From assembly GCA_944324795.1 (NCBI GenBank), contig CALUXR010000004.1, positions 1 through 64,000 of the forward strand: 64,000 bases of DNA, written 5' to 3'. Shown here piece after piece: positions 1-64,000 of the stretch. Position 1 is the stretch's first letter; every line of letters starts with the position of its first letter. The DNA comes from an uncultured Acholeplasmatales bacterium. Its GTDB lineage: Bacteria > Bacillota_I > Bacilli_A > Acholeplasmatales > Anaeroplasmataceae. A program made the translations under genes and the position numbers. The notes beneath the pieces were generated by a model, which was not told where the DNA came from, did no database searches, and worked only from the letters and a program-made list of their open reading frames with translations.

Positions 1-77
1 TTATTATTAAGAAGATTTAAAGCCTCATCAATTTTGTTTTTAGCCTCTAAAAGAAGCTCGCTAATCTTTTGATTCAT
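1..77 (-). CDS. partial small ORF, 3' end outside the window
   Basis: An open frame starts at the ATG at 77-75 and runs off the left edge; it begins MNQKISELLLEAKNKIDEAL and reads as a charged helix. A GAGGTAATGAAA stretch just upstream serves as ribosome binding site. It overlaps the end of the next upstream gene by 17 nt, so the small genes here are probably translationally coupled. Function is not recognisable. Confidence 0.45.
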   Translation of the reverse strand, partial: MNQKISELLLEAKNKIDEALNLLNN

Positions 78-195
78 TTTTCATTACCTCTTTTTCTTCT
101 TCGTATGCGTCGCGGATGAGCTCTTCGTCGCGCCAGGCGTTCCAATCCTCTTCCTCGCTTGCATAGGAAGGCTTGCATTTGAAATCGTTCATCAT
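61..195 (-). CDS. 44-residue acidic small protein of the island
   Basis: The frame starts with two ATG codons (195 or 192) after a strong GGAGGAAGAAA site and ends at the TAG at 63-61. The product is very acidic and Trp/Glu rich in the middle (DWNAWRDEELIRDAYEEEK). Its ATG overlaps the TGA of the upstream 62-residue gene in an ATGA junction. The local G+C content is clearly higher than in the chromosome further right, in line with acquired DNA. No family recognised; small acidic proteins of this sort are common in phages and conjugative elements. Confidence 0.5.
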   Translation of the reverse strand: MMNDFKCKPSYASEEEDWNAWRDEELIRDAYEEEKEVMKNESKD

Positions 196-380
196 TTTCT
201 TCCTCCGCATTTACAGCCACCTGAGCAAGAACCTTGGCAACCCTTGACTTCGTTCTTCTTGTTTTTCTTGATGGCGACATCCACTGTCACATCTTCAAGA
301 TTCAACGAGAAGCGAAGTGCTTTAGGCTTTGGTTCAGTCCCAAAAATGGCATTGAGTAGTTTTTCTTCTCTTGTTTCCAT
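192..380 (-). CDS. 62-residue protein with Cys-rich C-terminal tail
   Basis: The ATG at 380 follows a GGAGGAAAAAC ribosome binding site. The first 45 residues are mixed; the last 16 form a Cys/Gly tail (GCQGSCSGGCKCGGRK) with four cysteines that could bind a metal. It is the first of three tightly packed small genes. It lies about 110 nt after the sigma-like gene and may be cotranscribed with it. No family recognised. Confidence 0.6.
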   Translation of the reverse strand: METREEKLLNAIFGTEPKPKALRFSLNLEDVTVDVAIKKNKKNEVKGCQGSCSGGCKCGGRK

Positions 381-490
381 TGTTTTTCCTCCTAAATTAG
401 CGAAGGAATAGCAAGGCCTAGCTAGCTTACAAATTTAGCCTCACTGCTTCCTTCAACTTCTTTAGAACTTCAACTTTGTGGTTTTTCGCC

Positions 491-1105
491 CTATTTGTAA
501 TTCTTGAGAAGAATCTGAAGTTCTTTGACTACTTTTTCTTTTCTGCGATACAAATTAGGCATTGAGATATGATGTTTTTTAGTCACTTCAGTTAAGGTCG
601 ATTTTCCCATCAAGAAATCAATGATCCCTTTATCGATAGGATCTTTGAACTTAGCTACTGCTTCGTCGACTGCTTCTTCTCTTTCTATTCGAGATGTATA
701 TTCAGCCGGTGACTCTCCACCTAAATAAGATTGAGCTTCATAAGAAACATCAACGCCATGAACTTCATCCATATAATCAATAGAGATAAGGTTCATTCTT
801 CTTTTACTGTAATAAGGGCATTCAGCACAGGATTTCCTGCAAATTGCTGTATTCCCTTTTTCAGTTGTGATGATGCATTTGGTTCGAAGTTCATATTCCT
901 TTTTCATTCGCCAATCATCACGCACGGTTGCGTCATAGATTGCTTCAGGAACATAAAGCTTTTGGCCTTCTACATAGATGTAATAAGGACGATCTTTGCT
1001 TGGATAGCGCCAATCTTCTTTTTTGCCATCAGGACCACCGATGAATTCGGAGTCGTGAAATGATTTGTTCTTGCTATTACAAGAATCATTAAATTTAGTA
1101 GACAA
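491..1105 (-). CDS. sigma-like / HTH regulator typical of mobile elements
   Basis: 204 residues from a TTG start at 1105 (no in-frame ATG nearby, weak AAGG site). The N-terminal third has the YYIYVEGQKLYVPEAIYD-type segment that I associate with sigma-70-like proteins of conjugative and phage-like elements. A Cys cluster follows (CRKSCAECPYYSKRR), then an acidic linker. The C-terminal 50 residues form a helix-turn-helix resembling sigma region 4 (LTEVTKKHHISMPNLYRRKEK, in part). It probably controls element genes; the neighbouring small genes lie downstream on the same strand. Family assignment is by pattern only and could be a generic phage regulator instead. Confidence 0.55.
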   Translation of the reverse strand: MSTKFNDSCNSKNKSFHDSEFIGGPDGKKEDWRYPSKDRPYYIYVEGQKLYVPEAIYDATVRDDWRMKKEYELRTKCIITTEKGNTAICRKSCAECPYYSKRRMNLISIDYMDEVHGVDVSYEAQSYLGGESPAEYTSRIEREEAVDEAVAKFKDPIDKGIIDFLMGKSTLTEVTKKHHISMPNLYRRKEKVVKELQILLKNYK

Positions 1106-1416
1106 TGTTGTTGCCTTAATATCAGAGCAACATCACCATTAAGTTTTCTCGTCTACATGCCTTTCTCCACCCGAATGGTTAACTAGTATCGAGGCGGAAT
1201 TTTCGTGCCATTTGCAACTGGCTAGTTCAAATATAACAAAACCCAAAATTTCACTTTTGGAAAAATTTCCCAACGTTTTTAGATAAAAATCGTATAAAAA
1301 TGTACAAAAAAAGACCTTATCGATGCTAGAGTTGATTTCTAGTCAGCAACAAGGTCTATTTAATATAAATATTCAGGTTCAAATTTGGAAAAATTTCCTA
1401 AGATATTTTTGATAAA
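1106..1416. other. gap between regulator gene and restriction operon
   Basis: No gene seen. It contains the terminator of the restriction operon (1306-1357), two exact copies of a 15-bp sequence TTTGGAAAAATTTCC (1256-1270 and 1384-1398), and around 1180-1230 a segment that can pair AACTAG with CTAGTT, which would fall in the leader of the sigma-like gene. No riboswitch class recognised. Confidence 0.5.
1306..1357 (-). terminator. intrinsic terminator of the restriction operon
   Basis: On the minus strand AGACCTT (1357-1351) pairs with AAGGTCT (1318-1312), with an inner CTAGA/TCTAG stem, followed by a T-rich run (complement of 1306-1312). It lies 60 nt past the stop of the LlaJI-like gene. 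Confidence 0.7.
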
Positions 1417-3492
1417 TTATGGGATTTGCCATTCAGCATGGTTTGTTTTTGCTATTTTAAGTGTCCAATCTTTTAGTTCCTCACCGTAGCAATAATCAAT
1501 TAGGAATTCATAAAATTGATATTGAAGCGAGTTTGACCCTTTCAAGTTGAATCCTGCACTTTCTAAAAGCTTATAAGATACTAATGGATGTAGTTCAAAT
1601 GCAGCACACAAAGCAACACATTCTCTTAGTGATGGCTTAACTTCATCATCTAAGAACTTACTTATTTTATGATTATCTATATAGCTCCTTTTGTACACTG
1701 AATAGGGTGTATTGAATCCCGAATCATCCATTAGCACTCTAAGATTAAATCCAAAAGTTCCATTCAATTGAGATTGTAAATTAAGAGCATCATCCAAATC
1801 TTCTACGATTCTATCAATGTCAGCATCTTGAGCTCTTAAATATATTCTTTGATTATGTTCATCTGAAATCTTGATATTTTTTGTTTTATTCTTCTTTCTA
1901 GTTTCGCAGTTATCACAAAACGGAAAAGGCAAATTGTCACTTGAATTATCATCGCTATTGTCAAAAGCGAGACAACATTCATCCATGTGATTAACCGCGT
2001 ATAAAGTTAAATGTCTTTTATTGCCTTCAGCCTCAACATACTTTTTATCATTAATTACAAATACATCATCGACGAATAAAATATGATGATTATCTAAGCT
2101 TTCCTTTAACTTTTTGTTGTTTATGGTAGAGAAAAAGGAATTATAAATACCACCTTCAAATGTCTGCTCGCCCTCTTTAATTTTAACAATGCTATCAGCG
2201 TATGCGTTGTCCTTTTCTTCTTTAATTCTAGTTCTTTGAATTTCTTCAATATCTTTGATTAAGGTGTCGATATCTTCTTTATGATTTGATTTATTCCATG
2301 TATTTATTACATACTTCAGATCGATAAGAAAAGCATGAATAATTTCGTATTCTTGTTGGCCTTTTCTATAATTAGCTTTGGAATAACCTATATATTCAAG
2401 GATATTATTTAATTTTAATTTGTTATTGTTTTTATTGTATGGCAAAACGAACGCGTTCCTTACGCCTTTAATTTCATCGCTTAATTTATTTTGCTTAATA
2501 TAGTCACCATACGTGATTTGCTTTTGAATAGAGGTTGTTTCAGGCAAATGACGCTTATCGGCAGTAAAGCCATATCTGTAATATTTAGCGTCTAAAACAT
2601 ACGCTATGTTATTGTGGACGAGCACAGTATCAGGACGTAAGTCGCTACTTTTAAATGATTCATAATTATTTGTTTTTAAATACCAATCTGCACTTGGATT
2701 AAAATTAGTCGCATCCCTATTGCCAAAAATAGAGTTGATCATTCTTTCAAAGACATATTCGTACGAATCAACGCCATAAACCAATTCATCAGCATTTTGG
2801 TCGTCACTAAGACCCTCAACAATTGTGAGCATGTGTGTTAATCGCCTTTTTTTAATATCATCAAAAGTCTTATCCAACTCACGCTTTAACGTATCTACAT
2901 AAAGATTTCTTAGGCCTTCGTTTATAGGAATTATTCTAATAAAGGAGGTGTTATTGATTCTAAAAAGCCAACCCAGAATATCTAGGCTCTTCTTTACACA
3001 ATATTTATGAATTTCGACTAAGATATTGTCCAATTCATTTTTTACTTCAACAACAAGGTCACTATAAATCACGTTACCTTTCGAGATTATTGGCTGTCCA
3101 TTAAGAGTTCTTTTCCAATCTACTCTTCCCCTTTGGTTTTTCTTTAGTATCTTTTCCCTGTTGATATAAAAACCATTTTTCAAATAATCTTGAATAATCC
3201 ATAGAAAAGATAATATCGGCAAGGCTTTATTCTTAGAAAAGCTTGATTCAATTTTCACATTTGCATTTGAATGAGTCTTAGCAATAGAGATGGTGTTTAA
3301 AATTGCAAGAATATCTTTCCTAGCGTTTTCTAAAGATGAATTATCAAAGTCAAATGTTTCTGGATAATAGAAGTCTATCCTATTATTCCTCATTTTGAGA
3401 CCAATAAAAGAATCATCAATTTTATTGGTGACTGTATGATAATAAATGGTTATTTCATCTTTTCTACTTGTTGAGTTTGCTCTTGACCCCAT
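1417..3492 (-). CDS. LlaJI/McrC-type restriction nuclease with long C-terminal extension
   Basis: About 691 residues from the ATG at 3492, preceded by GAGGT; a GTG at 3513 would add seven residues. The first ~430 residues resemble the nuclease partner of McrB-like GTPases (McrC / LlaJI R2 group). They carry a PD-(D/E)XK core: LRPDTVLV, then YVLDAKYYRYG, then a Gln in TSIQKQITYGDY, roughly residues 285-330. After a linker and a CDNCETRKK motif, the last ~110 residues (from TFGFNLRVLMDDSGF to the end) look like the helical XRE-like tail found on macro-domain and other conflict-associated proteins (YKRSYIDNHKISKFL, then KPSLRECVALCAAFELH, then LLESAGF). It overlaps the GTPase gene by 29 nt, so the two are coupled. 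Likely role: the cleavage subunit acting on foreign or modified DNA. Confidence 0.75.
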   Translation of the reverse strand: MGSRANSTSRKDEITIYYHTVTNKIDDSFIGLKMRNNRIDFYYPETFDFDNSSLENARKDILAILNTISIAKTHSNANVKIESSFSKNKALPILSFLWIIQDYLKNGFYINREKILKKNQRGRVDWKRTLNGQPIISKGNVIYSDLVVEVKNELDNILVEIHKYCVKKSLDILGWLFRINNTSFIRIIPINEGLRNLYVDTLKRELDKTFDDIKKRRLTHMLTIVEGLSDDQNADELVYGVDSYEYVFERMINSIFGNRDATNFNPSADWYLKTNNYESFKSSDLRPDTVLVHNNIAYVLDAKYYRYGFTADKRHLPETTSIQKQITYGDYIKQNKLSDEIKGVRNAFVLPYNKNNNKLKLNNILEYIGYSKANYRKGQQEYEIIHAFLIDLKYVINTWNKSNHKEDIDTLIKDIEEIQRTRIKEEKDNAYADSIVKIKEGEQTFEGGIYNSFFSTINNKKLKESLDNHHILFVDDVFVINDKKYVEAEGNKRHLTLYAVNHMDECCLAFDNSDDNSSDNLPFPFCDNCETRKKNKTKNIKISDEHNQRIYLRAQDADIDRIVEDLDDALNLQSQLNGTFGFNLRVLMDDSGFNTPYSVYKRSYIDNHKISKFLDDEVKPSLRECVALCAAFELHPLVSYKLLESAGFNLKGSNSLQYQFYEFLIDYCYGEELKDWTLKIAKTNHAEWQIP

Positions 3493-5290
3493 CACTAAAT
3501 ACCTCGGTACCACTCTTCAAATATTCCTCTACGAGTTGGTCTAGTGATTTAATATCTTCTTTAAACCATTTATCTCTTGCAAATTTGGAAACATCGTCCC
3601 ACAAGTATTCAAGAACCTTATAAGCAAATTTTTTAGTATCTTCTTCGCTTGAAAGGCTAGCCTCTTCTTTTCTCATGCCAGTCTTATCAACGAAATATAC
3701 GCCAATCTGCTTATCTTCATTATTTAAATTATCAGTTAGCTCTAGCATATATTCATTGATGGCATTAACCAATTCTTCCCATGTAACATTGAGCGAAATA
3801 AGCGACGGAATATACATCCCTTTAAACTCGTGGTCATCCTTAAATTCATTAATTAATTTCTCGAATTCCCACCTTCTCTTAAAGGCAGTGTCTAAAGTAA
3901 ATACGTTTTGATCTGACGTATTCATCGTTGCATATATAAATAAATTACCTGGAAGCTTAATGTCTTTAAAAAGGAATTGCCCATCAAACTCTTTGTTCAA
4001 ATAATCAATTATGTTGATGTTTGTGATTGGATATTCGCTAATGCCATTTTTTCTATCTAACAATTGGAAAATATCGCCAAAAATACTAGGAGCGCTTCCT
4101 CTATTCAACTCTTCTATTACAAGCGCAACTTTCTCGTTTGGCTTTCTTATTGCTTGTGCTAAAGCTAAAGTAAATGGACCGGGATTAAATTGGTAAGTGA
4201 CCTTATCACCATCAACAATAGGCAATATTTGACCAACAAAATCGGTATTTGTATAGTCTGCAAAGAAAGTTGTTCTTATATAATTTTCTTTAGGATAACC
4301 ATCAAGCAAAACGTGCTCAACATAATATGATTTTCCACATCCCGGAGTTCCGTAAACGATTAAGTTTTTGCCATCTTTTATTGTAGATGAATTCCAATCG
4401 TAAATAACAACATCACTATTGTTTGAATCATCATCTTCTTCTATCTTATTGCCATTTACAATATCACTTATCAATGATTTATAACTGTTTAACCTAAAAA
4501 TTGACTTTTGCGTTTTTGCACTGTTTCTATAGTCTTCTGGTAAGTCTTTATAAGGTATATCTTTTATCCACTCAACTTTTCTATTGTTTACATAATCGTT
4601 GTCTTGATCCACCGGATTAGATATGAATTCATAGTTGCCTATAATTCTTCCGATATGAGCAATGTTTCTATCAAAATATACAATATAGTCACCAATTTTA
4701 ATTTCATTCTTAAACATCCATATTTGAGAAACATTTTGACCTAAAGCATATTTATTGATATCTGGATATAGACTCAAATAATGGTTTCTCAAATCGTTTT
4801 TAGTTTCGATATTTGTTAAATCACCCAGCACCTTCCAACCGATACATACATGAGGATTTTCTTTATGCAAAGCCGAATTTTTAAGAGTTATATGAATGCC
4901 ATATACGTTAAAATCTTCATCGGTTTGATTATCAACATTCATTAGAATATGCCTTTCGCCTTCAGAAAATAGCGACAGCATTTGCTTTCCCATTTCGGAA
5001 TTATTTTTAATTATTTGAAGGATATAGTTTCCTTTCCCCTTCCAAATTGTAATTAAGTCATCTATTCCCATGCCACCTTCAGCACTTATGATTTGCTTGA
5101 TGTCTCCTCCAAGTCTAGCATCGGTTGCATATAAGACAGTAACTTTACCTTTTTGCTTCGAAGTCGCTCCCACGAAATCTAAGGCAGTAGCATTTTCCAC
5201 ATTATCAAAAAAATTCTTTGCTACATCTGATAGAATACTAATTTGTTTGTTTATGCATTGATAATCAACTTTCCTAATATAAACTTTCAT
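3464..5290 (-). CDS. McrB-type AAA+ GTPase with EVE-like domain
   Basis: 608 residues. The N-terminal ~300 residues form the recognition part. They include an EVE/PUA-like segment around residues 190-245 (GDYIVYF, HIGRIIGNYEF, KVEWI), a fold known to bind modified bases. The C-terminal half is an AAA+ domain of the McrB class: Walker A GTPGCGKS, Walker B LVIEELNRG, and the McrB signature MNTSDQNVFTLDTAFKRRWEF. It starts 3 nt after the small methyltransferase-like gene with an AAGGAG site. Known family role: a GTP-driven translocase that recruits a McrC/LlaJI-type nuclease, here encoded downstream with overlap. Whether it targets methylated DNA (type IV) or an unmodified site protected by the linked methyltransferases (LlaJI-type) cannot be told from sequence. 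Confidence 0.85.
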   Translation of the reverse strand: MKVYIRKVDYQCINKQISILSDVAKNFFDNVENATALDFVGATSKQKGKVTVLYATDARLGGDIKQIISAEGGMGIDDLITIWKGKGNYILQIIKNNSEMGKQMLSLFSEGERHILMNVDNQTDEDFNVYGIHITLKNSALHKENPHVCIGWKVLGDLTNIETKNDLRNHYLSLYPDINKYALGQNVSQIWMFKNEIKIGDYIVYFDRNIAHIGRIIGNYEFISNPVDQDNDYVNNRKVEWIKDIPYKDLPEDYRNSAKTQKSIFRLNSYKSLISDIVNGNKIEEDDDSNNSDVVIYDWNSSTIKDGKNLIVYGTPGCGKSYYVEHVLLDGYPKENYIRTTFFADYTNTDFVGQILPIVDGDKVTYQFNPGPFTLALAQAIRKPNEKVALVIEELNRGSAPSIFGDIFQLLDRKNGISEYPITNINIIDYLNKEFDGQFLFKDIKLPGNLFIYATMNTSDQNVFTLDTAFKRRWEFEKLINEFKDDHEFKGMYIPSLISLNVTWEELVNAINEYMLELTDNLNNEDKQIGVYFVDKTGMRKEEASLSSEEDTKKFAYKVLEYLWDDVSKFARDKWFKEDIKSLDQLVEEYLKSGTEVFSDGVKSKLNK

Positions 5291-5293
5291 AAA

Positions 5294-6034
5294 CTACTTC
5301 TCCTTTTTTTCAGTTTTTAACAAATATGCTCCCCATTGCTCTGCAATAGCTTTTGCAAATCCTGGGAACGTTTTACTTCGCCATATTCTTCTTTCCTCAG
5401 GCGTCTTTGTTTTCGTTAAACCATCAGAATACCATTTCGCTAATCTTCTACCACTACCAAATTCTATATATTCCCCGGGATCTACAATATCCGTAGGGAC
5501 TAACAAAGGTAAATTTTTTAACCATAAACATGTTTTTTTAGAGGCGGAATCGCCAAACTGCCATGGTTGCACGATTTGATTTGGTTTTCTAAACCTAGTG
5601 TTCATAATACCAACAGGATTTTCTATAGCTATATGTTTAATATTTGCTTTTGCCAATTTCAGAAAAAACTTTGCAGCCTCTTCTCTTTCCTTTGCTCTAT
5701 TCGGAAAATTTGGATGAGGTCTCCTTTGATCTATTGGCAAATCCTTATCATCGGGATGATAAAACCATTTAGCTCCACTTACAGCCAAAAATGTGCAAGG
5801 TGGATGAGCAACCATTAAATCCCATTCTCCTTCAATAAAATATTCTTTTCCGGTTTCTAAAATTCCGCCTTTATTTTTAATTACTTGGAGTACATCTTGC
5901 TTAAAATGCCATTCTGGATGCCCTCCACTGCATGGCAAAATATCGCAACTATATGCATTAAATCCTAGCTTTCTAAATTCTGTGCATACGCGTTGGCTTT
6001 CTTCACAAGCAATCAATATATTAAATTTTTTCAT
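5294..6034 (-). CDS. small PPC-motif DNA cytosine methyltransferase-like protein
   Basis: 246 residues, ATG at 6034 after GGAGGGG. It opens with a Rossmann start (NILIACEESQRVCTEF), has a catalytic-loop-like AHPPCTFLAVSG near residue 80 and an ENPVG motif near 145, matching motifs I, IV and VI of C5 cytosine methyltransferases. It lacks the usual motif VIII-X region and any sizeable target recognition domain. Relatives are common in phages, usually annotated as DNA cytosine methyltransferase. Here it sits inside a restriction operon, overlapping the full methyltransferase by 14 nt. It could be a second modification subunit, as LlaJI has two, or make a different base modification. Confidence 0.7.
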   Translation of the reverse strand: MKKFNILIACEESQRVCTEFRKLGFNAYSCDILPCSGGHPEWHFKQDVLQVIKNKGGILETGKEYFIEGEWDLMVAHPPCTFLAVSGAKWFYHPDDKDLPIDQRRPHPNFPNRAKEREEAAKFFLKLAKANIKHIAIENPVGIMNTRFRKPNQIVQPWQFGDSASKKTCLWLKNLPLLVPTDIVDPGEYIEFGSGRRLAKWYSDGLTKTKTPEERRIWRSKTFPGFAKAIAEQWGAYLLKTEKKEK

Positions 6035-7280
6035 TTCTTTTCCCCTCCATTACGTTATACACAGCAAGACCTATTTTTTTGGCAAACAAAACCGGAACTG
6101 CATTTCCGATCATCTTAAAGCAATACGCCGTTGATCCCAAAAATTCGAAATCAATTGGGAAGGACTGCAATAAAGCAGCTTCTCTAACAGTGATGGTTCT
6201 AGCTTGATTTATATCTGGATGAATGAACATAAAACCATCTTTATATAAATGCGAAACAATCGTTGGGGAAGGCTTGTCCCACTCCAAGCTTCTATATTTA
6301 TTATGGTTCGTTTTATGTCCTGTTTTTTCAAAGTAAAAATCTAGTTTCTCTTGATTTGGAATGTCGTTCATATCATTTTTCAGCCATTCCTTAATTATTG
6401 AAATATCTCTAGGGTTATTGTATCGAGCATCATGAAGCGGAATAATCACATCCCCAACTAGCGCATGAGAAACATTCTTTCTCCCTTCCTTATAGGGCTT
6501 ATCTAACACTCTAAATTTTGGGAGGTTTCCTATTGCATCTCGCACAGTTTTTTTGGTTTTGTTTGATTTTAAATTTGATAGTTCCTTATACAAACTTTCA
6601 ACTTCTAAACCGCTCTCTTTAGATACTCCAAAAATAATAACTCTTTTTCTTTCTTGTGGAACATCAAAATCCGAAGCGGAATAGATCGACTTATTCATTA
6701 AATTTGGTGTTCTAATTTCGTAGCCTATCTCTTCAAATGCCTTGTAGATTCTTTTGATGACAAATTCACCACCTGGCTTTGCACTTAAAATACCGGGCAC
6801 ATTCTCAAAAACAATAATTTTAGGCCTATAGTTGTCTACTATTTTTACAAAACTTTCAAATAAATAATTACGATAATCATCGCGCATGGAATTTGGATCC
6901 TGCGCTCTGCCAGCTAGTGAATAAGCTTGACAAGGAGGCCCGCCTATAATCACATCGACTTTATTGTTTCCTATTAATGCATCTAAACCGCCAGTAACAA
7001 ATACTTCGTCATTCGCTTGCCTATACAGTTTCAATGTTTCCTGTTCCCAATTGCCGTGCATTAATTCGCTTGTTTTCTGAACATCAAAAAGAACCACACG
7101 CTTTCTAGCTTCAGAAATCTTATAGTTCCATCTTTTTATTAAATTATTACGAAGCGTTTCAACCATGGGTTTTTCCCATTCAACATGTGCCAAAAAGTGA
7201 TATTTTTTTGTTTCTAAAAAACCCTCAGACAACCCACCGGCCCCTGCAAACAGATCAATAACATTTATTTTTTTATTCAT
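6021..7280 (-). CDS. C5 cytosine DNA methyltransferase of the restriction operon
   Basis: 419 residues with all main Dcm-family motifs: I DLFAGAGGLSEGF, IV GGPPCQAYSLAG (catalytic Cys), VI FENVPGIL, VIII QERKRVIIFG, IX RTITVREAALLQSFP, X KMIGNAVPVLFAKKIG. The variable region between VIII and IX (about residues 225-340) is the target recognition domain. The ATG at 7280 follows AAGGTG, which overlaps the stop of the HTH gene. Expected role: methylating cytosine in the host's own sites so that the downstream McrB/LlaJI-like pair spares them. Motif strength makes the family certain; the target sequence is unknown. Confidence 0.93.
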   Translation of the reverse strand: MNKKINVIDLFAGAGGLSEGFLETKKYHFLAHVEWEKPMVETLRNNLIKRWNYKISEARKRVVLFDVQKTSELMHGNWEQETLKLYRQANDEVFVTGGLDALIGNNKVDVIIGGPPCQAYSLAGRAQDPNSMRDDYRNYLFESFVKIVDNYRPKIIVFENVPGILSAKPGGEFVIKRIYKAFEEIGYEIRTPNLMNKSIYSASDFDVPQERKRVIIFGVSKESGLEVESLYKELSNLKSNKTKKTVRDAIGNLPKFRVLDKPYKEGRKNVSHALVGDVIIPLHDARYNNPRDISIIKEWLKNDMNDIPNQEKLDFYFEKTGHKTNHNKYRSLEWDKPSPTIVSHLYKDGFMFIHPDINQARTITVREAALLQSFPIDFEFLGSTAYCFKMIGNAVPVLFAKKIGLAVYNVMEGKRNEKI

Positions 7281-7286
7281 GTTTCA

Positions 7287-7481
7287 TCACCTTAACGCAC
7301 TCTTTCCACTATTAATCCAAGAATCCAATTCATCTTTTTTAAATTTCCATTGTTTTCCAACTTTATGAGCAGGGATTCCGTTATTTTTCCTTATCCAATC
7401 ACGGATTGTTACAGTCTTTACTCCTAAATAATCAGCCGCTTCTTCAATATTTATCCATTTATCGTTATTTACAGCGTTCAT
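7287..7481 (-). CDS. excisionase/MerR-like HTH DNA-binding protein
   Basis: 64 residues from the ATG at 7481 (GAGGTG five bases upstream); a GTG at 7487 would add two residues. The whole protein is one winged HTH_17-type domain: NIEEAADYLGVKTVTIRDWIRK, then HKVGKQWKFKKDELDSWI. Such domains occur as excisionases (Xis) and as small controllers of restriction operons. As first gene of the restriction operon it may control its timing; as a protein of an element next to a tRNA site it may also act in excision. The sequence does not decide between the two. Confidence 0.75.
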   Translation of the reverse strand: MNAVNNDKWINIEEAADYLGVKTVTIRDWIRKNNGIPAHKVGKQWKFKKDELDSWINSGKSALR

Positions 7482-7516
7482 TTTCACACCTCAAAAATTA
7501 AAAAATCACATAGAAG

Positions 7517-7545
7517 ATTATATATTAAAATAATGTGTATTTCAA
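7517..7545 (-). promoter_or_regulatory. promoter of the HTH-restriction operon
   Basis: On the minus strand TTGAAA (7545-7540), a 17-nt spacer and TATAAT (7522-7517), ending about 35 nt before the HTH start. This is a near-consensus housekeeping promoter. Confidence 0.75.
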
Positions 7546-7554
7546 TTCCATTTA

Positions 7555-7569
7555 ATATCATTATGATAT
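7555..7569. promoter_or_regulatory. inverted repeat upstream of the restriction-operon promoter
   Basis: A 15-bp perfect inverted repeat, ATATCAT-T-ATGATAT, lies 10 bp upstream of the -35 box. It is placed as an activator or controller site and could bind the HTH protein encoded immediately downstream. AT-rich palindromes arise by chance, so this is tentative. Confidence 0.35.
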
Positions 7570-7623
7570 ATTTTGTTTATATTTATTGTTATTTCTTGAT
7601 ATTTATTTATTGCATTAAAAGTT

Positions 7624-8712
7624 CTAAAATTCAAATAGGCAGGTCAACAATTCCACTACTATTCCATTCCCCGCCATTTTATAAAGTTGAGTGTTGCTGA
7701 ATTCATTGATTACCTTATCTATCTCTTCATCACACCACCCCATAAGTCGCCAACATTCTCTAGGAGTTAGTCTTCTAATGGATATAAGTTCATCCTTATC
7801 ATCTACGACTACTCCTATATCAGTTACCGATGTTTTGATAGTTGGAATCATCGATTTTTGAACCACTCCCCTTTTTGATGGACATCTATTTGTATAGACT
7901 CCATCACCTACTTCAGCTAATGCATAGCCTTCCTTGGTTGCTTGTGGAACAATAATGTAATTATCTGTTGGCCTGTAGCCGGCGTGGGTCGTTATGGCAA
8001 AAGCATAGTCGGTTTCATTCATATATTTTGGTCTAAATCTCAATCCACGAATGAGCCCGTGCCTATCTTTCATATCAGTAAAGCAAGTGATGAGTTTCTT
8101 GCTTAGAAAATATTTCTCATCTACATCATTTTCTAATAGTTCTGCAAGCTTTTTTGTTAAAGGAGTAGGTTTAGGGAATTCGTAGTGTGCATCCTTATCT
8201 CTAATAGAAATCATGAAACATCGCTCTCGATTTTGAGGAATGCCATAGTCTTTAGCGTTAAGAATCTTGTAGAAATTTTTATAGCCTAACGAATCTAGAT
8301 AGTCTAACCAAACTTGAAATAATGGCATGAATTTCTTCGATACTATGTTTTTCACGTTTTCCATCAATAAATATTTAGGAAGTTCATCATTTTTCTTTGC
8401 TACTTCAAGCAGTCTTTGAACTTCCCATAAAAGCGATGAATGTGTACCACTTCCTTTGTCAAATCCTTTCCTTTTCCCTGCTAAACTAATATCAGTGCAA
8501 GGAAATGAATAAGTCCATAAATCAGCTTTAGGTAATCTTTCTATTTCTCTTATATCACCTAAATTATTGGTTGAACCATGAAGTAACTCATAAGCTCTAC
8601 TTGCATATTTATCATTCTCACTTATTGCTACTGCTTCATGTTCTATATTTGCTCTTTTTAATGCTTCTCTTTGGCATCCAACACCAGCAAATAGCTCTAT
8701 AACTTTAATCAT
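7624..8712 (-). CDS. second C5 cytosine DNA methyltransferase (phage/orphan type)
   Basis: 362 residues from the ATG at 8712 with GAGAGGTG upstream (a GTG at 8724 also exists). Motifs: I VIELFAGVGCQREAL, IV SFPCTDISLAGKRKGF, VI LLMENVKNI, VIII QNRERCFMI, IX RRLTPRECWRLMG, X QLYKMAGNGIVVEL. The long segment between VIII and IX (residues ~185-320) is the recognition domain. It looks more like phage orphan methyltransferases than the operon enzyme. It is separated from the HTH gene by 137 nt and a promoter, with no clear terminator between. It may supply the second methylation needed for an asymmetric site, or protect the element from host nucleases. Confidence 0.92.
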   Translation of the reverse strand: MIKVIELFAGVGCQREALKRANIEHEAVAISENDKYASRAYELLHGSTNNLGDIREIERLPKADLWTYSFPCTDISLAGKRKGFDKGSGTHSSLLWEVQRLLEVAKKNDELPKYLLMENVKNIVSKKFMPLFQVWLDYLDSLGYKNFYKILNAKDYGIPQNRERCFMISIRDKDAHYEFPKPTPLTKKLAELLENDVDEKYFLSKKLITCFTDMKDRHGLIRGLRFRPKYMNETDYAFAITTHAGYRPTDNYIIVPQATKEGYALAEVGDGVYTNRCPSKRGVVQKSMIPTIKTSVTDIGVVVDDKDELISIRRLTPRECWRLMGWCDEEIDKVINEFSNTQLYKMAGNGIVVELLTCLFEF

Positions 8713-8791
8713 TTTAATAAACACCTCTCAAAGTCTTTAGAACTTCAAAAGGCATTTATTTCGGTTAAATTAACAATTTAAAAAGGGGTGT

Positions 8792-8918
8792 CATTTTTCT
8801 AGTAGGGTTTCGTTTTTCTAGTAGTCTAACGTTTTTCTAGTAGGGGCATCGTTTATCTAGTAGAACTAAAATTAGAAAATCTATAGGTTCGAATCAATTT
8901 ATATCTACTAGCAAAACG
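8792..8918. repeat. five-copy 14-mer array: four direct repeats plus one inverted
   Basis: Copies of CGTTTTTCTAGTAG (one or two mismatches) start at 8792, 8811, 8830 and 8850, that is every 19-20 bp, about two helical turns. A fifth copy in inverted orientation is at 8905-8918 (CTACTAGCAAAACG). No gene covers them. The position beside the 3' end of a tRNA gene at the edge of an acquired island suits arm-type binding sites of a tyrosine integrase. The integrase itself is not in this window. Confidence 0.75.
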
Positions 8919-8920
8919 CC

Positions 8921-8950
8921 AAAAATAAAAAAATGCCCGATTTCTCGAGC
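8921..8950 (-). terminator. intrinsic terminator of tRNA-Leu
   Basis: On the minus strand GCTCGA, a GAAA tetraloop and TCGGGC (one G-T pair) form a hairpin, followed by a T-rich run. It is about 54 nt past the tRNA 3' end. Confidence 0.8.
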
Positions 8951-9003
8951 AAATATCGCTAATTTTGACACCCTTTAATTGTATCAAAATGTTAGTTATA
9001 AGA

Positions 9004-9087
9004 TGGTGCGGGTAACAGGACTCGAACCTGCACGCCGGGGGCACTAGGTTCTAAGCCTAGCGCGTCTACCAATTTCGCCATACCCGC
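9004..9087 (-). tRNA. tRNA-Leu (anticodon UAG)
   Basis: An 84-nt class II tRNA including an encoded CCA. The acceptor stem GCGGGTA pairs with TACCCGC; the anticodon stem CTAGG/CCTAG encloses a loop CTTAGAA with anticodon TAG; a long variable arm and a GGTTCGAGTCC T-arm follow. It reads CTA and other CTN leucine codons. The 3' end faces the accessory island, so it is the likely attachment site of the element to its left. It starts 17 nt after the dnaE stop codon. Confidence 0.97.
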
Positions 9088-9098
9088 AAGCAACGGTT

Positions 9099-9127
9099 AT
9101 GATATCATAAAGTTTTGTTAAAGTCAA
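9099..9127 (-). promoter_or_regulatory. tRNA-Leu promoter overlapping the dnaE stop codon
   Basis: On the minus strand TTGACT (9127-9122), a 17-nt spacer and TATCAT (9104-9099) end about 11 nt before the tRNA 5' end. The spacer holds the last codons and stop of dnaE. Confidence 0.65.
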
Positions 9128-12062
9128 GTTTTTTTACAAAACTAATGTTGCAGGTTGGGGCGTAATCTTTATTATTTTTATAAATAAACCCAATTTGGTA
9201 AATATCATTTATATTTATTAAATCTTTTACCTCATTATATAAATCATTAAATATAACAAATGGCAATTCAAAAGTATCATCATAAATCAAGCCTTTTAAT
9301 ATTAAGCCATTCCTAGTTTTATTTTCTTTTAAATTGCTAAATTTAATAATAGCCATTGTATTTATATTTGGTTTTATTAGATTTAAACTTATTAAATTAT
9401 ATTTTATTCTAATGTTTTTTATAGGTTTAGTAGGATCATATTTCATATTAAATCCTAAAACTTCTTTTTCTTTTTTAATTAACACTTCATCACTATAATC
9501 TTTATTTTCTTTTATTAAATCATTGCCAAGTAATGAATCAATTAAATTTACTTCAACACTGTTATGTTCAACTAATTCTTTTGTAGTTTTATTAAAATCA
9601 CTAAAAGCCCCTGCATATGCTAAATTAATAATATTAGATTCTGAAAGTTGTAAACGCATAATAAAATCTTCATAATTTTTAAAAGGAGTTTTATTTCTTT
9701 CATTTACTATTTTACTAGCAATTTGTAAGCCAATTCCTGATACTGCTTCAAGTGGCAAATATAATTTATTGTTTTTATAGACGAATTTTAAAGATGAAAT
9801 ATTAACATTAGGACTTGTAACTTCTAAACCATGACTTTTTGCATATTTTATATAACTATATAAAGTTTCACTACTGCCTATTACATTATCTAATATCTTA
9901 GACATAAATAACGGAAAATGATGCACTTTTAAATAAGCCATTTCATATGCTACATGCGCATATGCTACACTATGAGCTTTATTAAAACCATAGTTAGCAA
10001 ATTTAACAATTAAATCAAAAATCGTCTCACATAATTTTAAATCATAACCTCTTTTACAAGCTGAATTAATAAAATCACTTCTTAATTCTTCCATTTTTAA
10101 TTTATCTTTATCGCTTATAGCCCTTCTTAAAATATCAGCTTTACCAAGAGAGTAGCCAGCAAATTTAGTGGCTATTAAAATGATTTGTTCTTGATAGACA
10201 ATAATTCCATAAGTTTCTTTTAAAATTGGTTCTAAATCAGGATGTAAATATGTAAATGGTTTACCATGTTTTCTCGCAATAAATTCATCAATATTATCCA
10301 TCGGTCCTGGTCGATATAAAGCTAATACAGCGACTAAATCAGTAAATTTAGTTGGTTTTAGTTTTAATAATACATTTCTAATACCATTTGATTCTAATTG
10401 AAATAATCCTAATGTATCTGCACGTTGTAACATTTTATAAACTTTATTATCACAAAGTGATACATTTCTAAAGTCTTTTTGATTAATATTGGCTTCTTCT
10501 AAAACGCTTGCGATAATATTTAGATTTCTAATACCTAAAAAATCCATTTTTAATAAGCCTAATTGTTTTAAATCATCATATTCTAATTCAGATTGTAAAA
10601 GACCATTAGGGCCTTTTTGTAAAGGAATAACTTCTCTTAAATCCACCCCAGCCATAATAATACCTGCCGCGTGGGTTGAAGTATTCCTTGGTAAGCCATC
10701 AAGACCATTTATTATATATAAAACATTATATATATCTTTATCATATTTATATATCTCAAGTAATTTTAAAATATTATTACTAGCTAATAAATTATTTAAT
10801 TCTTTAATTTGTTTTTCTCCTAAATGGTAAATTCTTGCTACATCGCGAAGACTACTTTTATAAGAAAAAGTTCCAAACGTCGTAATGCTTACAACATGAT
10901 GTTCGCCATATTTTTCTTTAACATAATCAATAACTAAATCTCTTTTATTATCAGGGAAATCAGTATCAATATCTGGCATGCTGATACGCATCGGATTTAA
11001 AAATCTTTCAAATAATAAATCAAAGTCAAGTGGACAAACTTCTGTAATTCCAAGTGCATAAGCAACTAAAGATGAAGCTGCACTACCTCGCCCCGGACCA
11101 ACATAAATATTATTTTTTTTAGCCCATTTTATAAAATCCCAAACAATTAAAAAATAATCTTCATAATGCATTTTATTTATAATATTTAATTCATATTCTA
11201 ATCTTTTAAAATATATATTTCTATCAACATTACGTTTAATTAATCTTTTTTCTAAGCCTTTTTTAGCTAAACTAGTTAAAAAATTACTACAAGGAATATC
11301 ACTTTTATATTTAGGCAAAACTTCTTTTTTATCAATATTAATATTTATGCTTTCTACTAAATTTTTGGTGTTTAAAAATAATTCTTCATTGTCATTTATA
11401 AAATCATCATTCCATTTAAAAAAGCTATAATCACCACTACTATTATCTGTTTTATTATCTAATGCTTTTAATAAATCATAAATTATTTTATCTTCTTCTT
11501 TTAAATATTTCATTTGATGTAGATAAACACTAATTATTCCTAAATTACGAGCTAAAGCTACAGCTTCTAAATTGATATTAGCTAAATTAGGATTTTGAAG
11601 ACTAACACCTAAATAAAACATCTTAAAATTATTTTTATAAAATTTTAATTTATCATAAGCTTCATTAGCCATTGAATTAAGACTATTTATTATAAAACTT
11701 TTATTTGTTACTAAAATAAAATAAATACCTTCTTGATTTTCTTTTAAATATGATAGATCAAGACTACTTAATTTATTCTTAGTTTCAATCTTTAATAAAT
11801 TAGAAAAACCTATATCATTATAAGGATATAATAAGAAAGTATTTTCTTCTAAATCAAGATTTAAATTAATTTCTAAGCCAATAATTGGTTTAATGTTATT
11901 TTTTTTACATAAATTATAAAACTTTAAATAACCATATAAATTAGAATCAGTAATCGATAAAAAATCATAATTATATTTAATTGCGTAATCAATATATTTA
12001 GTTAAAGGTGTGGCATTATTTAAAAGATTATATTCGCTTTGACCATATAAAAAACCTTTCAC
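9105..12062 (-). CDS. dnaE: DNA polymerase III alpha subunit, DnaE type
   Basis: 985 residues, somewhat shorter than the usual ~1,100. The N-terminal PHP domain is degenerate: the usual His-rich opening is replaced by GFLYGQSEYNLL and SITDSNLYG, so metal-dependent proofreading is unlikely. The polymerase core is intact: GPGRGSAASSLVAY, catalytic aspartates in MPDIDTDFPD, STHAAGI, LYRPGPMDNI, and FNKAHSVAYAHVAYEMAYLK. A short OB-like region closes the protein. It starts with GTG at 12062 after GGAAG and ends just before the tRNA. It lies 33 nt downstream of the surface-protein gene and may share its transcript. Role: replicative or lagging-strand polymerase in Bacillota, normally beside PolC. 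Confidence 0.97.
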   Translation of the reverse strand: MKGFLYGQSEYNLLNNATPLTKYIDYAIKYNYDFLSITDSNLYGYLKFYNLCKKNNIKPIIGLEINLNLDLEENTFLLYPYNDIGFSNLLKIETKNKLSSLDLSYLKENQEGIYFILVTNKSFIINSLNSMANEAYDKLKFYKNNFKMFYLGVSLQNPNLANINLEAVALARNLGIISVYLHQMKYLKEEDKIIYDLLKALDNKTDNSSGDYSFFKWNDDFINDNEELFLNTKNLVESININIDKKEVLPKYKSDIPCSNFLTSLAKKGLEKRLIKRNVDRNIYFKRLEYELNIINKMHYEDYFLIVWDFIKWAKKNNIYVGPGRGSAASSLVAYALGITEVCPLDFDLLFERFLNPMRISMPDIDTDFPDNKRDLVIDYVKEKYGEHHVVSITTFGTFSYKSSLRDVARIYHLGEKQIKELNNLLASNNILKLLEIYKYDKDIYNVLYIINGLDGLPRNTSTHAAGIIMAGVDLREVIPLQKGPNGLLQSELEYDDLKQLGLLKMDFLGIRNLNIIASVLEEANINQKDFRNVSLCDNKVYKMLQRADTLGLFQLESNGIRNVLLKLKPTKFTDLVAVLALYRPGPMDNIDEFIARKHGKPFTYLHPDLEPILKETYGIIVYQEQIILIATKFAGYSLGKADILRRAISDKDKLKMEELRSDFINSACKRGYDLKLCETIFDLIVKFANYGFNKAHSVAYAHVAYEMAYLKVHHFPLFMSKILDNVIGSSETLYSYIKYAKSHGLEVTSPNVNISSLKFVYKNNKLYLPLEAVSGIGLQIASKIVNERNKTPFKNYEDFIMRLQLSESNIINLAYAGAFSDFNKTTKELVEHNSVEVNLIDSLLGNDLIKENKDYSDEVLIKKEKEVLGFNMKYDPTKPIKNIRIKYNLISLNLIKPNINTMAIIKFSNLKENKTRNGLILKGLIYDDTFELPFVIFNDLYNEVKDLININDIYQIGFIYKNNKDYAPTCNISFVKKLDFNKTL

Positions 12063-12095
12063 AATACCACTTCCTTGATTAATATTTTAGCATAA

Positions 12096-13529
12096 CTATT
12101 CTAAATTAGATAGTTTTTTCTTATTTTTATAACGAATTAAATAATATGTTAATCCTCCTATTAAAACTACTCCTAATACAACAATTATAATAATATTAAA
12201 AACATTTAAAGTATTATTTCCTTTATCTACAACTTCAACTTTAATATATGCATTATTATAAAGGCCACTGCTATTAAAAACAGTAACATTTAAATAATAA
12301 ATACCAGCTTCTTTATTATTAAATTTTTCTGTATCAACACTAATATTATTTCTTACATTCGGATCACTATCATCTACTACTTCAATATAATCATTAAAAT
12401 CTATACTTTCACCAGCATTTATTACAACATCTATCGTCTTAATTTCTGGGGCTTTATCAGTTACATAATTTACTAACAATTTCTTTTCACTAACATTACC
12501 ACTGCTATCACTTACTTTATATATTACATCATAACTTCCAACCGCTAATTTTATTTGACTAAAATCTATTTCAACTTGTTCCGTCAAATCAAATATTCCA
12601 TCTTTAGCTTCTACTAAAAAAGTTTTAAAAAAATCTGGATTTGGTTCTGTTTTATAATCTAAACTTATATTATCACATGTTAAAGTTATAGTAGGCGGAA
12701 CTTCATCTACTACCCTTACAGTTACTTTATAACTTGAAAAATTACCTTGTTTATCGTGAAATGTAAAAGTGACAATATTATCACCAGTTTGATTTATATC
12801 AAATTTGTCATAGCTGATTGTAGATGTACAATCTTTATCTATTTCATCTATAGCTTTAAAATATTCTTTAAAGTCAACTTCCTCTTCTCGCTCAACTTCA
12901 ATGATGTCATTATCGCCTAAAAAAGTAATAACAGGTCCATTATTATCCTCAACAACCACTTTTAATGTCTTTTTTGTTTCATTACCAGAAATATCAACTG
13001 CCCTTATTTTAACTTCATATGTTCCTATTTCTTTATAATTGACATCACTATCGTCATAATCACTTATATATCCATCTAAATTATCACGAACAGTATAAAA
13101 TTGTTTATAATCAATTTTAGCACTATTTAAAGGTATCTTAATAGTATCTTTAATTAAATTGATGGTTGGATAAACTGTATCAATAACTTTAAATGTAATT
13201 AGTTGTTTATAATTATTACAAGTTCCCGGTCGATATCTACTTTCATTAGCCTTGTACCAAACCTTATATTCACCAGGCTTTGATGTATCGATATCTTTAT
13301 AATAATAAAGCCAATCGCCATTTCTATTATAACTAATATTTGCATCTTGAAGTTCTATTCCATCTTTATATAATTTAGCTTTAGGAATGTCATCATATGC
13401 ATTAATTGAGGCATATAAAGGCACTTCAATATATGTGTTTTCCCATTCATAGCGCCATTCTGTAGCTAAAACTTTAACATTTAAAATAATTATTAAAAAG
13501 ATACTAAATATAAATATTATTTTTTTCAT
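12096..13529 (-). CDS. membrane-anchored surface protein with Ig-like (DUF5011-type) repeats
   Basis: 477 residues. A signal peptide (KKIIFIFSIFLIIILNVKVLA) is followed by a ~90-residue leading domain and about four Ig-like repeats of 75-85 residues, each with VDFKEYF/AKDG and GTYEVKI-type strands as in DUF5011/bacterial Ig-like domains. A C-terminal transmembrane helix (residues ~445-467) and a Lys-rich tail KNKKKLSNLE anchor it; there is no LPXTG. It overlaps the regulator gene by 4 nt (ATGA), so both are made together. Likely exposed on the cell surface for binding or adhesion; the ligand is unknown. The regulator's promoter carries the element shared with recA and comEA, which raises a possible role in competence. 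Confidence 0.8.
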   Translation of the reverse strand: MKKIIFIFSIFLIIILNVKVLATEWRYEWENTYIEVPLYASINAYDDIPKAKLYKDGIELQDANISYNRNGDWLYYYKDIDTSKPGEYKVWYKANESRYRPGTCNNYKQLITFKVIDTVYPTINLIKDTIKIPLNSAKIDYKQFYTVRDNLDGYISDYDDSDVNYKEIGTYEVKIRAVDISGNETKKTLKVVVEDNNGPVITFLGDNDIIEVEREEEVDFKEYFKAIDEIDKDCTSTISYDKFDINQTGDNIVTFTFHDKQGNFSSYKVTVRVVDEVPPTITLTCDNISLDYKTEPNPDFFKTFLVEAKDGIFDLTEQVEIDFSQIKLAVGSYDVIYKVSDSSGNVSEKKLLVNYVTDKAPEIKTIDVVINAGESIDFNDYIEVVDDSDPNVRNNISVDTEKFNNKEAGIYYLNVTVFNSSGLYNNAYIKVEVVDKGNNTLNVFNIIIIVVLGVVLIGGLTYYLIRYKNKKKLSNLE

Positions 13530-14704
13530 AAGGCCTCCACTATCTCTTCACAACCAATTAAATCTAAATACATATTATAAAATCTTTTATATTTAGCTGG
13601 TCTAATTATATCCTTAGCTACTTCTTTTAAATAAAATTTGGCTAAACCTAAATGTGATTTTAAGATAACATATGGATAACAAATATCAATTAAAAATTCA
13701 AATGCCTTATCTAAATCAGTACTTTTGTAATATAAATATTTATAATACATTTTAATTTCTGTTTTTAATTTTGTCTTATCTATTTTATTTAACAAATCTT
13801 CTTTATTTGTTATTAATAAATACGGTATTAATGTCAATTCATTTAAATTAAATTCATTAATATCATTTAATTTTTGTTTAGTTGTAATTTGATACATCAC
13901 CTCTAAATTATAAATCAAATTTTTATCAGCTATTTTTAATTTAGTTTCTTGATACATTTTTTCATCTTTAATCTTAAGATAATATAGCCCCATATAATAA
14001 TTGATTCTATCCAAATTTAAATTTTCTCCATATTTATTCTTTTCTAAACATAATAAATTATAATACCTATAAACTCTTGGACTACTGATCGTTAATGATA
14101 CCTCTACTAACACTTCTAAAATAATAGCTTTAAAATAATTAACATCAAAAGAAAAATCTAATGCTAATTTTAAATAATCAAAAGCTTCAACATATTCTTT
14201 AGTTAAAAATTTATATATGCCATAAAAACCCGAAAAAATCATCAAATCAAAATCACTAAGTGAACCAACAAGACGCCATATTTTATTTATAGCTGTTAAT
14301 GCCGAACTAAGATTTCCTAAATTTAGGTTGAATATCAATCTTACAAGCTCACTTCGATAATTATCTAGCCCTTCTAAACGAATTAAATATTCTTTTTCTT
14401 TTTCAACATCTGTAAAAAAGTAATATTTAATAGCTTCATTTAATAAATCATGTGATTTTAATAAATATGATATTTTCTCTTCTGAAATATTTACTTTCTT
14501 ACATATTTCTTTTAAATATTTAGAACTTGGCTTTACTTGATTTCGTTCAATCTTACATAAATAAGAAACACTACAATCATCGCTAGCTACAGATTGCAAA
14601 GTTAAATCAAGAGCTAAACGATGTCTTTTAATTTCAGCTCCTAATGCTTCATAATTATATTTAATTGTTTTATTTCTTCTTATTATTTCATTTTTTAATT
14701 CCAT
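13526..14704 (-). CDS. XRE-family regulator with helical-repeat C-terminal domain
   Basis: 392 residues. Residues ~20-82 are a Cro/CI-type HTH (LGAEIKRHRLALDLTLQSVA, CSVSYLCKIERNQVKPSSKYL). The rest is entirely helical with TPR-like spacing, as in Rgg/PlcR/ComR-type (RRNPP) peptide-sensing regulators, though no exact family can be fixed. The ATG at 14704 follows GAGGTG. Transcription probably starts from the 31-bp element at 14721-14751, and a 15-bp palindrome sits just upstream. It is coupled to the surface-protein gene. Confidence 0.75.
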   Translation of the reverse strand: MELKNEIIRRNKTIKYNYEALGAEIKRHRLALDLTLQSVASDDCSVSYLCKIERNQVKPSSKYLKEICKKVNISEEKISYLLKSHDLLNEAIKYYFFTDVEKEKEYLIRLEGLDNYRSELVRLIFNLNLGNLSSALTAINKIWRLVGSLSDFDLMIFSGFYGIYKFLTKEYVEAFDYLKLALDFSFDVNYFKAIILEVLVEVSLTISSPRVYRYYNLLCLEKNKYGENLNLDRINYYMGLYYLKIKDEKMYQETKLKIADKNLIYNLEVMYQITTKQKLNDINEFNLNELTLIPYLLITNKEDLLNKIDKTKLKTEIKMYYKYLYYKSTDLDKAFEFLIDICYPYVILKSHLGLAKFYLKEVAKDIIRPAKYKRFYNMYLDLIGCEEIVEAL

Positions 14705-14720
14705 ATTTCTTGCACCTCAT

Positions 14721-14751
14721 ATAATATATAGACAAAAATTGTTATTTTTTT
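14721..14751 (-). promoter_or_regulatory. shared 31-bp promoter element, copy 1 (regulator/surface-protein operon)
   Basis: On the minus strand it reads A7-T, six variable bases, TTTTTGTC, then TATATATTAT. It matches the copies before recA (44390-44420) and comEA (48885-48915) at 27 of 31 positions in all three, and ends 16 nt before the start codon. A T-tract followed by a TATATTAT-like -10 suggests a promoter for a dedicated factor. Confidence 0.8.
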
Positions 14752-14759
14752 AAGTAAAT

Positions 14760-14774
14760 ATGCTTAATAAGCAT
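14760..14774. promoter_or_regulatory. palindromic operator candidate between divergent regulators
   Basis: A perfect 15-bp inverted repeat ATGCTTA-A-TAAGCAT lies between the XRE regulator (minus) and the WYL regulator (plus). It is upstream of copy 1 of the shared element and over the -35 area of the WYL promoter, so either regulator could bind here. Confidence 0.45.
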
Positions 14775-14790
14775 AATTTTTTTAAAAATA

Positions 14791-14799
14791 TGCTATAAT
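14791..14799 (+). promoter_or_regulatory. extended -10 promoter of the WYL gene
   Basis: TGCTATAAT at 14791-14799 is an extended -10 box (TGn plus TATAAT). With a start site near 14806, the leader would be only about 10 nt; GGTGA (14806-14810) precedes the ATG. Confidence 0.6.
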
Positions 14800-14814
14800 C
14801 ATAACGGTGATACG

Positions 14815-15789
14815 ATGAATGATTTGTTAAAAATTAAAGTTAATTTAGATAAAAATAGTTATAGTAAATTATGTGAAGATATTAAATTATTTAATATTAT
14901 TAAAAATAATGGAGAAATTAATAAAAATAAATTTTTAAATCTTTTATATAAAAATTATTATGAAATGTTTCAAGATAAAATCGATTTACAAACTAAAAAA
15001 ATAAAAGAAATCTTAAAAGAGGAAAATATTAATGATGAGCTATGTTTAAAAATTAGTCATGAATTAATAAATAGTAATATTTCAAATACATATCAAACAT
15101 CTTCTATTACTTTTACACTTGATTCTTCTAATACTACTATTTTTATGAATATGAAAATAAATTATAGTGATTCTGCTTATTTTAGAAATTTAATTTATTA
15201 TTATTTATTAAATCCTCAATATAAAAGAGAAGAAATAATTTATAAAGATATTGTTGATAATCTTAATTTAGCTATTAGAGATAATAAAATAATAAGTTTT
15301 AAGAATAATGAAAATATTATTAATTTAAGACCATATAAAATAGCTACTACTAAAGAAGAATTATATAGTTATTTAATTGGAATTTTAGATAATGATAAAG
15401 TTATGTCTATTAATATTAGTAAAATTAAAAATTTGTTTATTACTAATGATAATTTTAAATTTAATCAAGAACAAATTTCTTTATTAGATAAAAATATTGA
15501 ACTAGGAGTAAATTTTCCATTTAATGAATTATGTGATGCAGTAATAACTTTAAATAACTATGGAATTAAAAATTATAATAAACGTTATTTACATCGACCA
15601 AAAGTTGAAAAAATAGTTGGTAATGATTATTATTTTAATTGTAGTATCGATCAATTATATTTTTATTTTATAGCTTTTGGTGATACATTTGTTGTAAAAA
15701 AACCTGTTGAATTAGCTAAAAGATTTTATAATAAATTTAAGAAAGCAAAAAATAACTTTTATAATGAATATCAAAAAAATATTGAATAA
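14815..15789 (+). CDS. WYL-domain transcriptional regulator
   Basis: 324 residues. The N-terminal ~60 residues are helical and may be a ribbon-helix-helix or HTH DNA-binding part (LLKIKVNLDKNSYSKLCEDI). Residues ~160-225 show a WYL-type beta domain (KIISFKNNENIINLRPYKIA, then YSYLIGI, then SKIKNLFITNDNF). The last ~60 residues form the WCX tail (HRPKVEKIVGNDYYFNCS, then YFYFIAFGD). WYL proteins bind ligands, often nucleic acids or nucleotides, and control transcription in stress and defence. It is a single-gene unit, divergent from the XRE regulator and convergent with the GNAT gene. Confidence 0.7.
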   Translation: MNDLLKIKVNLDKNSYSKLCEDIKLFNIIKNNGEINKNKFLNLLYKNYYEMFQDKIDLQTKKIKEILKEENINDELCLKISHELINSNISNTYQTSSITFTLDSSNTTIFMNMKINYSDSAYFRNLIYYYLLNPQYKREEIIYKDIVDNLNLAIRDNKIISFKNNENIINLRPYKIATTKEELYSYLIGILDNDKVMSINISKIKNLFITNDNFKFNQEQISLLDKNIELGVNFPFNELCDAVITLNNYGIKNYNKRYLHRPKVEKIVGNDYYFNCSIDQLYFYFIAFGDTFVVKKPVELAKRFYNKFKKAKNNFYNEYQKNIE

Positions 15790-15815
15790 AAAAGACTCCT
15801 TATTAATAAAGAGTC
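15788..15815 (-). terminator. terminator of the GNAT gene
   Basis: GACTC (15794-15798) pairs with GAGTC (15811-15815) through a long AT stem. The T-run on the minus strand (complement of 15788-15793) shows that it serves the GNAT gene; it may also slow plus-strand transcription leaving the WYL gene. Confidence 0.75.
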
Positions 15816-15832
15816 ATATATAACGTTATTTC

Positions 15833-16354
15833 TTATTTAAAAGCTTTATTCATTACTATTTTTGTTAAAAAAACTTTAAATTTGTCATATTCTACTTTAG
15901 CTAAAGGATTTGTAGTGCTCATTACTAAAAGTTGATGTCCACAATAATTCTTATGATAAGGTGGATGAATATGCATATATTTATTTTCAACAAAACCACA
16001 TCGCTTATAAAAATTTAATCTACGTCTAGAAATATCATCTATAGGGGGATCAATTTCTAATATTAAAGGTTTTTTTAATTCTTCTAATATCCTTTGTCCG
16101 TAATGAAGATTACGCATATTAGGTAAAATGCAAAAATGTTCTATATATTTAAAATTAAGAAAATCCCAATATAATATTTCACCAATAAATCTATCATTAT
16201 CTATTATAATTTCAAAATGATATAATGGATTATTAATTATTTCTATTTGTGATTCTTCTTCTCTTTGTTCATAATATGGAAAACTATTTTTATATAAATT
16301 AATTGCTTCATTATATAGTTTATGATTTATATTATTAATTCTTTCAAATTTCAT
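15833..16354 (-). CDS. GNAT-family N-acetyltransferase
   Basis: 173 residues, ATG at 16354 with GGAG upstream. The GNAT acetyl-CoA signature is recognisable: IEHFCILPNMRNLHYGQRIL around residues 75-95 (V/I-x-P-x-x-R-x-x-x-x-G), then the strand LILEIDPP and the hinge FYKRCGFVENKYMHIHPPYH. It transfers an acetyl group to an amine; the substrate cannot be read. It is transcribed alone between two terminators. Confidence 0.8.
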   Translation of the reverse strand: MKFERINNINHKLYNEAINLYKNSFPYYEQREEESQIEIINNPLYHFEIIIDNDRFIGEILYWDFLNFKYIEHFCILPNMRNLHYGQRILEELKKPLILEIDPPIDDISRRRLNFYKRCGFVENKYMHIHPPYHKNYCGHQLLVMSTTNPLAKVEYDKFKVFLTKIVMNKAFK

Positions 16355-16410
16355 TTTAATTACTCCAAGATAATTAAAAAACGCCTATATTACAACGTTT
16401 TTAAGATATA

Positions 16411-16437
16411 AAAAGTTCTAGAAAACTAGAACTTTTT
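16411..16437 (-). terminator. terminator of the csoR-copA operon
   Basis: AAAAGTTCTAG and CTAGAACTTTT pair around a four-base loop, with T-runs on both sides, directly after the copA stop at 16438. It can work in both directions. A second AAAAACG/CGTTTTT hairpin at about 16376-16402 lies just beyond. Confidence 0.85.
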
Positions 16438-16638
16438 TTATTCTGCATCATAACCTGCATCTTTAATAGCTTTAATTAAATCTTCTTTATTACAACTATC
16501 ATCACATTTTACTTCTGCTTCTTTATTTTCTAAAGAAACTTCAACTTCATTAACACCATTTACTTTTAATAAAGCTTCTTTAACATGCATAACACAATGT
16601 TTACACATCATCCCTTCAACATGTAACTTATATTCCAT
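16438..16638 (-). CDS. nested CopZ-like copper chaperone from an internal start in copA
   Basis: In frame with copA, an ATG at 16638-16636 is preceded by AAGGAGGTG (complement of 16645-16653) at a six-base spacing, the best Shine-Dalgarno match in the neighbourhood. Translation from it gives a 66-residue protein MEYKLHVEGMMCKHCVMHVK..., a complete ferredoxin-like HMA domain with CxxC and the length of free CopZ chaperones. I infer that the gene yields both CopA with a tethered domain and free CopZ. In E. coli copA, free CopZ comes from the same gene by frameshifting, so precedent for one-gene supply exists. Expression has not been shown. Confidence 0.55.
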   Translation of the reverse strand: MEYKLHVEGMMCKHCVMHVKEALLKVNGVNEVEVSLENKEAEVKCDDSCNKEDLIKAIKDAGYDAE

Positions 16639-18885
16639 CTCTTTCACCTCCTTGATATCTTCTTTAATATCTTTAACTTTAAATAAATTAATAGTTAATG
16701 CATTTAATACAACAAAAACACTTGAAAATGACATACATAATGATGCGATCATTGGATTTAATTCAAGACTAAAACTAGGATAAAATAAACCTGAGGCAAT
16801 CGTTATTCCAATAATATTATATATAAATGCCCAAAATAAATTTAATTTTATTGTTAGCATAATTCTTTTTGATAATTTTATTACATTTATAACATCAAGT
16901 AAATCATTTTTTACTAAAATAATATCAGCACTATTTATAGCAATATCAGAACCACCACCAATAGCTATACCTAAGTCAGCTTCAGCAAGAGCTGGGGCAT
17001 CATTAACACCATCACCTACCATCGCTACTAGATGTTTTTTATTAATTTTTTCATTTCTAATAACCGCTAATTTATCTTCTGGTAAAACATCTGAAATAAC
17101 ATTTTTAATACCTACTTCATTAGCTACACCTAAAGCCGTTTCTTTATTATCACCTGTCAACATTATAACTTTAATACCCATTTTTGTTAAATTAGAAATT
17201 GCTAATTTGCTAGATTCTTTAACCTCATCTTTTATAGCTATAATTCCTAAAATTTCCTTATTTGTCGCAATAATTAAAGGTGTTTTTGCCATTTTTGCTA
17301 GATTTTTAATTTTATTATCTAGTTCATCATTATCTAAATTTAATTTTTTTATTAAGACTAAATTACCAATATAATAAGTAATATTATTAACTTTACCACT
17401 TAATCCTTCCCCTTTTAATGATTTAAAATCATAAACTTCAACCAATTTAGCATCCTTATTTTTTGCATAATTAATAATGGCTTTAGCAAGAGGATGTTCT
17501 GATTTATTTTCTATACTATAAATTATATTAAGTAAATCTTTACTACCATCATAATCTGTTACTTCAGGACTTCCTTTTGTGATAGTCCCTGTTTTATCTA
17601 AAATAACTTTTTTAATATGACCAGCATTTTCTAAAACTTCGGCATTTTTAATAAGTAAACCATTCCTAGCTCCCTTACCTGTACCGACCATAATCGCAAC
17701 CGGAGTCGCAAGTCCAAGTGCACAAGGACAAGCAATTACTAAAACTGAAATAGCGAAATTGAATGCTTCATTAAAACTATAACCATTACTTAAAAATGTA
17801 ATTAAAACTATAATGCTAATTGTAATAATAACCGGAACAAAGACAAAAGATACTTTATCTACTAATTTAGAGATTGGTGCTTTAGATTCACTTGCAGATT
17901 CAACTAATTTAATGATTTGCCAAATTGATGTATCTTCACCTACTTTTATAGCTTTAGCTTTAACAAAACCAGCTTCCATAATACTTGATGAATAAAGACT
18001 ATCACCTAAAGTCTTTTCTTTTGGTAAACTTTCACCAGTAATATTAGCTTCATTAAAACTACCTTCACCTTCAATAATTATTGCATCTACAGCTACATTT
18101 TCACCTTTACGAATAATTAAAATATCATCTACTTTAACTTCACTAGCTTTAATTTTAACTTCTTTATCATTTCTTAAAACAGTAGCTTCTTCTGGGACTA
18201 AAGACATTAATTCACTTATCGCTTTAGTCGTTTTTTTCTTTGATAAACCTTCTAAATATTTACCAAGTGAGACTAATGTTAAAATCATTGAAGCTGATTC
18301 AAAATATAAATTATGTCTGTAATCATTTACGATATCTAAATTATTATTTTGATATCCATAACCAATCATATAAATAGCAAAAATACCATAAATTAAACTA
18401 GCGGTAGCTCCTATAGCTATAAGAGTATCCATATTAGGTCCTTTAAATAATTTTTTATAACCACTAATAAAATAATTTCTATAAATATAAATATTAGGAA
18501 TGGTTAAAATAAATTGGGTAAAAGCATAATTGATAGCACTATCATTTATAAAACTTGGTAATGGTAGATGAATCATATGTCCCATAGACACATACATTAA
18601 TAATATTAAAAAGATAAAAGCAATAATTAATTTAATTAATGAATAATCTTTTTCGTCATCAATTTTACCTTTTAATCCTTCAGGAATTGCCTTATATCCA
18701 GCCCTTTTTACAGCATTAATAATTTTATTGACATCACATTTAGACTCGTCAAAATCAACTTCCATATTATTAGATAATAAATTAACATTACAACTACTTA
18801 TACCATCTAAATTATTGACGGCCTTATCGACATGGGCTTGACAGGCAGCACAAGTCATTCCTTTTATTGCAAACTTTTGTTTCAT
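16438..18885 (-). CDS. copA: copper-exporting P1B-type ATPase with HMA domains at both ends
   Basis: 815 residues. The N-terminal HMA domain (GMTCAACQAHV) is followed by transmembrane helices, the actuator ITGESLP, the ion channel motif CPCALGLATP, the phosphorylation site DKTGTITKG, the SEHPLAKAI motif, GDGVNDAPALA and the last membrane pair. The final 66 residues form a second HMA domain (GMMCKHCVMHV), placed unusually at the C terminus and resembling a fused CopZ. It exports Cu(I) across the cell membrane. The gene overlaps csoR by 4 nt. An ideal ribosome binding site and ATG just before the last domain suggest that this domain is also made alone (see 16438-16638). Confidence 0.95.
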   Translation of the reverse strand: MKQKFAIKGMTCAACQAHVDKAVNNLDGISSCNVNLLSNNMEVDFDESKCDVNKIINAVKRAGYKAIPEGLKGKIDDEKDYSLIKLIIAFIFLILLMYVSMGHMIHLPLPSFINDSAINYAFTQFILTIPNIYIYRNYFISGYKKLFKGPNMDTLIAIGATASLIYGIFAIYMIGYGYQNNNLDIVNDYRHNLYFESASMILTLVSLGKYLEGLSKKKTTKAISELMSLVPEEATVLRNDKEVKIKASEVKVDDILIIRKGENVAVDAIIIEGEGSFNEANITGESLPKEKTLGDSLYSSSIMEAGFVKAKAIKVGEDTSIWQIIKLVESASESKAPISKLVDKVSFVFVPVIITISIIVLITFLSNGYSFNEAFNFAISVLVIACPCALGLATPVAIMVGTGKGARNGLLIKNAEVLENAGHIKKVILDKTGTITKGSPEVTDYDGSKDLLNIIYSIENKSEHPLAKAIINYAKNKDAKLVEVYDFKSLKGEGLSGKVNNITYYIGNLVLIKKLNLDNDELDNKIKNLAKMAKTPLIIATNKEILGIIAIKDEVKESSKLAISNLTKMGIKVIMLTGDNKETALGVANEVGIKNVISDVLPEDKLAVIRNEKINKKHLVAMVGDGVNDAPALAEADLGIAIGGGSDIAINSADIILVKNDLLDVINVIKLSKRIMLTIKLNLFWAFIYNIIGITIASGLFYPSFSLELNPMIASLCMSFSSVFVVLNALTINLFKVKDIKEDIKEVKEMEYKLHVEGMMCKHCVMHVKEALLKVNGVNEVEVSLENKEAEVKCDDSCNKEDLIKAIKDAGYDAE

Positions 18886-19157
18886 TCTTCTCTCCTTAAT
18901 AATTCACAAATTTCATCGATAACACTAAGATCTCCCTTTTGAATTTTATCTACAACACAATGATGTAGATGTTCATTTAAAATTATATTACCTAGACTTT
19001 TTAAAGAATTATTAATAGCTTTAATTTGCATTAAGATATCGCTACAATATCTATCATCACTAATCATATTCTTTAGTCCTTCTACTTGACCACTGACTTT
19101 ATTTAATCTTTTAATATAATATTCTTTTTTATCTTCACTTCGATATGTATGTTCCAT
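18882..19157 (-). CDS. csoR: CsoR-family copper-sensing repressor
   Basis: 91 residues, all helical, with the CsoR Cu(I) ligands: Cys in DDRYCSDIL, His and Cys in NEHLHHCVV. It starts with ATG at 19157 after AAGGAGG. It is first in a two-gene operon with copA and overlaps it (ATGA). In this family the copper-free tetramer covers the operon promoter and Cu(I) releases it; a matching operator is present upstream (19183-19199). Confidence 0.93.
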   Translation of the reverse strand: MEHTYRSEDKKEYYIKRLNKVSGQVEGLKNMISDDRYCSDILMQIKAINNSLKSLGNIILNEHLHHCVVDKIQKGDLSVIDEICELLRREE

Positions 19158-19176
19158 AATAAACCTCCTTATTCAT

Positions 19177-19206
19177 ATTATAATACCTATAGGGAGTATA
19201 AGTAAA
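19177..19206 (-). promoter_or_regulatory. csoR-copA promoter with CsoR operator
   Basis: On the minus strand TTTACT (19206-19201), an 18-nt spacer and TATAAT (19182-19177). The spacer is filled by ATACTCCCTATAGGTAT (19199-19183), a G/C-tract dyad of the CsoR-box type (TACCCC-TA-GGGGTA-like). Repressor binding there would block the polymerase. Confidence 0.75.
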
Positions 19207-19216
19207 GCAAGATGCA

Positions 19217-19246
19217 ATAAAAAAATTCGCATTTGCGAACTTTTTT
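19217..19246 (-). terminator. terminator after cinA
   Basis: TTCGCA and TGCGAA form a hairpin with A- and T-runs on both sides, immediately past the cinA stop. Confidence 0.8.
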
Positions 19247-19715
19247 AATTTTCTAATTTAATTAATAATTCATTTAAAATAAAATTAGTAGCTGCTAATC
19301 GAACTTTATTACGACCAATTTCTCCAAAATATTTAGTATAAGTGTAAATATCATCTCTAATTTTTAAACCAAAACAAACCATACCTATAGGTTTATTTTT
19401 AGTCGAACCTGAAGGACCAGCAATTCCACTTGTTGATATTGCAACCTCGCTATTTGCAAGTCTGCTAATACCAATAACCATCTCTTTAGCAACTTCTTCA
19501 CTTACAACACCATATTTAGCAATTGTATCAGCATTAACACCTAGAAGTTTTATTTTAGCTTCATTAGCATAGGTTACTACACTTAAATCTAATACACTAG
19601 ATACCCCACCTACATTTACAAGTTTTGAGCAAACCATTCCCCCAGTACAAGATTCAGCTGTTGCGATATGAAGATTATCTTTAATTAATAAATTAACTAT
19701 TTTATTTAAATTCAT
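19245..19715 (-). CDS. cinA: CinA C-terminal-type nicotinamide nucleotide amidase
   Basis: 156 residues from the ATG at 19715, preceded by GAGGCG; a GTG at 19730 would overlap nth more. Only the deamidase domain (PncC/YgaD type) is present, without the N-terminal molybdopterin-like domain of full CinA. Motifs: TAESCTGGMVCSKLV, then GVVSEEVAKEM, then ISTSGIAGPSGSTKNKPIG. The enzyme deamidates NMN to NaMN in pyridine nucleotide salvage, which links it to nadD/nadE further right. In many Bacillota it belongs to the competence regulon, but no copy of the shared element is visible here. Last gene of dnaD-nth-cinA. Confidence 0.9.
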   Translation of the reverse strand: MNLNKIVNLLIKDNLHIATAESCTGGMVCSKLVNVGGVSSVLDLSVVTYANEAKIKLLGVNADTIAKYGVVSEEVAKEMVIGISRLANSEVAISTSGIAGPSGSTKNKPIGMVCFGLKIRDDIYTYTKYFGEIGRNKVRLAATNFILNELLIKLEN

Positions 19716-20340
19716 TTTTATACGCCTCACACATTTTTATAAGATGGCATTCAGCACATTTAGGATTAATTGCTTTACAAACATTTCTACCATATAAAAT
19801 TAAAAGATGATGAGCTTTAATCCATAAATCCCTAGGTATATATTTTTTTAAATTTTCTTCTACTCTAATTAAACTGTCATTTGCTTTAGCAAAACCAAGT
19901 CTTATAGCTAGCCTTTTAACATGCGTATCTACAGGCATAGATGGTATATTAAACCCTAAAGCTAAAACAACATTGGCTGTTTTTCTACCTACTCCAGGTA
20001 ACATTTCTAATTCTAATAAATTATTAGGAATAACATCTTGATATTTTTGATGAAGAATTTTACTAGTTTCAATAATGTTTTTAGCTTTAGTTTTACTTAA
20101 ACCTAAAGGTTTTATAATTTCTAAAACATCGTTATAATCGCTATTAGAAAGTTCTTTAGCATTCTTATATTTTTTAAAAAGAACTTCAGTTACTTGATTA
20201 ACCTTATTATCTGTTGTTTGAGCTGATAATATAACCGCAATCAACAATTCAAAATTATTATTATAATTTAAAAAATTACTATAATTAGGATATAGATTAT
20301 CTAAATAATTGATTATATCTAAAGCTTTATTTTTGTTCAT
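19702..20340 (-). CDS. nth: endonuclease III
   Basis: 212 residues from the ATG at 20340. Helix-hairpin-helix LPGVGRKTANVVL with the catalytic Lys, catalytic Asp in VDTHVKRLA, and a 4Fe-4S loop CKAINPKCAECHLIKMC (C-x6-C-x2-C-x5-C). It removes oxidised pyrimidines and nicks the abasic site in base excision repair. It overlaps dnaD by 14 nt, the arrangement known from Bacillus. Confidence 0.96.
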   Translation of the reverse strand: MNKNKALDIINYLDNLYPNYSNFLNYNNNFELLIAVILSAQTTDNKVNQVTEVLFKKYKNAKELSNSDYNDVLEIIKPLGLSKTKAKNIIETSKILHQKYQDVIPNNLLELEMLPGVGRKTANVVLALGFNIPSMPVDTHVKRLAIRLGFAKANDSLIRVEENLKKYIPRDLWIKAHHLLILYGRNVCKAINPKCAECHLIKMCEAYKNEFK

Positions 20341-20944
20341 TTTGCATAATAAATATATTAAGTAATTCAGAAACAATATTTTTTTCTGTTTCTTCTGCTT
20401 TACTTATAGTAGTCTTCTTTTCAATATATTTCATAATGTTTCTAACAGTTACATCTAATTTAGCTTTTTCTAAATAATTGATCGTATTATTAAAATCATC
20501 ATAATTATAATTATCAACAACTATTAAATTATTAATATTATCATAATCATTAGCCGTTAATAATTTTTTACTTTTTCTTTCAATTAAAGTAAATATCTTT
20601 TTATTAGTATCTTCTTTATTATTATCATTTAAATAATCTTCAATTTTTTTAAAGAATGGGCTTATAGTAATTTGTTCTTCTAATACACCATCTTTATCGA
20701 CTAGTACGACATTATAAAAAGCATTTTCAAGTAAATTTGATAAAGAATTATTAATATCTTTTTTATGTAATAAAAACTTTTCTTCAATCTTCGAAACATC
20801 AATTTTTTTATTACCTTTTTGATATTCTTCAAGTAAATAAATCAATATTAATGAATCATTAGGACTAAGTCCTAAAGCTAATGAATTTTCATAAATAAAA
20901 GATTTATAGTTAAAATAATTGGCAATAAATAATTTTTCTAACAT
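20327..20944 (-). CDS. dnaD: DnaD-like primosomal protein
   Basis: 205 residues; AGGTGAT precedes the ATG. The N-terminal ~95 residues are a winged-helix dimerisation region (LALGLSPNDSLILIYLLEEYQKGN). The C-terminal region resembles the DnaD/DnaB2 helical domain (LLTANDYDNINNLIV, then LEKAKLDVTVRNIMKYIEKK). DnaD loads the helicase loader onto replication forks. Identity rests mainly on fold pattern and on the dnaD-nth gene pair. Confidence 0.8.
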   Translation of the reverse strand: MLEKLFIANYFNYKSFIYENSLALGLSPNDSLILIYLLEEYQKGNKKIDVSKIEEKFLLHKKDINNSLSNLLENAFYNVVLVDKDGVLEEQITISPFFKKIEDYLNDNNKEDTNKKIFTLIERKSKKLLTANDYDNINNLIVVDNYNYDDFNNTINYLEKAKLDVTVRNIMKYIEKKTTISKAEETEKNIVSELLNIFIMQNEQK

Positions 20945-20952
20945 ACAATCAC

Positions 20953-21618
20953 CTATTTTGCTCGTTTTAATAGAGCTTCTTTAGCCGCTTTTTGTTCAGC
21001 ATCTTTTTTAGTTTTACCACTACCATGACCATAAATTAGGCCATCAACATAAACAACCGCTTCAAATAATTTATCATTAGCTGGTCCTTCTTCTTTAATT
21101 ATTTCATAACGAATATTTCTTTTTTCTGATTGCATTTCTTCTTGAAATATTGATTTATAATCTTTAATATTTAATACTTCATTTAAATAAGGAACTACTA
21201 TTCTATTAAAAACTTGAAACACTTTATCAAAACCATATGTTATATAAATAGCAGCTAAGACTGCTTCAAAAGCATCAGCAATGATTGCTTTATTATATCT
21301 GCCACCACTTTTTTCTTCACCTTTGCCTAATAATAAATATTTATTTAATTCAATTTTACTAGCATAAATATCTAAGGCTTCTTCTCTTACTGCTTGCGCC
21401 CTTTTTTTAGTTAATACACCTTCTTGATAATCATAACTATGATATAAGTAAGTAGACATGCATACTTCAAGTACAGCATCACCTAAAAATTCTAATCTTT
21501 CATTAAATTCTGTATGATGTTCATTACCATAAGATGAATGTGTTAATGCGATTGTTAATGCTGGTTTTATTTCTGCTAAATTGACATCTAAAGACTCACA
21601 CAAATTAGTTAGATCCAT
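20953..21618 (-). CDS. rnc: ribonuclease III
   Basis: 221 residues. The catalytic signature FNERLEFLGDAVLEV is at residues ~39-53, a second acidic set in KAIIADAFEAVLAAIYI at ~110-125, and a C-terminal double-stranded RNA-binding domain ends KTKKDAEQKAAKEALLK. It cuts double-stranded RNA in rRNA and mRNA processing. It overlaps plsX by 14 nt; the fatty acid genes that usually lie between plsX and rnc are absent. Confidence 0.97.
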   Translation of the reverse strand: MDLTNLCESLDVNLAEIKPALTIALTHSSYGNEHHTEFNERLEFLGDAVLEVCMSTYLYHSYDYQEGVLTKKRAQAVREEALDIYASKIELNKYLLLGKGEEKSGGRYNKAIIADAFEAVLAAIYITYGFDKVFQVFNRIVVPYLNEVLNIKDYKSIFQEEMQSEKRNIRYEIIKEEGPANDKLFEAVVYVDGLIYGHGSGKTKKDAEQKAAKEALLKRAK

Positions 21619-22621
21619 CTACTTTATCCTCGCTTGGAAGAGAAGCTATGATATGATTAATTACATCATTTTTTACCATATTTATACCTTGTTTTATAGC
21701 ATTATAAAAGGCATATGAATCAGAATTGCCATGAGCTTTAACTACAGGTGTACCAATACCTAGAATCATAGCTCCCCCGATTTCTTTTGAATCCATTCTT
21801 TTAGCAAAACGAGCTAAATTTTTACGCATAAATAAATAACCAATTTTACCACCAAGGCTAGCTTTAATTTCTTCTTTTAACATTTTAGCCATTGCTTTAG
21901 CTGTACCTTCCATCGTTTTCATACAAACATTTCCAGTAAAACCATCAGTTATAATGATTTGGCAAGGAGCCATTAAAACTTCATTTGGTTCAACATTACC
22001 ATAAAAATTGATATATTTATTTTCTTTTAATAATTCATAAGTTTCTTTATCTACAGGTCTTCCCTTACCTTCTTCTGCACCAATATTTAAAAGCCCAACT
22101 TTAGGATCATTATAACCAAGTATTGCTTTAGCTACTACAGTAGCAAATTGAGCAAGTAAGGAAATATGGCAGGCCTTTAATTCAACATTTGCTCCTACAT
22201 CTAATAATAATCTAGGTTTACCATCTAAATTTGGGATGATTGGACATAAAGCTATTCTTTCTACTTGTGGTAATTTTCTAATAAGTAAATGAGCTGCTAC
22301 AACTACACATTGTGTTGGACCACTAGTTATACAAGCATCAACTTTTTTCTCTTTTGCTTCATTCATTAAAACACATAAAGATGCTGTATTTTTTTCTCTT
22401 CTAATTGCTCTAACTGGGTCGTGTTCACCCATATCTAAAACATTAGGACAATCAACAATGCTAATTCTTTCATTATTTATTAATAGTGGTTTAATTAAAT
22501 CTTCTTTACCATATAAAACTATTTCAACATCTTTATAATCTCTAATAATATCTAAACTTGCTTTAATTGTGGCATTTAATCCTAAATCGCCACCCATTGC
22601 ATCTACACCAATTTTAATCAT
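21605..22621 (-). CDS. plsX: phosphate acyltransferase PlsX
   Basis: 338 residues: IGVDAMGGDLG at the start, GPTQCVV, LLDVGANVE, and IITDGFTGNVCMKTMEG. PlsX turns acyl-ACP into acyl-phosphate, the first step of phosphatidic acid synthesis in Gram-positives, feeding PlsY and PlsC. The ATG at 22621 has no nearby Shine-Dalgarno; the only one (AGGAGA, complement of 22655-22660) is more than 30 nt upstream with a perfect hairpin between. Confidence 0.97.
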   Translation of the reverse strand: MIKIGVDAMGGDLGLNATIKASLDIIRDYKDVEIVLYGKEDLIKPLLINNERISIVDCPNVLDMGEHDPVRAIRREKNTASLCVLMNEAKEKKVDACITSGPTQCVVVAAHLLIRKLPQVERIALCPIIPNLDGKPRLLLDVGANVELKACHISLLAQFATVVAKAILGYNDPKVGLLNIGAEEGKGRPVDKETYELLKENKYINFYGNVEPNEVLMAPCQIIITDGFTGNVCMKTMEGTAKAMAKMLKEEIKASLGGKIGYLFMRKNLARFAKRMDSKEIGGAMILGIGTPVVKAHGNSDSYAFYNAIKQGINMVKNDVINHIIASLPSEDKVDGSN

Positions 22622-22632
22622 ATATCTAATTC

Positions 22633-22660
22633 ATATTATTATAAAAATAATATTTCTCCT
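22633..22660 (-). promoter_or_regulatory. plsX leader: Shine-Dalgarno separated from ATG by a hairpin
   Basis: Minus strand: AGGAGA, one A, then ATATTATT-TTTAT-AATAATAT (8-bp perfect stem), then 11 nt and the ATG. Folding the hairpin would bring the Shine-Dalgarno to a normal distance. The alaS leader has the same layout. Confidence 0.5.
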
Positions 22661-22710
22661 TTCTAAATCTTTATAATTTTACTATATATTAATATTTTTT
22701 TCTATAGTGG

Positions 22711-24663
22711 CTAATTATTTTCATAATCTTTAGTACTAATTTCTTCTAATATTTTATTATATTTATCATCACTATTACTATTTGCAACTTCTATCGCAAA
22801 CATTTTAGCATCATCATTTGCATATTTATAAATTTTCTTTTCTAATTCAGTTAAATCATTATCGATAAATCCTGATTGCATATGTGATAAAAATTCTCCA
22901 GGCCCTCGATATTTTAAATCATATTCAGCTAAAGTAAATCCATCATTAATCGTTTCTAATATTTTTAAACGTTCATTATTTAAAGATTTGCTAACTAAAA
23001 AGAAATATGATTTTTTATCTCCCCTACCTACTCTACCTCTTAATTGATGAATAGTCGCAAGACCATAACGAGTAGCATCTAATAAAACTAAAATAGTAGC
23101 GTCTTTAATATCAATTCCCACTTCAATTACTGTTGTAGCAATCAAAATATTAATTTCTTTATTCTTAAACTTATTCATAATTTCTACTTTTTCTTTATCT
23201 TTTAACTTACCGCTAATCTTAGCCATTTCATAACCTAAATCACCAAATTCTAAACTAGCTTTATCTAAATCCCACAAATCATTTTCTTCATCTTTTATTT
23301 GTGAACAAACTATAAATACTTGTTCCCCTTTAGCTAAATGTTCTTTTAAAAAATCTTTTAATTTAGGTATTTGACTATCAGTTATTAATTTAGTTTTAAC
23401 TTCTTTTCTTCCTTCTGGTTTAGTTTTAATTTCTGATAAATCAAGTCCTCCATAACACGTCATAGCTAAACTTCTAGGAATAGGTGTAGCAGTAAAATAT
23501 AATGTATCACATTTAGGATATTTTTTCTGTAAATATGAACGTTGAATAACCCCAAAACGCTGTTGTTCATCTATTATTATTAAACCTAAATTTGTAATAT
23601 TAATATCACTATATAAAATAGAATGAGTAGCAATTAATAATAATGGCTTTTCACTATTTATTTCTTGAATAATCGTCTTTTTTTCTTTTTCTTTAATATT
23701 AGAAGTTAATAAATAAACATCATTCAAATATTTTTTAGCTAAATTATAATGTTGGGTAGCTAAAATGATTGTAGGTGCTAACATAACTACCTTATTATCA
23801 CTTAACATTGTAGCTAAACTCGCGATTAAAGCTACAATTGTTTTACCACTACCAACATCACCTTCAACTAAACGATTAATTCTTTTTTCACTTTGTAATT
23901 CTTCTAAGATAATATTTATTACTTTTTCTTGATCAATAGTCAATTTAAATGGTAATTTATTAATAAATTCATTAATTTTAATTAAAGAAAATTCTTTTTT
24001 TTCTTTACTTTTATTATTCCTAATTTTAAGTAAAGCATAAAAGAAACTCCGCCAAAAAAATTTTTCATATATTTGTCTACGATAAATTTGTTTTAAATCA
24101 TCATCATTATTAGGAAAATGTTTTAATATTAAATATTTATCATAAGTTAATAATTTATATTTTGAAACAATATCTTGTGGTAATCTTTCATTAGGAGCTT
24201 TAAAATATGGAAAAGCTTCTTTAATCAATTTAGTGATTAAGCTATCATTTATATCTTTAAAATTATAAATAACTTTAATTTCATTAGGTTTATTATTAAA
24301 TATTTTATTAACATTAAAATAATTCTTTTCTAATTCATAGCGAGCATATAAATATAATTCTTTATATTTATTAAGCATATAAACTAAATATTCTTTACCA
24401 AAAATTATAAATCGATATTTTTTATTAAATAATTTAGCTATAAAAATGATCATAACGCTACTATTTTTCATTTTTGTTACTTTAGCAATATTAATTTCTG
24501 TTACATAATATAAACCTAAATCAAATTTTATTTCCTTATTTAAATTATAAGATATATATTTTTTTGGTTCTAATAAAATTAAATCATTTAAATTATTAAT
24601 TCCATAATTATTAAATTTTGTTAAAGTTTTAGGCCCTAAACCTTTTAAATCTTTTAATTCCAT
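22711..24663 (-). CDS. recG: ATP-dependent DNA helicase RecG
   Basis: 650 residues. The N-terminal wedge (OB) domain starts LKGLGPKTLTKFNNYGI. Helicase motifs: Walker A VEGDVGSGKTIVAL, DEQQ box IIDEQQRFGV, TATPIPRSLAM, ATTVIEVGIDI, QLRGRVGRG. It remodels stalled replication forks. ATG at 24663 after AGGAG. It lies between fakA and plsX as in other Bacillota. Confidence 0.97.
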   Translation of the reverse strand: MELKDLKGLGPKTLTKFNNYGINNLNDLILLEPKKYISYNLNKEIKFDLGLYYVTEINIAKVTKMKNSSVMIIFIAKLFNKKYRFIIFGKEYLVYMLNKYKELYLYARYELEKNYFNVNKIFNNKPNEIKVIYNFKDINDSLITKLIKEAFPYFKAPNERLPQDIVSKYKLLTYDKYLILKHFPNNDDDLKQIYRRQIYEKFFWRSFFYALLKIRNNKSKEKKEFSLIKINEFINKLPFKLTIDQEKVINIILEELQSEKRINRLVEGDVGSGKTIVALIASLATMLSDNKVVMLAPTIILATQHYNLAKKYLNDVYLLTSNIKEKEKKTIIQEINSEKPLLLIATHSILYSDINITNLGLIIIDEQQRFGVIQRSYLQKKYPKCDTLYFTATPIPRSLAMTCYGGLDLSEIKTKPEGRKEVKTKLITDSQIPKLKDFLKEHLAKGEQVFIVCSQIKDEENDLWDLDKASLEFGDLGYEMAKISGKLKDKEKVEIMNKFKNKEINILIATTVIEVGIDIKDATILVLLDATRYGLATIHQLRGRVGRGDKKSYFFLVSKSLNNERLKILETINDGFTLAEYDLKYRGPGEFLSHMQSGFIDNDLTELEKKIYKYANDDAKMFAIEVANSNSDDKYNKILEEISTKDYENN

Positions 24664-24680
24664 ATTTTTTTCTCCTAAAA

Positions 24681-24701
24681 GAAAAAGGACCTAAGTCCTT
24701 A
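24681..24701 (-). terminator. hairpin at the end of fakA
   Basis: AGGAC-CTAA-GTCCT with a short T-run on the minus strand, at the fakA stop codon. It would partly separate fakA from recG. Confidence 0.55.
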
Positions 24702-26294
24702 TTCTACCGCAATAATATATGAGTAAATATCTTGCTTGCCATCAATAATTTCAACGTCAATATCTGGTGATACTTCATTACAATAATTTGCAATTTCATC
24801 AACTTCAGCTTTAGTTACCCCTTCACCATAGAAAATAGTAACTATTTCGCTATCTTCTTTTATTAAATTTTTTAATAATTCTTTAGTAGCTTCAGCCATA
24901 TCTTTACAAGATACAATGATTTGGCCATTAGCTATTCCCATATAATCATCAACAGAAATCTTAACGCCATTAATCTCTGTATCTCTTATAGAATATGTTA
25001 CTTCACCTGAACCAACATTAGTTATAGCTTTAGTCATTTCTTTAACATTTTCATCAATATCAACATTTTGATCATAAACCATTAAAGATGCATAACCTTG
25101 AGCGATAGTTTTAGTCTTTAATACTCTAATGTTTGTATCTTTACATAAAGAAATTGATTGTTCAGCAGCCATAATAACATTTGAATTATTAGGAATAATG
25201 ATAACATTATTAGCATTAACTTTATTAATAGCATCAACGAAGTCATTTGTTGAAGGGTTCATTGTTTGACCACCTTCAATAACATAATCAACACCTAAAT
25301 CTTTAAATGTTTGACTAATTCCATCACCAAAACATACGGCAACTAAGGCATATTTTTTCTTTGGCTTTTTAGAATAAACTCCACCTTCAAGTTCAGTATG
25401 TTTGATTTTAATATTTTCAATCTTAATAGAAACAAATTCACCATAACGTTGAGCATAGTCGACAATACGTCCTGGTTTATTTGTATGAATATGTAATTTA
25501 AATGTATTTTCATCTAAAGTTGTGATTAAATTATCACCTAAAATCGATAATGGTGATTTTAAATCAGATTCAACAAAGCTTTCTGGTTTATTTAGTTCTA
25601 AAATAAATTCTACACAATAAGCAAAAGTAGGTTTTTCTTCTTTTGTTTTAGCATCTTCAGTAGTAATAATCTTTCCTTGTAAGGCTAATAACATACCTTC
25701 AACTATTTTAACAAAACCAGTACCACCACTATCAACAACACCAGCTTCTTTTAGTACTGGCAATAGATTTGGTGTATTAGCTAAAGATATTTTAGCTTGT
25801 TCTAAATAATATTCTAAAAGTTCAGTAATATCATTAAATGAATCTATTTTTGTTTCAGTATTACAAGCTGATTCTCTAACAACAGTTAAAATAGTACCTT
25901 CAACTGGTTCCATAACCGCTTTATAAGCTACTTTATAACCAGAAATTAATACTTTTAAGAAATCATATTTATCTAATACATCTTTATTAATTTCTTTTAT
26001 AGCAACATATAAGCCTCTAAAAAATTGTGATAAAATTACACCAGAATTACCTCTAGCACCCATTAGGCAACCACGTGATAATATTTTAGCAACCTCGATA
26101 ATTGAAGTGCTTTGACAATTTTCCATTTCCCTTACACCAGACATTACTGTCATTTGCATATTAGTACCTGTATCACCATCAGGTACAGGGAAAACATTTA
26201 ATTCATCAACTTCTTGATGATGATTTTTTAAATTAATGGCGCCATTCATTACCATTTTTTTTAGTAATGGGACATCTATACCAAGTATAGCCAT
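24699..26294 (-). CDS. fakA: fatty acid kinase ATP-binding subunit (DAK2/YloV family)
   Basis: 531 residues from the ATG at 26294, directly after GGAGG; the upstream ATG at 26306 lies over the ribosome binding site. The DAK2-type kinase domain opens with NLKNHHQEVDELNVFPVPDG and DGDTGTNMQMT, with a GARGNSGVILSQFFRG motif. A DegV/FakB-docking-like central domain and a C-terminal domain follow. FakA phosphorylates fatty acids bound by FakB, feeding PlsX/PlsY, whose plsX gene lies two genes downstream. A 115-nt leader follows its promoter. Confidence 0.9.
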   Translation of the reverse strand: MAILGIDVPLLKKMVMNGAINLKNHHQEVDELNVFPVPDGDTGTNMQMTVMSGVREMENCQSTSIIEVAKILSRGCLMGARGNSGVILSQFFRGLYVAIKEINKDVLDKYDFLKVLISGYKVAYKAVMEPVEGTILTVVRESACNTETKIDSFNDITELLEYYLEQAKISLANTPNLLPVLKEAGVVDSGGTGFVKIVEGMLLALQGKIITTEDAKTKEEKPTFAYCVEFILELNKPESFVESDLKSPLSILGDNLITTLDENTFKLHIHTNKPGRIVDYAQRYGEFVSIKIENIKIKHTELEGGVYSKKPKKKYALVAVCFGDGISQTFKDLGVDYVIEGGQTMNPSTNDFVDAINKVNANNVIIIPNNSNVIMAAEQSISLCKDTNIRVLKTKTIAQGYASLMVYDQNVDIDENVKEMTKAITNVGSGEVTYSIRDTEINGVKISVDDYMGIANGQIIVSCKDMAEATKELLKNLIKEDSEIVTIFYGEGVTKAEVDEIANYCNEVSPDIDVEIIDGKQDIYSYIIAVE

Positions 26295-26419
26295 ATATAC
26301 CTCCATATTTACTTAAAATCTATTTGAATTTGAATTATAACCTTAATTAATATTTTAAAATCTATCTTTTTCTTTAAAAACTACGATTTTTTTCGATAAT
26401 AACACACCCTCGATAACGT

Positions 26420-26448
26420 ATTATATCACACTTTATTAAGAATGTAAA
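26420..26448 (-). promoter_or_regulatory. promoter of fakA
   Basis: On the minus strand TTTACA (26448-26443), a 17-nt spacer and TATAAT (26425-26420). The leader of about 115 nt contains two TTATCGA direct repeats; no known riboswitch seen. Confidence 0.65.
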
Positions 26449-26519
26449 ATATTAATTACATTTTAAGTAAGATTACGATATTTTTAAGAGTAATTTTTTT
26501 ATTTTAAAAAATAATTTAC

Positions 26520-26548
26520 TTGATTTTTTATCTCAAATAAGCTAAAAT
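26520..26548 (+). promoter_or_regulatory. promoter of rpmB
   Basis: TTGATT (26520-26525), a 17-nt spacer and TAAAAT (26543-26548), 34 nt before the ATG; GAGGTG precedes the start. Confidence 0.65.
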
Positions 26549-26582
26549 TATATAGTCATTTTAGAACATGTGAGGTGAAATT

Positions 26583-26771
26583 ATGGCAAAATGTTATTTT
26601 ACTGGTAAAACAACAGTTACAGGAAATCGTAGAAGTCATGCCCTAAATGCTACTAGACGCACTTGGAAAGCTAATTTACAAACTGTACGTATCAAAGATG
26701 AAGATGGTAATGTTGTAAAAGTTAAGGTTTCTGCAAGAGCACTTAAAAAAGGTAATATTGAAAGAGCATAA
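26583..26771 (+). CDS. rpmB: 50S ribosomal protein L28
   Basis: 62 residues with the L28 pattern: [20 protein letters not shown], then KANLQTVRI, then VSARALKKG. It is a basic protein of the large subunit. Single-gene unit with its own promoter and terminator, divergent from fakA, matching the Bacillus arrangement except that the usual Asp23-family gene between them is missing. Confidence 0.97.
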
Positions 26772-26785
26772 TTTAATCTTGATAT

Positions 26786-26812
26786 AAAAAAGGCACATTA
26801 TGTGCTTTTTTT
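26786..26812. terminator. bidirectional terminator between rpmB and the CNNM gene
   Basis: A GGCACA/TGTGC hairpin with A-run before and T-run after; it serves both convergent genes. Confidence 0.8.
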
Positions 26813-26837
26813 ATTGCATAAAAAAGAATAGGTAATC

Positions 26838-28220
26838 CTATTCTTCTTCATCTTCTTTGATTTGTTCTTCTATTTCTTCTTCAGTTGCGTCATCTATAGT
26901 GACTCTTACTTTTTCAATTCTTCTACCATCAACTTCCGCAATTGTAAAAGTTAATTTTTTAGCATAGTCGGTAAAGTTTTCTTCGATATCGTTAAACTTA
27001 GTAAATCTTGAAACATAAGTCATCGAAATACCTACTTTAGGAATTTCTTCACAATATTCGAACATCCAACTATATAATTTAGAAGGTACATCGTCAGGTG
27101 CTTGTCCTACATCTAAACGTTCAAATAAATCCTCAACATAAATATCGCCATCAACTAAATAAATATTATCTTCTTCTTTTTCAAAGAATAAATCATCCGC
27201 TCCGGCAATATCATGTTCATCATAGATTTCACCAACTAATTCTTCTAAGGCATCTTCCATTGTTACTAAACCAAGTGTATCGCCAAATTCGCCGCTTACA
27301 ATTGCTAAATGGGTCTTTTCTTCTTGTAAATAAGCTATTAAAGAATCCACTTTCATCGCGGCTGATACATATTTAGCAGGACGAATTATTTTATGCCAAT
27401 CATAATCAGATTTATTTTGAATAGTTTTAAAATAATCACGTTCATATAATATACCAACAATATGATCTTTATCTTCTTTATAAACAGGAATTCTTGAATA
27501 TTTGCTTTCTAATAAAGTTTTTTTAACTGTTGCGAGAGCAGAATCAAAAGGAATCGCTGTCATCTCAATACGCGGAACCATAATATCTTCAACAGTTCTA
27601 TCATTTAAATCTAAAACTTTTTTGATTAAATCGACTTCTTTTTCTTCGATTTTTCCATCTTTTTGCATATTATTTAAAGCTATTTCAAGTTCATCTTCAT
27701 TCATCGCATCATCAGTCTTCTTACGCGTAAATGCTTTTTGTAACATTCTAAATAACATGACTACTGGCCATAATATTAAAGATATAATATATATAGGCCA
27801 TGATACTCTTAAAGCAATAGATTCACTATGTTGTTTACCAATCGTTTTAGGCATTATTTCCCCAAAGATTAATAAAACAACTGTTACTACTAAAGTAGAA
27901 ACCAATTCCAAAATATTACCATTAATACCAAGTTTTGTAAAGAAACCTACCGCAAGTGTTGAAGCTGCGGTATTAACAACATTGTTTCCAACTAAAATTG
28001 TAGTGATAGTTTTATCATATTGTTCAGATAATTGTAAAGCTTTCTTCGCCCCAGCTTTTCTATCATCAACCGCAAGTCTTAATTTTACAACTGATGAACT
28101 AGTAATAGCTGTTTCACTCATTGAAAAGAAAGCAGAACACATAATTAAAATAACAATTATAATAAAAGTGCCTACATCAAATGTAGCAGCAAGCATAAGT
28201 GCCGACCTTTGTATTTCCAA
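26838..28220 (-). CDS. CNNM/CorC-type hemolysin family membrane protein
   Basis: 460 residues from a TTG start at 28220 (GAGGTG upstream). The N-terminal DUF21/CNNM region has about four membrane segments, with MSETAITSSS and GEIMPKTIGKQ. A CBS pair follows (VEDIMVPRIEM, YSRIPVY, VGILYERDYF, ALEELVGEIYDEHD), and a CorC_HlyC domain with a strongly acidic end. Related proteins export magnesium or other divalent ions. It is 17 nt after efp and probably cotranscribed. Confidence 0.9.
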   Translation of the reverse strand: MEIQRSALMLAATFDVGTFIIIVILIMCSAFFSMSETAITSSSVVKLRLAVDDRKAGAKKALQLSEQYDKTITTILVGNNVVNTAASTLAVGFFTKLGINGNILELVSTLVVTVVLLIFGEIMPKTIGKQHSESIALRVSWPIYIISLILWPVVMLFRMLQKAFTRKKTDDAMNEDELEIALNNMQKDGKIEEKEVDLIKKVLDLNDRTVEDIMVPRIEMTAIPFDSALATVKKTLLESKYSRIPVYKEDKDHIVGILYERDYFKTIQNKSDYDWHKIIRPAKYVSAAMKVDSLIAYLQEEKTHLAIVSGEFGDTLGLVTMEDALEELVGEIYDEHDIAGADDLFFEKEEDNIYLVDGDIYVEDLFERLDVGQAPDDVPSKLYSWMFEYCEEIPKVGISMTYVSRFTKFNDIEENFTDYAKKLTFTIAEVDGRRIEKVRVTIDDATEEEIEEQIKEDEEE

Positions 28221-28237
28221 TTCAATTCACCTCAAAA

Positions 28238-28795
28238 TTAAGCTCTACTATCATATTTACCAGTAGCTGTAGAAACAATTATTGAATCGCCTTCATTAAC
28301 AAACATTGGAACTTTTAAAGTATAACCTGTTTCAACTGTTGCATCTTTTAAAGCGTTAGTTTTAGTATCACCTTTTACAGCTGGGTCACATTGAGTAACT
28401 TTTAAAGTAACTTTATCAGGTAAATTAATACCTAAAATTTCACCCTCGCAATAAACAATTTCAACATTCATACCTTCAACAATATATTTCATTTCATTTT
28501 CTAAATGTGATTTATCAACTTCAACTTGTTCATATGTTTCATTGTTCATGAAAACAAGTGCATTACCACCATCATAAATATATTGCATCTTTTGTTTATC
28601 AATCATAGCTTTTTCAACTTTTTCAGCTGCATTAAAAGTATAATCGATAACAGCTCCTGTACGCATATCGCGTAATTTAGTTCTTACGAATGCTCCACCT
28701 TTACCAGGTTTAACGTGCATAAATTCTAAAATTAAATAAATATGGCCATCATATTTAATAGACATGCCATTTTTAAAATCATTACTTGAAACCAT
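28238..28795 (-). CDS. efp: translation elongation factor P
   Basis: 185 residues, three beta-barrel domains. Lys in VKPGKGGAF (about residue 32) is the site that is modified in other bacteria. EF-P rescues ribosomes stalled on proline runs. AGGAGG precedes the ATG. Confidence 0.97.
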   Translation of the reverse strand: MVSSNDFKNGMSIKYDGHIYLILEFMHVKPGKGGAFVRTKLRDMRTGAVIDYTFNAAEKVEKAMIDKQKMQYIYDGGNALVFMNNETYEQVEVDKSHLENEMKYIVEGMNVEIVYCEGEILGINLPDKVTLKVTQCDPAVKGDTKTNALKDATVETGYTLKVPMFVNEGDSIIVSTATGKYDSRA

Positions 28796-28838
28796 AATTT
28801 CCTCCTAAAAAACTTATCTTTTAAATTATATCACTTTT

Positions 28839-29258
28839 TTATTGTTTTAGCAAATATGAAATTGCTTCATAATAGCTTTCTTCTTTTTTGCCCATAAATA
28901 TTTTAGTTGCTACACTTTTAATATAATCAATTTTTCTAAAATCTTCTCTTTCTAAAATATTAGATAAATGAACTTCTATAATTTTACCTTTAAATAATTC
29001 TAAAGCGTCATGAATCGCAATAGATGTATGTGTATATGCCCCACCATTAATTATAATAGCATCATAATTTAAATGTCTTTGAATAAAAGTAACTAATTCA
29101 CCTTCACTATTACTTTGATAAAATTTTAACTTAGCTTTTTTAGAAGCTCTTTTTTTAAGTTCTTTATTAATATCTTTTAAAGTTAACTGACCATAATACT
29201 TTTTATCTCTTTTACCTAACATATTTAAATTAGGACCATTAATGATTAAAATCTTCAT
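28839..29258 (-). CDS. aroQ: type II 3-dehydroquinate dehydratase
   Basis: 139 residues: INGPNLNMLGKRDKKYYG with the catalytic Tyr, then YQSNSEGELVTFIQ, INGGAYTHTSIA and IEVHLSN with the catalytic His. Third step of the shikimate pathway. It overlaps aroK by 20 nt. Confidence 0.95.
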   Translation of the reverse strand: MKILIINGPNLNMLGKRDKKYYGQLTLKDINKELKKRASKKAKLKFYQSNSEGELVTFIQRHLNYDAIIINGGAYTHTSIAIHDALELFKGKIIEVHLSNILEREDFRKIDYIKSVATKIFMGKKEESYYEAISYLLKQ

Positions 29259-29730
29259 TTTTAATTTTCTCCAAAATTAAATCAACTGTTTCATCTAAAT
29301 TTAAATTTTTAATTGTAATATCACTAATATCTTCATAAAGTTTATTTCTTTTTTTAGCAAGTTCATAAATACTATTATTTTTCATTAGTGGCCTTGTAGA
29401 ATCATTAGCTAATCTTTCTTCAATTATTTCTAAAGGAGTAGTTAAAAATATAACTAAGCCTTTAAAATTTGATTTAGGATTTTTTTCAACAATCCCCCCA
29501 CCACAAGCTATAACGACATTAGAAATATTATTTAAATCATTTAAAACCTTACTTTCAACATTTCTAAAGTAAACTTCTCCATCATCCTTAAAGATATCAT
29601 TTATCGTTTTATTACATCTTGCTTCTATTGCTTTATCCATATCAATAAATTTATAATTTAATTTATTACTTAATAGTTTAGCAACTGTACTTTTACCTGA
29701 ACCTGGTAAACCTATAAAATAAATTCTCAT
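29239..29730 (-). CDS. aroK: shikimate kinase
   Basis: 163 residues from the ATG at 29730, whose ATGA overlaps the miaA stop; GGGGG upstream serves as ribosome site (an in-frame TTG at 29742 is less likely). P-loop GLPGSGKST, FIDMDKAIE, substrate-binding FRNVESKVL and ACGGGIV, LID STRPLM. Fifth step of the shikimate pathway, next to aroQ. Confidence 0.95.
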   Translation of the reverse strand: MRIYFIGLPGSGKSTVAKLLSNKLNYKFIDMDKAIEARCNKTINDIFKDDGEVYFRNVESKVLNDLNNISNVVIACGGGIVEKNPKSNFKGLVIFLTTPLEIIEERLANDSTRPLMKNNSIYELAKKRNKLYEDISDITIKNLNLDETVDLILEKIKNEDFNH

Positions 29731-30611
29731 TTTAACCCCCAAAATGCTTTTAAATCAGACTTTGTTTCTTCTAAAAGTTTATCATAATTAAGCACATCAT
29801 AAAAATTGGCTTTAGTTTGATTTTTAAACCAAGTTTTTTGTCTTTTAGCTAAATGACGGGTATTTAACTTAATTTCTTCCTTAACCATATCTAAACTTAT
29901 TAAGCCTTCAAAATAAGGTATAAATTCTTTATAACCAATCGCATCGACCATTATTCCTTTTTGATAAAGGTCATAAACTTCTTTTTCTAAGCCTAAATCA
30001 AACATTAAATCTACTCTTTTATTGATTCTTTCATACAATATTTCTCTTGCAATATCTATATATATAATATATGAATCATATAAAGCTTCATCTTTTTTAT
30101 TAAATGAACTTAGCAAATTATGTCCTTTAATATAGGTTTCTAAAGCTCTTAAAACTCTTTTACGATTATTAGGATGTAATTTATCACAAGCTAAAGGATC
30201 TTTTTCTTTTAATAGATTATATAATTCTAAATTAGAATAATCGCTATAGCTTTTAGCAAAACTATCATCTCTTTTAGGACTATTAAATTCATAATTATAT
30301 AAAATAGCGTTTAAATAAAGACCAGTACCACCACAAATAAAAGGTCTATCAATTTTAGAAATAAGATTTCTAGCAAGCTGTTGACAAGTAGCAACATCAA
30401 ATTTTTCTGTTGGTTCTAAACAATCTATTAAATGATGTTTAACTAATTTTTGTTCCTCTAATGTTGGTTTAGCTGAACCAATATCTAAATCTTTATAAAC
30501 ACTAACACTATCACAACTAATTATTTCACCATTAAAATACAAAGCTAAATCGATAGCTAATTTACTTTTACCACTAGCTGTAGGACCTACAATCGCAACT
30601 ACTTTTTTCAT
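29727..30611 (-). CDS. miaA: tRNA dimethylallyltransferase
   Basis: 294 residues: P-loop VGPTASGKSKLA, IISCDSVSVYKDLDIGSAKP, HHLIDCLEP, CGGTGLYLNAILY. It adds the dimethylallyl group to A37 of tRNAs reading UNN codons; MiaB (37797-39233) then thiomethylates it. It overlaps mutL and aroK by 4 nt each. Confidence 0.97.
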   Translation of the reverse strand: MKKVVAIVGPTASGKSKLAIDLALYFNGEIISCDSVSVYKDLDIGSAKPTLEEQKLVKHHLIDCLEPTEKFDVATCQQLARNLISKIDRPFICGGTGLYLNAILYNYEFNSPKRDDSFAKSYSDYSNLELYNLLKEKDPLACDKLHPNNRKRVLRALETYIKGHNLLSSFNKKDEALYDSYIIYIDIAREILYERINKRVDLMFDLGLEKEVYDLYQKGIMVDAIGYKEFIPYFEGLISLDMVKEEIKLNTRHLAKRQKTWFKNQTKANFYDVLNYDKLLEETKSDLKAFWGLK

Positions 30612-32287
30612 AATATCCTCGCAAACATTAAATCTAAGTCTTTTTTGCTGAATTTAATAATTGTTGGTCTTCCATGTGGACAATGATATGGATTTTCACA
30701 TTTAGCTAAATCATTTATTAAAACGACAGCTTCTTCTTTACTGATATAATCATTAGCTCTTATACTTGCTTTACAACTAATTTGTTTACATATAGCATCT
30801 CTAAAATCAATTATTTTAATATCTTTATTATCATTTAATAAAGAAATAATTTCTCTTATTATATCTTCTACTTCTTTATTTGCCCAAAGTGGAATCTCTA
30901 ATATATTTAAATTTAATACATCAAGATTAAATTTAAAACCTAATTCCTGAAATCTTGTAATATTATTTTTAACTACTAACATTTCATCTTTAGTTAAAAC
31001 TAAAGTAAGTGGAGTCAATAAAGACGTGGTTAGATGTTTTGGATTAGCTAATTCTTTTTTAAAAAACTCATATCTAATTCTTTCAGCACATGCATGTTGG
31101 TCTAATAAATACATCATATTGTCATATTCACAAACGATAAATGTTTTTAAAACAATTCCTACATAATTAAGTGGTGGTAATTTAGATTTTGTTTTTATTA
31201 AACTTTCATCTTCTTTAAAATTAAAACTTAATGGTTTAAAATTATCAAAATTATATTTAACTTCTTCTATATCTTGATTAATAATGGCTTTAGGAATATG
31301 ATTGCTTCCTTTTAAACTATCTTTAATTTTATTAGATATAATATCAAAAATAGGTCTTGGTTCAGCTATTTTTATTTCTTCTTTTTTAGGATGAATATTA
31401 ACATCAACAAGTAAAGGATCAATATTTAAATAAATTATAATAATTGGATATTTATTAATTGGTAAATAACCTTTAAATGCTTCTACAATAACTTCATTTA
31501 AAGCATAATATTTAACATATCTACCATTAATAATAACTGTGATCTGATTTTTATTACTGCGATATATTTCAGGCATAACATAATATATTTCACCACTAAT
31601 ACCACCTTCATTAAATTTAATATTTTTAATTCTTCTTGCAGCCTCAATTCCATAAATACTGCCAATTAAAGATATTAAATTATTCTTACCATCAGACTTA
31701 TAAATCAATTTATCATCATTATTTAAAATAAAACTAATATTAGGATTAGATAATGCTAATTTATCTATAAGAGTACAAATTAAAGCTAATTCTGTTTCTT
31801 TACTTTTTAAAAATTTTAATCTAGCTGGGGTATTATAAAATAAATCTTTAACGATAATTGTTGTTCCCCTACTTCTACTGACTTTATTAAATCCCAAACA
31901 ATTATTAAATCTATAAATAATATTATAAGCTACATCACCTGTATTAGAGCTAGTTAAATTGACTTCACTAACACTAGCTATACTAGCTAAAGCTTCTCCT
32001 CTAAAACCTAATGTTGTAATTCTAAATAAATCATATTCATTTTTAATTTTTGAAGTAGCATGTGGTAGAAAACATAATTTAACATCTTCAATGTCCATTC
32101 CTATACCATCATCGCTAACTTTAATTTCTTTTAAACCACCTTCAATTAGACTGATATTGATGGTTTTACTTTTAGCATCAATTGCGTTTTCAACTAATTC
32201 CTTTACAACATTTATCGGTCTTTCTACAACCTCACCTGCTGAAATCATATTAGCTAAACTTCTTGGCATTTCTTTAATATTACCCAT
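30608..32287 (-). CDS. mutL: DNA mismatch repair protein MutL
   Basis: 559 residues. GHKL ATPase motifs VVKELVENAIDAKS, DDGIGM, ATSKI, TLGFRGEALASIASVS. The C-terminal endonuclease motifs are kept: DQHACAERIRYE, CKQISCKASIRA, CPHGRPT. It therefore nicks DNA itself, as in bacteria lacking MutH. It overlaps mutS by 8 nt. Confidence 0.97.
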   Translation of the reverse strand: MGNIKEMPRSLANMISAGEVVERPINVVKELVENAIDAKSKTINISLIEGGLKEIKVSDDGIGMDIEDVKLCFLPHATSKIKNEYDLFRITTLGFRGEALASIASVSEVNLTSSNTGDVAYNIIYRFNNCLGFNKVSRSRGTTIIVKDLFYNTPARLKFLKSKETELALICTLIDKLALSNPNISFILNNDDKLIYKSDGKNNLISLIGSIYGIEAARRIKNIKFNEGGISGEIYYVMPEIYRSNKNQITVIINGRYVKYYALNEVIVEAFKGYLPINKYPIIIIYLNIDPLLVDVNIHPKKEEIKIAEPRPIFDIISNKIKDSLKGSNHIPKAIINQDIEEVKYNFDNFKPLSFNFKEDESLIKTKSKLPPLNYVGIVLKTFIVCEYDNMMYLLDQHACAERIRYEFFKKELANPKHLTTSLLTPLTLVLTKDEMLVVKNNITRFQELGFKFNLDVLNLNILEIPLWANKEVEDIIREIISLLNDNKDIKIIDFRDAICKQISCKASIRANDYISKEEAVVLINDLAKCENPYHCPHGRPTIIKFSKKDLDLMFARIL

Positions 32288-34820
32288 TTTCTACTTCCTT
32301 TTTTAATGTATATAACATCATCAATGCTTCTTTTGGTGATAGGTCATCTGGTTCTAATTCTTTCAATTTCTTTATTACTAATGGTTCATCTTTATTATCT
32401 ACAACTTCATTAAAATCAAATAAAGTAGGCGGGGCTGCCTCTAATTTATTCTGTTTTTCTAAATTTGTTAAAATTTCTTTCGCTCTTAAAATTAAAGATT
32501 TAGGCATATTAGCTAAACTAGCTACATTAATACCATAACTTTTGCTTGCAGCACCATCTTTAACTTTATGTAAAAAAATTACCTTATCATTTTCTTCAGT
32601 CGCATCAACATGAATATTTTTTAATCTTTTTAATTTACCTTCTAAAGATGTAAGTTCATGATAATGTGTACTAAAAACAGTAACTGCTTTTACTTTTTGA
32701 TGAATATATTCAATAATAGCTTGAGCTAAAGCCATACCATCATATGTAGCCGTTCCTCTACCTATTTCATCAAATAAAATAAGAGAGTTATTTGTAGCAT
32801 TGCTGATAGCAAAATTAGCTTCTTTCATCTCAATCATAAAGGTAGATTCACCACCAACTAAATCATCACTAGCACCAATGCGAGTAAATATTTCATCGAA
32901 TATTTTTAATTCACATTTAGATGAAGGTACTAATGAGCCCATTTGTGCCATAATTATTATGATAGCTAACATTTTCATATATGTTGATTTACCACCCATA
33001 TTAGGGCCTGTTAACAATAATAAATCATAATCATTAATATAAACATCATTAGGTACGTATTTATCTTTTAAAATGCTTTCAAGTACAGGGTGACGACCAT
33101 TGATTATCGTAATTTCTTTAGAATTAAAGTTTGGTCTAACATAATTATTATTACTTGCTAAAATAGCTAAACTTAAATAACAATCAAGACTAGCAAGCAA
33201 ACTTGCTAAATATTGTAATGATATTATATATTCACTAACATAATTCTTTAATTCATTAAATAATTCATATTCTAAATTTACTATCTTATCTTTAGCATTT
33301 AAAATATTGTCTTCAAATTCTTTTAAAGGCTTAGTAATATAACGTTCAGCATTAACTAAAGTTTGTTTACGTGTATACCCTTCTATATCACCTAAATTAA
33401 AACTTTGACCTTTACTTATTTCAATATAATAACCAAAAACTTTATTAAAACCAACTTTTAATGTTTTAACATTAAGTCTTTCCTTTTCTTCTGTTTCATA
33501 TTTATTTAACCAGTCTTTAGCATTTTTACTAATATTTAATAATTCATCTAAAGTGTTATTATAACCTTCTTTAAACATTCCACCCTCTTTAATAGTTAAT
33601 GGTGGATTATCAACTAAAGCATTTTTTAATTTTGTTGCTAAATCTTCATGTATATTGATATCTAAAGCTAATTTTTGTAATAATTCATTATTGCTATTTA
33701 ATAATAAATTTTTAATTTTAGGTACATTTAAAAGAGTATTTCTAAGCCATACTAAATCTTTAGCATTAATACTATTACAAGCAAGTTTACCAATAATACG
33801 TTCTAAATCATAAACACCAGATAAAGCCTTTTTTAAATCTTCTTTTAAAATATAATCATCCATTAAGGCAAGAATATAATTTTGCCTTTCTGTAATTTTA
33901 TTAATATCAATTAAAGGGCGTAATAACCACTTTTTTAACATTCTAGCTCCTGAAGCTGTAGATGTATTATTTAAAATATTAAATAGGCTTCCTATCTTAC
34001 TTTCTCCTCTAATAGTTTCAGTTAATTCTAAATTTTTAATAGTAAAATAATCTAATTTTAAGTAATCTTTTTCTTCATAAAATTCAACTTTTTTAAAATG
34101 CTTTAATTCACTTTTTTGAGTATTTATAGCATAATTAAATAATATAGCAATTGTACTTTTATAGATAGGTAAAATAGAATCACATAAATGTTCAAGATAT
34201 ATTGGAATAGATGTATCATCACAAACACTTAATATATAATTATTTTTTTCTAAAATATCTCTTAAATATAAATTACAGTCACTTTTAATAACTATTTCTT
34301 TAACATGAATATTTTCTAAATCTTGTAATAATTTTTCTTCATTGCTAGCGATCGTTAAATAACATTCACCTGTTGAAATATCAGCATAGCTGATAACATA
34401 CATTTTTTTAATCTTATTTATTGCTGCAAGATAATTATTATTACTATTATTTAAAAATTCAGCATCAATAGTACCAGGGGTTAAAATTTTTACTACTCCT
34501 CTTTTGACGATACCTTTAGCTATGCTAGGATCTTCAATTTGTTCAACAATAACAACTTTATAACCTGCATTTAAAAGTTTAGTAGCATAGCTTTGATATG
34601 CATGATAAGGAATCCCACACATTGGGACTCTTTCACTAACACCTGCATCTTTGCCGGTTAAAGCTATTTCTAAAACTTTAGCTGCTAATATAGCATCATC
34701 AAAAAACATTTCATAAAAGTCGCCTAACCTAAAAAAGACTATAGAATCCTTATAGTCTTTTTTAATATCTAAATATTGTTGAATCATGGGAGTATAAGAT
34801 TCTTTATCTAATATCTCCAT
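32280..34820 (-). CDS. mutS: DNA mismatch repair protein MutS
   Basis: 846 residues. Mismatch-reading FFRLGDFYEMF near residue 26; the ATPase domain has TGPNMGGKSTYMK, ESTFMIEM, LILFDEIGRGTATYDGMALA and TVFSTHYHELT. It recognises mispairs and recruits MutL, encoded next. Confidence 0.97.
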   Translation of the reverse strand: MEILDKESYTPMIQQYLDIKKDYKDSIVFFRLGDFYEMFFDDAILAAKVLEIALTGKDAGVSERVPMCGIPYHAYQSYATKLLNAGYKVVIVEQIEDPSIAKGIVKRGVVKILTPGTIDAEFLNNSNNNYLAAINKIKKMYVISYADISTGECYLTIASNEEKLLQDLENIHVKEIVIKSDCNLYLRDILEKNNYILSVCDDTSIPIYLEHLCDSILPIYKSTIAILFNYAINTQKSELKHFKKVEFYEEKDYLKLDYFTIKNLELTETIRGESKIGSLFNILNNTSTASGARMLKKWLLRPLIDINKITERQNYILALMDDYILKEDLKKALSGVYDLERIIGKLACNSINAKDLVWLRNTLLNVPKIKNLLLNSNNELLQKLALDINIHEDLATKLKNALVDNPPLTIKEGGMFKEGYNNTLDELLNISKNAKDWLNKYETEEKERLNVKTLKVGFNKVFGYYIEISKGQSFNLGDIEGYTRKQTLVNAERYITKPLKEFEDNILNAKDKIVNLEYELFNELKNYVSEYIISLQYLASLLASLDCYLSLAILASNNNYVRPNFNSKEITIINGRHPVLESILKDKYVPNDVYINDYDLLLLTGPNMGGKSTYMKMLAIIIIMAQMGSLVPSSKCELKIFDEIFTRIGASDDLVGGESTFMIEMKEANFAISNATNNSLILFDEIGRGTATYDGMALAQAIIEYIHQKVKAVTVFSTHYHELTSLEGKLKRLKNIHVDATEENDKVIFLHKVKDGAASKSYGINVASLANMPKSLILRAKEILTNLEKQNKLEAAPPTLFDFNEVVDNKDEPLVIKKLKELEPDDLSPKEALMMLYTLKKEVENG

Positions 34821-34836
34821 AATATCATTCCTTTAT

Positions 34837-37392
34837 TTATAAACCTGCTTTTGTTTTAATTGAATTAACTAAATTTTCAATTGGTTTAATAATTTCATAA
34901 CAGAAATTTAAGAAACTATTGTTAGAATCAGACCAATTAATAACATTAAATGCTTCTAAACAACCTAAAACTATCCAAGCAATTACAAGAATTACAATAG
35001 CAATTAAAATACCTTTAATTATAGAGCCTACATTACGGCTTCTATGTTCAGATTTTTGAACTTGCATATTTTGATGAGCTAATTTATATTCTTTAATACG
35101 CATTGTTTGATCAAAGAATTTATCATCCATACCATAAGAAATACCAGCTGCTAAAGATTTATTTAATTTAGCAATATTTTGAGCTTGATTTTTACGATCA
35201 ATCACTGCTTGCTTCTTTTGAGCTTTTTTTTCCTCTTTTATAGATTGTTTTTCATTTTTTTTAGAATAATTATCTTCATTATAATTTGTAGGAACAATAG
35301 TTGAACCACCATCAGTCATAATAACGATGTTAGCAGGAATACCATCTATACTATTATTTGGCATAATTTGAGCTGGAATAACATAACGAGTACTTGCTGT
35401 ATTGCTATCATTATTTGCTAAAGATTTATCATTTTCGCTGGGAATTTCATCATCTTCTACTAATAAACCTGCTTTTTTAGCTTTTTTTCTAGCATAGGCT
35501 GCTTTCATATTTTCAATATGATCTTTATGAGTTAATTTCTTTTTCTTTGGTTTAGCTTCAACTTGTTCTTCTTTATTTTCATTAACTTCTACAACTTCTT
35601 CAGCCGGTTTTTCTTCTTCAACTTTTTCAGCTGGTTCAACTTGTGGAGTCATAAGAATTGGAGCTACAATTGCTGTATTAGATTTTTCTTCATTTTTATC
35701 ATCTTCTGCTTTTGCAACAACTTTTTCTTCTTCTTTTGCTGGTACTACTATAACTTGTGGTTTACCATAATTATTTTCAATATAATTTTGAACATCAGCT
35801 AAAGCCATCGTTTTAGCAACTGTAGGATTATAATTTGGACTAACTTGTTCATCAAAGTTATGATAGTTATAACGTTTTAATAACATTGGTTCAACTTTTT
35901 CTTCTTTTTCTTCTTCTTTAGGAACCTCAGGATTATTATAAACATTAACAACTGGACTATTACTTGGTTTAGGTGCTGTTAAAATAGGAGTTAATTCATG
36001 AATAACATCAACTAAACATTTAGTGAATTTATCCCAATCAAAAGAACTTTCTTTAACAACTTCTTTTACTACTTCTTTAGGTGTTTCTTCAACAATTGGT
36101 TCAACAATTGGTTCAGAAACTTCATAAGTTATTAAATTAGATAAATCACTATCTAAATATAAATCATTACAGCTTAAAGCAATAACCTCGATATCATATT
36201 TGCCAGGTGCTAAAGTACTTAAATCATAATTTGTAGCATCAACTTTAATTTCCATATTTTTATTGATGATAACTTTATAAGAAGCTGCATTTTCTACACC
36301 TTCCCAAGAAACCAATTTATCAATAAGAACAATATTTGGAGCACTTAATTTAATTGGTTCAGGTTTAATTTCAACAACTTCTTCTTCAACAACTTCTTGA
36401 ATAGGTTCTGGTTCTGGAGTTGCGACAGGTTCTTCTTTAACTTCTACAACTTCCTCAGTTACTTTAACTACCTCTTCACCATTTTCAGAAGCTTGTTCAT
36501 TTACGAACTCTTCAATTTCTTCAACTTCCATTACATAAGCTAAATCAAATTCGAAACCATCACCTAAATCTAATTCATATTTTAAACGTGGTTTAGTTTC
36601 AAATTTAGCTTTATCTACTTCATTTAATAAGTAAGCAATTAAATCTTCTTTCTTAAGATCAACAGAAACTTTAATATCATTTTGTTTAGCTAATCTTTGT
36701 AAATTGATGATTGGCAACTTATCTAATTTTGCCTTCATTTCTTCAGTTAGCTTATGTTGTTTTCTTAATCCTTCTTCAATCAAAGCTTGCATTTCATCCC
36801 TTTTTAAACGTTTAGGAATAGAAATACCATACTTTTTACCCATATCTCTAATATCAACAGCTGTAGCGCTCTTTTGAAGTGAAACAACTAAAGTTGTTCT
36901 TCTAATAGCGTCAAAGTCTTTATTAAAATCATAGAATAATGGTAAAATTGTTTCTTCAAATTTACCAAATTCTTCATATGGTTCAGGTGCCAATTCAAGC
37001 ATTGCTAAAAAATTGTCATCGTTTAAACCTAATAGGGTAGCATTCATAAGTAATAATTTAAATAAACTCTTTTTATAAATAATATCCATTTCAGGTTGAT
37101 GAACCATTTGAAAAAATGATTGTAATTGATATTCACTAAAATCAGGATAGAAACGTAAACGATACATCATTTCATCGCTAAGATTTAATGTTTTAGCTAT
37201 CTTTACCTTTTCATTTAAAGCTCCTCTTAAAGCAGCTGCATTAATGACTCTTGGTAACATTATTTTTAAATCAGAAAAATAAGCTACTATTTGGGCAGCA
37301 GATAAATTAGCTAAAGTATCGATTACTTCACTTAAAACATAATCTTTTCCTGCTAAATTTAAATAATCATCGGCTAATCTTATTTCCATCAT
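34837..37392 (-). CDS. large unrecognised protein: SAP-like segments, FN3-like domain, acidic linker, TM helix
   Basis: 851 residues; GGGGGTT precedes ATG-ATG. Residues 1-180 are helical. Around 180-270 are two SAP/Rho-N-like helix-turn units (MGKKYGISIPKRLKRDEMQAL; LQRLAKQNDIKVSVDLKKEDL, in part). A long Glu/Val/Pro-rich linker follows, then at ~350-430 a fibronectin III-like domain (LVSWEGVENAASYKVIIN, then GKYDIEVIAL). More charged linker (VEEEKPAEEVVEV) and a Lys-rich stretch come next. One transmembrane helix near the C terminus (IIKGILIAIVILVIAWIVLG) is followed by ~35 residues. There is no signal peptide, so the bulk is probably cytoplasmic, a tail-anchored scaffold. It sits between mutS and ymcA, a site with no such gene in Bacillus. 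Function unknown. Confidence 0.7.
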   Translation of the reverse strand: MMEIRLADDYLNLAGKDYVLSEVIDTLANLSAAQIVAYFSDLKIMLPRVINAAALRGALNEKVKIAKTLNLSDEMMYRLRFYPDFSEYQLQSFFQMVHQPEMDIIYKKSLFKLLLMNATLLGLNDDNFLAMLELAPEPYEEFGKFEETILPLFYDFNKDFDAIRRTTLVVSLQKSATAVDIRDMGKKYGISIPKRLKRDEMQALIEEGLRKQHKLTEEMKAKLDKLPIINLQRLAKQNDIKVSVDLKKEDLIAYLLNEVDKAKFETKPRLKYELDLGDGFEFDLAYVMEVEEIEEFVNEQASENGEEVVKVTEEVVEVKEEPVATPEPEPIQEVVEEEVVEIKPEPIKLSAPNIVLIDKLVSWEGVENAASYKVIINKNMEIKVDATNYDLSTLAPGKYDIEVIALSCNDLYLDSDLSNLITYEVSEPIVEPIVEETPKEVVKEVVKESSFDWDKFTKCLVDVIHELTPILTAPKPSNSPVVNVYNNPEVPKEEEKEEKVEPMLLKRYNYHNFDEQVSPNYNPTVAKTMALADVQNYIENNYGKPQVIVVPAKEEEKVVAKAEDDKNEEKSNTAIVAPILMTPQVEPAEKVEEEKPAEEVVEVNENKEEQVEAKPKKKKLTHKDHIENMKAAYARKKAKKAGLLVEDDEIPSENDKSLANNDSNTASTRYVIPAQIMPNNSIDGIPANIVIMTDGGSTIVPTNYNEDNYSKKNEKQSIKEEKKAQKKQAVIDRKNQAQNIAKLNKSLAAGISYGMDDKFFDQTMRIKEYKLAHQNMQVQKSEHRSRNVGSIIKGILIAIVILVIAWIVLGCLEAFNVINWSDSNNSFLNFCYEIIKPIENLVNSIKTKAGL

Positions 37393-37480
37393 TTCAACCC
37401 CCTCGTTTTTATCTACTTATATAATAAACAAAAATTACAAAAAACTCAACAAAAATCTTACAATTAAACTATTTTTTTTA

Positions 37481-37804
37481 TTAAATTAAGTTATTTTTAA
37501 CAAAATCTTCTTCAATTTCATTTTTTAACATTGAAAGATTTCTTTTAAGATCTTCTAACAACTCAATATATTCTTCATAAAATGGAAAATTTAATATTTG
37601 TTCTTCTTTAATTTTTCTTCTATTATCTAATTCTTTAATTTTATTAAACTCACCATTAACTTTCGCTTCAACTAACGATTTTTGAATATCTTTTAACTCT
37701 CTTATAAGACTAATTAATTCATTATTTTCATTTAAATAATTCTTTAATTCGATGAGTCTTAAAAATTCTTTATCGTTCATTAAATCAGATAAAATATTAT
37801 TCAC
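37481..37804 (-). CDS. ymcA: YlbF/YmcA (RicA-type) regulatory protein
   Basis: 107 residues from a GTG at 37804 that overlaps the miaB stop, with GGAG upstream. All-helical DUF964 protein (LMNDKEFLRLIELKNYL, then LIRELKDIQKSLVEA). The position just after miaB matches B. subtilis ymcA/ricA, whose product works with YlbF and YaaT in directing RNase Y cleavage and in competence and biofilm control. Its likely partner rny is close by. Confidence 0.8.
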   Translation of the reverse strand: MNNILSDLMNDKEFLRLIELKNYLNENNELISLIRELKDIQKSLVEAKVNGEFNKIKELDNRRKIKEEQILNFPFYEEYIELLEDLKRNLSMLKNEIEEDFVKNNLI

Positions 37805-39233
37805 TTACTAATTCTCCTAAAGCAAACCAAGTCTTACCTTCAATTATTTTAACAGGTACAATTTGGCCAATTAAAGACATATCTTTTGATGGAAAGTGAA
37901 CCAATTTTAAATTTTCTGAATAACCACATAAATTATCTTTATTATTTTTACTTATTCCATCAACTAAAACATGGACAATTTTACCTTCAAAACGTTTATT
38001 TCCTTCTAAATAATATTTATCTACTAATTCATTTAATTTATCTAAACGACGATGTTTTTCTTCTAATGATACACTATCTTCCATTCTAGCTGCAGGTGTT
38101 CCTTCTCTTTTAGAATAAATAAAAGTAAATGCGCCTTCAAACTTAACTTCATCAACTAGTTTTAATGTGTTATTGAACTCTTCCTCAGTCTCATTAGGAA
38201 AACCAACAATAATATCTGTTGTAAGAGATATATTTGGAATCTCCTTTTTTAATATAGCAATCTTGTCTAGATATTCTTGATGTGTATATTTACGATTCAT
38301 TTTCTTTAAGATATGATCATCACCAGATTGCACAGGTAAATGTAGTTGAGGCATAACTGATTTACAATCACGCATCGCATAAATCGTTTTTAAATCTAAA
38401 TCTTTAGGGTGACTAGTAGTAAAACGAATACGAGCAATACCTGTTTTATCTAAATCATATAAAAGATCACCAAAAGTATAATCAAGACCTAAATCTTTTC
38501 CGTATGCATTAACATTTTGACCAAGTAATGTTACTTCTTTATATCCTTTTTTAACTAATTCTTTAACTTCATTTATAATATCATCTTTAGCTCTACTTCT
38601 TTCCTTGCCTCTAGTGTAAGGAACGATACAATATGTACAAAATTCATCACAACCAAACATTATATTAACCCAAGCTTTATGATTCAATGCCCGATGCTTA
38701 GGAGCTCCTTCATAAATGTCGCCTTCAGTAGAAATAACTTCAATAACTTTAGATTCTTTACTATATGCTTCATGTAATAATTTAGGTAAATCATAAATAT
38801 TATGAGTGCCAAAAATTAAATCAACAAAAGGATATGATGTAATTAATTTATTAGTAGCATTTTCTTCTTGCGGCATACAACCACAAATACCAATTAACAT
38901 ATTAGGTCTTTTAGCTTTAATTCCTTTTAAATTACCTAAAACGCCCCAAATTCTATTTTCAGCATTTTCTCTTATCGCACATGTATTTAAAATGACTAAA
39001 TCACTATCTTCACCACTAATAGCTAAAGTATAACCTAAGTCCTCTAAAATACCTGAAATAACTTCACTATCAGCTTCATTACCTTGACATCCATAAGTAT
39101 ATATATAATATGTTTTACCGTGACCTTCATTCTTATAAGTATCATCTAATCTATATGTATAAGTCATTGTATTTTTTTGTTTACGCATTCTTGCATCGCC
39201 TAAATTAGGCATTGATAATTTAATCTTAGCCAT
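37797..39233 (-). CDS. miaB: tRNA-2-methylthio-N6-dimethylallyladenosine synthase
   Basis: 478 residues. N-terminal UPF0004 domain with iron-sulfur cysteines (YTYGCQGNEADSE, LNTCAIRENAE, GICGCMPQE), radical SAM motif FGCDEFCTYCIVPYTRG (CxxxCxxC), and a C-terminal TRAM domain. It thiomethylates the product of MiaA at A37. Overlaps ymdB by 8 nt. Confidence 0.97.
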   Translation of the reverse strand: MAKIKLSMPNLGDARMRKQKNTMTYTYRLDDTYKNEGHGKTYYIYTYGCQGNEADSEVISGILEDLGYTLAISGEDSDLVILNTCAIRENAENRIWGVLGNLKGIKAKRPNMLIGICGCMPQEENATNKLITSYPFVDLIFGTHNIYDLPKLLHEAYSKESKVIEVISTEGDIYEGAPKHRALNHKAWVNIMFGCDEFCTYCIVPYTRGKERSRAKDDIINEVKELVKKGYKEVTLLGQNVNAYGKDLGLDYTFGDLLYDLDKTGIARIRFTTSHPKDLDLKTIYAMRDCKSVMPQLHLPVQSGDDHILKKMNRKYTHQEYLDKIAILKKEIPNISLTTDIIVGFPNETEEEFNNTLKLVDEVKFEGAFTFIYSKREGTPAARMEDSVSLEEKHRRLDKLNELVDKYYLEGNKRFEGKIVHVLVDGISKNNKDNLCGYSENLKLVHFPSKDMSLIGQIVPVKIIEGKTWFALGELVSE

Positions 39234-39984
39234 GAAAAACCTCCATATATCTTTCTATTTTATTATTTAATAAATCTAGGACAACTCCATTTAACATAAT
39301 ATCACCGCTAGCCACTTTACTAGGAATATAAATACCAGATGTAAAACGACTAATAATACTATTAATATCATCGCCAATAATACTATTTTTAGGACCACAC
39401 ATCCCTAAATCGGTTATATATAAAGTTTTACCTATCTTTTGTTCATCTGCAGTTTGAACATGAGTATGTGTACCTAATATAGCATTAACTCTATCTTTAA
39501 AAGCATAAACTAAAGCTAATTTTTCTGATGTAGCTTCAGCATGAAAATCAACAATATAATAATCACTTTTAACATTATCTAATATTTTATTTAAAGTTTG
39601 AAATGGACAATCAACTAAACTATTTGTAAATACTCTTCCTAATAAAGAAATAATTGTGATAATTTTACCATTATAATTTAGTGATAAATATCCTTTTCCA
39701 GGAGCATTGTATAAATTAGCTGGTCTTACAATATTACTATCTTCAATAAAAGAATAAATTTCTTTTTTAGAAAAGGTATGATTACCCATCGTAACAACAC
39801 TTATTTTAGATTTCATTATTGTTAAATATTCTTCTTTATTTAATCCCTTACCGCCACATACATTTTCTGCATTAGCAAATACTAAATTTACTTTTAAACG
39901 TTTTTTAATTTCATCGATATTAGAAGCAATAACTTTTAAAGCATCATCACCAACAATATCACCTAAATATAAAATTTTCATCAT
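39226..39984 (-). CDS. ymdB: YmdB-family metallophosphoesterase
   Basis: 252 residues with the family motifs LYLGDIVGD, FANAENVCGGKG, MGNHTFSKKE, VDFHAEATSEK and GTHTHVQTAD, which supply the two-metal site. YmdB hydrolyses 2',3'-cyclic nucleotides and influences RNA decay and community behaviour in Bacillus. It follows rny, as in other Bacillota, separated by a terminator. Confidence 0.93.
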   Translation of the reverse strand: MMKILYLGDIVGDDALKVIASNIDEIKKRLKVNLVFANAENVCGGKGLNKEEYLTIMKSKISVVTMGNHTFSKKEIYSFIEDSNIVRPANLYNAPGKGYLSLNYNGKIITIISLLGRVFTNSLVDCPFQTLNKILDNVKSDYYIVDFHAEATSEKLALVYAFKDRVNAILGTHTHVQTADEQKIGKTLYITDLGMCGPKNSIIGDDINSIISRFTSGIYIPSKVASGDIMLNGVVLDLLNNKIERYMEVFHG

Positions 39985-40000
39985 TAACCTCTTTTACTAG

Positions 40001-40025
40001 AAAAAGTGTGAGAAAATCTCACACT
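40001..40025 (-). terminator. terminator between rny and ymdB
   Basis: AGTGTGAGA and TCTCACACT form a 9-bp stem with T-run on the minus strand, 3 nt past the rny stop. Readthrough would still express ymdB. Confidence 0.85.
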
Positions 40026-40027
40026 CT

Positions 40028-41611
40028 TTATTTAGCAACCGCAACAGCTCTTGTTTCTCTAATAACTGTTACTTTAATTGTACCTGGATATGATAATTTA
40101 TTTTCTATTTCTTCTTTAATTTGTCTTGCGATAGTAATAGTTGATAAATCATCAATATCTTCAGGATTCACAATAACTCTAACTTCTCTACCAGCTTGAA
40201 TAGCATATGAAGATTGTACGCCTTTAACTGAATTAGAGATTTGTTCTAAACTTTCAAGTCGTTTTGCATAATTTTCAACACTATCAGATCTAGCACCAGG
40301 GCGAGCACTACTTAAAGCATCCGCTGCCGCAACTAAAACAGCAATAACAGTTTTAGGAGCTACATCTTCATGGTGAGATGCGATTGCATCTATTACTTCT
40401 TTAGGTTCATGATATTTAGTAGCTAATTCTACCCCAATTTCAACATGTGAACCTTCAACTTCATGGTCAACTGCTTTACCAATATCATGTAATAGGCCAG
40501 CTCTTCTAGCAAGAATTTCATTTTCACCAATTTCACTAGCTAATTTACCAGCAAGCATAGCTGTTTCTATACTATGTTTTAAAACATTTTGACCATAACT
40601 AGTACGATAATTTAATCTACCTAATAAACGAACTAAATCAGGATGAATTTTACCGATTCCTGTTTCAAATACGGCTTCTTCACCTTTTTCTCTAATATCC
40701 ATTTCAACTTCATTACGACAACGTTCAACAACTTCTTCGATACGAGCCGGATGAATTCTACCATCACCAACTAAGATTTCTAAAGCTTTTTTAGCAACTT
40801 CTCTTCTAACAGGATCAAAACTACTTAAAACTACTGCCTCTGGTGTATCATCAATAATTAAATCAACACCAGTAAGAGATTCAATTGTTCTAATATTTCT
40901 CCCTTCTCTACCAATGATTCTCCCTTTCATTTCTTCAACCGGTAAAGAAACAGTACTTATTGTAGTTTCACTAGCTGTTTCGCTTGAATATTTTTGAATA
41001 GCTAGCGCCAAAATATTTTTAGCTTTATTTTTAACTTCTAATTTTGCTTTCTCTTCTTCATCTTTAATGTATTCGGCAATTTCTTGACGCATACGTTCTT
41101 TAACATCATCCATAATAATCTTAGCCGCTTCTTCTCTAGACATCTCAGCTATTTCTTCAAGCTTTTCTTCTTGAGCTTTAAGTGTATCATTTACTTTATT
41201 AATTTGAGCATCCAATTCTTCTTTTCTTGTATCTAATTTAGTTTCTTTTTCATTTAAAATTTCTTCTCTACGATCTAAATTAGTACTACGTCTATCTAAG
41301 GAATCTTCTCTAACATCAAGTTTATTTTCTTGTTCAGAAATTTGTTTCTTACGATCACGTAACTCACTTTCAACTTGTTCGCGATAACTATTAATTTCAA
41401 TTTTACCTTCATTAATAGATCTCTTTTTCTCTTTTTCAGCCATTAATTTAGCTTCTTCAACAATTTTTTCGGCTTTTTCCGTTGATAAAGCTATATTTTG
41501 ATGGCTTTTTTTAACTTTAATATAATAAAGTAAACCCAGTGAAGCTAAGATGAATAAAATGCCTAGGAAAATGCTTAAAACTAAGACTGTAACATTACTT
41601 TCTAGTATCAT
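40028..41611 (-). CDS. rny: ribonuclease Y
   Basis: 527 residues: N-terminal membrane anchor ([22 protein letters not shown]), a long charged coiled coil, KH domain ([20 protein letters not shown]), HD domain with [21 protein letters not shown], and a C-terminal YmdA/YtgF region. It starts most mRNA decay in Gram-positives at the membrane. Own promoter upstream. Confidence 0.97.
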
Positions 41612-41692
41612 ATTTATTCTCCTATTTCTCTATGCTATTTTATAAAATTAATTTAAAAATAATTAATTATTTTTCACACATAGTTTATTTAG

Positions 41693-41721
41693 ATTATACT
41701 AAAATTAACTACTTTAGTCAA
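41693..41721 (-). promoter_or_regulatory. promoter of rny
   Basis: On the minus strand TTGACT (41721-41716), a 17-nt spacer and TATAAT (41698-41693), about 80 nt before the ATG. Confidence 0.75.
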
Positions 41722-41752
41722 TAAAAGCAAAGCGATTAAAATAACAAAAAAC

Positions 41753-41780
41753 TTGCAAAATAAAAGAAAATCATTATAAT
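41753..41780 (+). promoter_or_regulatory. promoter of the 41811 gene
   Basis: TTGCAA (41753-41758), a 16-nt spacer and TATAAT (41775-41780), followed by GAGG before the ATG. Confidence 0.6.
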
Positions 41781-41810
41781 TAAATTAGATTTTTAGAAAA
41801 GAGGTTTCTT

Positions 41811-42374
41811 ATGAAGAAAATTCCCCGTAAATTTATATTTTTAATTATATTTATTAGTATATTTATAATTTGTATACCTATTTATTATTTAGTTATGTAC
41901 TTCAACACAAAAATCGATGTTGTTAGCAAATTCGCTGTAACAGAAAATGTTAGAGAATTAAGTTATAGTCAATTAGGTGATTATAAATTAGATGTAGTTT
42001 GTCAAAACTATGATATAACTAATGATTATAAAGCAACTTATGAAATCAGTGTATCAGATGAAAAAATAGCTGGAGATATCGTCGATAATGATGTTGTTGT
42101 AAAGATAGCTTTAACAAGCAATTGGTATAGTCAAGATGCTTTTAAAAGTAGTTCAAGTTCAACTCTAGATTCTAAAAAAGGAACTGAAAGAACATTTACT
42201 ATTAATGGTCTTGATATCTTTAACAACAATAACTTCTTGCTTCCAAATCCAAAACCTACATTATATGTTTTACTTACATATTCTGTTAAAAACAATGGTG
42301 TTACTACTAAATATAATGATATCATTTCTTATCCATATGGAAGTTATCAAGTTCTTACAGGTGGATATAATTAA
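41811..42374 (+). CDS. unrecognised membrane-anchored extracytoplasmic protein
   Basis: 187 residues. The N-terminal KKIPRKF is followed by a hydrophobic helix (residues ~9-31) that acts as signal anchor. The rest is polar and beta-rich with a Ser-rich patch (SSSSSTLDSKK), compatible with an Ig-like extracellular domain (KATYEISVSD, then TLYVLLTYSVKNNG). It has its own promoter and terminator, on the strand opposite to its neighbours between recA and rny. Family unknown. Confidence 0.75.
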   Translation: MKKIPRKFIFLIIFISIFIICIPIYYLVMYFNTKIDVVSKFAVTENVRELSYSQLGDYKLDVVCQNYDITNDYKATYEISVSDEKIAGDIVDNDVVVKIALTSNWYSQDAFKSSSSSTLDSKKGTERTFTINGLDIFNNNNFLLPNPKPTLYVLLTYSVKNNGVTTKYNDIISYPYGSYQVLTGGYN

Positions 42375-42400
42375 AAAAGGGTTAACCCCTTTTTTCTTTT
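42373..42400 (+). terminator. terminator of the 41811 gene
   Basis: AAAAAAGGG-TTAA-CCCCTTTTTT with one bulged C, overlapping the stop codon region and followed by a T-run. Confidence 0.8.
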
Positions 42401-42462
42401 TATCAAGCCATTATTTATATTTATTATGTAATTAATATAGTTAAGCCCAATTGATGCAAATT

Positions 42463-42888
42463 TTATTGTCTAGCAAGATTTTGTTCTAACATACCTAATA
42501 ATTTTTCATTTTCTGAATTGATAGCATTATATGCTCCTTTTTGAATAGCTTCATAATCAGGGGCAGTTGGCATTTCACCTAATATCTTATCATAGTTTTG
42601 AAGCTGTGATAGATATTTATTTATTGAATCATAATCTAAAACATATTGTTTTCCAAGAATTTCTCCGTACCAATTTGGATCTTCAATATAAAATTGGTCT
42701 ATCAGAGCTCCTAAATCTGCATTAGATAGGGAATCTATATACGCATTACTTGTTTCATAGTTGTTTCTAAACCAATTACCTATATTATATGAATTAGCTT
42801 CCTGCCCTACTCCAAATATATTTTGAACTAACCAAGGTCCCCATCCACTTGACTTGGTACCATCACTGGAAAAAAGAGCCATTTTCAT
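42463..42888 (-). CDS. unrecognised 141-residue protein
   Basis: Start chosen at the ATG at 42888 with GGAG upstream; a longer frame to 42945 would overlap the zinc-ribbon gene and adds an implausible hydrophobic leader. The N terminus is Gly/Trp rich (SSDGTKSSGWGPWLVQNIFG); the remainder is helical and acidic (NADLGALIDQFYIEDPNWYG) and ends EKLLGMLEQNLARQ. No signal peptide or membrane helix. It follows the zinc-ribbon gene by 7 nt and is probably cotranscribed. I do not recognise a family. Confidence 0.6.
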   Translation of the reverse strand: MKMALFSSDGTKSSGWGPWLVQNIFGVGQEANSYNIGNWFRNNYETSNAYIDSLSNADLGALIDQFYIEDPNWYGEILGKQYVLDYDSINKYLSQLQNYDKILGEMPTAPDYEAIQKGAYNAINSENEKLLGMLEQNLARQ

Positions 42889-42895
42889 CACACTC

Positions 42896-43195
42896 CTATG
42901 CAAATAATATAATTGATATAATTGATATAAAAGTAAAAAGCACAATCCAACCTATAAATATGCCAATACCTACTTTACACATCAATCTGTTTTGTTTTTC
43001 TTTATATGTACAAAGACCTACAATACCAAAAACCAAACCTAATAAACCGCCTAATATGCCAAATATTAACGACAAAACTCCCCATATATTTGATTCTTTA
43101 TTACTAATATTATTTATTTCATTTTGACTAATACCACAATAAGGACAATATTGAGTTCCTTCTTCTATTTCTTTTCCACAATTTTTACAATACAT
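42896..43195 (-). CDS. zinc-ribbon membrane protein
   Basis: 99 residues: an N-terminal zinc ribbon (YCKNCGKEIEEGTQYCPYCG, two CxxC pairs) and then two transmembrane helices (WGVLSLIFGILGGLLGLVFG; GIGIFIGWIVLFTFISIISI) joined by a basic loop, as in small DUF4190-like proteins. The start follows GGAGG. Function unknown; with the downstream gene it forms a two-gene insertion between rny and recA. Confidence 0.8.
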   Translation of the reverse strand: MYCKNCGKEIEEGTQYCPYCGISQNEINNISNKESNIWGVLSLIFGILGGLLGLVFGIVGLCTYKEKQNRLMCKVGIGIFIGWIVLFTFISIISIILFA

Positions 43196-43356
43196 ATTTA
43201 TTCCTCCGACTTATTTATTTTCTTTTATATTTTTAGCTAATAGCTTAGTTATATTATAGTATAAATCAGAGTAATCTTCTATATATTTTAAATCTTATTA
43301 TCATTTTAAAAAATATTTATTAATTAATGTTTTTTCTTTTTGTTATGCTGTTATTT

Positions 43357-43382
43357 AAAAAAGCACTAGTCATCTAGTGCTT
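43357..43382 (-). terminator. terminator of recA
   Basis: AAGCACTAG-TCAT-CTAGTGCTT with a T-run on the minus strand, overlapping the recA stop codon. Confidence 0.85.
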
Positions 43383-44374
43383 TAATTATTTATATTCATT
43401 GCTTCTTTAAGTTTTTCTTCTATTTCTTGTAATACTTCACTATTTTCAGATAAATAACGTTTAGCTGCTTCTTTACCTTGACCAATCTTAGTATCATTAT
43501 AACTAAACCAAGCCCCGGCTTTTTTAATTATATCATAGCTAACACCAAGATCTACAACTTCAGATAAGTGAGAAATGCCTTCACCATAAATTATATCTAC
43601 TTCTGCTTGTTTAAATGGTGGAGCTACTTTATTTTTTACAACTTTTACAACAGTTTTATTACCTATGATATTTGTTCCATCTTTAATTTGTTCAGAACGT
43701 CTAATATCTAAACGAATTGAAGAATAGAATTTTAAGGCTCTACCTCCTGTTGTTGTTTCAGGATTACCAAACATTACCCCTACTTTTTCTCTTATTTGAT
43801 TAATGAAGATTGCTACACAATTAGTTTTAGCAATAATTCCACTTAACATCCTCATAGCTTGACTCATAAGTCTTGCATGCAAACCAACATGACTATCGCC
43901 CATATCGCCATTTAATTCAGCTTCTGGTACTAATGCGGCTACACTATCGACAACTATTAAATCGACACTACCAGATTTAATTAATGCTTCTGCAATTTCT
44001 AATGCTTGTTCACCTGAATTTGGCTGTGATAATAATAAGTTATCAATATCAACACCTAATGCTTTAGCATAAATAGGGTCAAGTGCATTTTCAGCATCAA
44101 TAAAAGCGGCGTAGCCTCCTTGTTTTTGGACACTTGCGATCGCGTGTAATGCAAAAGTTGTCTTACCACTTGATTCCGGACCATAAATTTCAATAATTCT
44201 TCCTCTAGGGTATCCTCCTACTCCTAATGCTTTATCAAGAGCGTATGAGCCTGTAGGTATAACATCATATTTATCTTTTACCTTATCACCAAGACGCATA
44301 ACTGATCCTTTACCAAAATCTTTTTCAATTGATTTTAAAGCTTGTTCTAAAGCTTGTTCTTTACTTTCAGCCAT
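43382..44374 (-). CDS. recA: recombinase RecA
   Basis: 330 residues from the ATG at 44374 (MAESKEQ), preceded by GAGGTG; a longer frame to 44404 would translate the promoter element. Walker [18 protein letters not shown], the L2 loop [22 protein letters not shown] replaces the more usual DAEHALDP. RecA pairs strands in repair and in transformation. The 44-nt gap after pgsA carries copy 2 of the 31-bp element shared with comEA, and no LexA box is visible. Confidence 0.98.
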
Positions 44375-44389
44375 TATTTTCACCTCACT

Positions 44390-44420
44390 ATAATATATAG
44401 ACAAAAAATCAAATTTTTTT
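44390..44420 (-). promoter_or_regulatory. shared 31-bp promoter element, copy 2 (recA)
   Basis: Minus strand: A7-TTTGATTTTTTGTC then TATATATTAT, ending 15 nt before the recA ATG. Same layout and 27/31 common identity with the copies at 14721 and 48885. It fills the pgsA-recA gap. Confidence 0.8.
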
Positions 44421-44991
44421 ATATAGATTCTAAAATTTCTTTTCTGTTTTTATAAAAATATTCAATTCCAGATATAATTGTTAATAAACATGCTAAAATC
44501 ATTAAAGCAATACCAATATATAAAACAACTTCATGTAAGCCACTTAAAAATAAAACAATTATCGCAACCATTGTACAAGCCGTCTTATATTTACCCATTT
44601 TAGCAGCTGCAATTACTACTTGTTTATCAGCCATAACCATCCTAATTCCTGAAACCATAAATTCTCTTATTAAAATGATAACAAAAATAGCTAAGAAACC
44701 AACAAATAAATTATCAGCTAAAAAGATTGCTAGTGCGGTAAATGTTAGCATTTTATCTGCTAATGGGTCAGCAAACTTCCCAAATGTCGTGATTAAATTT
44801 CTAGATCGAGCAATATGGCCATCTAAAAAATCTGTTATGCTCGCTAAAGCAAACAATATTACTTCAATAAAATATAAATAACTTACTTCTAAAAAAATAT
44901 AATTTTCTTTTAAATAAGGTATAAAATATAAAATAATCATTACAGGAATTACTAAAATTCTTAGAATTGTTAATTTATTTGGCAATGTCAT
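44419..44991 (-). CDS. pgsA: CDP-diacylglycerol-glycerol-3-phosphate phosphatidyltransferase
   Basis: 190 residues with several membrane helices and the CDP-alcohol phosphotransferase motif [24 protein letters not shown] (DG-x2-AR-x8-G-x3-D-x3-D; quoted in part as DGHIAR and FADPLADK elsewhere). It makes phosphatidylglycerol phosphate. GGAGG precedes the ATG. It lies before recA as in Bacillus. Confidence 0.95.
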
Positions 44992-45055
44992 AATATCAAA
45001 CCTCCGAGTTATTATAGCACAAAGAAATAATTTTTACATCTTTTTTATTATTTTA

Positions 45056-45084
45056 TTGCATGTAAAAGTTCTTTTTGTTATAAT
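45056..45084 (+). promoter_or_regulatory. promoter of rpsT
   Basis: TTGCAT (45056-45061), a 17-nt spacer and TATAAT (45079-45084). GGAGGTG precedes the ATG. Confidence 0.75.
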
Positions 45085-45114
45085 TAATAGGCGTTTATAA
45101 GTGGAGGTGAAACC

Positions 45115-45378
45115 ATGGCAAATATTAAACAACAAATTAAAAGAATTAAAACTAATGAAAAAAGTAGATTAGCTAATACATCTTTCAAATCTAAATTAAA
45201 AACTGCATTAAAAGATGTTTATGCTGCTGTAGAAGCTAAAGATAGTGAAAAAGCTAATGCAAGTTTAAGTTTAGCTTATAAAGCATTAGATAAAGCTCAA
45301 GCAAAACATATTGTTCATAAAAACTATGTAGCTAGAAATAAAGCTAAATTAGCAGAAGCTGTTAATAGTTTAAAATAA
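45115..45378 (+). CDS. rpsT: 30S ribosomal protein S20
   Basis: 87 residues, Lys/Ala-rich helical bundle with the S20 pattern MANIKQQIKRIKTNEKSRLA and KALDKAQAKHIVHKN. Single-gene unit, convergent with holA, as in Bacillus. Confidence 0.97.
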   Translation: MANIKQQIKRIKTNEKSRLANTSFKSKLKTALKDVYAAVEAKDSEKANASLSLAYKALDKAQAKHIVHKNYVARNKAKLAEAVNSLK

Positions 45379-45402
45379 AAAAAGACTTCAAGGTCTTTTT
45401 TT
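45377..45402. terminator. bidirectional terminator between rpsT and holA
   Basis: A-run, GAC-TTCAAG-GTC, T-run; short GC core with long A/T stem, serving both convergent genes. Confidence 0.75.
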
Positions 45403-45410
45403 ATTTATTC

Positions 45411-46340
45411 TTATAAACTAAGTAAATAACTACTAAAGGCCACCTTATCTTTTAAGGTGCCTTTTTTTATACCATATTCTAAACTATATAATTTATTTAA
45501 AGTTCTTTTTAAACTTCTTATACTATTATTTTTTGCATCTTGCAACATATAATATGCTCTACCAAGCTTAACAGAATATAATTCTGCTAAATCATTTTGA
45601 CTATAACCAGCATTTACTAATGCTGCATTATTATATATTTCTTGCATTTTATTTATAATTAATCCAAGTAAATAAGTAATAGACATATTAGATTTAGTTA
45701 AATCATTATATATTAAATAAGCTTTTAAACTATCTCTTTTAATTACTGCATTACAAAGTTCATAAACATTATTTTCAAGTGGTGAATCTAATAAATCTCT
45801 GATATCTGATTCTACTATTTCTAATGTATCTATTTTATAACACATTAATTCTAAGGCTATATTCTTTAATTTAGTTAAATCATCACCATAATCTAAAATT
45901 AAAGATAAGGCAACATCACTTATTTTATAATTATTTTTGATAAAAAATTCTTTTAAATAAACATCATTACTAATTTTTATATTAGTTAAATCATAATAAA
46001 CTGCTAAGCTTTTTAAATCATTAAAATTAGCCATCTTAATATCTTTAAATAATATAATTAAAACACTAAAAGAGGCTGGATTAGCTAAATAATTTAAAAA
46101 ATGTTTATAATAATCATCAGCTAACTTAAAGATATTTTCACCATCTGTTATAATGATCGCTTTATTACTAGATAAAAAATTAGGTGTATTTAATTCCCCT
46201 AATATTTGACTTATGCCATCATCTTTAATACTTCTATTTAAAATTTCTGTATCACTAGCAAAATTACCAACAATTTCTTTTATTTTATCTTCACATAAAC
46301 TATCATCTATTCCATATATTATAAAATTTCTAGCATCCAT
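45411..46340 (-). CDS. holA: DNA polymerase III delta subunit
   Basis: 309 residues: FIIYGIDDSLCEDKIKEIV, then KAIIITDGENIF, then LIILFKDIK in the AAA+ part (no functional P-loop, as usual for delta), and a helical C-terminal collar domain (YELCNAVIKRDSLKAYLIYND). Delta opens the sliding clamp in the clamp loader. The comEC-holA-rpsT neighbourhood supports it. Confidence 0.9.
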   Translation of the reverse strand: MDARNFIIYGIDDSLCEDKIKEIVGNFASDTEILNRSIKDDGISQILGELNTPNFLSSNKAIIITDGENIFKLADDYYKHFLNYLANPASFSVLIILFKDIKMANFNDLKSLAVYYDLTNIKISNDVYLKEFFIKNNYKISDVALSLILDYGDDLTKLKNIALELMCYKIDTLEIVESDIRDLLDSPLENNVYELCNAVIKRDSLKAYLIYNDLTKSNMSITYLLGLIINKMQEIYNNAALVNAGYSQNDLAELYSVKLGRAYYMLQDAKNNSIRSLKRTLNKLYSLEYGIKKGTLKDKVAFSSYLLSL

Positions 46341-46357
46341 TTATACCACCAAGCCAA

Positions 46358-48442
46358 TTATACCACATTTTTATAAGTCTTTACTACTTCATTTTTAAAA
46401 CTGATATTACCACATTCATATGTCAAATATACTTTAGCATATTTCTCTAAATTATTAACAACATTTTCATTTGGAAATCCATATTTATTTAAAAAACCTG
46501 CTGATATTATAGCGTATTTTGGTTTTGTTTTTGCTAGAAATTCTAAGCTTGATGAAGTATCACTACCATGATGGGCAACTTTTAATACATCTATTTCTTC
46601 TAAATTATCTAATATATTTAATTCAGCTACACTTGTGATATCACCAACAAATAAATAACTTAAATTAGCTAATTCAATTTGTAATATTAATGAATTATCA
46701 TTAGTATTATCATATTTATATTTTGATAAAACTTTAATCTCACTACCACCTAAATTAATAACATCTTGATATTTAATAGCTTTATGCATAACATTTTTCC
46801 CAACTAATATTTCTTTTGTTTTAATATCATTAACACTATAATAAACTATTTTAACATCTATATTTTCTATTATTTCTTCTAAATCACCTAAATGGTCACT
46901 ATCACTATGACTTATAAATATAGCATCTAATTTATATATTCCTCTTTTAACTAAATAATCATAACTATTATAACAATCTATTAAATAACATTTATCTTTA
47001 GCTTTAATAAATGTACTATCTCCTTGTCCACAATCTAAAAAAGTTACCTCATTAATACTATAATAACCACTAGGTAAATATATTAAATAAAATAAAATTA
47101 AGATAATATTTATTTTAAATGTTTTTTTACCTTTACTTATATTAATAAATAATAATATTAAAATAGAATAATATATTATTTTAAAATAATTATTCATATA
47201 AGGAAATTTAATTAAAAAAACTGAACTAAAAGTAGATATTTGATTATTAAAACCAATTATTAAAAATTCTAAAAAATAGCTTAAATTAGGGATAATTAAA
47301 AATATAAAGCAAATAGGTATAAAGATTGTAGTAATAATATTTGCAAATAAAAAACTAACTAAACTAAATATTGATAAATTATTAGTTAAATTAGAAGTAA
47401 ACGGTAATGATACTAATAGAAAGATAAAACCATTTTTTATTTCTTTTATAAATTTATTTTTACTTTTATTAAAATCATTTAAATATAATATTATAAAACT
47501 AGCTAATTGACTAAATATAAAACCAATATTATAAATAGTTAATGGCTTAATTAATAATATTAAAAATGTTAAACTATATAAATCTAATTTAGTAAATAAC
47601 AAATCATATCTTTTATTCATTTTTTGTAATATTAAAAAGATTAAAGCTCTAAATAATGATGGTGTCCCTCCACATAATAATGTATAAAATAATAATAAAA
47701 TTAGAACTAAATTAATACTAAAATTATATCTTTTTGTTATTTTAAAAAATAATTTAAATAAAAAATTATAAATTAATATTAAATGAAAACCACTTAAAGC
47801 TAAAACATGTAAAATATTTAATTTAGCATAACTACTACTATCTAAAATAATATTATCACCTAAAGTTAAACAACAAAACAATTCATAATATTCACTACTT
47901 ATTTTATCTTTATAAAATTCTTCTATTAAATAACGTAACCTTTTAAAAGTAATTAAATAATTTAGATAATTATATTCTTCTATATCATATATATTTTTAA
48001 TATTTTTACCTTTTAAAAAAGTTAATGTATTAAAATCACCTAAATAAGAAGGACTTAAAAATTCTTGTTTTAAGGCTACTATATTTATTATATCTCCTGG
48101 TTTTAAATCTATTTTAGTATAAGACATATATAAACTACCTTTATAATAAAAAGTAAAATAATTTTCTTTGACTTCATTTATTAAAACATTACCTCTAATA
48201 GTTAGTGCTGATATATTTAATAAATAATAATTTAAAAGAAAATAAATTACAAAAATAAATAAAAAGATGATTAATCCTTTATTTAATAATTTTCTTTTAA
48301 ATATAAAAATTAAATAAATAATTAAAATAAAGATAATAAAATATATATATAAACTAATAGCTAATAAAATAATAGCTATTATTATATAATGAATTTTATC
48401 GGAGTAAAGCTCGCTTTTTAATTTCAAATTGACTATCTTCAT
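46358..48442 (-). CDS. comEC: ComEC DNA-uptake channel protein
   Basis: About 694 residues from the ATG at 48442; a TTG at 48454 also fits and no clear ribosome site exists, so it probably depends on coupling to comEA, which it overlaps. Order: N-terminal membrane helices, an OB-like soluble part (SYTKIDLKPGDIINIVALKQ), the Competence domain (LHVLALSGFHL, then CGGTPSLFRALIF), more membrane helices, and a C-terminal metallo-beta-lactamase-like domain (LDCGQGDSTFI, ISHSDSDHLGD, VAHHGSDTSSS). ComEC passes single-stranded DNA into the cell. With comEA it is controlled by copy 3 of the shared element. Confidence 0.93.
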   Translation of the reverse strand: MKIVNLKLKSELYSDKIHYIIIAIILLAISLYIYFIIFILIIYLIFIFKRKLLNKGLIIFLFIFVIYFLLNYYLLNISALTIRGNVLINEVKENYFTFYYKGSLYMSYTKIDLKPGDIINIVALKQEFLSPSYLGDFNTLTFLKGKNIKNIYDIEEYNYLNYLITFKRLRYLIEEFYKDKISSEYYELFCCLTLGDNIILDSSSYAKLNILHVLALSGFHLILIYNFLFKLFFKITKRYNFSINLVLILLLFYTLLCGGTPSLFRALIFLILQKMNKRYDLLFTKLDLYSLTFLILLIKPLTIYNIGFIFSQLASFIILYLNDFNKSKNKFIKEIKNGFIFLLVSLPFTSNLTNNLSIFSLVSFLFANIITTIFIPICFIFLIIPNLSYFLEFLIIGFNNQISTFSSVFLIKFPYMNNYFKIIYYSILILLFINISKGKKTFKINIILILFYLIYLPSGYYSINEVTFLDCGQGDSTFIKAKDKCYLIDCYNSYDYLVKRGIYKLDAIFISHSDSDHLGDLEEIIENIDVKIVYYSVNDIKTKEILVGKNVMHKAIKYQDVINLGGSEIKVLSKYKYDNTNDNSLILQIELANLSYLFVGDITSVAELNILDNLEEIDVLKVAHHGSDTSSSLEFLAKTKPKYAIISAGFLNKYGFPNENVVNNLEKYAKVYLTYECGNISFKNEVVKTYKNVV

Positions 48443-48866
48443 TTTTAATGCCAACTAAAGAAAAGAAATCATTCCAATCTTTAAAACTACCATTAGTTTT
48501 AAGATATTCTAATATTTTATTAGCTTTAGCTTCTCCGATTAAAGGTAAACTATCTAATTGTTCATAAGTTGCAGTAGCGATAATTATAGGATTTTCATCA
48601 ACATAATCAAAATATAAATTAGCCCCATCATATATTTCAATTTTTTTCCAAATTGTATCATTTTTTATACCGACTAAATTTAAAACTTCTTCCTCACTAA
48701 TATCAGATGGCACCTTAAAAGTCCCAGGATGAGAAATATTACCACTACAAGTTATTGTTATATATGTAATTTGTTCTGATGTTACTATTTTTTTGTTAGG
48801 TTTAAAATTTAAAAAAAATAATAGAATTATTAATAATGTTATTATAATAAAAAAGACTTTTTTCAT
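48396..48866 (-). CDS. comEA: ComEA DNA receptor
   Basis: 156 residues from the ATG at 48866 (GAGGTATATAGA before it); the longer frame to 48899 reads through the promoter element. N-terminal membrane anchor (KVFFIIITLLIILLFFLNF), a middle SLBB-like domain (ITCSGNISHPGTFKVPSD), and a C-terminal helix-hairpin-helix pair (ATYEQLDSLPLIGEAKANKI, then FSLVGI). It binds incoming double-stranded DNA outside the membrane. comEB is absent. Confidence 0.92.
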   Translation of the reverse strand: MKKVFFIIITLLIILLFFLNFKPNKKIVTSEQITYITITCSGNISHPGTFKVPSDISEEEVLNLVGIKNDTIWKKIEIYDGANLYFDYVDENPIIIATATYEQLDSLPLIGEAKANKILEYLKTNGSFKDWNDFFSLVGIKNEDSQFEIKKRALLR

Positions 48867-48884
48867 TCTATATACCTCACTCAT

Positions 48885-48915
48885 ATAATATATAGACAAA
48901 AAGTCTTATTTTTTT
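48885..48915 (-). promoter_or_regulatory. shared 31-bp promoter element, copy 3 (comEA-comEC-holA)
   Basis: Minus strand: A7-TAAGACTTTTTGTC then TATATATTAT, ending 18 nt before the comEA ATG; it overlaps the stop codon of the phosphoesterase gene by two bases. See copies at 14721 and 44390. Confidence 0.8.
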
Positions 48916-49444
48916 AAATTTTAAAAATGATTTTATCTTCTTTAGTCAAAATTTCTAATTTGTCATCATCTAATATAGCATATGTTTTAGGATTATTTTC
49001 TTTAGGTAGGGCAATACTTCCTACATTAATATATTTATTGCCATTATATTCTTTAATACTTGGAATATGATAATGACCATAAATAATAGTGGCTTTAATA
49101 TTAATATCAGATTGATTGAATTGTAATTTATGTCCATGACATAAGAAGTAAGTTTTATTATTTATATCTAGAAATCTATTTTCTAATATTTTAAATTTTA
49201 AAACCATTTGATCAACATATGCTTCACAATTTCCTTTAATGGCAATTATATTATCAGCTAAAGGATTTAATAAACTAATAACACCTTTAGGATTATAATC
49301 ATTTGGTAAATCATTTCTAGGTCCATGATATAAAATATCACCAAGTAATATTAATTTATCAAATTTACCTTCATTAAATTTATTTACAATAAATAAACAA
49401 TCTAGATAAGAACCATGTATATCAGAAGCAATTAAATAACGCAT
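48914..49444 (-). CDS. YfcE/MJ0936-type metallophosphoesterase
   Basis: 176 residues with the calcineurin-like metal motifs IASDIHGSYLDCL, ILLGDILYHGP, AIKGNCEAYVD, LCHGHKL and IYGHYHIPS, and YINVGSIALP near the end. It hydrolyses phosphodiesters; the natural substrate is unknown. It starts one base after the marR-type gene with its AAGGAG site inside that gene. Confidence 0.88.
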   Translation of the reverse strand: MRYLIASDIHGSYLDCLFIVNKFNEGKFDKLILLGDILYHGPRNDLPNDYNPKGVISLLNPLADNIIAIKGNCEAYVDQMVLKFKILENRFLDINNKTYFLCHGHKLQFNQSDINIKATIIYGHYHIPSIKEYNGNKYINVGSIALPKENNPKTYAILDDDKLEILTKEDKIIFKI

Positions 49445-49445
49445 T

Positions 49446-49883
49446 TTAATTCTCCTTTGTAACTTCCATTAAAATTTTTAATGAATCATAAATTTTATCT
49501 AAATTTTCTTCGCTAACTTTATCAAATAAAGGCCAAGTTGTCTTTTCAACATCATTAGTTAAATTTTGCATAATATTTCTTGATTTATCGGTTAAATAAA
49601 CATAAAAAACTCGTTTATCTTTTTTATTAACTACTTTATTTAAATAACCATGATTGATTAAACGATTAATTAAAGGGGAAATTGTATTAGTTTCTTTATT
49701 TAATCTTTTACAAATATCAGTTATCCGAGAACCTTCATTATGAAAAACATCAATAATTATCTTTGATTGAATACTTGATAAACCATAAGGAGCACAAAGT
49801 CTATCTTTAGATTTATCAAAAAAATAAGATAATTGTTTAATCATTTCAATAACTTCTTTTCTTTTTTCAATATCCATAATCAC
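49446..49883 (-). CDS. MarR-family transcriptional regulator
   Basis: 145 residues, winged helix: CAPYGLSSIQSKIIIDVFHN, then ITDICKRLNKETNTISPLINRL (recognition helix region, in part), then the wing KKDKRVFYVYLTDK. It likely represses its own two-gene operon; two direct repeats overlap its promoter. The ligand is unknown. Confidence 0.9.
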   Translation of the reverse strand: MIMDIEKRKEVIEMIKQLSYFFDKSKDRLCAPYGLSSIQSKIIIDVFHNEGSRITDICKRLNKETNTISPLINRLINHGYLNKVVNKKDKRVFYVYLTDKSRNIMQNLTNDVEKTTWPLFDKVSEENLDKIYDSLKILMEVTKEN

Positions 49884-49894
49884 ATCTCCTTTAT

Positions 49895-49926
49895 GTCATT
49901 ATACGATATATTTAGTCATTATGCAA
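49895..49926 (-). promoter_or_regulatory. promoter of the MarR operon with paired direct repeats
   Basis: Minus strand: TTGCAT (49926-49921), a 17-nt spacer, TATAAT (49903-49898). The octamer ATAATGAC occurs at 49922-49915 and 49902-49895, exactly 20 bp apart, over the -35 and -10 boxes. Confidence 0.65.
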
Positions 49927-49936
49927 ACGTTTTTTT

Positions 49937-49961
49937 AAAAAAATGCTCTCATATGAGAGCA
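49937..49961 (-). terminator. terminator of the methyltransferase gene
   Basis: TGCTCTCAT/ATGAGAGCA perfect palindrome with a T-run on the minus strand, close after the stop codon. Confidence 0.85.
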
Positions 49962-49967
49962 ATAATT

Positions 49968-50552
49968 CTATTTTTTAATTGATAAGCTTAAACCATCACC
50001 AATATCATAAAATGTTGTATCAAAGTTTATATTATTAGCTAAATCTTCTTTAAATAATCTTATTTTTTTAATTAATGATCTTAATGAACGTGATAAATCA
50101 CTTAAATCTTCTTTATTTACTAAATCATGAAATAATAAATTGTCACATATCACAATACCACCTTTTTTTAATAAAGGTGTATATAAATTAAAGAATTTTT
50201 GATATTGAGCTTTAGCAGCATCTATAAATAATAAATCAAATGTTTTATCTTTTATTAAAGGAAATGTTTCTAAAGCATCTTGATAGATAACTTTAATTTT
50301 ATTTTCCAAATTAAAATCAGAAATGTTTTTAATCGCTTCATTATACATTTTTTGATCACGTTCAATTGTAGTTATATTAGGACCTACTAAAGCCATATTT
50401 ATAGCTGAATAAGCAATAGCCGTCCCTATTTCTAAAACTTCTTTGATGTTATATGTTTTAATTTGTTCTAATAAAAAAGAAAGACCAGCATCTTTAATGA
50501 TCGGAACCTGGTTTTCTATAGCATATTCTTTTAATGCTTCAATATTATTCAT
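49968..50552 (-). CDS. class I SAM-dependent O-methyltransferase (YrrM-like)
   Basis: 194 residues from the ATG at 50552; the longer open frame is the out-of-frame reading of the DUF1292 tail. Motif I VLEIGTAIAYSAINMA, then TTIERDQ, FDLLFIDAAKAQYQKF, and GGIVICDNLLF. It belongs to the YrrM family, whose B. subtilis member, in the same neighbourhood, methylates 5-hydroxyuridine at tRNA position 34. It overlaps DUF1292 by 8 nt. Confidence 0.88.
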   Translation of the reverse strand: MNNIEALKEYAIENQVPIIKDAGLSFLLEQIKTYNIKEVLEIGTAIAYSAINMALVGPNITTIERDQKMYNEAIKNISDFNLENKIKVIYQDALETFPLIKDKTFDLLFIDAAKAQYQKFFNLYTPLLKKGGIVICDNLLFHDLVNKEDLSDLSRSLRSLIKKIRLFKEDLANNINFDTTFYDIGDGLSLSIKK

Positions 50553-50910
50553 GTTTGTCACAATCGCAATCATGGTCGCAGTCGCAATGACCACCACAAG
50601 CTGAATCATCGCCACAACCACAACCTGATTCACAATCTTCACAATGACAACCTTCATGATGGTGATGATGTTTATTAAAATAATCATTTACTGCATCTTC
50701 AACCATTTCCCATTCAGAATCATCTTCAATAGGCATTAGATTGCCGCTATTACCATCTTTTTCAGTAAAGATCATAGCACTTAATTCTTTTGTATCACCA
50801 TATTCAAAAACTACATAATTGTGATTAAATTCTTCACTAAAAAAAGTGAAGATTATGCGACATTTTACTTCGCCATCATTTGTTGTTATAGTCATATATT
50901 CGTTACTCAT
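50545..50910 (-). CDS. DUF1292 (YrzB-like) protein with His/Cys/Asp-rich tail
   Basis: 121 residues. The first ~75 are the usual YrzB/DUF1292 domain (CRIIFTFFSEEFNHNYVVFE, then EWEMVEDAVNDYF). The last ~42 residues are an added tail with HHHHHEGCHCEDCESGCGCG and a series of C-D and H-C pairs ending CDCDKHE, very likely to bind metal. It lies between ruvX and the methyltransferase as in Bacillus. The core function is unknown; the tail is discussed under findings. Confidence 0.88.
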   Translation of the reverse strand: MSNEYMTITTNDGEVKCRIIFTFFSEEFNHNYVVFEYGDTKELSAMIFTEKDGNSGNLMPIEDDSEWEMVEDAVNDYFNKHHHHHEGCHCEDCESGCGCGDDSACGGHCDCDHDCDCDKHE

Positions 50911-50911
50911 T

Positions 50912-51328
50912 TTACTTTCTCCAATCTAAATAATCTTGTAATATAACTTGTGCCGCAAGCTCATCTTTTAAAGCTTTTCTTTTTTTGCGACTTAAATCAG
51001 CTTCTAACATCAATTTATTAGCATAAGAAGTTGTTAATCTTTCATCTTTTAATATAACTTTTAAATCACTATTTTCTTCAAGTAACTTCTTAAATTCAAA
51101 ACTAATATTAGCTCTTATTCCTAAATCACCATTCATATGTTTAGGTAAACCTAAAACTACTTCTTTAACATTTTCTTTTTTACATAATTCAATAATGAAA
51201 TTTAAAGCTTTATTATAATCATTATTTTTAAAATAGAAAGTTGTTAGAGGACTAGCGATAATTTGTAATTCATCTGATATCGCTACCCCTAAACTTTTTT
51301 CACCTAAATCTAAACCAATTATACGCAT
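50912..51328 (-). CDS. ruvX: Holliday junction resolvase-like protein YqgF/RuvX
   Basis: 138 residues of the RNase H fold: IIGLDLGEKSLGVAIS, LGLPKHMNGDLG, LKDERLTTSYA, and KDELAAQVILQDYL with the last catalytic Asp. YqgF acts in 16S rRNA 5' maturation. It overlaps alaS by 10 nt. Confidence 0.95.
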   Translation of the reverse strand: MRIIGLDLGEKSLGVAISDELQIIASPLTTFYFKNNDYNKALNFIIELCKKENVKEVVLGLPKHMNGDLGIRANISFEFKKLLEENSDLKVILKDERLTTSYANKLMLEADLSRKKRKALKDELAAQVILQDYLDWRK

Positions 51329-53925
51329 AATTTTTTCTTAACTTCTTCTAGGGCTAAATTAAATTTAGATATATCTTTACCACCGGCTTGAGCAAGATCA
51401 GGTTTACCACCACCGCCGCCGCCACAAATAGATGTTGCTAATCTAACAAGTTCAACTGCATTATAACTATTTTTACATGCACAAACAAATGTTATGCTTA
51501 AATTATCATTATAAGCTAAGAAACAAACATCTAAATTATAATTATTCATTAAAGTTTTAGCTACATCTTTTAATAAATTCTTTTCTATTTTTATTTCTGT
51601 AACTAATTTATTATCCTTTATTAAATCTTTATATTGTTCTAAATTATTAAAAGCTTCTTTTCTTAAACCTTCACTAATAGCTATTTCTAAATTATGTAAT
51701 TCATTTTGTAAACGAGCTTTTTCTTCTCTTAAATCTAAGATGAACTTATAACCTTTAGATTTAGGTTCTTTAAATTTAACATTATTTGTAATATTTAAAT
51801 TTAGATTTGCTTGTAATTCTTTTTTAGCTTTTTGTTCTAATGAATAAATATTTTGATATACATTATTTTGACTTTCTTTTAATAACTCTAAAGCATTATT
51901 GCTAGTTACAGCTGTAATTCTAAAAATACCAGAGCCAATAGATTCATAGCTTGAAATCATAAATTCTTCAATCTCATCAGTGTTTTTAACATGACAACCA
52001 CCACATAATTCAATTGAATAATTATCCATATTAACAACTCTTACTACATTACCATATTTTTCACTAAATAAAGCCATCGCTCCTAATTTTTTAGCTTCAT
52101 CAATATTCATATAACTAATATTGACATTATGTGCTTCTTTTATTTCTTTATTGACTAATTCTTCTATTTTTAAGATTTCTTCGTCTTTTAATGCATTATA
52201 ATTATTGAAATCAAAACGAACAAATTTATCTGTTACAAGTTGACCTTGTTGGTGTGTATCATTAGATAATACAACTTGTAAAGCTTTTTGTAATAAATGG
52301 GCTGCAGAATGATTTTTAGTTATAGCTCTACGATATTCTTCATCAACTAAAGCTAAAACTTCTTCCCCTTCTTTTAAATTATTTTCTTCTAATACATGTA
52401 GATGTTGACCGTTTGGTAATTTAATAACATCTAAGACATTGATTCCATTAATTACACCTTTGTCACAAACTTGACCACCACTTGTAGCATAAAATGGCGT
52501 TTCATTTAAAACTACACCTTCTTTAAAGACTTTAATCACTTTAGTATTGCAAGATAATGTATCATAACCAATAAATTTTGATTCAGCTTTAAAATGCAAG
52601 AATTCTTCATTTTGACTCTTCATAGATTCAACATCTTTACGACTAGCTCTAGCTCTTTCTTTTTGCTTATTCATTTCTAAGATAAAGCCATCTTCATCAA
52701 CACTTAAACCTTTTTCACTAGCATATTCTTTAGTAAGTTCAAGAGGAAAACCATATGTATCATATAAAGTGAAGGCATCGATACCACTAACATTTTGACC
52801 TTCTTTTAATAATTCATTTAATTTCTTTTCACCAATAGTTAAAGTCTCTAAAAATTTCTTTTCTTCATTAGTGATAATTTGTTTAATAATATCAGCTTTA
52901 GTTATTAAATGAGGGTAGAAATCACCCATTATAGCAATTACTACGTCAACTAATGAGGCCATAAATGGATGGTTAATGCCAAGTTGTTTAGCATATTTCA
53001 TAGCTCTTCTTAAAACTCTTCTTAAAACATAACCACGACCTTCATTAGATAATGTAGCCCCATCAGCAATCGCGAAGCTTACAGTTCTAACGTGGTCCGC
53101 TATAACTTTAAAAGCCATTTGTCCTTCATATTTAATGCCACATATTTCTTCTGTCTTTTCAATGATCGGTTTAAATAAGTCTGTATCATAATTAGTATCA
53201 ACTTCTTGCATAACACAACATAGTCTTTCAAGACCACAACCAGTATCAATATTTTTACTAGGTAATTCTTTATAATTTTCTCTTTTTACGCCTGTTTTAG
53301 CATTATATTGTGAGAAAACTATATTCCAAATTTCAATAAAACGATCATTTTCAATATCATTTTCGATTAATTCTTTACCACGTTTATCATATTTAGGGCC
53401 ACGGTCATAAAACATTTCTGTATCAGGGCCACAAGGACCTTCACCAATTTCCCAAAAATTATCTTCTAAAGGAATTAAATGGCTAGGATCAATTCCATGT
53501 TTTTCCCATAATTCTTTAGTTTTTGTGTCAGCTGTATAATAAGTTATATATAATTTATCTTTTGAAAAACCAAACCATTTTTGATCAAATAACAATTCAG
53601 AAGCAAAACTAATAGCTTCTTCTTTAAAATAATCACCAATTGAAAAGTTACCAAGCATTTCAAAGAATGTATGATGACGTGCTGTTTTACCAACATTTTC
53701 AATATCGTTAGTTCTAATACATTTTTGAGCATTAGTGATTCGCGGATTTAATGGTACCATAGTCCCATCAAAATATTTTTTAAGTGGCGTAACACCTGCA
53801 TTAATCCATAATAAAGTTGGATCATTATCTGGAATTAATGATGCTGAAGGTTCAACATTATGTCCCTTACTTTTAAAGAAATCTAACCACATTTGTCTTA
53901 TTTGTTGTGAACTTAGATGTTTCAT
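51319..53925 (-). CDS. alaS: alanyl-tRNA synthetase
   Basis: 868 residues. Class II catalytic part (FFKSKGHNVEPSASLIP, KCIRTNDIENVGKTARHHTF, CGLERL), editing domain with NHSAAHLLQKAL and ELCGGCHV (HxxxH and CxxxH metal site), then the coiled coil and C-terminal DHHA1 domain (CGGGGGGKPDLAQAGG). It charges tRNA-Ala and clears mischarged Ser/Gly. No normal ribosome site is next to the ATG; AGGAGA lies 33 nt upstream beyond a 22-bp palindrome. Confidence 0.98.
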   Translation of the reverse strand: MKHLSSQQIRQMWLDFFKSKGHNVEPSASLIPDNDPTLLWINAGVTPLKKYFDGTMVPLNPRITNAQKCIRTNDIENVGKTARHHTFFEMLGNFSIGDYFKEEAISFASELLFDQKWFGFSKDKLYITYYTADTKTKELWEKHGIDPSHLIPLEDNFWEIGEGPCGPDTEMFYDRGPKYDKRGKELIENDIENDRFIEIWNIVFSQYNAKTGVKRENYKELPSKNIDTGCGLERLCCVMQEVDTNYDTDLFKPIIEKTEEICGIKYEGQMAFKVIADHVRTVSFAIADGATLSNEGRGYVLRRVLRRAMKYAKQLGINHPFMASLVDVVIAIMGDFYPHLITKADIIKQIITNEEKKFLETLTIGEKKLNELLKEGQNVSGIDAFTLYDTYGFPLELTKEYASEKGLSVDEDGFILEMNKQKERARASRKDVESMKSQNEEFLHFKAESKFIGYDTLSCNTKVIKVFKEGVVLNETPFYATSGGQVCDKGVINGINVLDVIKLPNGQHLHVLEENNLKEGEEVLALVDEEYRRAITKNHSAAHLLQKALQVVLSNDTHQQGQLVTDKFVRFDFNNYNALKDEEILKIEELVNKEIKEAHNVNISYMNIDEAKKLGAMALFSEKYGNVVRVVNMDNYSIELCGGCHVKNTDEIEEFMISSYESIGSGIFRITAVTSNNALELLKESQNNVYQNIYSLEQKAKKELQANLNLNITNNVKFKEPKSKGYKFILDLREEKARLQNELHNLEIAISEGLRKEAFNNLEQYKDLIKDNKLVTEIKIEKNLLKDVAKTLMNNYNLDVCFLAYNDNLSITFVCACKNSYNAVELVRLATSICGGGGGGKPDLAQAGGKDISKFNLALEEVKKKLCV

Positions 53926-53935
53926 ATTCTATCAT

Positions 53936-53963
53936 ATAATTAACTTAAGTTAATTATTCTCCT
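53936..53963 (-). promoter_or_regulatory. alaS leader: Shine-Dalgarno, 22-bp perfect palindrome, start
   Basis: 53936-53957 is a perfect palindrome with centre AACTTAAGTT, placed between AGGAGA (complement of 53958-53963) and 10 nt before the ATG. In RNA it folds into a hairpin that would restore Shine-Dalgarno spacing; in DNA it is an operator candidate. E. coli AlaRS represses its own gene at a palindrome, by comparison. Confidence 0.6.
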
Positions 53964-53977
53964 TTCTATGTCATAAA

Positions 53978-54001
53978 CATTTTGTATTATACTACAAAAT
54001 G
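53978..54001. promoter_or_regulatory. divergent alaS/XRE promoters inside an inverted repeat
   Basis: CATTTTGTA-TTATAC-TACAAAATG: 9-bp perfect arms. The centre contains TATAAT for alaS (minus, 53991-53986) overlapping TATACT for the XRE gene (plus, 53988-53993). A dimeric repressor bound here would block both; the XRE protein is the obvious candidate. Confidence 0.6.
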
Positions 54002-54043
54002 ACTGATTTTTAAAATCTTTTTTTAAATTTTGGAGGAAGAAAT

Positions 54044-54268
54044 GTGGAAGATATCTTATTAGGGAAAATAATTAAGCGAAAAAGGGAGAAATTACAAATG
54101 AAACAACAAACATTAGCTAATTATTTACAAGTTGATCAAAGTGCTATTTCTAAGATAGAAAATGGTAGGCAAGAGCCTACCTTACATCAATTATATATCT
54201 TACATAAAGTTTTAAATCTTTCGCTTGATAAGTTTTTTAAATATTTAGAAAATTATAAAAAATCATAA
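54044..54268 (+). CDS. small XRE-family HTH regulator
   Basis: 74 residues from a GTG at 54044 with GGAGGA six bases upstream (the overlapping ATG at 54042 hits a stop). One Cro/CI-type HTH: IKRKREKLQMKQQTLANYLQ, then DQSAISKIENGRQEPTLHQL. Monocistronic, divergent from alaS and convergent with recD2, which it overlaps at the end. It probably regulates itself, and maybe alaS, through the inverted repeat at 53978-54001. Confidence 0.85.
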   Translation: MEDILLGKIIKRKREKLQMKQQTLANYLQVDQSAISKIENGRQEPTLHQLYILHKVLNLSLDKFFKYLENYKKS

Positions 54269-56400
54269 GGAGTTAATTCTTTTTTAGCTAAAAAATTAAT
54301 TAAACTTGAATTTCTTAATTTTTCTTTATATTTAATTTTATTTTTTAATGTTTCTAAATCACCAACTAAAATAAGCTTTTTTTTCGCTCTTGTTATAGCT
54401 GTATATATAAGTTTCTTTTTTAACATAATTGAATAACTATTAAAAATAGGGAAAATGACATTTTCATATTCTGAACCTTGTGATTTATGAACACTTATCG
54501 CATAAGCTAAAGTTAAATTTTCTAAATCAGCTCTAGTTATACGGACAATTTTTCCATTAAAATCAATACCTAAAGTATCATCAAATATATCTATTATGTA
54601 ACCTATATCACCATTCATTATTCCTTTTTCAGGATTATTTTGAAGTTGAAGAACTTTATCTCCTACATAATAGATTTTTTCTTTAGTTTTTAAACAAATA
54701 GACTTATTTAAATTATAATTATCTTGAATAAATTTATTAATTTCATCTATTCCACAAATACCTGAATATAAAGGTATTAATATTTGAATATTTTTTAAAT
54801 CATTACCTTTATCAAGATAATTATCTAATAATCTTCTTAATAAAGTTTTAAAATTATTAGGAAAAGCATTATAAAAAAACACTTCATCATGAGCTTTAAA
54901 TATAGAATCATCAATATTTTGTTTTAAAACCATATTAGCTAATTTAATAATATTACTGTTATTAGCTTGACGCATTATTTCATTTAATCTATATGTTTTA
55001 AATAAGTCACTAGCGATTAAATCATGTAAAAATTCTCCTGGTCCTACACTTGGTAACTGATTTTCATCACCAATAAAGATCAATGATGATTTAGGATTTA
55101 TCGCGCTTAAAAGTTTATTTGCAAGTTCAATATCAATCATACTACTTTCATCAACTATAATTAAACTATATGGTAAAAAATTATCACTATTATATGTAAA
55201 TTGGCCATTATAATCATAACCAAGACCACGATGAATTGTATAAGCTTCTAAATTACAACTTTCTTTTAATCTTTTCGCAGCTCTACCGGTTGGGGCTAGC
55301 AATAAAATATCTGGATTTTCTTTTATTTTATTTAATTTTGAATATAATTTAATTATTCCCTTTACAATCGTGGTTTTGCCGGTTCCAGGTCCACCTGTAA
55401 TAATAGCCACTTTATCGTTTAAAACTTGTTGTAAGGCTGTTTTTTGCATATTAGTATATTTAATATTTTCTTTATGTTCAATATCCTTTAATATATTGTC
55501 AATAAGTTTATCATCATATTTTTTACTAGGATATTTTAATAATCTATTTAATGAATTAGCACAATTAAATTCAGCATTATATAAATTATTAGGATAAATA
55601 TTATCATTAATATTTTTTATTCTATTATTTTCTATTAAATTAGATAAAGATTTATTAATTAAATCAACATTTAATTCTAAATAATTATTAACTTCTTTTA
55701 ATAAATCATTAATATATATAAAAACATTGCCATCTTTATAACAAAGTTCATCTAAACAATATAAAATAGCTTCCTTTATTCGATTAGGATTATCTTTTTC
55801 TATACCTAAATTAAGCGCTAAATTATCAGCCTTTTTAAATCCAAATCCTTCAACATCATAAATTAGACAATAAGGATTATTTTTAATTATAGCTAAAGTA
55901 TTAATTCCATATTCATCATAAAGTTTAGTAGCCATCTTATTAGTTAGACCAAGGTTATAAAGGGCAATGTAAATATCATCAATTTCATTTATATTTTTAA
56001 TAGTTTCATAAAGTAAAGTCTTTTTAGCTTCTGTTAAACCTTTAACTTTATCTAGATTAGTTTTATCTTCACTAATTTTCTTAAGGGCATCATTTCCAAG
56101 CGTTTTAACGATGTTTGTAGCTAGTTTTTTCCCAATTCCATAAAACTTATCACTAGCTAAATAATTAATAAGACCATTTGTGCTATCTTCATCTTTTTGA
56201 TAATTTGTAGCTTTAAATTGTTTACCATATTTAATATGTTCTACAAAATCACCAATAAATTTATAATTTAATCCTTCTTCTAAATTAGGAAAATTTCCAC
56301 TTATAGTATAGGTCTTTTTATTAACTTTAATAAGTATTACTCTAAAACTAGAATCATTCGCTTTAAAAATAGTTTGAATATATGTGCCCTTTAATTCCAT
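54253..56400 (-). CDS. recD2: RecD2-type ATP-dependent helicase
   Basis: 715 residues: N-terminal OB-like segment and helix-hairpin-helix region (GLTEAKKTLLYETI, then YGINTLAIIKNNPYCLIYDV), Walker A TGGPGTGKTTIVKGI, LLAPTGRAAKRL, VDESSMIDIEL, GDENQLPSVGPGE, and VHKSQGSEYENV. RecD2 acts in repair without RecBC. Its ATG shares one base with the mnmA stop (TAATG). Confidence 0.95.
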   Translation of the reverse strand: MELKGTYIQTIFKANDSSFRVILIKVNKKTYTISGNFPNLEEGLNYKFIGDFVEHIKYGKQFKATNYQKDEDSTNGLINYLASDKFYGIGKKLATNIVKTLGNDALKKISEDKTNLDKVKGLTEAKKTLLYETIKNINEIDDIYIALYNLGLTNKMATKLYDEYGINTLAIIKNNPYCLIYDVEGFGFKKADNLALNLGIEKDNPNRIKEAILYCLDELCYKDGNVFIYINDLLKEVNNYLELNVDLINKSLSNLIENNRIKNINDNIYPNNLYNAEFNCANSLNRLLKYPSKKYDDKLIDNILKDIEHKENIKYTNMQKTALQQVLNDKVAIITGGPGTGKTTIVKGIIKLYSKLNKIKENPDILLLAPTGRAAKRLKESCNLEAYTIHRGLGYDYNGQFTYNSDNFLPYSLIIVDESSMIDIELANKLLSAINPKSSLIFIGDENQLPSVGPGEFLHDLIASDLFKTYRLNEIMRQANNSNIIKLANMVLKQNIDDSIFKAHDEVFFYNAFPNNFKTLLRRLLDNYLDKGNDLKNIQILIPLYSGICGIDEINKFIQDNYNLNKSICLKTKEKIYYVGDKVLQLQNNPEKGIMNGDIGYIIDIFDDTLGIDFNGKIVRITRADLENLTLAYAISVHKSQGSEYENVIFPIFNSYSIMLKKKLIYTAITRAKKKLILVGDLETLKNKIKYKEKLRNSSLINFLAKKELTPYDFL

Positions 56401-57530
56401 TAGTACCTTCTCTTCTCCTCATTCATATAAACTTCATCAATTATCGCGCCACCAAGGCATATTTCTCCATCATAAATAACGGCAGCTTGACCTGGGGTGA
56501 CTGCTTTTGCTAGTTTATCATATATTATTTCAATATTATCACCATGATATTTAATTTTAACAGGTATATCTTTTTGACGATATCTAAATTTAGCTGTATA
56601 TGGTTTATTTTCTTCTGGTTTGTTGTAAATCCAATTACATGAACTTGCAAATAAGTGATTAGAATATAGATATTTATTATCCTCACCTTGACCTATTATA
56701 AGTTCATTTTTAGCTAAATCTTTACCTATAACAAACCAAGGAGAATTCTCAAAATCATGGTTTCCACCAATTCCAAGTCCCTTTCTTTGCCCAATTGTAT
56801 AATACATCAAACCATCATGACGCGCTACAATCTTACCATCGATTGTAACCATATTACCAGGTTTTGCTGGTAAATAATTTTTTAAAAATTCTTTAAAATT
56901 GCGTTCACCAATAAAACATATACCGGTTGAATCTTTCTTTTTAGCTGTAGCTAAATCATATTTTAAAGCTATCTCTCTTACTTCTTTTTTTAACATATCA
57001 CCAATTGGAAATAAACTATTTCTTAATTGTTCTTGACTAATCATACATAAGAAATATGTTTGATCTTTATTATCATCAACCCCACGAAGTAAAATTGAAT
57101 GGTCAGCAAAGTGTTTAACTCTAGCGTAGTGACCCATCGCAATATAATTCGCCCCAAGACGTTTAGCTTCCTTTAAAAATGTATTAAATTTAATATATTT
57201 GTTACACATGATATCTGGGTTTGGCGTTCGACCTTTATTATATTCATCAATAAAATAAGTGAAAACATAATCCCAATATTCAGCAATAAAATCAATTCTA
57301 TGTAATTTAATTCCTAATTTATTAGCTACGGCTAAAGCATCATTATAATCGCGTTCTTGTGGGCATACATCATCTAATAAATCAGGATTACCTAAAATAT
57401 CATTGTTAGTAGCACTATCCCAATTGCGCATAAACATTGCTTCAACATCATAACCTTGTTGTAATAATTTTATAGCCGCAACACTACTATCAACACCACC
57501 AGATAAACCTAAAATTACTTTTTGAGCCAT
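56400..57530 (-). CDS. mnmA: tRNA-specific 2-thiouridylase
   Basis: 376 residues from the ATG at 57530 (MAQKVIL) after GAGGTGG. PP-loop [13 protein letters not shown], catalytic cysteines in [12 protein letters not shown] and [12 protein letters not shown], tRNA-binding [13 protein letters not shown]. It makes the 2-thio group of U34 in Lys, Glu and Gln tRNAs. One-base gap after nadE. Confidence 0.97.
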
Positions 57531-57531
57531 A

Positions 57532-59388
57532 TTACCACCTCTTAATGTCACTAGGCATCCTATAATCACCACGAGGATTTAAAGAAACGTTTAAAATCTT
57601 TGGGCCATCTGGAATAGCCTGTCTTTTAAATTGTTGAGAAAAGAATCTAAAGAAGAAATTATTAACATATTTTAAAGATTCCTCTTTATTAATATTGAAA
57701 GCTTCTTCAACTAAATAAATCATTCTTTCTTCATCATCTCCACAATTTAAATAACGATACATTATAAAATCATTAATTTCATATTTACCAATCGTATCTT
57801 CTGTTTTTTGTTCACTACCTAAAAGTTCAGGAGATATTGGAGTGTCTATGATATCATTTAAAGTATCTTCAATATCTTTAAATTTTGTTGAAGCATAATA
57901 TTTAATCATAAAACGAACCAACGTTTTAGGAATGCCAGCATTAATACCATACATTGACATTTGATCACCATTGTAAGTACACCATCCAAGAGCAAGCTCT
58001 GACATATCGCCTGTTCCAAGAACTAAACCATTATACATATTAGCTAAATCCATCAAAATTAAAGTACGGATTCTAGCTTGAGTATTTTCATAAGTTACAT
58101 CTTTTATATTAGGATCATGGCCTATATCTTTAAAATGTTGTAAAACGGCGTCATTAATAGGTTTTTCTAAAACTGTAAGACCTAGTTTTTCCATCATTTT
58201 TAACGCATTAGATTTTGTTCTATTAGATGTAGCAAGCCCAGGCATAGTAACAGCTATAATTCCTTTTAAATCTAATTTTAGATGTTTAAATGCTTCAACT
58301 GCTACAAGTAGGGCAAGCGTAGAATCAAGACCGCCACTAACACCAATAACTAAAGTTTTAACACCAGTATGTTTTAATCTTTTATATAGTGCATATTCTT
58401 GAAGGCTTGCAATTTTATTGAAAGCTTCTAAAGCATCCACTTTAGGGACAAATGGTGTATTATCTATTTTTTCTTCAAAAACATAATTTTCACTTTCAAG
58501 AAGATTAAAATCAACTTCCATAAATTTAAAATCATTAGTCTCATCATCATGCATATCTGTTTGATTGCGACGCATAAATTCAATCATACTAATATCAATA
58601 TCAGCGTAGATAATTTCTGAAACTTCTGAGAAATTTTCTGTTTCTTTTACTAATTCACCACAACAACATATAATGTTATGACCACTATAAACTGTATCTG
58701 ATGTCGACTCATTAACCCCAGATGAAGCATAAATATAAGCTCCACAATTTCTTCTAGAATTTTCTAAAACTGTATTACGTCTAATTCTTGCCTTACCTAA
58801 CACTTCATTAGAAGCTGATAAATTTATTGTCATATTAGCCCCGCATAATGCTAAATTATTACTTGGAGTTATACTAGCCCACATATCTTCACATATTTCA
58901 ATACCAAAATGGATATTATGTTCCCATTCATGAAACATAATTTGTCCAAGCGGATAATAAGCGCCATTAATATATATTTTATTTGTCATAATGCTTTTAG
59001 CAGATTTAAACCATCTTTTTTCATAATATTCATGATTATTCGGTAATGTTCTTTTTGGTACTACACCTAAAATATGATGTTTTTGAATGACGATAGCACA
59101 ATTAATTAAAGAACCTTCACAAATAAGTGGAGCCCCAATAACTACAATCCCCCTATTTTCATTATTGATTAAAAAATCTTCAATTGCCTTATATACATCT
59201 TTTATTAAACTTGTCTGATAAAAGAAATCACCACAAGTATAACCACATATTGAAAGTTCAGGAAAAACCGTAATACTACTTTTGGCTAAATTAGCTAATC
59301 TTATTATTTCTTTAATATTAAAACTAGGATTACCAACTTCTAATATAGGTGTCACACAAGCCACTTTTATAAAACCATTTTTTAACAT
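57532..59388 (-). CDS. nadE: glutamine-dependent NAD+ synthetase
   Basis: 618 residues. N-terminal nitrilase-type glutaminase (Glu in [15 protein letters not shown], Cys in [11 protein letters not shown]), C-terminal synthetase with PP-loop [15 protein letters not shown] and [19 protein letters not shown]. It converts NaAD to NAD+. It overlaps nadD by 7 nt, forming a two-step NAD unit. Confidence 0.97.
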
Positions 59389-59945
59389 TTTTTCACCTCA
59401 TATAAATGCTTATCTATTATATATTTAAATATATCTTCTAGCAAATAATCTTTATATTTAAAAACATCTTCTCTTACCTTTGTTGAAGATATATTAGATT
59501 CCATTTCTACTTCATAAAAATTCTTTTTATATTCTCCTACTTCTTTAAAATCAATTTTATCAGTAGGTCTTTTAACAACAATAAATTTAAATTCTTTAAT
59601 CAATTTATCAAAATTAAGCCATAAAGGCATCTGAGCTAAATTATCACTACCAATTAAAAAATAGATATCATTATCATATTTTTTAAAATGTTTTAATAAT
59701 TCATAAGTACCTTTATAATTTTTTTGTCTAAATTCATAATCAGATATTAAAATATTTGGAAATTGAATTTTTAACATATTAAAACGATCAATATCGCTAG
59801 CTAAATTATGTTTCCAAGTATAATTTTTATTTGAAACAGGCACGATAATGATTTTAGATTCTTGATAAATATTTTTTATTCTTTCAACTAATTCTAAATG
59901 AGCTTTAGTGGGTGGATTAAAAGAACCACCAAAAACAATTAACAT
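59382..59945 (-). CDS. nadD: nicotinate-nucleotide adenylyltransferase
   Basis: 187 residues: GGSFNPPTKAHLELV (HxGH-type nucleotidyl transferase motif in its TKAH form), FLIGSDNLAQMPLW, and SSTKVREDVF near the end. It adenylates NaMN to NaAD, the substrate of NadE. First gene of nadD-nadE-mnmA-recD2. Confidence 0.95.
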   Translation of the reverse strand: MLIVFGGSFNPPTKAHLELVERIKNIYQESKIIIVPVSNKNYTWKHNLASDIDRFNMLKIQFPNILISDYEFRQKNYKGTYELLKHFKKYDNDIYFLIGSDNLAQMPLWLNFDKLIKEFKFIVVKRPTDKIDFKEVGEYKKNFYEVEMESNISSTKVREDVFKYKDYLLEDIFKYIIDKHLYEVKKC

Positions 59946-60031
59946 TAAACATCACACTCTTATTTATTTTATCATATTTTTACTAGTTTTAAAACTAAAT
60001 TTATGATATGATTTATAAGAGGTGTTCTAGC

Positions 60032-60793
60032 ATGCAAAATGATAAAGATTTAGAATTAGAAGATGAAAAATTAGAATATCAAAATGGTTTTAAAAATAGA
60101 GAAGTTCATTTAAAAGAAGATTATCCTTTTTATAATCATAATATCTTTTTTGTTATTTTTTCTAAAATTGTTATTTTCTTTACCATCTTCTTTTGTTTTA
60201 TTCTTAAAAAAACATTATGGGGATGTAAAACAGTAGGTAAAAAGAAAATTAGAAATATTAAAAGTGCTATCACTATTTCAAATCATTGTCTAATTCAAGA
60301 TGCATTTATAAATGTACCTAGCGTCTTCCCTAAAAAAATGTATGTCACAATGCTTGAGACAAACTTAGGTTTTGGTTTTGCAAGTCGCTATTTACGTTTT
60401 TGTGGGGCTGTTCCTATTCCACGCGACCCTAGAATGATGATTAAATTTTTAAAAATGACTAATGCTGAATTAAAGAAAAATCAATTCATACATGTCTATC
60501 CTGAAGGTCATTTAATCCCTTATAGTGATCATATTCGTAAGTTTTTACCTGGTGCTTTTCATATAGCTTATAGCGCTAAAGTGCCTATTATTCCGATATG
60601 TTTTACCTTCCATAAGCCAAAAGGAATCTATTTTTGGAAGAAAAAACCAATGATAAGACAAAATTATTTAGAACCTTATTATCCTGATTATTCTTTAGCA
60701 AAAAAAGAATGTATCAATAAAACTTGTTCAGATTTACAGAAAATAATGACTGAATATTTTAATAATAACTCTGATTATAAAAGACAAAAATAA
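60032..60793 (+). CDS. plsC: 1-acyl-sn-glycerol-3-phosphate acyltransferase family protein
   Basis: 253 residues from the ATG at 60032 with AGAGGTG upstream. A charged N-terminal stretch precedes a membrane helix (FVIFSKIVIFFTIFFCFIL). PlsC motifs: ITISNHCLIQDAF (NH-x4-D), GAVPIPRDPR, HVYPEGHLIPYS (EG-x), and VPIIPICFTF. It likely makes phosphatidic acid from lysophosphatidic acid, downstream of PlsX. Monocistronic, divergent from nadD. Confidence 0.85.
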   Translation: MQNDKDLELEDEKLEYQNGFKNREVHLKEDYPFYNHNIFFVIFSKIVIFFTIFFCFILKKTLWGCKTVGKKKIRNIKSAITISNHCLIQDAFINVPSVFPKKMYVTMLETNLGFGFASRYLRFCGAVPIPRDPRMMIKFLKMTNAELKKNQFIHVYPEGHLIPYSDHIRKFLPGAFHIAYSAKVPIIPICFTFHKPKGIYFWKKKPMIRQNYLEPYYPDYSLAKKECINKTCSDLQKIMTEYFNNNSDYKRQK

Positions 60794-60812
60794 CAGCTTA
60801 GCTGTTATTTTT
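60786..60812. terminator. bidirectional terminator between acyltransferase and nucleoside hydrolase
   Basis: AATAACAGC-TTA-GCTGTTATT with A- and T-runs outside; it serves both convergent genes. Confidence 0.85.
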
Positions 60813-61731
60813 TATTTAAGCCATCAGGGTGTTTTTTATAAAATAATTTAATTTTACTAAATAAATCATTAATTATTAATCTATTATCGATATATTTATA
60901 CATCCTAATCATTCTATTATTAGTTGAAAAATCATAAATGCCATTATTATCAACACTAGGTGCCCTCATCAATTCATAATGAAAACGATGTTCATAAAGT
61001 AATAAACCAATAGCTGGACTATCACCAATAACCCAAGTTTCCCCACTTCTGAAATTACTTTTTATCGCTGTTTCACTATTATTATAATCTCTTAATTGCT
61101 CAAATAAATATTTGCCAATCGGTCCAGCTTCATAAATATTTTCTTCTAATTCAGCAAGTGATATTGGTAGTAATTCATAAACTTTTTTAGGAACTTGCCA
61201 TAATTCTATTTGACTTTTATAAACAATGTTTATAGCATTTATATCATTACCTAGATTAAATTCAACAGCCCCAGTAGGTGATTTACCGCCACCAATCCAT
61301 ATCGCTTTTAATCTTTTTTGAATCTTTGGCTCAATTAATAAAGCTGTGGCTAAATCTGTTATAGCCCCTAAAAAAACGGCATAAAGAGGACGTTTATCAT
61401 CTTTCATAGCTTCTTCAATAATAAGCTTAGCGCCTTCACTAATTTCTGGAGTCTTTAAATCTTTTAAAGGTTTTAAAGCCCCCTTATAAATCATATTATC
61501 TTTAGGGAAACCCATTAAATCAAAGATATGATTAATCTCTTTATAACTTTCTTGCATTGAGCCTTCTTTATTAAAATGACAAGCAATAAAACCAACATTT
61601 TCAAATTTAGGGCTCAATAAAGCATGAACAATTGCGAACTGATCATCAGCTTCATTTTTCGCATCTGTATCTACAATTAATCTTATCACCTTTTCTTCAG
61701 GAACATTAAAATTATAATCTGTATATCTCAT
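60805..61731 (-). CDS. inosine-uridine-type nucleoside hydrolase family protein
   Basis: 308 residues. The calcium-binding aspartates appear in VDTDAKNEADDQFAIVHALL (quoted whole: DTD then ADDQ), a variant of the usual DxDxGxDD cluster. Then FLGAITDLATALLIEP, and WIGGGKSPTGAVEFNLGNDI. It hydrolyses the N-glycosidic bond of nucleosides; specificity is not readable. AGAGGTAG precedes the ATG. Its leader contains competing hairpins (61846-61907). Confidence 0.85.
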   Translation of the reverse strand: MRYTDYNFNVPEEKVIRLIVDTDAKNEADDQFAIVHALLSPKFENVGFIACHFNKEGSMQESYKEINHIFDLMGFPKDNMIYKGALKPLKDLKTPEISEGAKLIIEEAMKDDKRPLYAVFLGAITDLATALLIEPKIQKRLKAIWIGGGKSPTGAVEFNLGNDINAINIVYKSQIELWQVPKKVYELLPISLAELEENIYEAGPIGKYLFEQLRDYNNSETAIKSNFRSGETWVIGDSPAIGLLLYEHRFHYELMRAPSVDNNGIYDFSTNNRMIRMYKYIDNRLIINDLFSKIKLFYKKHPDGLNKK

Positions 61732-61845
61732 ATAACTACCTCTTAATTAATTTTATCTAAAGCTATATAATTTAAGAATATTTAATAAAACTTCATTAAT
61801 ATTATATTACTTTTTAGATTTTTAATATAGCCTTATTTAACTTAA

Positions 61846-61907
61846 AATACCTTTTATATCTAAAAAAGGTATTAATCTATTATAAAATATAATAAATTTA
61901 ATACCTT
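61846..61907 (-). terminator. terminator with an alternative, mutually exclusive hairpin
   Basis: Minus strand, 5' to 3': AAGGTATTAA (61907-61898) pairs with TTAATACCTT (61875-61866) around an inner TATTATA/TATAATA stem and runs into T6: a terminator after the lipoprotein gene. The same middle strand can instead pair with AAAAGGTATT (61855-61846), which would break the terminator. Confidence 0.65.
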
Positions 61908-61921
61908 AATTTATATACTAT

Positions 61922-62503
61922 TTAAATAATATAACTATCTAAAAATTTCACTTGATCAATATAAGCTATAAAATATCCTCCCAAATTAATTTCTATATTA
62001 AATTGACTTGAAATAGCTTTTTCAATTATTATAAAATTATACTCTTCAATATTTATATCAAATGGTTGATAAAAATCACCTTTAATATTAGCTACTACTT
62101 TATCTTTCTCGTTTGTTCTAAAACTTAAATTAAAATTTAACTTTTTCATTAATTCTAGATTAGGATAATTAGGGTAGCACGTCAATTCATCACGAGTATT
62201 TTTATCACTATAATTATAATAATTATATACACCTTCCCAAGAAATATAATCTATTAATTCAACATCAAATTTAAATATTAAAAAAACATACTCTGAACTA
62301 ATATAACTATTTTCTTCTTTTATAATTTCATTTGTTAAAACTGCTTCTTTTAAAGTTAAATTACTATCATACCAACTTGATTGTTCATCTATTGAATATA
62401 ATTTAGTATAAGCATAGCCAGGGACTATTTGCACTTTTTTACATCCTGATACTATTAAAATAAGCATTAATGATAATATAAATATAGAAACCTTCTTTTT
62501 CAT
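61922..62503 (-). CDS. unrecognised lipoprotein
   Basis: 193 residues from the ATG at 62503 (GAGGAG upstream). Signal sequence KKKVSIFILSLMLILIVSGC with a clear lipobox (IVSGC), so it is lipidated at the Cys. The mature part is polar and beta-rich (YVFLIFKFDVELIDYISWEG; KVVANIKGDFYQPFDINIEE) without a recognised domain. It is transcribed on its own between two terminators. Confidence 0.8.
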   Translation of the reverse strand: MKKKVSIFILSLMLILIVSGCKKVQIVPGYAYTKLYSIDEQSSWYDSNLTLKEAVLTNEIIKEENSYISSEYVFLIFKFDVELIDYISWEGVYNYYNYSDKNTRDELTCYPNYPNLELMKKLNFNLSFRTNEKDKVVANIKGDFYQPFDINIEEYNFIIIEKAISSQFNIEINLGGYFIAYIDQVKFLDSYII

Positions 62504-62717
62504 TATAATCAACTCCTCATATAAAAAATGTAATCTTTAATAATACTATAATTGTTATATTTTAGAAAACAATAGTTATTTTTATTTGATAAACAACCCC
62601 CACCATTCTTAAAATATAATTTATATTTTTTCATATTTATTCTAATTTCATTTTAGCATTTTATTTTTTTTGACAAGTGTTTTATTTATATTTGATTTTT
62701 GTACATAAAATTCATAG

Positions 62718-62750
62718 AAAAACAAGTGTTCTAGGGGGATAGAACACTTG
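62718..62750 (-). terminator. strong terminator of the dehydrogenase gene
   Basis: CAAGTGTTCTA (62723-62733) and TAGAACACTTG (62740-62750) form an 11-bp perfect stem with a six-base loop, and a T-run follows on the minus strand. Another AAGATTTAAA/TTTAAATCTT hairpin (about 62762-62790) lies between it and the stop codon. Confidence 0.85.
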
Positions 62751-62788
62751 CGTATATATATAAGATTTAAATATAAAAGGTTTAAATC

Positions 62789-64000
62789 TTATTTAACATA
62801 TTTAATTAATGTATTAATAACGGCATCTTTGCCTGCAATTAAACTTAAGAAATATTCTTTAATCTTATTAGCTAGAGGGGTTTTAGTTAAATCAGTTCCA
62901 AATATTTCTTTATTGCTTAATATATCATCTAAATTACAATCAGTATCACTAATATTAATATTAGCTAGTTTTTCTTTTAAAACATTTAACATTGGATCAC
63001 TACTTAATTCCATTACTTCTAATTTATCATTAACACCTAGTAAATATCTAAACCAACCAGCTATAGCTAGAGGAATATATTTTAAATCATTTAAATCTAA
63101 ATCAGAATTTTTAATATATGCTTTAATTGTTTCACCATATCTTACAGGTATTTTTTGACTTGTATCGGTTGCGATACGCCATGGAGTATCAGGAATAGCT
63201 TTATTAGGTAATCTTTCTTCTAATACTTCTTTTAAGAATAATTCAGGTTTGATGATTTTAGGATCAACAACAACCTTCATGCCTTCACTACCGATACCTT
63301 TTACTAAATTAACTAATTCATTATTAGTCATTTCTGAAGCGATTGAAGGATAATTTAAAAGACAACCATAAACTGCTAGGGCCGTATGTAATGGGTTTAG
63401 GCAAGTAGTAACTTTCATCGTTTCAACTTTATTAACTGTGTCTCTATCAGTCATATAAACACCAACTTTTTCTAAAGCAGGACGACCATTAGGGAATTTA
63501 TCTTCAATAACTAAGTATTCAGCAGTTTCACAATTTACATATGGTGCAATATAAGTATGACGTGTTGTAGTAATAGGACTAATATTTGTAAATCCTAATT
63601 TATTTAAATTCTCTTCTACTTCTTTAGCTGGTCTTGGAGTAATTTTATCAATCATTGACCAAGGGAATGTTACTTTAGATTCATCATTTAAATAAGCTCT
63701 GAAACCGGCTTCTACTAAACCATTATCTTCCCAATGTTTAGCTACATCATTGATACTAGCTTGTAATTTTTCACCATTATGTGAACAATTATCCATACTT
63801 ACAACAGCGATAGGTAAAGCTCCAACTTTATATCTTTCATATAATAATGAAGCTACAACACTCATTGCATGTTTACCTTTAGTAGGTCCATTTTTAAAAT
63901 CTTCTTCTACAAATGCAGTATAATTACCATTAATATCTTTTAAACTATAACCTTTTTCAGTTATTGTAAAAGAAATAAATTGTAGGCTAGGATTAGTAAT
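62789..64000 (-). CDS. mannitol dehydrogenase-family oxidoreductase, 5' end outside the window
   Basis: 404 codons are visible and the frame stays open to the right edge, so the Met at 63865 is internal, not the start. The visible part begins ITNPSLQFISFTITEKGYSL, the end of the NAD-binding half, and contains VVSMDNCSHNGEKL, WPMIDKITPRP-like FPWSMIDKITPRP, and the C-terminal KVTTCLNPLHTALAVYGCLL. The family includes mannitol dehydrogenase, fructuronate reductase and tagaturonate reductase, acting in sugar alcohol or hexuronate use. Which one cannot be told; hexuronate or mannitol neighbours would lie further right. Confidence 0.9.
   Translation of the reverse strand: MTNPSLQFISFTITEKGYSLKDINGNYTAFVEEDFKNGPTKGKHAMSVVASLLYERYKVGALPIAVVSMDNCSHNGEKLQASINDVAKHWEDNGLVEAGFRAYLNDESKVTFPWSMIDKITPRPAKEVEENLNKLGFTNISPITTTRHTYIAPYVNCETAEYLVIEDKFPNGRPALEKVGVYMTDRDTVNKVETMKVTTCLNPLHTALAVYGCLLNYPSIASEMTNNELVNLVKGIGSEGMKVVVDPKIIKPELFLKEVLEERLPNKAIPDTPWRIATDTSQKIPVRYGETIKAYIKNSDLDLNDLKYIPLAIAGWFRYLLGVNDKLEVMELSSDPMLNVLKEKLANINISDTDCNLDDILSNKEIFGTDLTKTPLANKIKEYFLSLIAGKDAVINTLIKYVK

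What the first reader, a model, noticed from the sequence alone, without database searches (positions are those of the whole stretch)
1417..7481. Hybrid restriction operon: HTH, C5 methyltransferase, PPC-motif protein, McrB-EVE GTPase, LlaJI/McrC-type nuclease
Five overlapping or nearly abutting genes combine features of LlaJI-type restriction-modification (methyltransferases plus McrB-like GTPase and nuclease) with an EVE-like modified-base reader typical of type IV systems. Carrying both a protective methyltransferase and a modified-base reader is contradictory unless the system reads a different modification or uses a hemimethylated or unmodified asymmetric site. It is the best candidate in the window for an undescribed defence system.
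Basis: partly seen in the sequence, partly recalled or inferred. Interest (0 to 1): 0.76.

Follow-up and report, generated by a model that had tools for sequence, protein, structure and literature searches.

The report
Prophage LlaJI-type restriction cassette, unusual methyltransferase pair
A prophage carries a restriction-modification system of the known LlaJI kind (an McrBC-like motor and nuclease that should cut unmethylated DNA), but in an undescribed sub-form with an unusual small second methyltransferase, a two-part DNA-reading subunit and a nuclease fused to an extra regulator-like domain.

Summary
The five genes are really there, intact, same strand, overlapping or nearly abutting. R2 is a LlaJI endonuclease (Pfam E 2.6e-33, PD...DAK motif). 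R1 is an McrB-like GTPase whose N-terminus is not only EVE-like: residues 1-119 are a B3 sequence-specific DNA-binding domain (model vs H. pylori LlaJI.R1, 6c5d: TM 0.84, 1.7 A). A divergent EVE-like domain follows, then the GTPase.

New here: (1) the 419-aa C5 methyltransferase, a 246-aa 'PPC' protein and a B3 domain form a conserved triad in window, Clostridia, Alphaproteobacteria, Bacteroides and phage loci. Its methyltransferase clade (100/99) is sister to the second methyltransferase of tandem two-methyltransferase LlaJI systems, so PPC appears to replace the first. (2) B3 is a swappable module, standalone in Bacteroides. (3) R2 carries a ~250-aa C-terminal extension, homologous to an ImmA/IrrE-like protein that sits right after R2 in some other phages. 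(4) The cassette is prophage cargo, shared at ~97% identity by three Bacilli families.

Verdict: a new variant of a known kind. Function untested. The EVE role is unresolved.

The parts
7287..7487 (-). HTH_17 / excisionase-type DNA-binding protein, 64-66 aa (ATG at 7481); likely cassette regulator
   Evidence: Pfam HTH_17 2.1e-16; close relatives precede LlaJI-like cassettes in L024 (67% id), L040 (60%), L119 (55%)
6021..7280 (-). M.C5: 5-methylcytosine DNA methyltransferase, 419 aa
   Evidence: Pfam DNA_methylase 3.3e-58; motifs I, IV, VI, VIII, X intact; PPC-associated clade 100/99 in the tree
5294..6034 (-). PPC protein, 246 aa: small C5-methyltransferase-like protein of phage family phrog_757; proposed second-strand methyltransferase
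   Evidence: phrog_757 5.3e-65; hhalign aligns its HPPC and IENPVG to motifs IV and VI of M.C5, pairwise E 1.5e-4 but probability only 52%; next to this M.C5 clade in every locus seen
3464..5290 (-). R1: McrB-like GTPase specificity/motor subunit, 608 aa, B3 - EVE-like - AAA+
   Evidence: PADLOC REase_II 1.1e-75; McrB 6hz4 and LlaJI.R1 6c5d by sequence and fold
4934..5290 (-). R1 residues 1-119: B3 sequence-specific DNA-binding domain
   Evidence: phmmer 9.9e-14 to 6c5d; AlphaFold2 + Foldseek TM_t 0.84, rmsd 1.7 A
4436..4909 (-). R1 residues 128-285: divergent EVE-like domain
   Evidence: profile hits McrB proteins L135 (8e-22) and L138 (7.6e-17; annotated mcrC next to it); Pfam EVE only 0.035 in one of 7 members; PADLOC PDC-S02 9.8e-28
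3491..4393 (-). R1 residues ~300-600: McrB-type AAA+ GTPase domain
   Evidence: AAA_5 2.1e-8; best fold match 9a5m YdjA-YdiS (the BsuMI system, from memory) 3.9e-20, then McrB 6hz4
1417..3513 (-). R2: LlaJI-type McrC-like endonuclease, up to 698 aa (likely start ATG 3492)
   Evidence: Pfam RE_LlaJI 2.6e-33, 116 bits vs cut-off 23.6
2584..2634 (-). R2 catalytic motif PD...DAK (residues 294-310)
1471..2169 (-). R2 C-terminal extension (residues 449-681), homologous to the C-terminal part of ImmA/IrrE-like phrog_4031 proteins
   Evidence: phrog_4031 8.6e-27, profile 381-612 of 626; alignment; dN/dS about 0.02 vs G548
7624..8724 (-). further C5 methyltransferase, 366 aa; probably a phage gene flanking the cassette, not its core
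   Evidence: 73% identical to the upstream gene of phage contig L036, separate clade; not next to the triad in L033-L035
491..1105 (-). phage gene of unknown function downstream of the cassette
   Evidence: phrog_13787 2e-14; in L021 the same region continues into phage DUF2800 exonuclease, Enc34-type ssDNA-binding protein and DNA polymerase
9004..9087 (-). tRNA-Leu at the end of the element (attachment-site side)
   Evidence: ARAGORN; in G548 the homologous element end abuts a tRNA-Trp instead

Best explanation
A prophage-borne LlaJI-type restriction-modification system. M.C5 and the PPC protein methylate cytosines of one (probably asymmetric) target site, one enzyme per strand, replacing the usual M1/M2 pair (inferred). 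R1 binds the unmethylated site through its B3 domain, assembles into an McrB-like ring and uses GTP to translocate; R2, the PD-(D/E)xK subunit, joins the ring and cuts (inferred from McrBC and LlaJI). The EVE-like domain between reader and motor is an accessory nucleic-acid-contacting module shared with EVE-McrB proteins. The HTH protein regulates the operon, and the C-terminal extension of R2 is a regulatory or interaction module related to an ImmA/IrrE-type phage protein. Biological role: the lysogen is protected against other phages. Shown: gene content, domains, homology, conservation, prophage context. Inferred: every activity.
For: RE_LlaJI 2.6e-33. B3 match to 6c5d by sequence and fold. 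AAA+ closest to 9a5m YdjA-YdiS and to McrB. M.C5-PPC-B3 triad conserved in L033, L034, L035 and L036, with M.C5 60-69% and PPC 60-80% identical to the window's. B3 is a separate gene next to an unrelated McrB/DUF2357-McrC pair in L035. M.C5 clade 100/99, sister (99/97) to the M2 enzymes of tandem M1+M2 systems. None of the viral loci with M.C5 at 43-47% identity that matched other cassette probes had PPC or B3, and they carried a second C5 gene or gene fragment. vsr next to the triad in L033 and L035 fits 5mC. Genes intact, and M.C5, PPC and R2 with dN<<dS, in G157 and G548. Prophage context. R1.LlaJI shown to be the specificity subunit (PMC1459862).
Against: PPC activity is unproven: no Pfam match, poor structure model (pLDDT 48.8), only motif-level similarity to C5 methyltransferases. 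Many phage PPC homologues have no C5 partner nearby, so it may do something else. No methylome or restriction data. EVE assignment is weak by Pfam and hhalign and no EVE structure is among the top 50 fold matches. Whether the 7624-8724 methyltransferase is the real second enzyme is not excluded.
Confidence: 0.72

Rival explanations
1. Dual-specificity restriction: R1 uses B3 to find unmethylated self-type sites and the EVE-like domain to find foreign modified bases, so one motor-nuclease acts as both a Type II and a Type IV enzyme and catches phages that modify their DNA to escape B3.
For: B3 and EVE-like domains sit in one polypeptide and both persist in L034. The EVE-like domain also occurs in McrB proteins without a methyltransferase in the stretch seen: L022/G021, which has the LlaJI-type R2 next to it and no C5 hit, and L138 next to an annotated mcrC.
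Confidence: 0.2
2. The 7624-8724 C5 methyltransferase is the true partner of M.C5 (a LlaJI-like pair split by the HTH gene) and the PPC protein is an accessory or orphan phage gene.
For: It lies directly upstream and is kept in the phage relatives L036 and G548; it has intact C5 motifs.
Against: Separate clade shared only with the L036 flanking gene; no such gene next to the triad in L033 or L035, and a different one downstream in L034; PPC and not this gene is fixed between M.C5 and B3 in every locus.
Confidence: 0.13
3. A Type IV (McrBC-like) system reading modified DNA through EVE, with the methyltransferases present only by chance.
For: EVE-McrB plus LlaJI-type R2 with no methyltransferase found nearby exists in a family relative (L022/G021).
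Against: B3 specificity domain present; M.C5 and PPC overlap or abut R1 in one operon and co-occur with B3 across phyla.
Confidence: 0.05
4. An undescribed defence system of a categorically new kind.
For: No paper found in the searched library describes this operon.
Against: R1, R2, M.C5 and HTH all fall in LlaJI-type or common families.
Confidence: 0.02

Closest known systems
LlaJI of Lactococcus plasmid pNP40 (Type II with McrBC-like R1/R2; PMC1459862)
   Same: Same R1 (McrB-like GTPase) + R2 (RE_LlaJI, PD-D/ExK) arrangement, methyltransferase genes upstream, one orientation
   Different: LlaJI has two canonical C5 enzymes and a different R1 N-terminus; here one C5 enzyme plus PPC, B3+EVE-like R1, R2 with C-terminal extension
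[quoted passage not shown] cited in PMC7680126)
   Same: B3 domain, 51-53% identity over residues 1-72 in the alignments, TM 0.84
   Different: Rest of the H. pylori operon could not be examined here
BsuMI (YdiO/P/R/S-YdjA) of Bacillus subtilis
   Same: AAA+ domain best fold match 9a5m, YDJA-YDIS
   Different: From memory BsuMI has separate small subunits and two canonical C5 enzymes; no B3 or PPC known to me
SpyI on conjugative prophage phi1207.3 (PMC4260502)
   Same: LlaJI-type R1/R2 carried by a phage near DNA polymerase and DUF2815 genes
   Different: One divergent C5 methyltransferase, R1 shows no B3 match
PcaI (Dcm-like methyltransferase + McrBC-like PcaIAB; PMC8989522)
   Same: Mobile McrBC-like endonuclease with a 5mC methyltransferase, restricts unmethylated DNA, McrC-like subunit has extra terminal extensions
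   Different: One Dcm homologue, no PPC reported; relation of its extensions to the R2 C-terminus untested
EVE-McrB Type IV systems (PMC7641849)
   Same: EVE-like domain fused to an McrB GTPase
   Different: Here with a B3 domain and cognate methyltransferases

Membership tests
LlaJI-type (McrBC-like Type II) R-M | R2 homologue with PD-(D/E)xK motif | tested here: met
   RE_LlaJI 116 bits vs 23.6 cut-off; PD...DAK at 294-310
LlaJI-type (McrBC-like Type II) R-M | R1 McrB-like GTPase with a site-specific N-terminal domain | tested here: met
   AAA+ to McrB; B3 to 6c5d
LlaJI-type (McrBC-like Type II) R-M | two 5mC methyltransferases in the operon | tested here: inconclusive
   M.C5 canonical; the PPC protein is C5-like by motifs only; 7624-8724 is probably not a cassette gene
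LlaJI-type (McrBC-like Type II) R-M | restriction of unmethylated DNA at a specific site | not testable with these tools
   needs an experiment
McrBC-like Type IV restriction | no cognate methyltransferase | tested here: not met
   M.C5 and PPC in the operon, conserved across phyla
EVE domain (PF01878) | match above the Pfam cut-off | tested here: not met
   no match in the window protein; best 0.035 in one of 7 members
EVE domain (PF01878) | EVE fold and modified-base pocket | tested here: inconclusive
   model strand/helix order compatible; no EVE among the top 50 fold matches
MADS | MAD1 HTH above NCBIfam cut-off | tested here: not met
   63.9 bits vs 80
DISARM | drmMII with the other drm genes | tested here: not met
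   M.C5 resembles DrmMII (3.3e-89) but no other Drm model is among the listed matches of the cassette genes

The most novel reading that the evidence does not exclude
R1 is a two-reader enzyme: B3 recognises the unmethylated self-site and the EVE-like domain recognises foreign modified bases, so a single McrBC-type machine restricts both unmodified and modified phage DNA, with a very small C5-like methyltransferase (PPC) protecting the second strand and an ImmA-related domain on the nuclease sensing the state of the prophage or the cell.
Probability: 0.14. Interest if true: 0.8.

Novelty: new variant of a known kind. Interest (0 to 1): 0.46.

Why it matters
It shows that LlaJI-type systems are modular: a methyltransferase pair plus a B3 reader travels as a unit between different McrBC motors, and one methyltransferase can apparently be replaced by a very small phage-type C5-like protein. 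That makes three questions testable: what PPC-family (phrog_757) proteins in many phages do, whether a site-specific and a modified-base reader can work in one enzyme, and what ImmA/IrrE-associated domains do beside restriction nucleases.

Tried and rejected
Structure prediction of the PPC protein gave pLDDT 48.8 and no fold match below 1e-3; not used. A scan of IMG/VR with the single R1 sequence found nothing. PDB sequence search with the EVE-like profile and with the PPC profile found nothing usable. hhalign of the EVE-like profile to one bona fide EVE protein: probability 6.8 only. MADS and DISARM considered and rejected. The idea that phrog_4031 proteins are a standard LlaJI component was weakened: only 8 of 65 phage loci with enough upstream sequence have a LlaJI-type R2 directly upstream. 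The H. pylori LlaJI paper (PMC6066307) is not held, so its operon could not be compared. The B3 domain was not found on any plasmid.
Full report
OBSERVATION. Five complete ORFs lie on the minus strand at the stated place: HTH 7287-7487 (ATG at 7481), C5 methyltransferase 6021-7280, PPC protein 5294-6034, McrB-like R1 3464-5290, R2 1417-3513. They overlap or abut, with plausible ribosome-binding sites in front of R1 and PPC and intact catalytic motifs.

WHAT THE PARTS ARE. R2 is a LlaJI endonuclease (PF09563, 116 bits vs 23.6) with PD...DAK. R1 has three parts. Residues 1-72 match the H. [quoted passage not shown] Residues ~300-600 are an McrB AAA+ domain, best fold match 9a5m (YDJA-YDIS, which I know from memory as BsuMI), then McrB. 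Pfam does not call it in the window protein and hhalign against one true EVE protein is weak. But a profile of the region finds McrB proteins that were not in the profile: L138, beside an annotated mcrC, at 7.6e-17, and L135 at 8e-22, the latter followed by an unannotated gene. Divergent EVE domains fused to McrB are common (PMC7641849). I treat it as a probable, unproven EVE-like domain.

METHYLTRANSFERASES. M.C5 is canonical (PF00145 3.3e-58). The 246-aa PPC protein belongs to phage family phrog_757 'DNA methyltransferase' (5.3e-65); its HPPC and IENPVG align to motifs IV and VI of M.C5 (hhalign pairwise E 1.5e-4, probability 52%), but it is small and has no Pfam match. A scan with the B3 domain brought in L031/L032 (near copies of the window cassette) and three distant loci; all three distant loci have the order M.C5 - PPC - B3: L034 Clostridia (M.C5, PPC, B3-EVE-AAA R1, R2), L033 Alphaproteobacteria (vsr, M.C5, PPC, B3-..., contig end), L035 Bacteroides (M.C5, PPC, a standalone 127-aa B3 protein, an unrelated AAA protein, a DUF2357/PDDEXK McrC, vsr). 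A scan with M.C5 added phage contig L036 (M.C5, PPC, B3-R1, R2). M.C5 is 60-69% and PPC 60-80% identical to the window's in these loci. Of the other phage loci, those with M.C5 at 43-47% identity that matched further cassette probes had no PPC or B3, and most carry a canonical second C5 gene in tandem. In the tree the five PPC-associated enzymes form one clade (100/99), sister (99/97) to the M2 enzymes of those tandem systems. The simplest reading is that PPC replaced the M1 enzyme, and that M.C5+PPC+B3 is a transferable specificity module. A vsr gene beside two of the loci fits 5mC production. The 7624-8724 methyltransferase groups only with the gene flanking the cassette in L036 and looks like a phage gene outside the cassette.

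THE SUPPOSED CONTRADICTION. A protective methyltransferase with an McrB-type motor is the LlaJI design, described in 2006 as combining Type II and Type IV features, with R1 as the specificity subunit (PMC1459862). With a B3 reader in R1 no modified-base reader is required to explain the methyltransferases. EVE-like R1 proteins with methyltransferase genes beside them also occur in phage loci L118-L121 with other N-terminal domains, so the EVE-like domain is a recurrent middle module. Conversely, G021/L022, a family relative, has an EVE-McrB (56% identical from residue 126; no B3) plus LlaJI-type R2 and no C5 methyltransferase found within the 9.4 kb read, which looks like a Type IV derivative. 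Whether EVE reads a modification in the window system is open.

R2 EXTENSION. Window R2 is 698 aa; the closest relatives here (L022, L034, L036, L024, LlaJI) are about 413-440 aa. Its C-terminal part matches the C-terminal part of phrog_4031 (8.6e-27), whose full-length members are ImmA/IrrE-like (Peptidase_M78 plus HTH; phrog_4031 2.9e-236). Such a gene begins within 30 nt after R2 in L041, L042, L048 and L118. The family is widespread in phages and only 8 of 65 informative loci have a LlaJI-type R2 directly upstream, so the link is real but not exclusive. Between window and G548 the extension shows dN 0.003 and dS 0.17, so it is under purifying selection and not debris. I found this fusion only in the window lineage.

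CONTEXT. The same cassette is ~96.5-98% identical in two MAGs of other families of the class (G157, G548; titled 'uncultured Bacilli bacterium'). In G157 the flank continues into phage DUF2800 exonuclease, Enc34-type ssDNA-binding protein and DNA polymerase genes. The element ends at a tRNA-Leu in the window and at a tRNA-Trp in G548. LlaJI-type cassettes occupy the same neighbourhood in L024, L036, L048, L121 and in phi1207.3. In sampled genomes of the phylum, PPC was found only in these three (3 of 392).

MECHANISM AND VERDICT. Best reading: a phage-carried LlaJI-type Type II system, M.C5+PPC protecting two strands, B3 finding unmethylated sites, GTP-driven R1 ring delivering R2. Shown: domains, conservation, co-occurrence, context. 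Inferred: all activities, PPC as methyltransferase, the EVE role and the R2 extension role. New variant of a known kind. No paper in the searched library describes it, but most subscription papers and REBASE were not searchable.

Noticed in passing
window 8784-8863: Four direct repeats (19-20 nt spacing, core TTTTTCTAGTAG) plus an inverted copy beside the tRNA-Leu; related stretches occur at five other places in the same genome, one beside a tRNA-Ser. Possibly an attachment or regulatory region of a family of elements.
   Followed up: partly
L022 (G021) 4127-7084: EVE-McrB and LlaJI-type R2 without B3 and without a C5 methyltransferase found nearby, N-terminus an HTH_73 domain: a possible LlaJI-to-Type-IV switch within the same bacterial family.
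   Followed up: partly
L035 10001-15097: Bacteroides sp. An322: standalone B3 protein next to M.C5, PPC, an unrelated AAA protein, DUF2357-PDDEXK McrC and vsr; B3 as a separate specificity subunit.
   Followed up: partly
L041 12647-14536, L048 12512-14398, L118 12007-13917: phrog_4031 ImmA/IrrE-like proteins directly after LlaJI-type R2; the family is common in phages and what it usually sits beside was not worked out.
   Followed up: partly
L220-L257: PPC-family proteins (42-67% identical) in many phages, most with no C5 methyltransferase matching the probes nearby: an uncharacterised small C5-like family acting alone.
   Followed up: partly
L024 4149-10896: Related cassette in a phage-like setting with the same HTH, an N6-type methyltransferase-like gene plus a C5 enzyme, R1 and R2: the methyltransferase part is exchangeable.
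   Followed up: no
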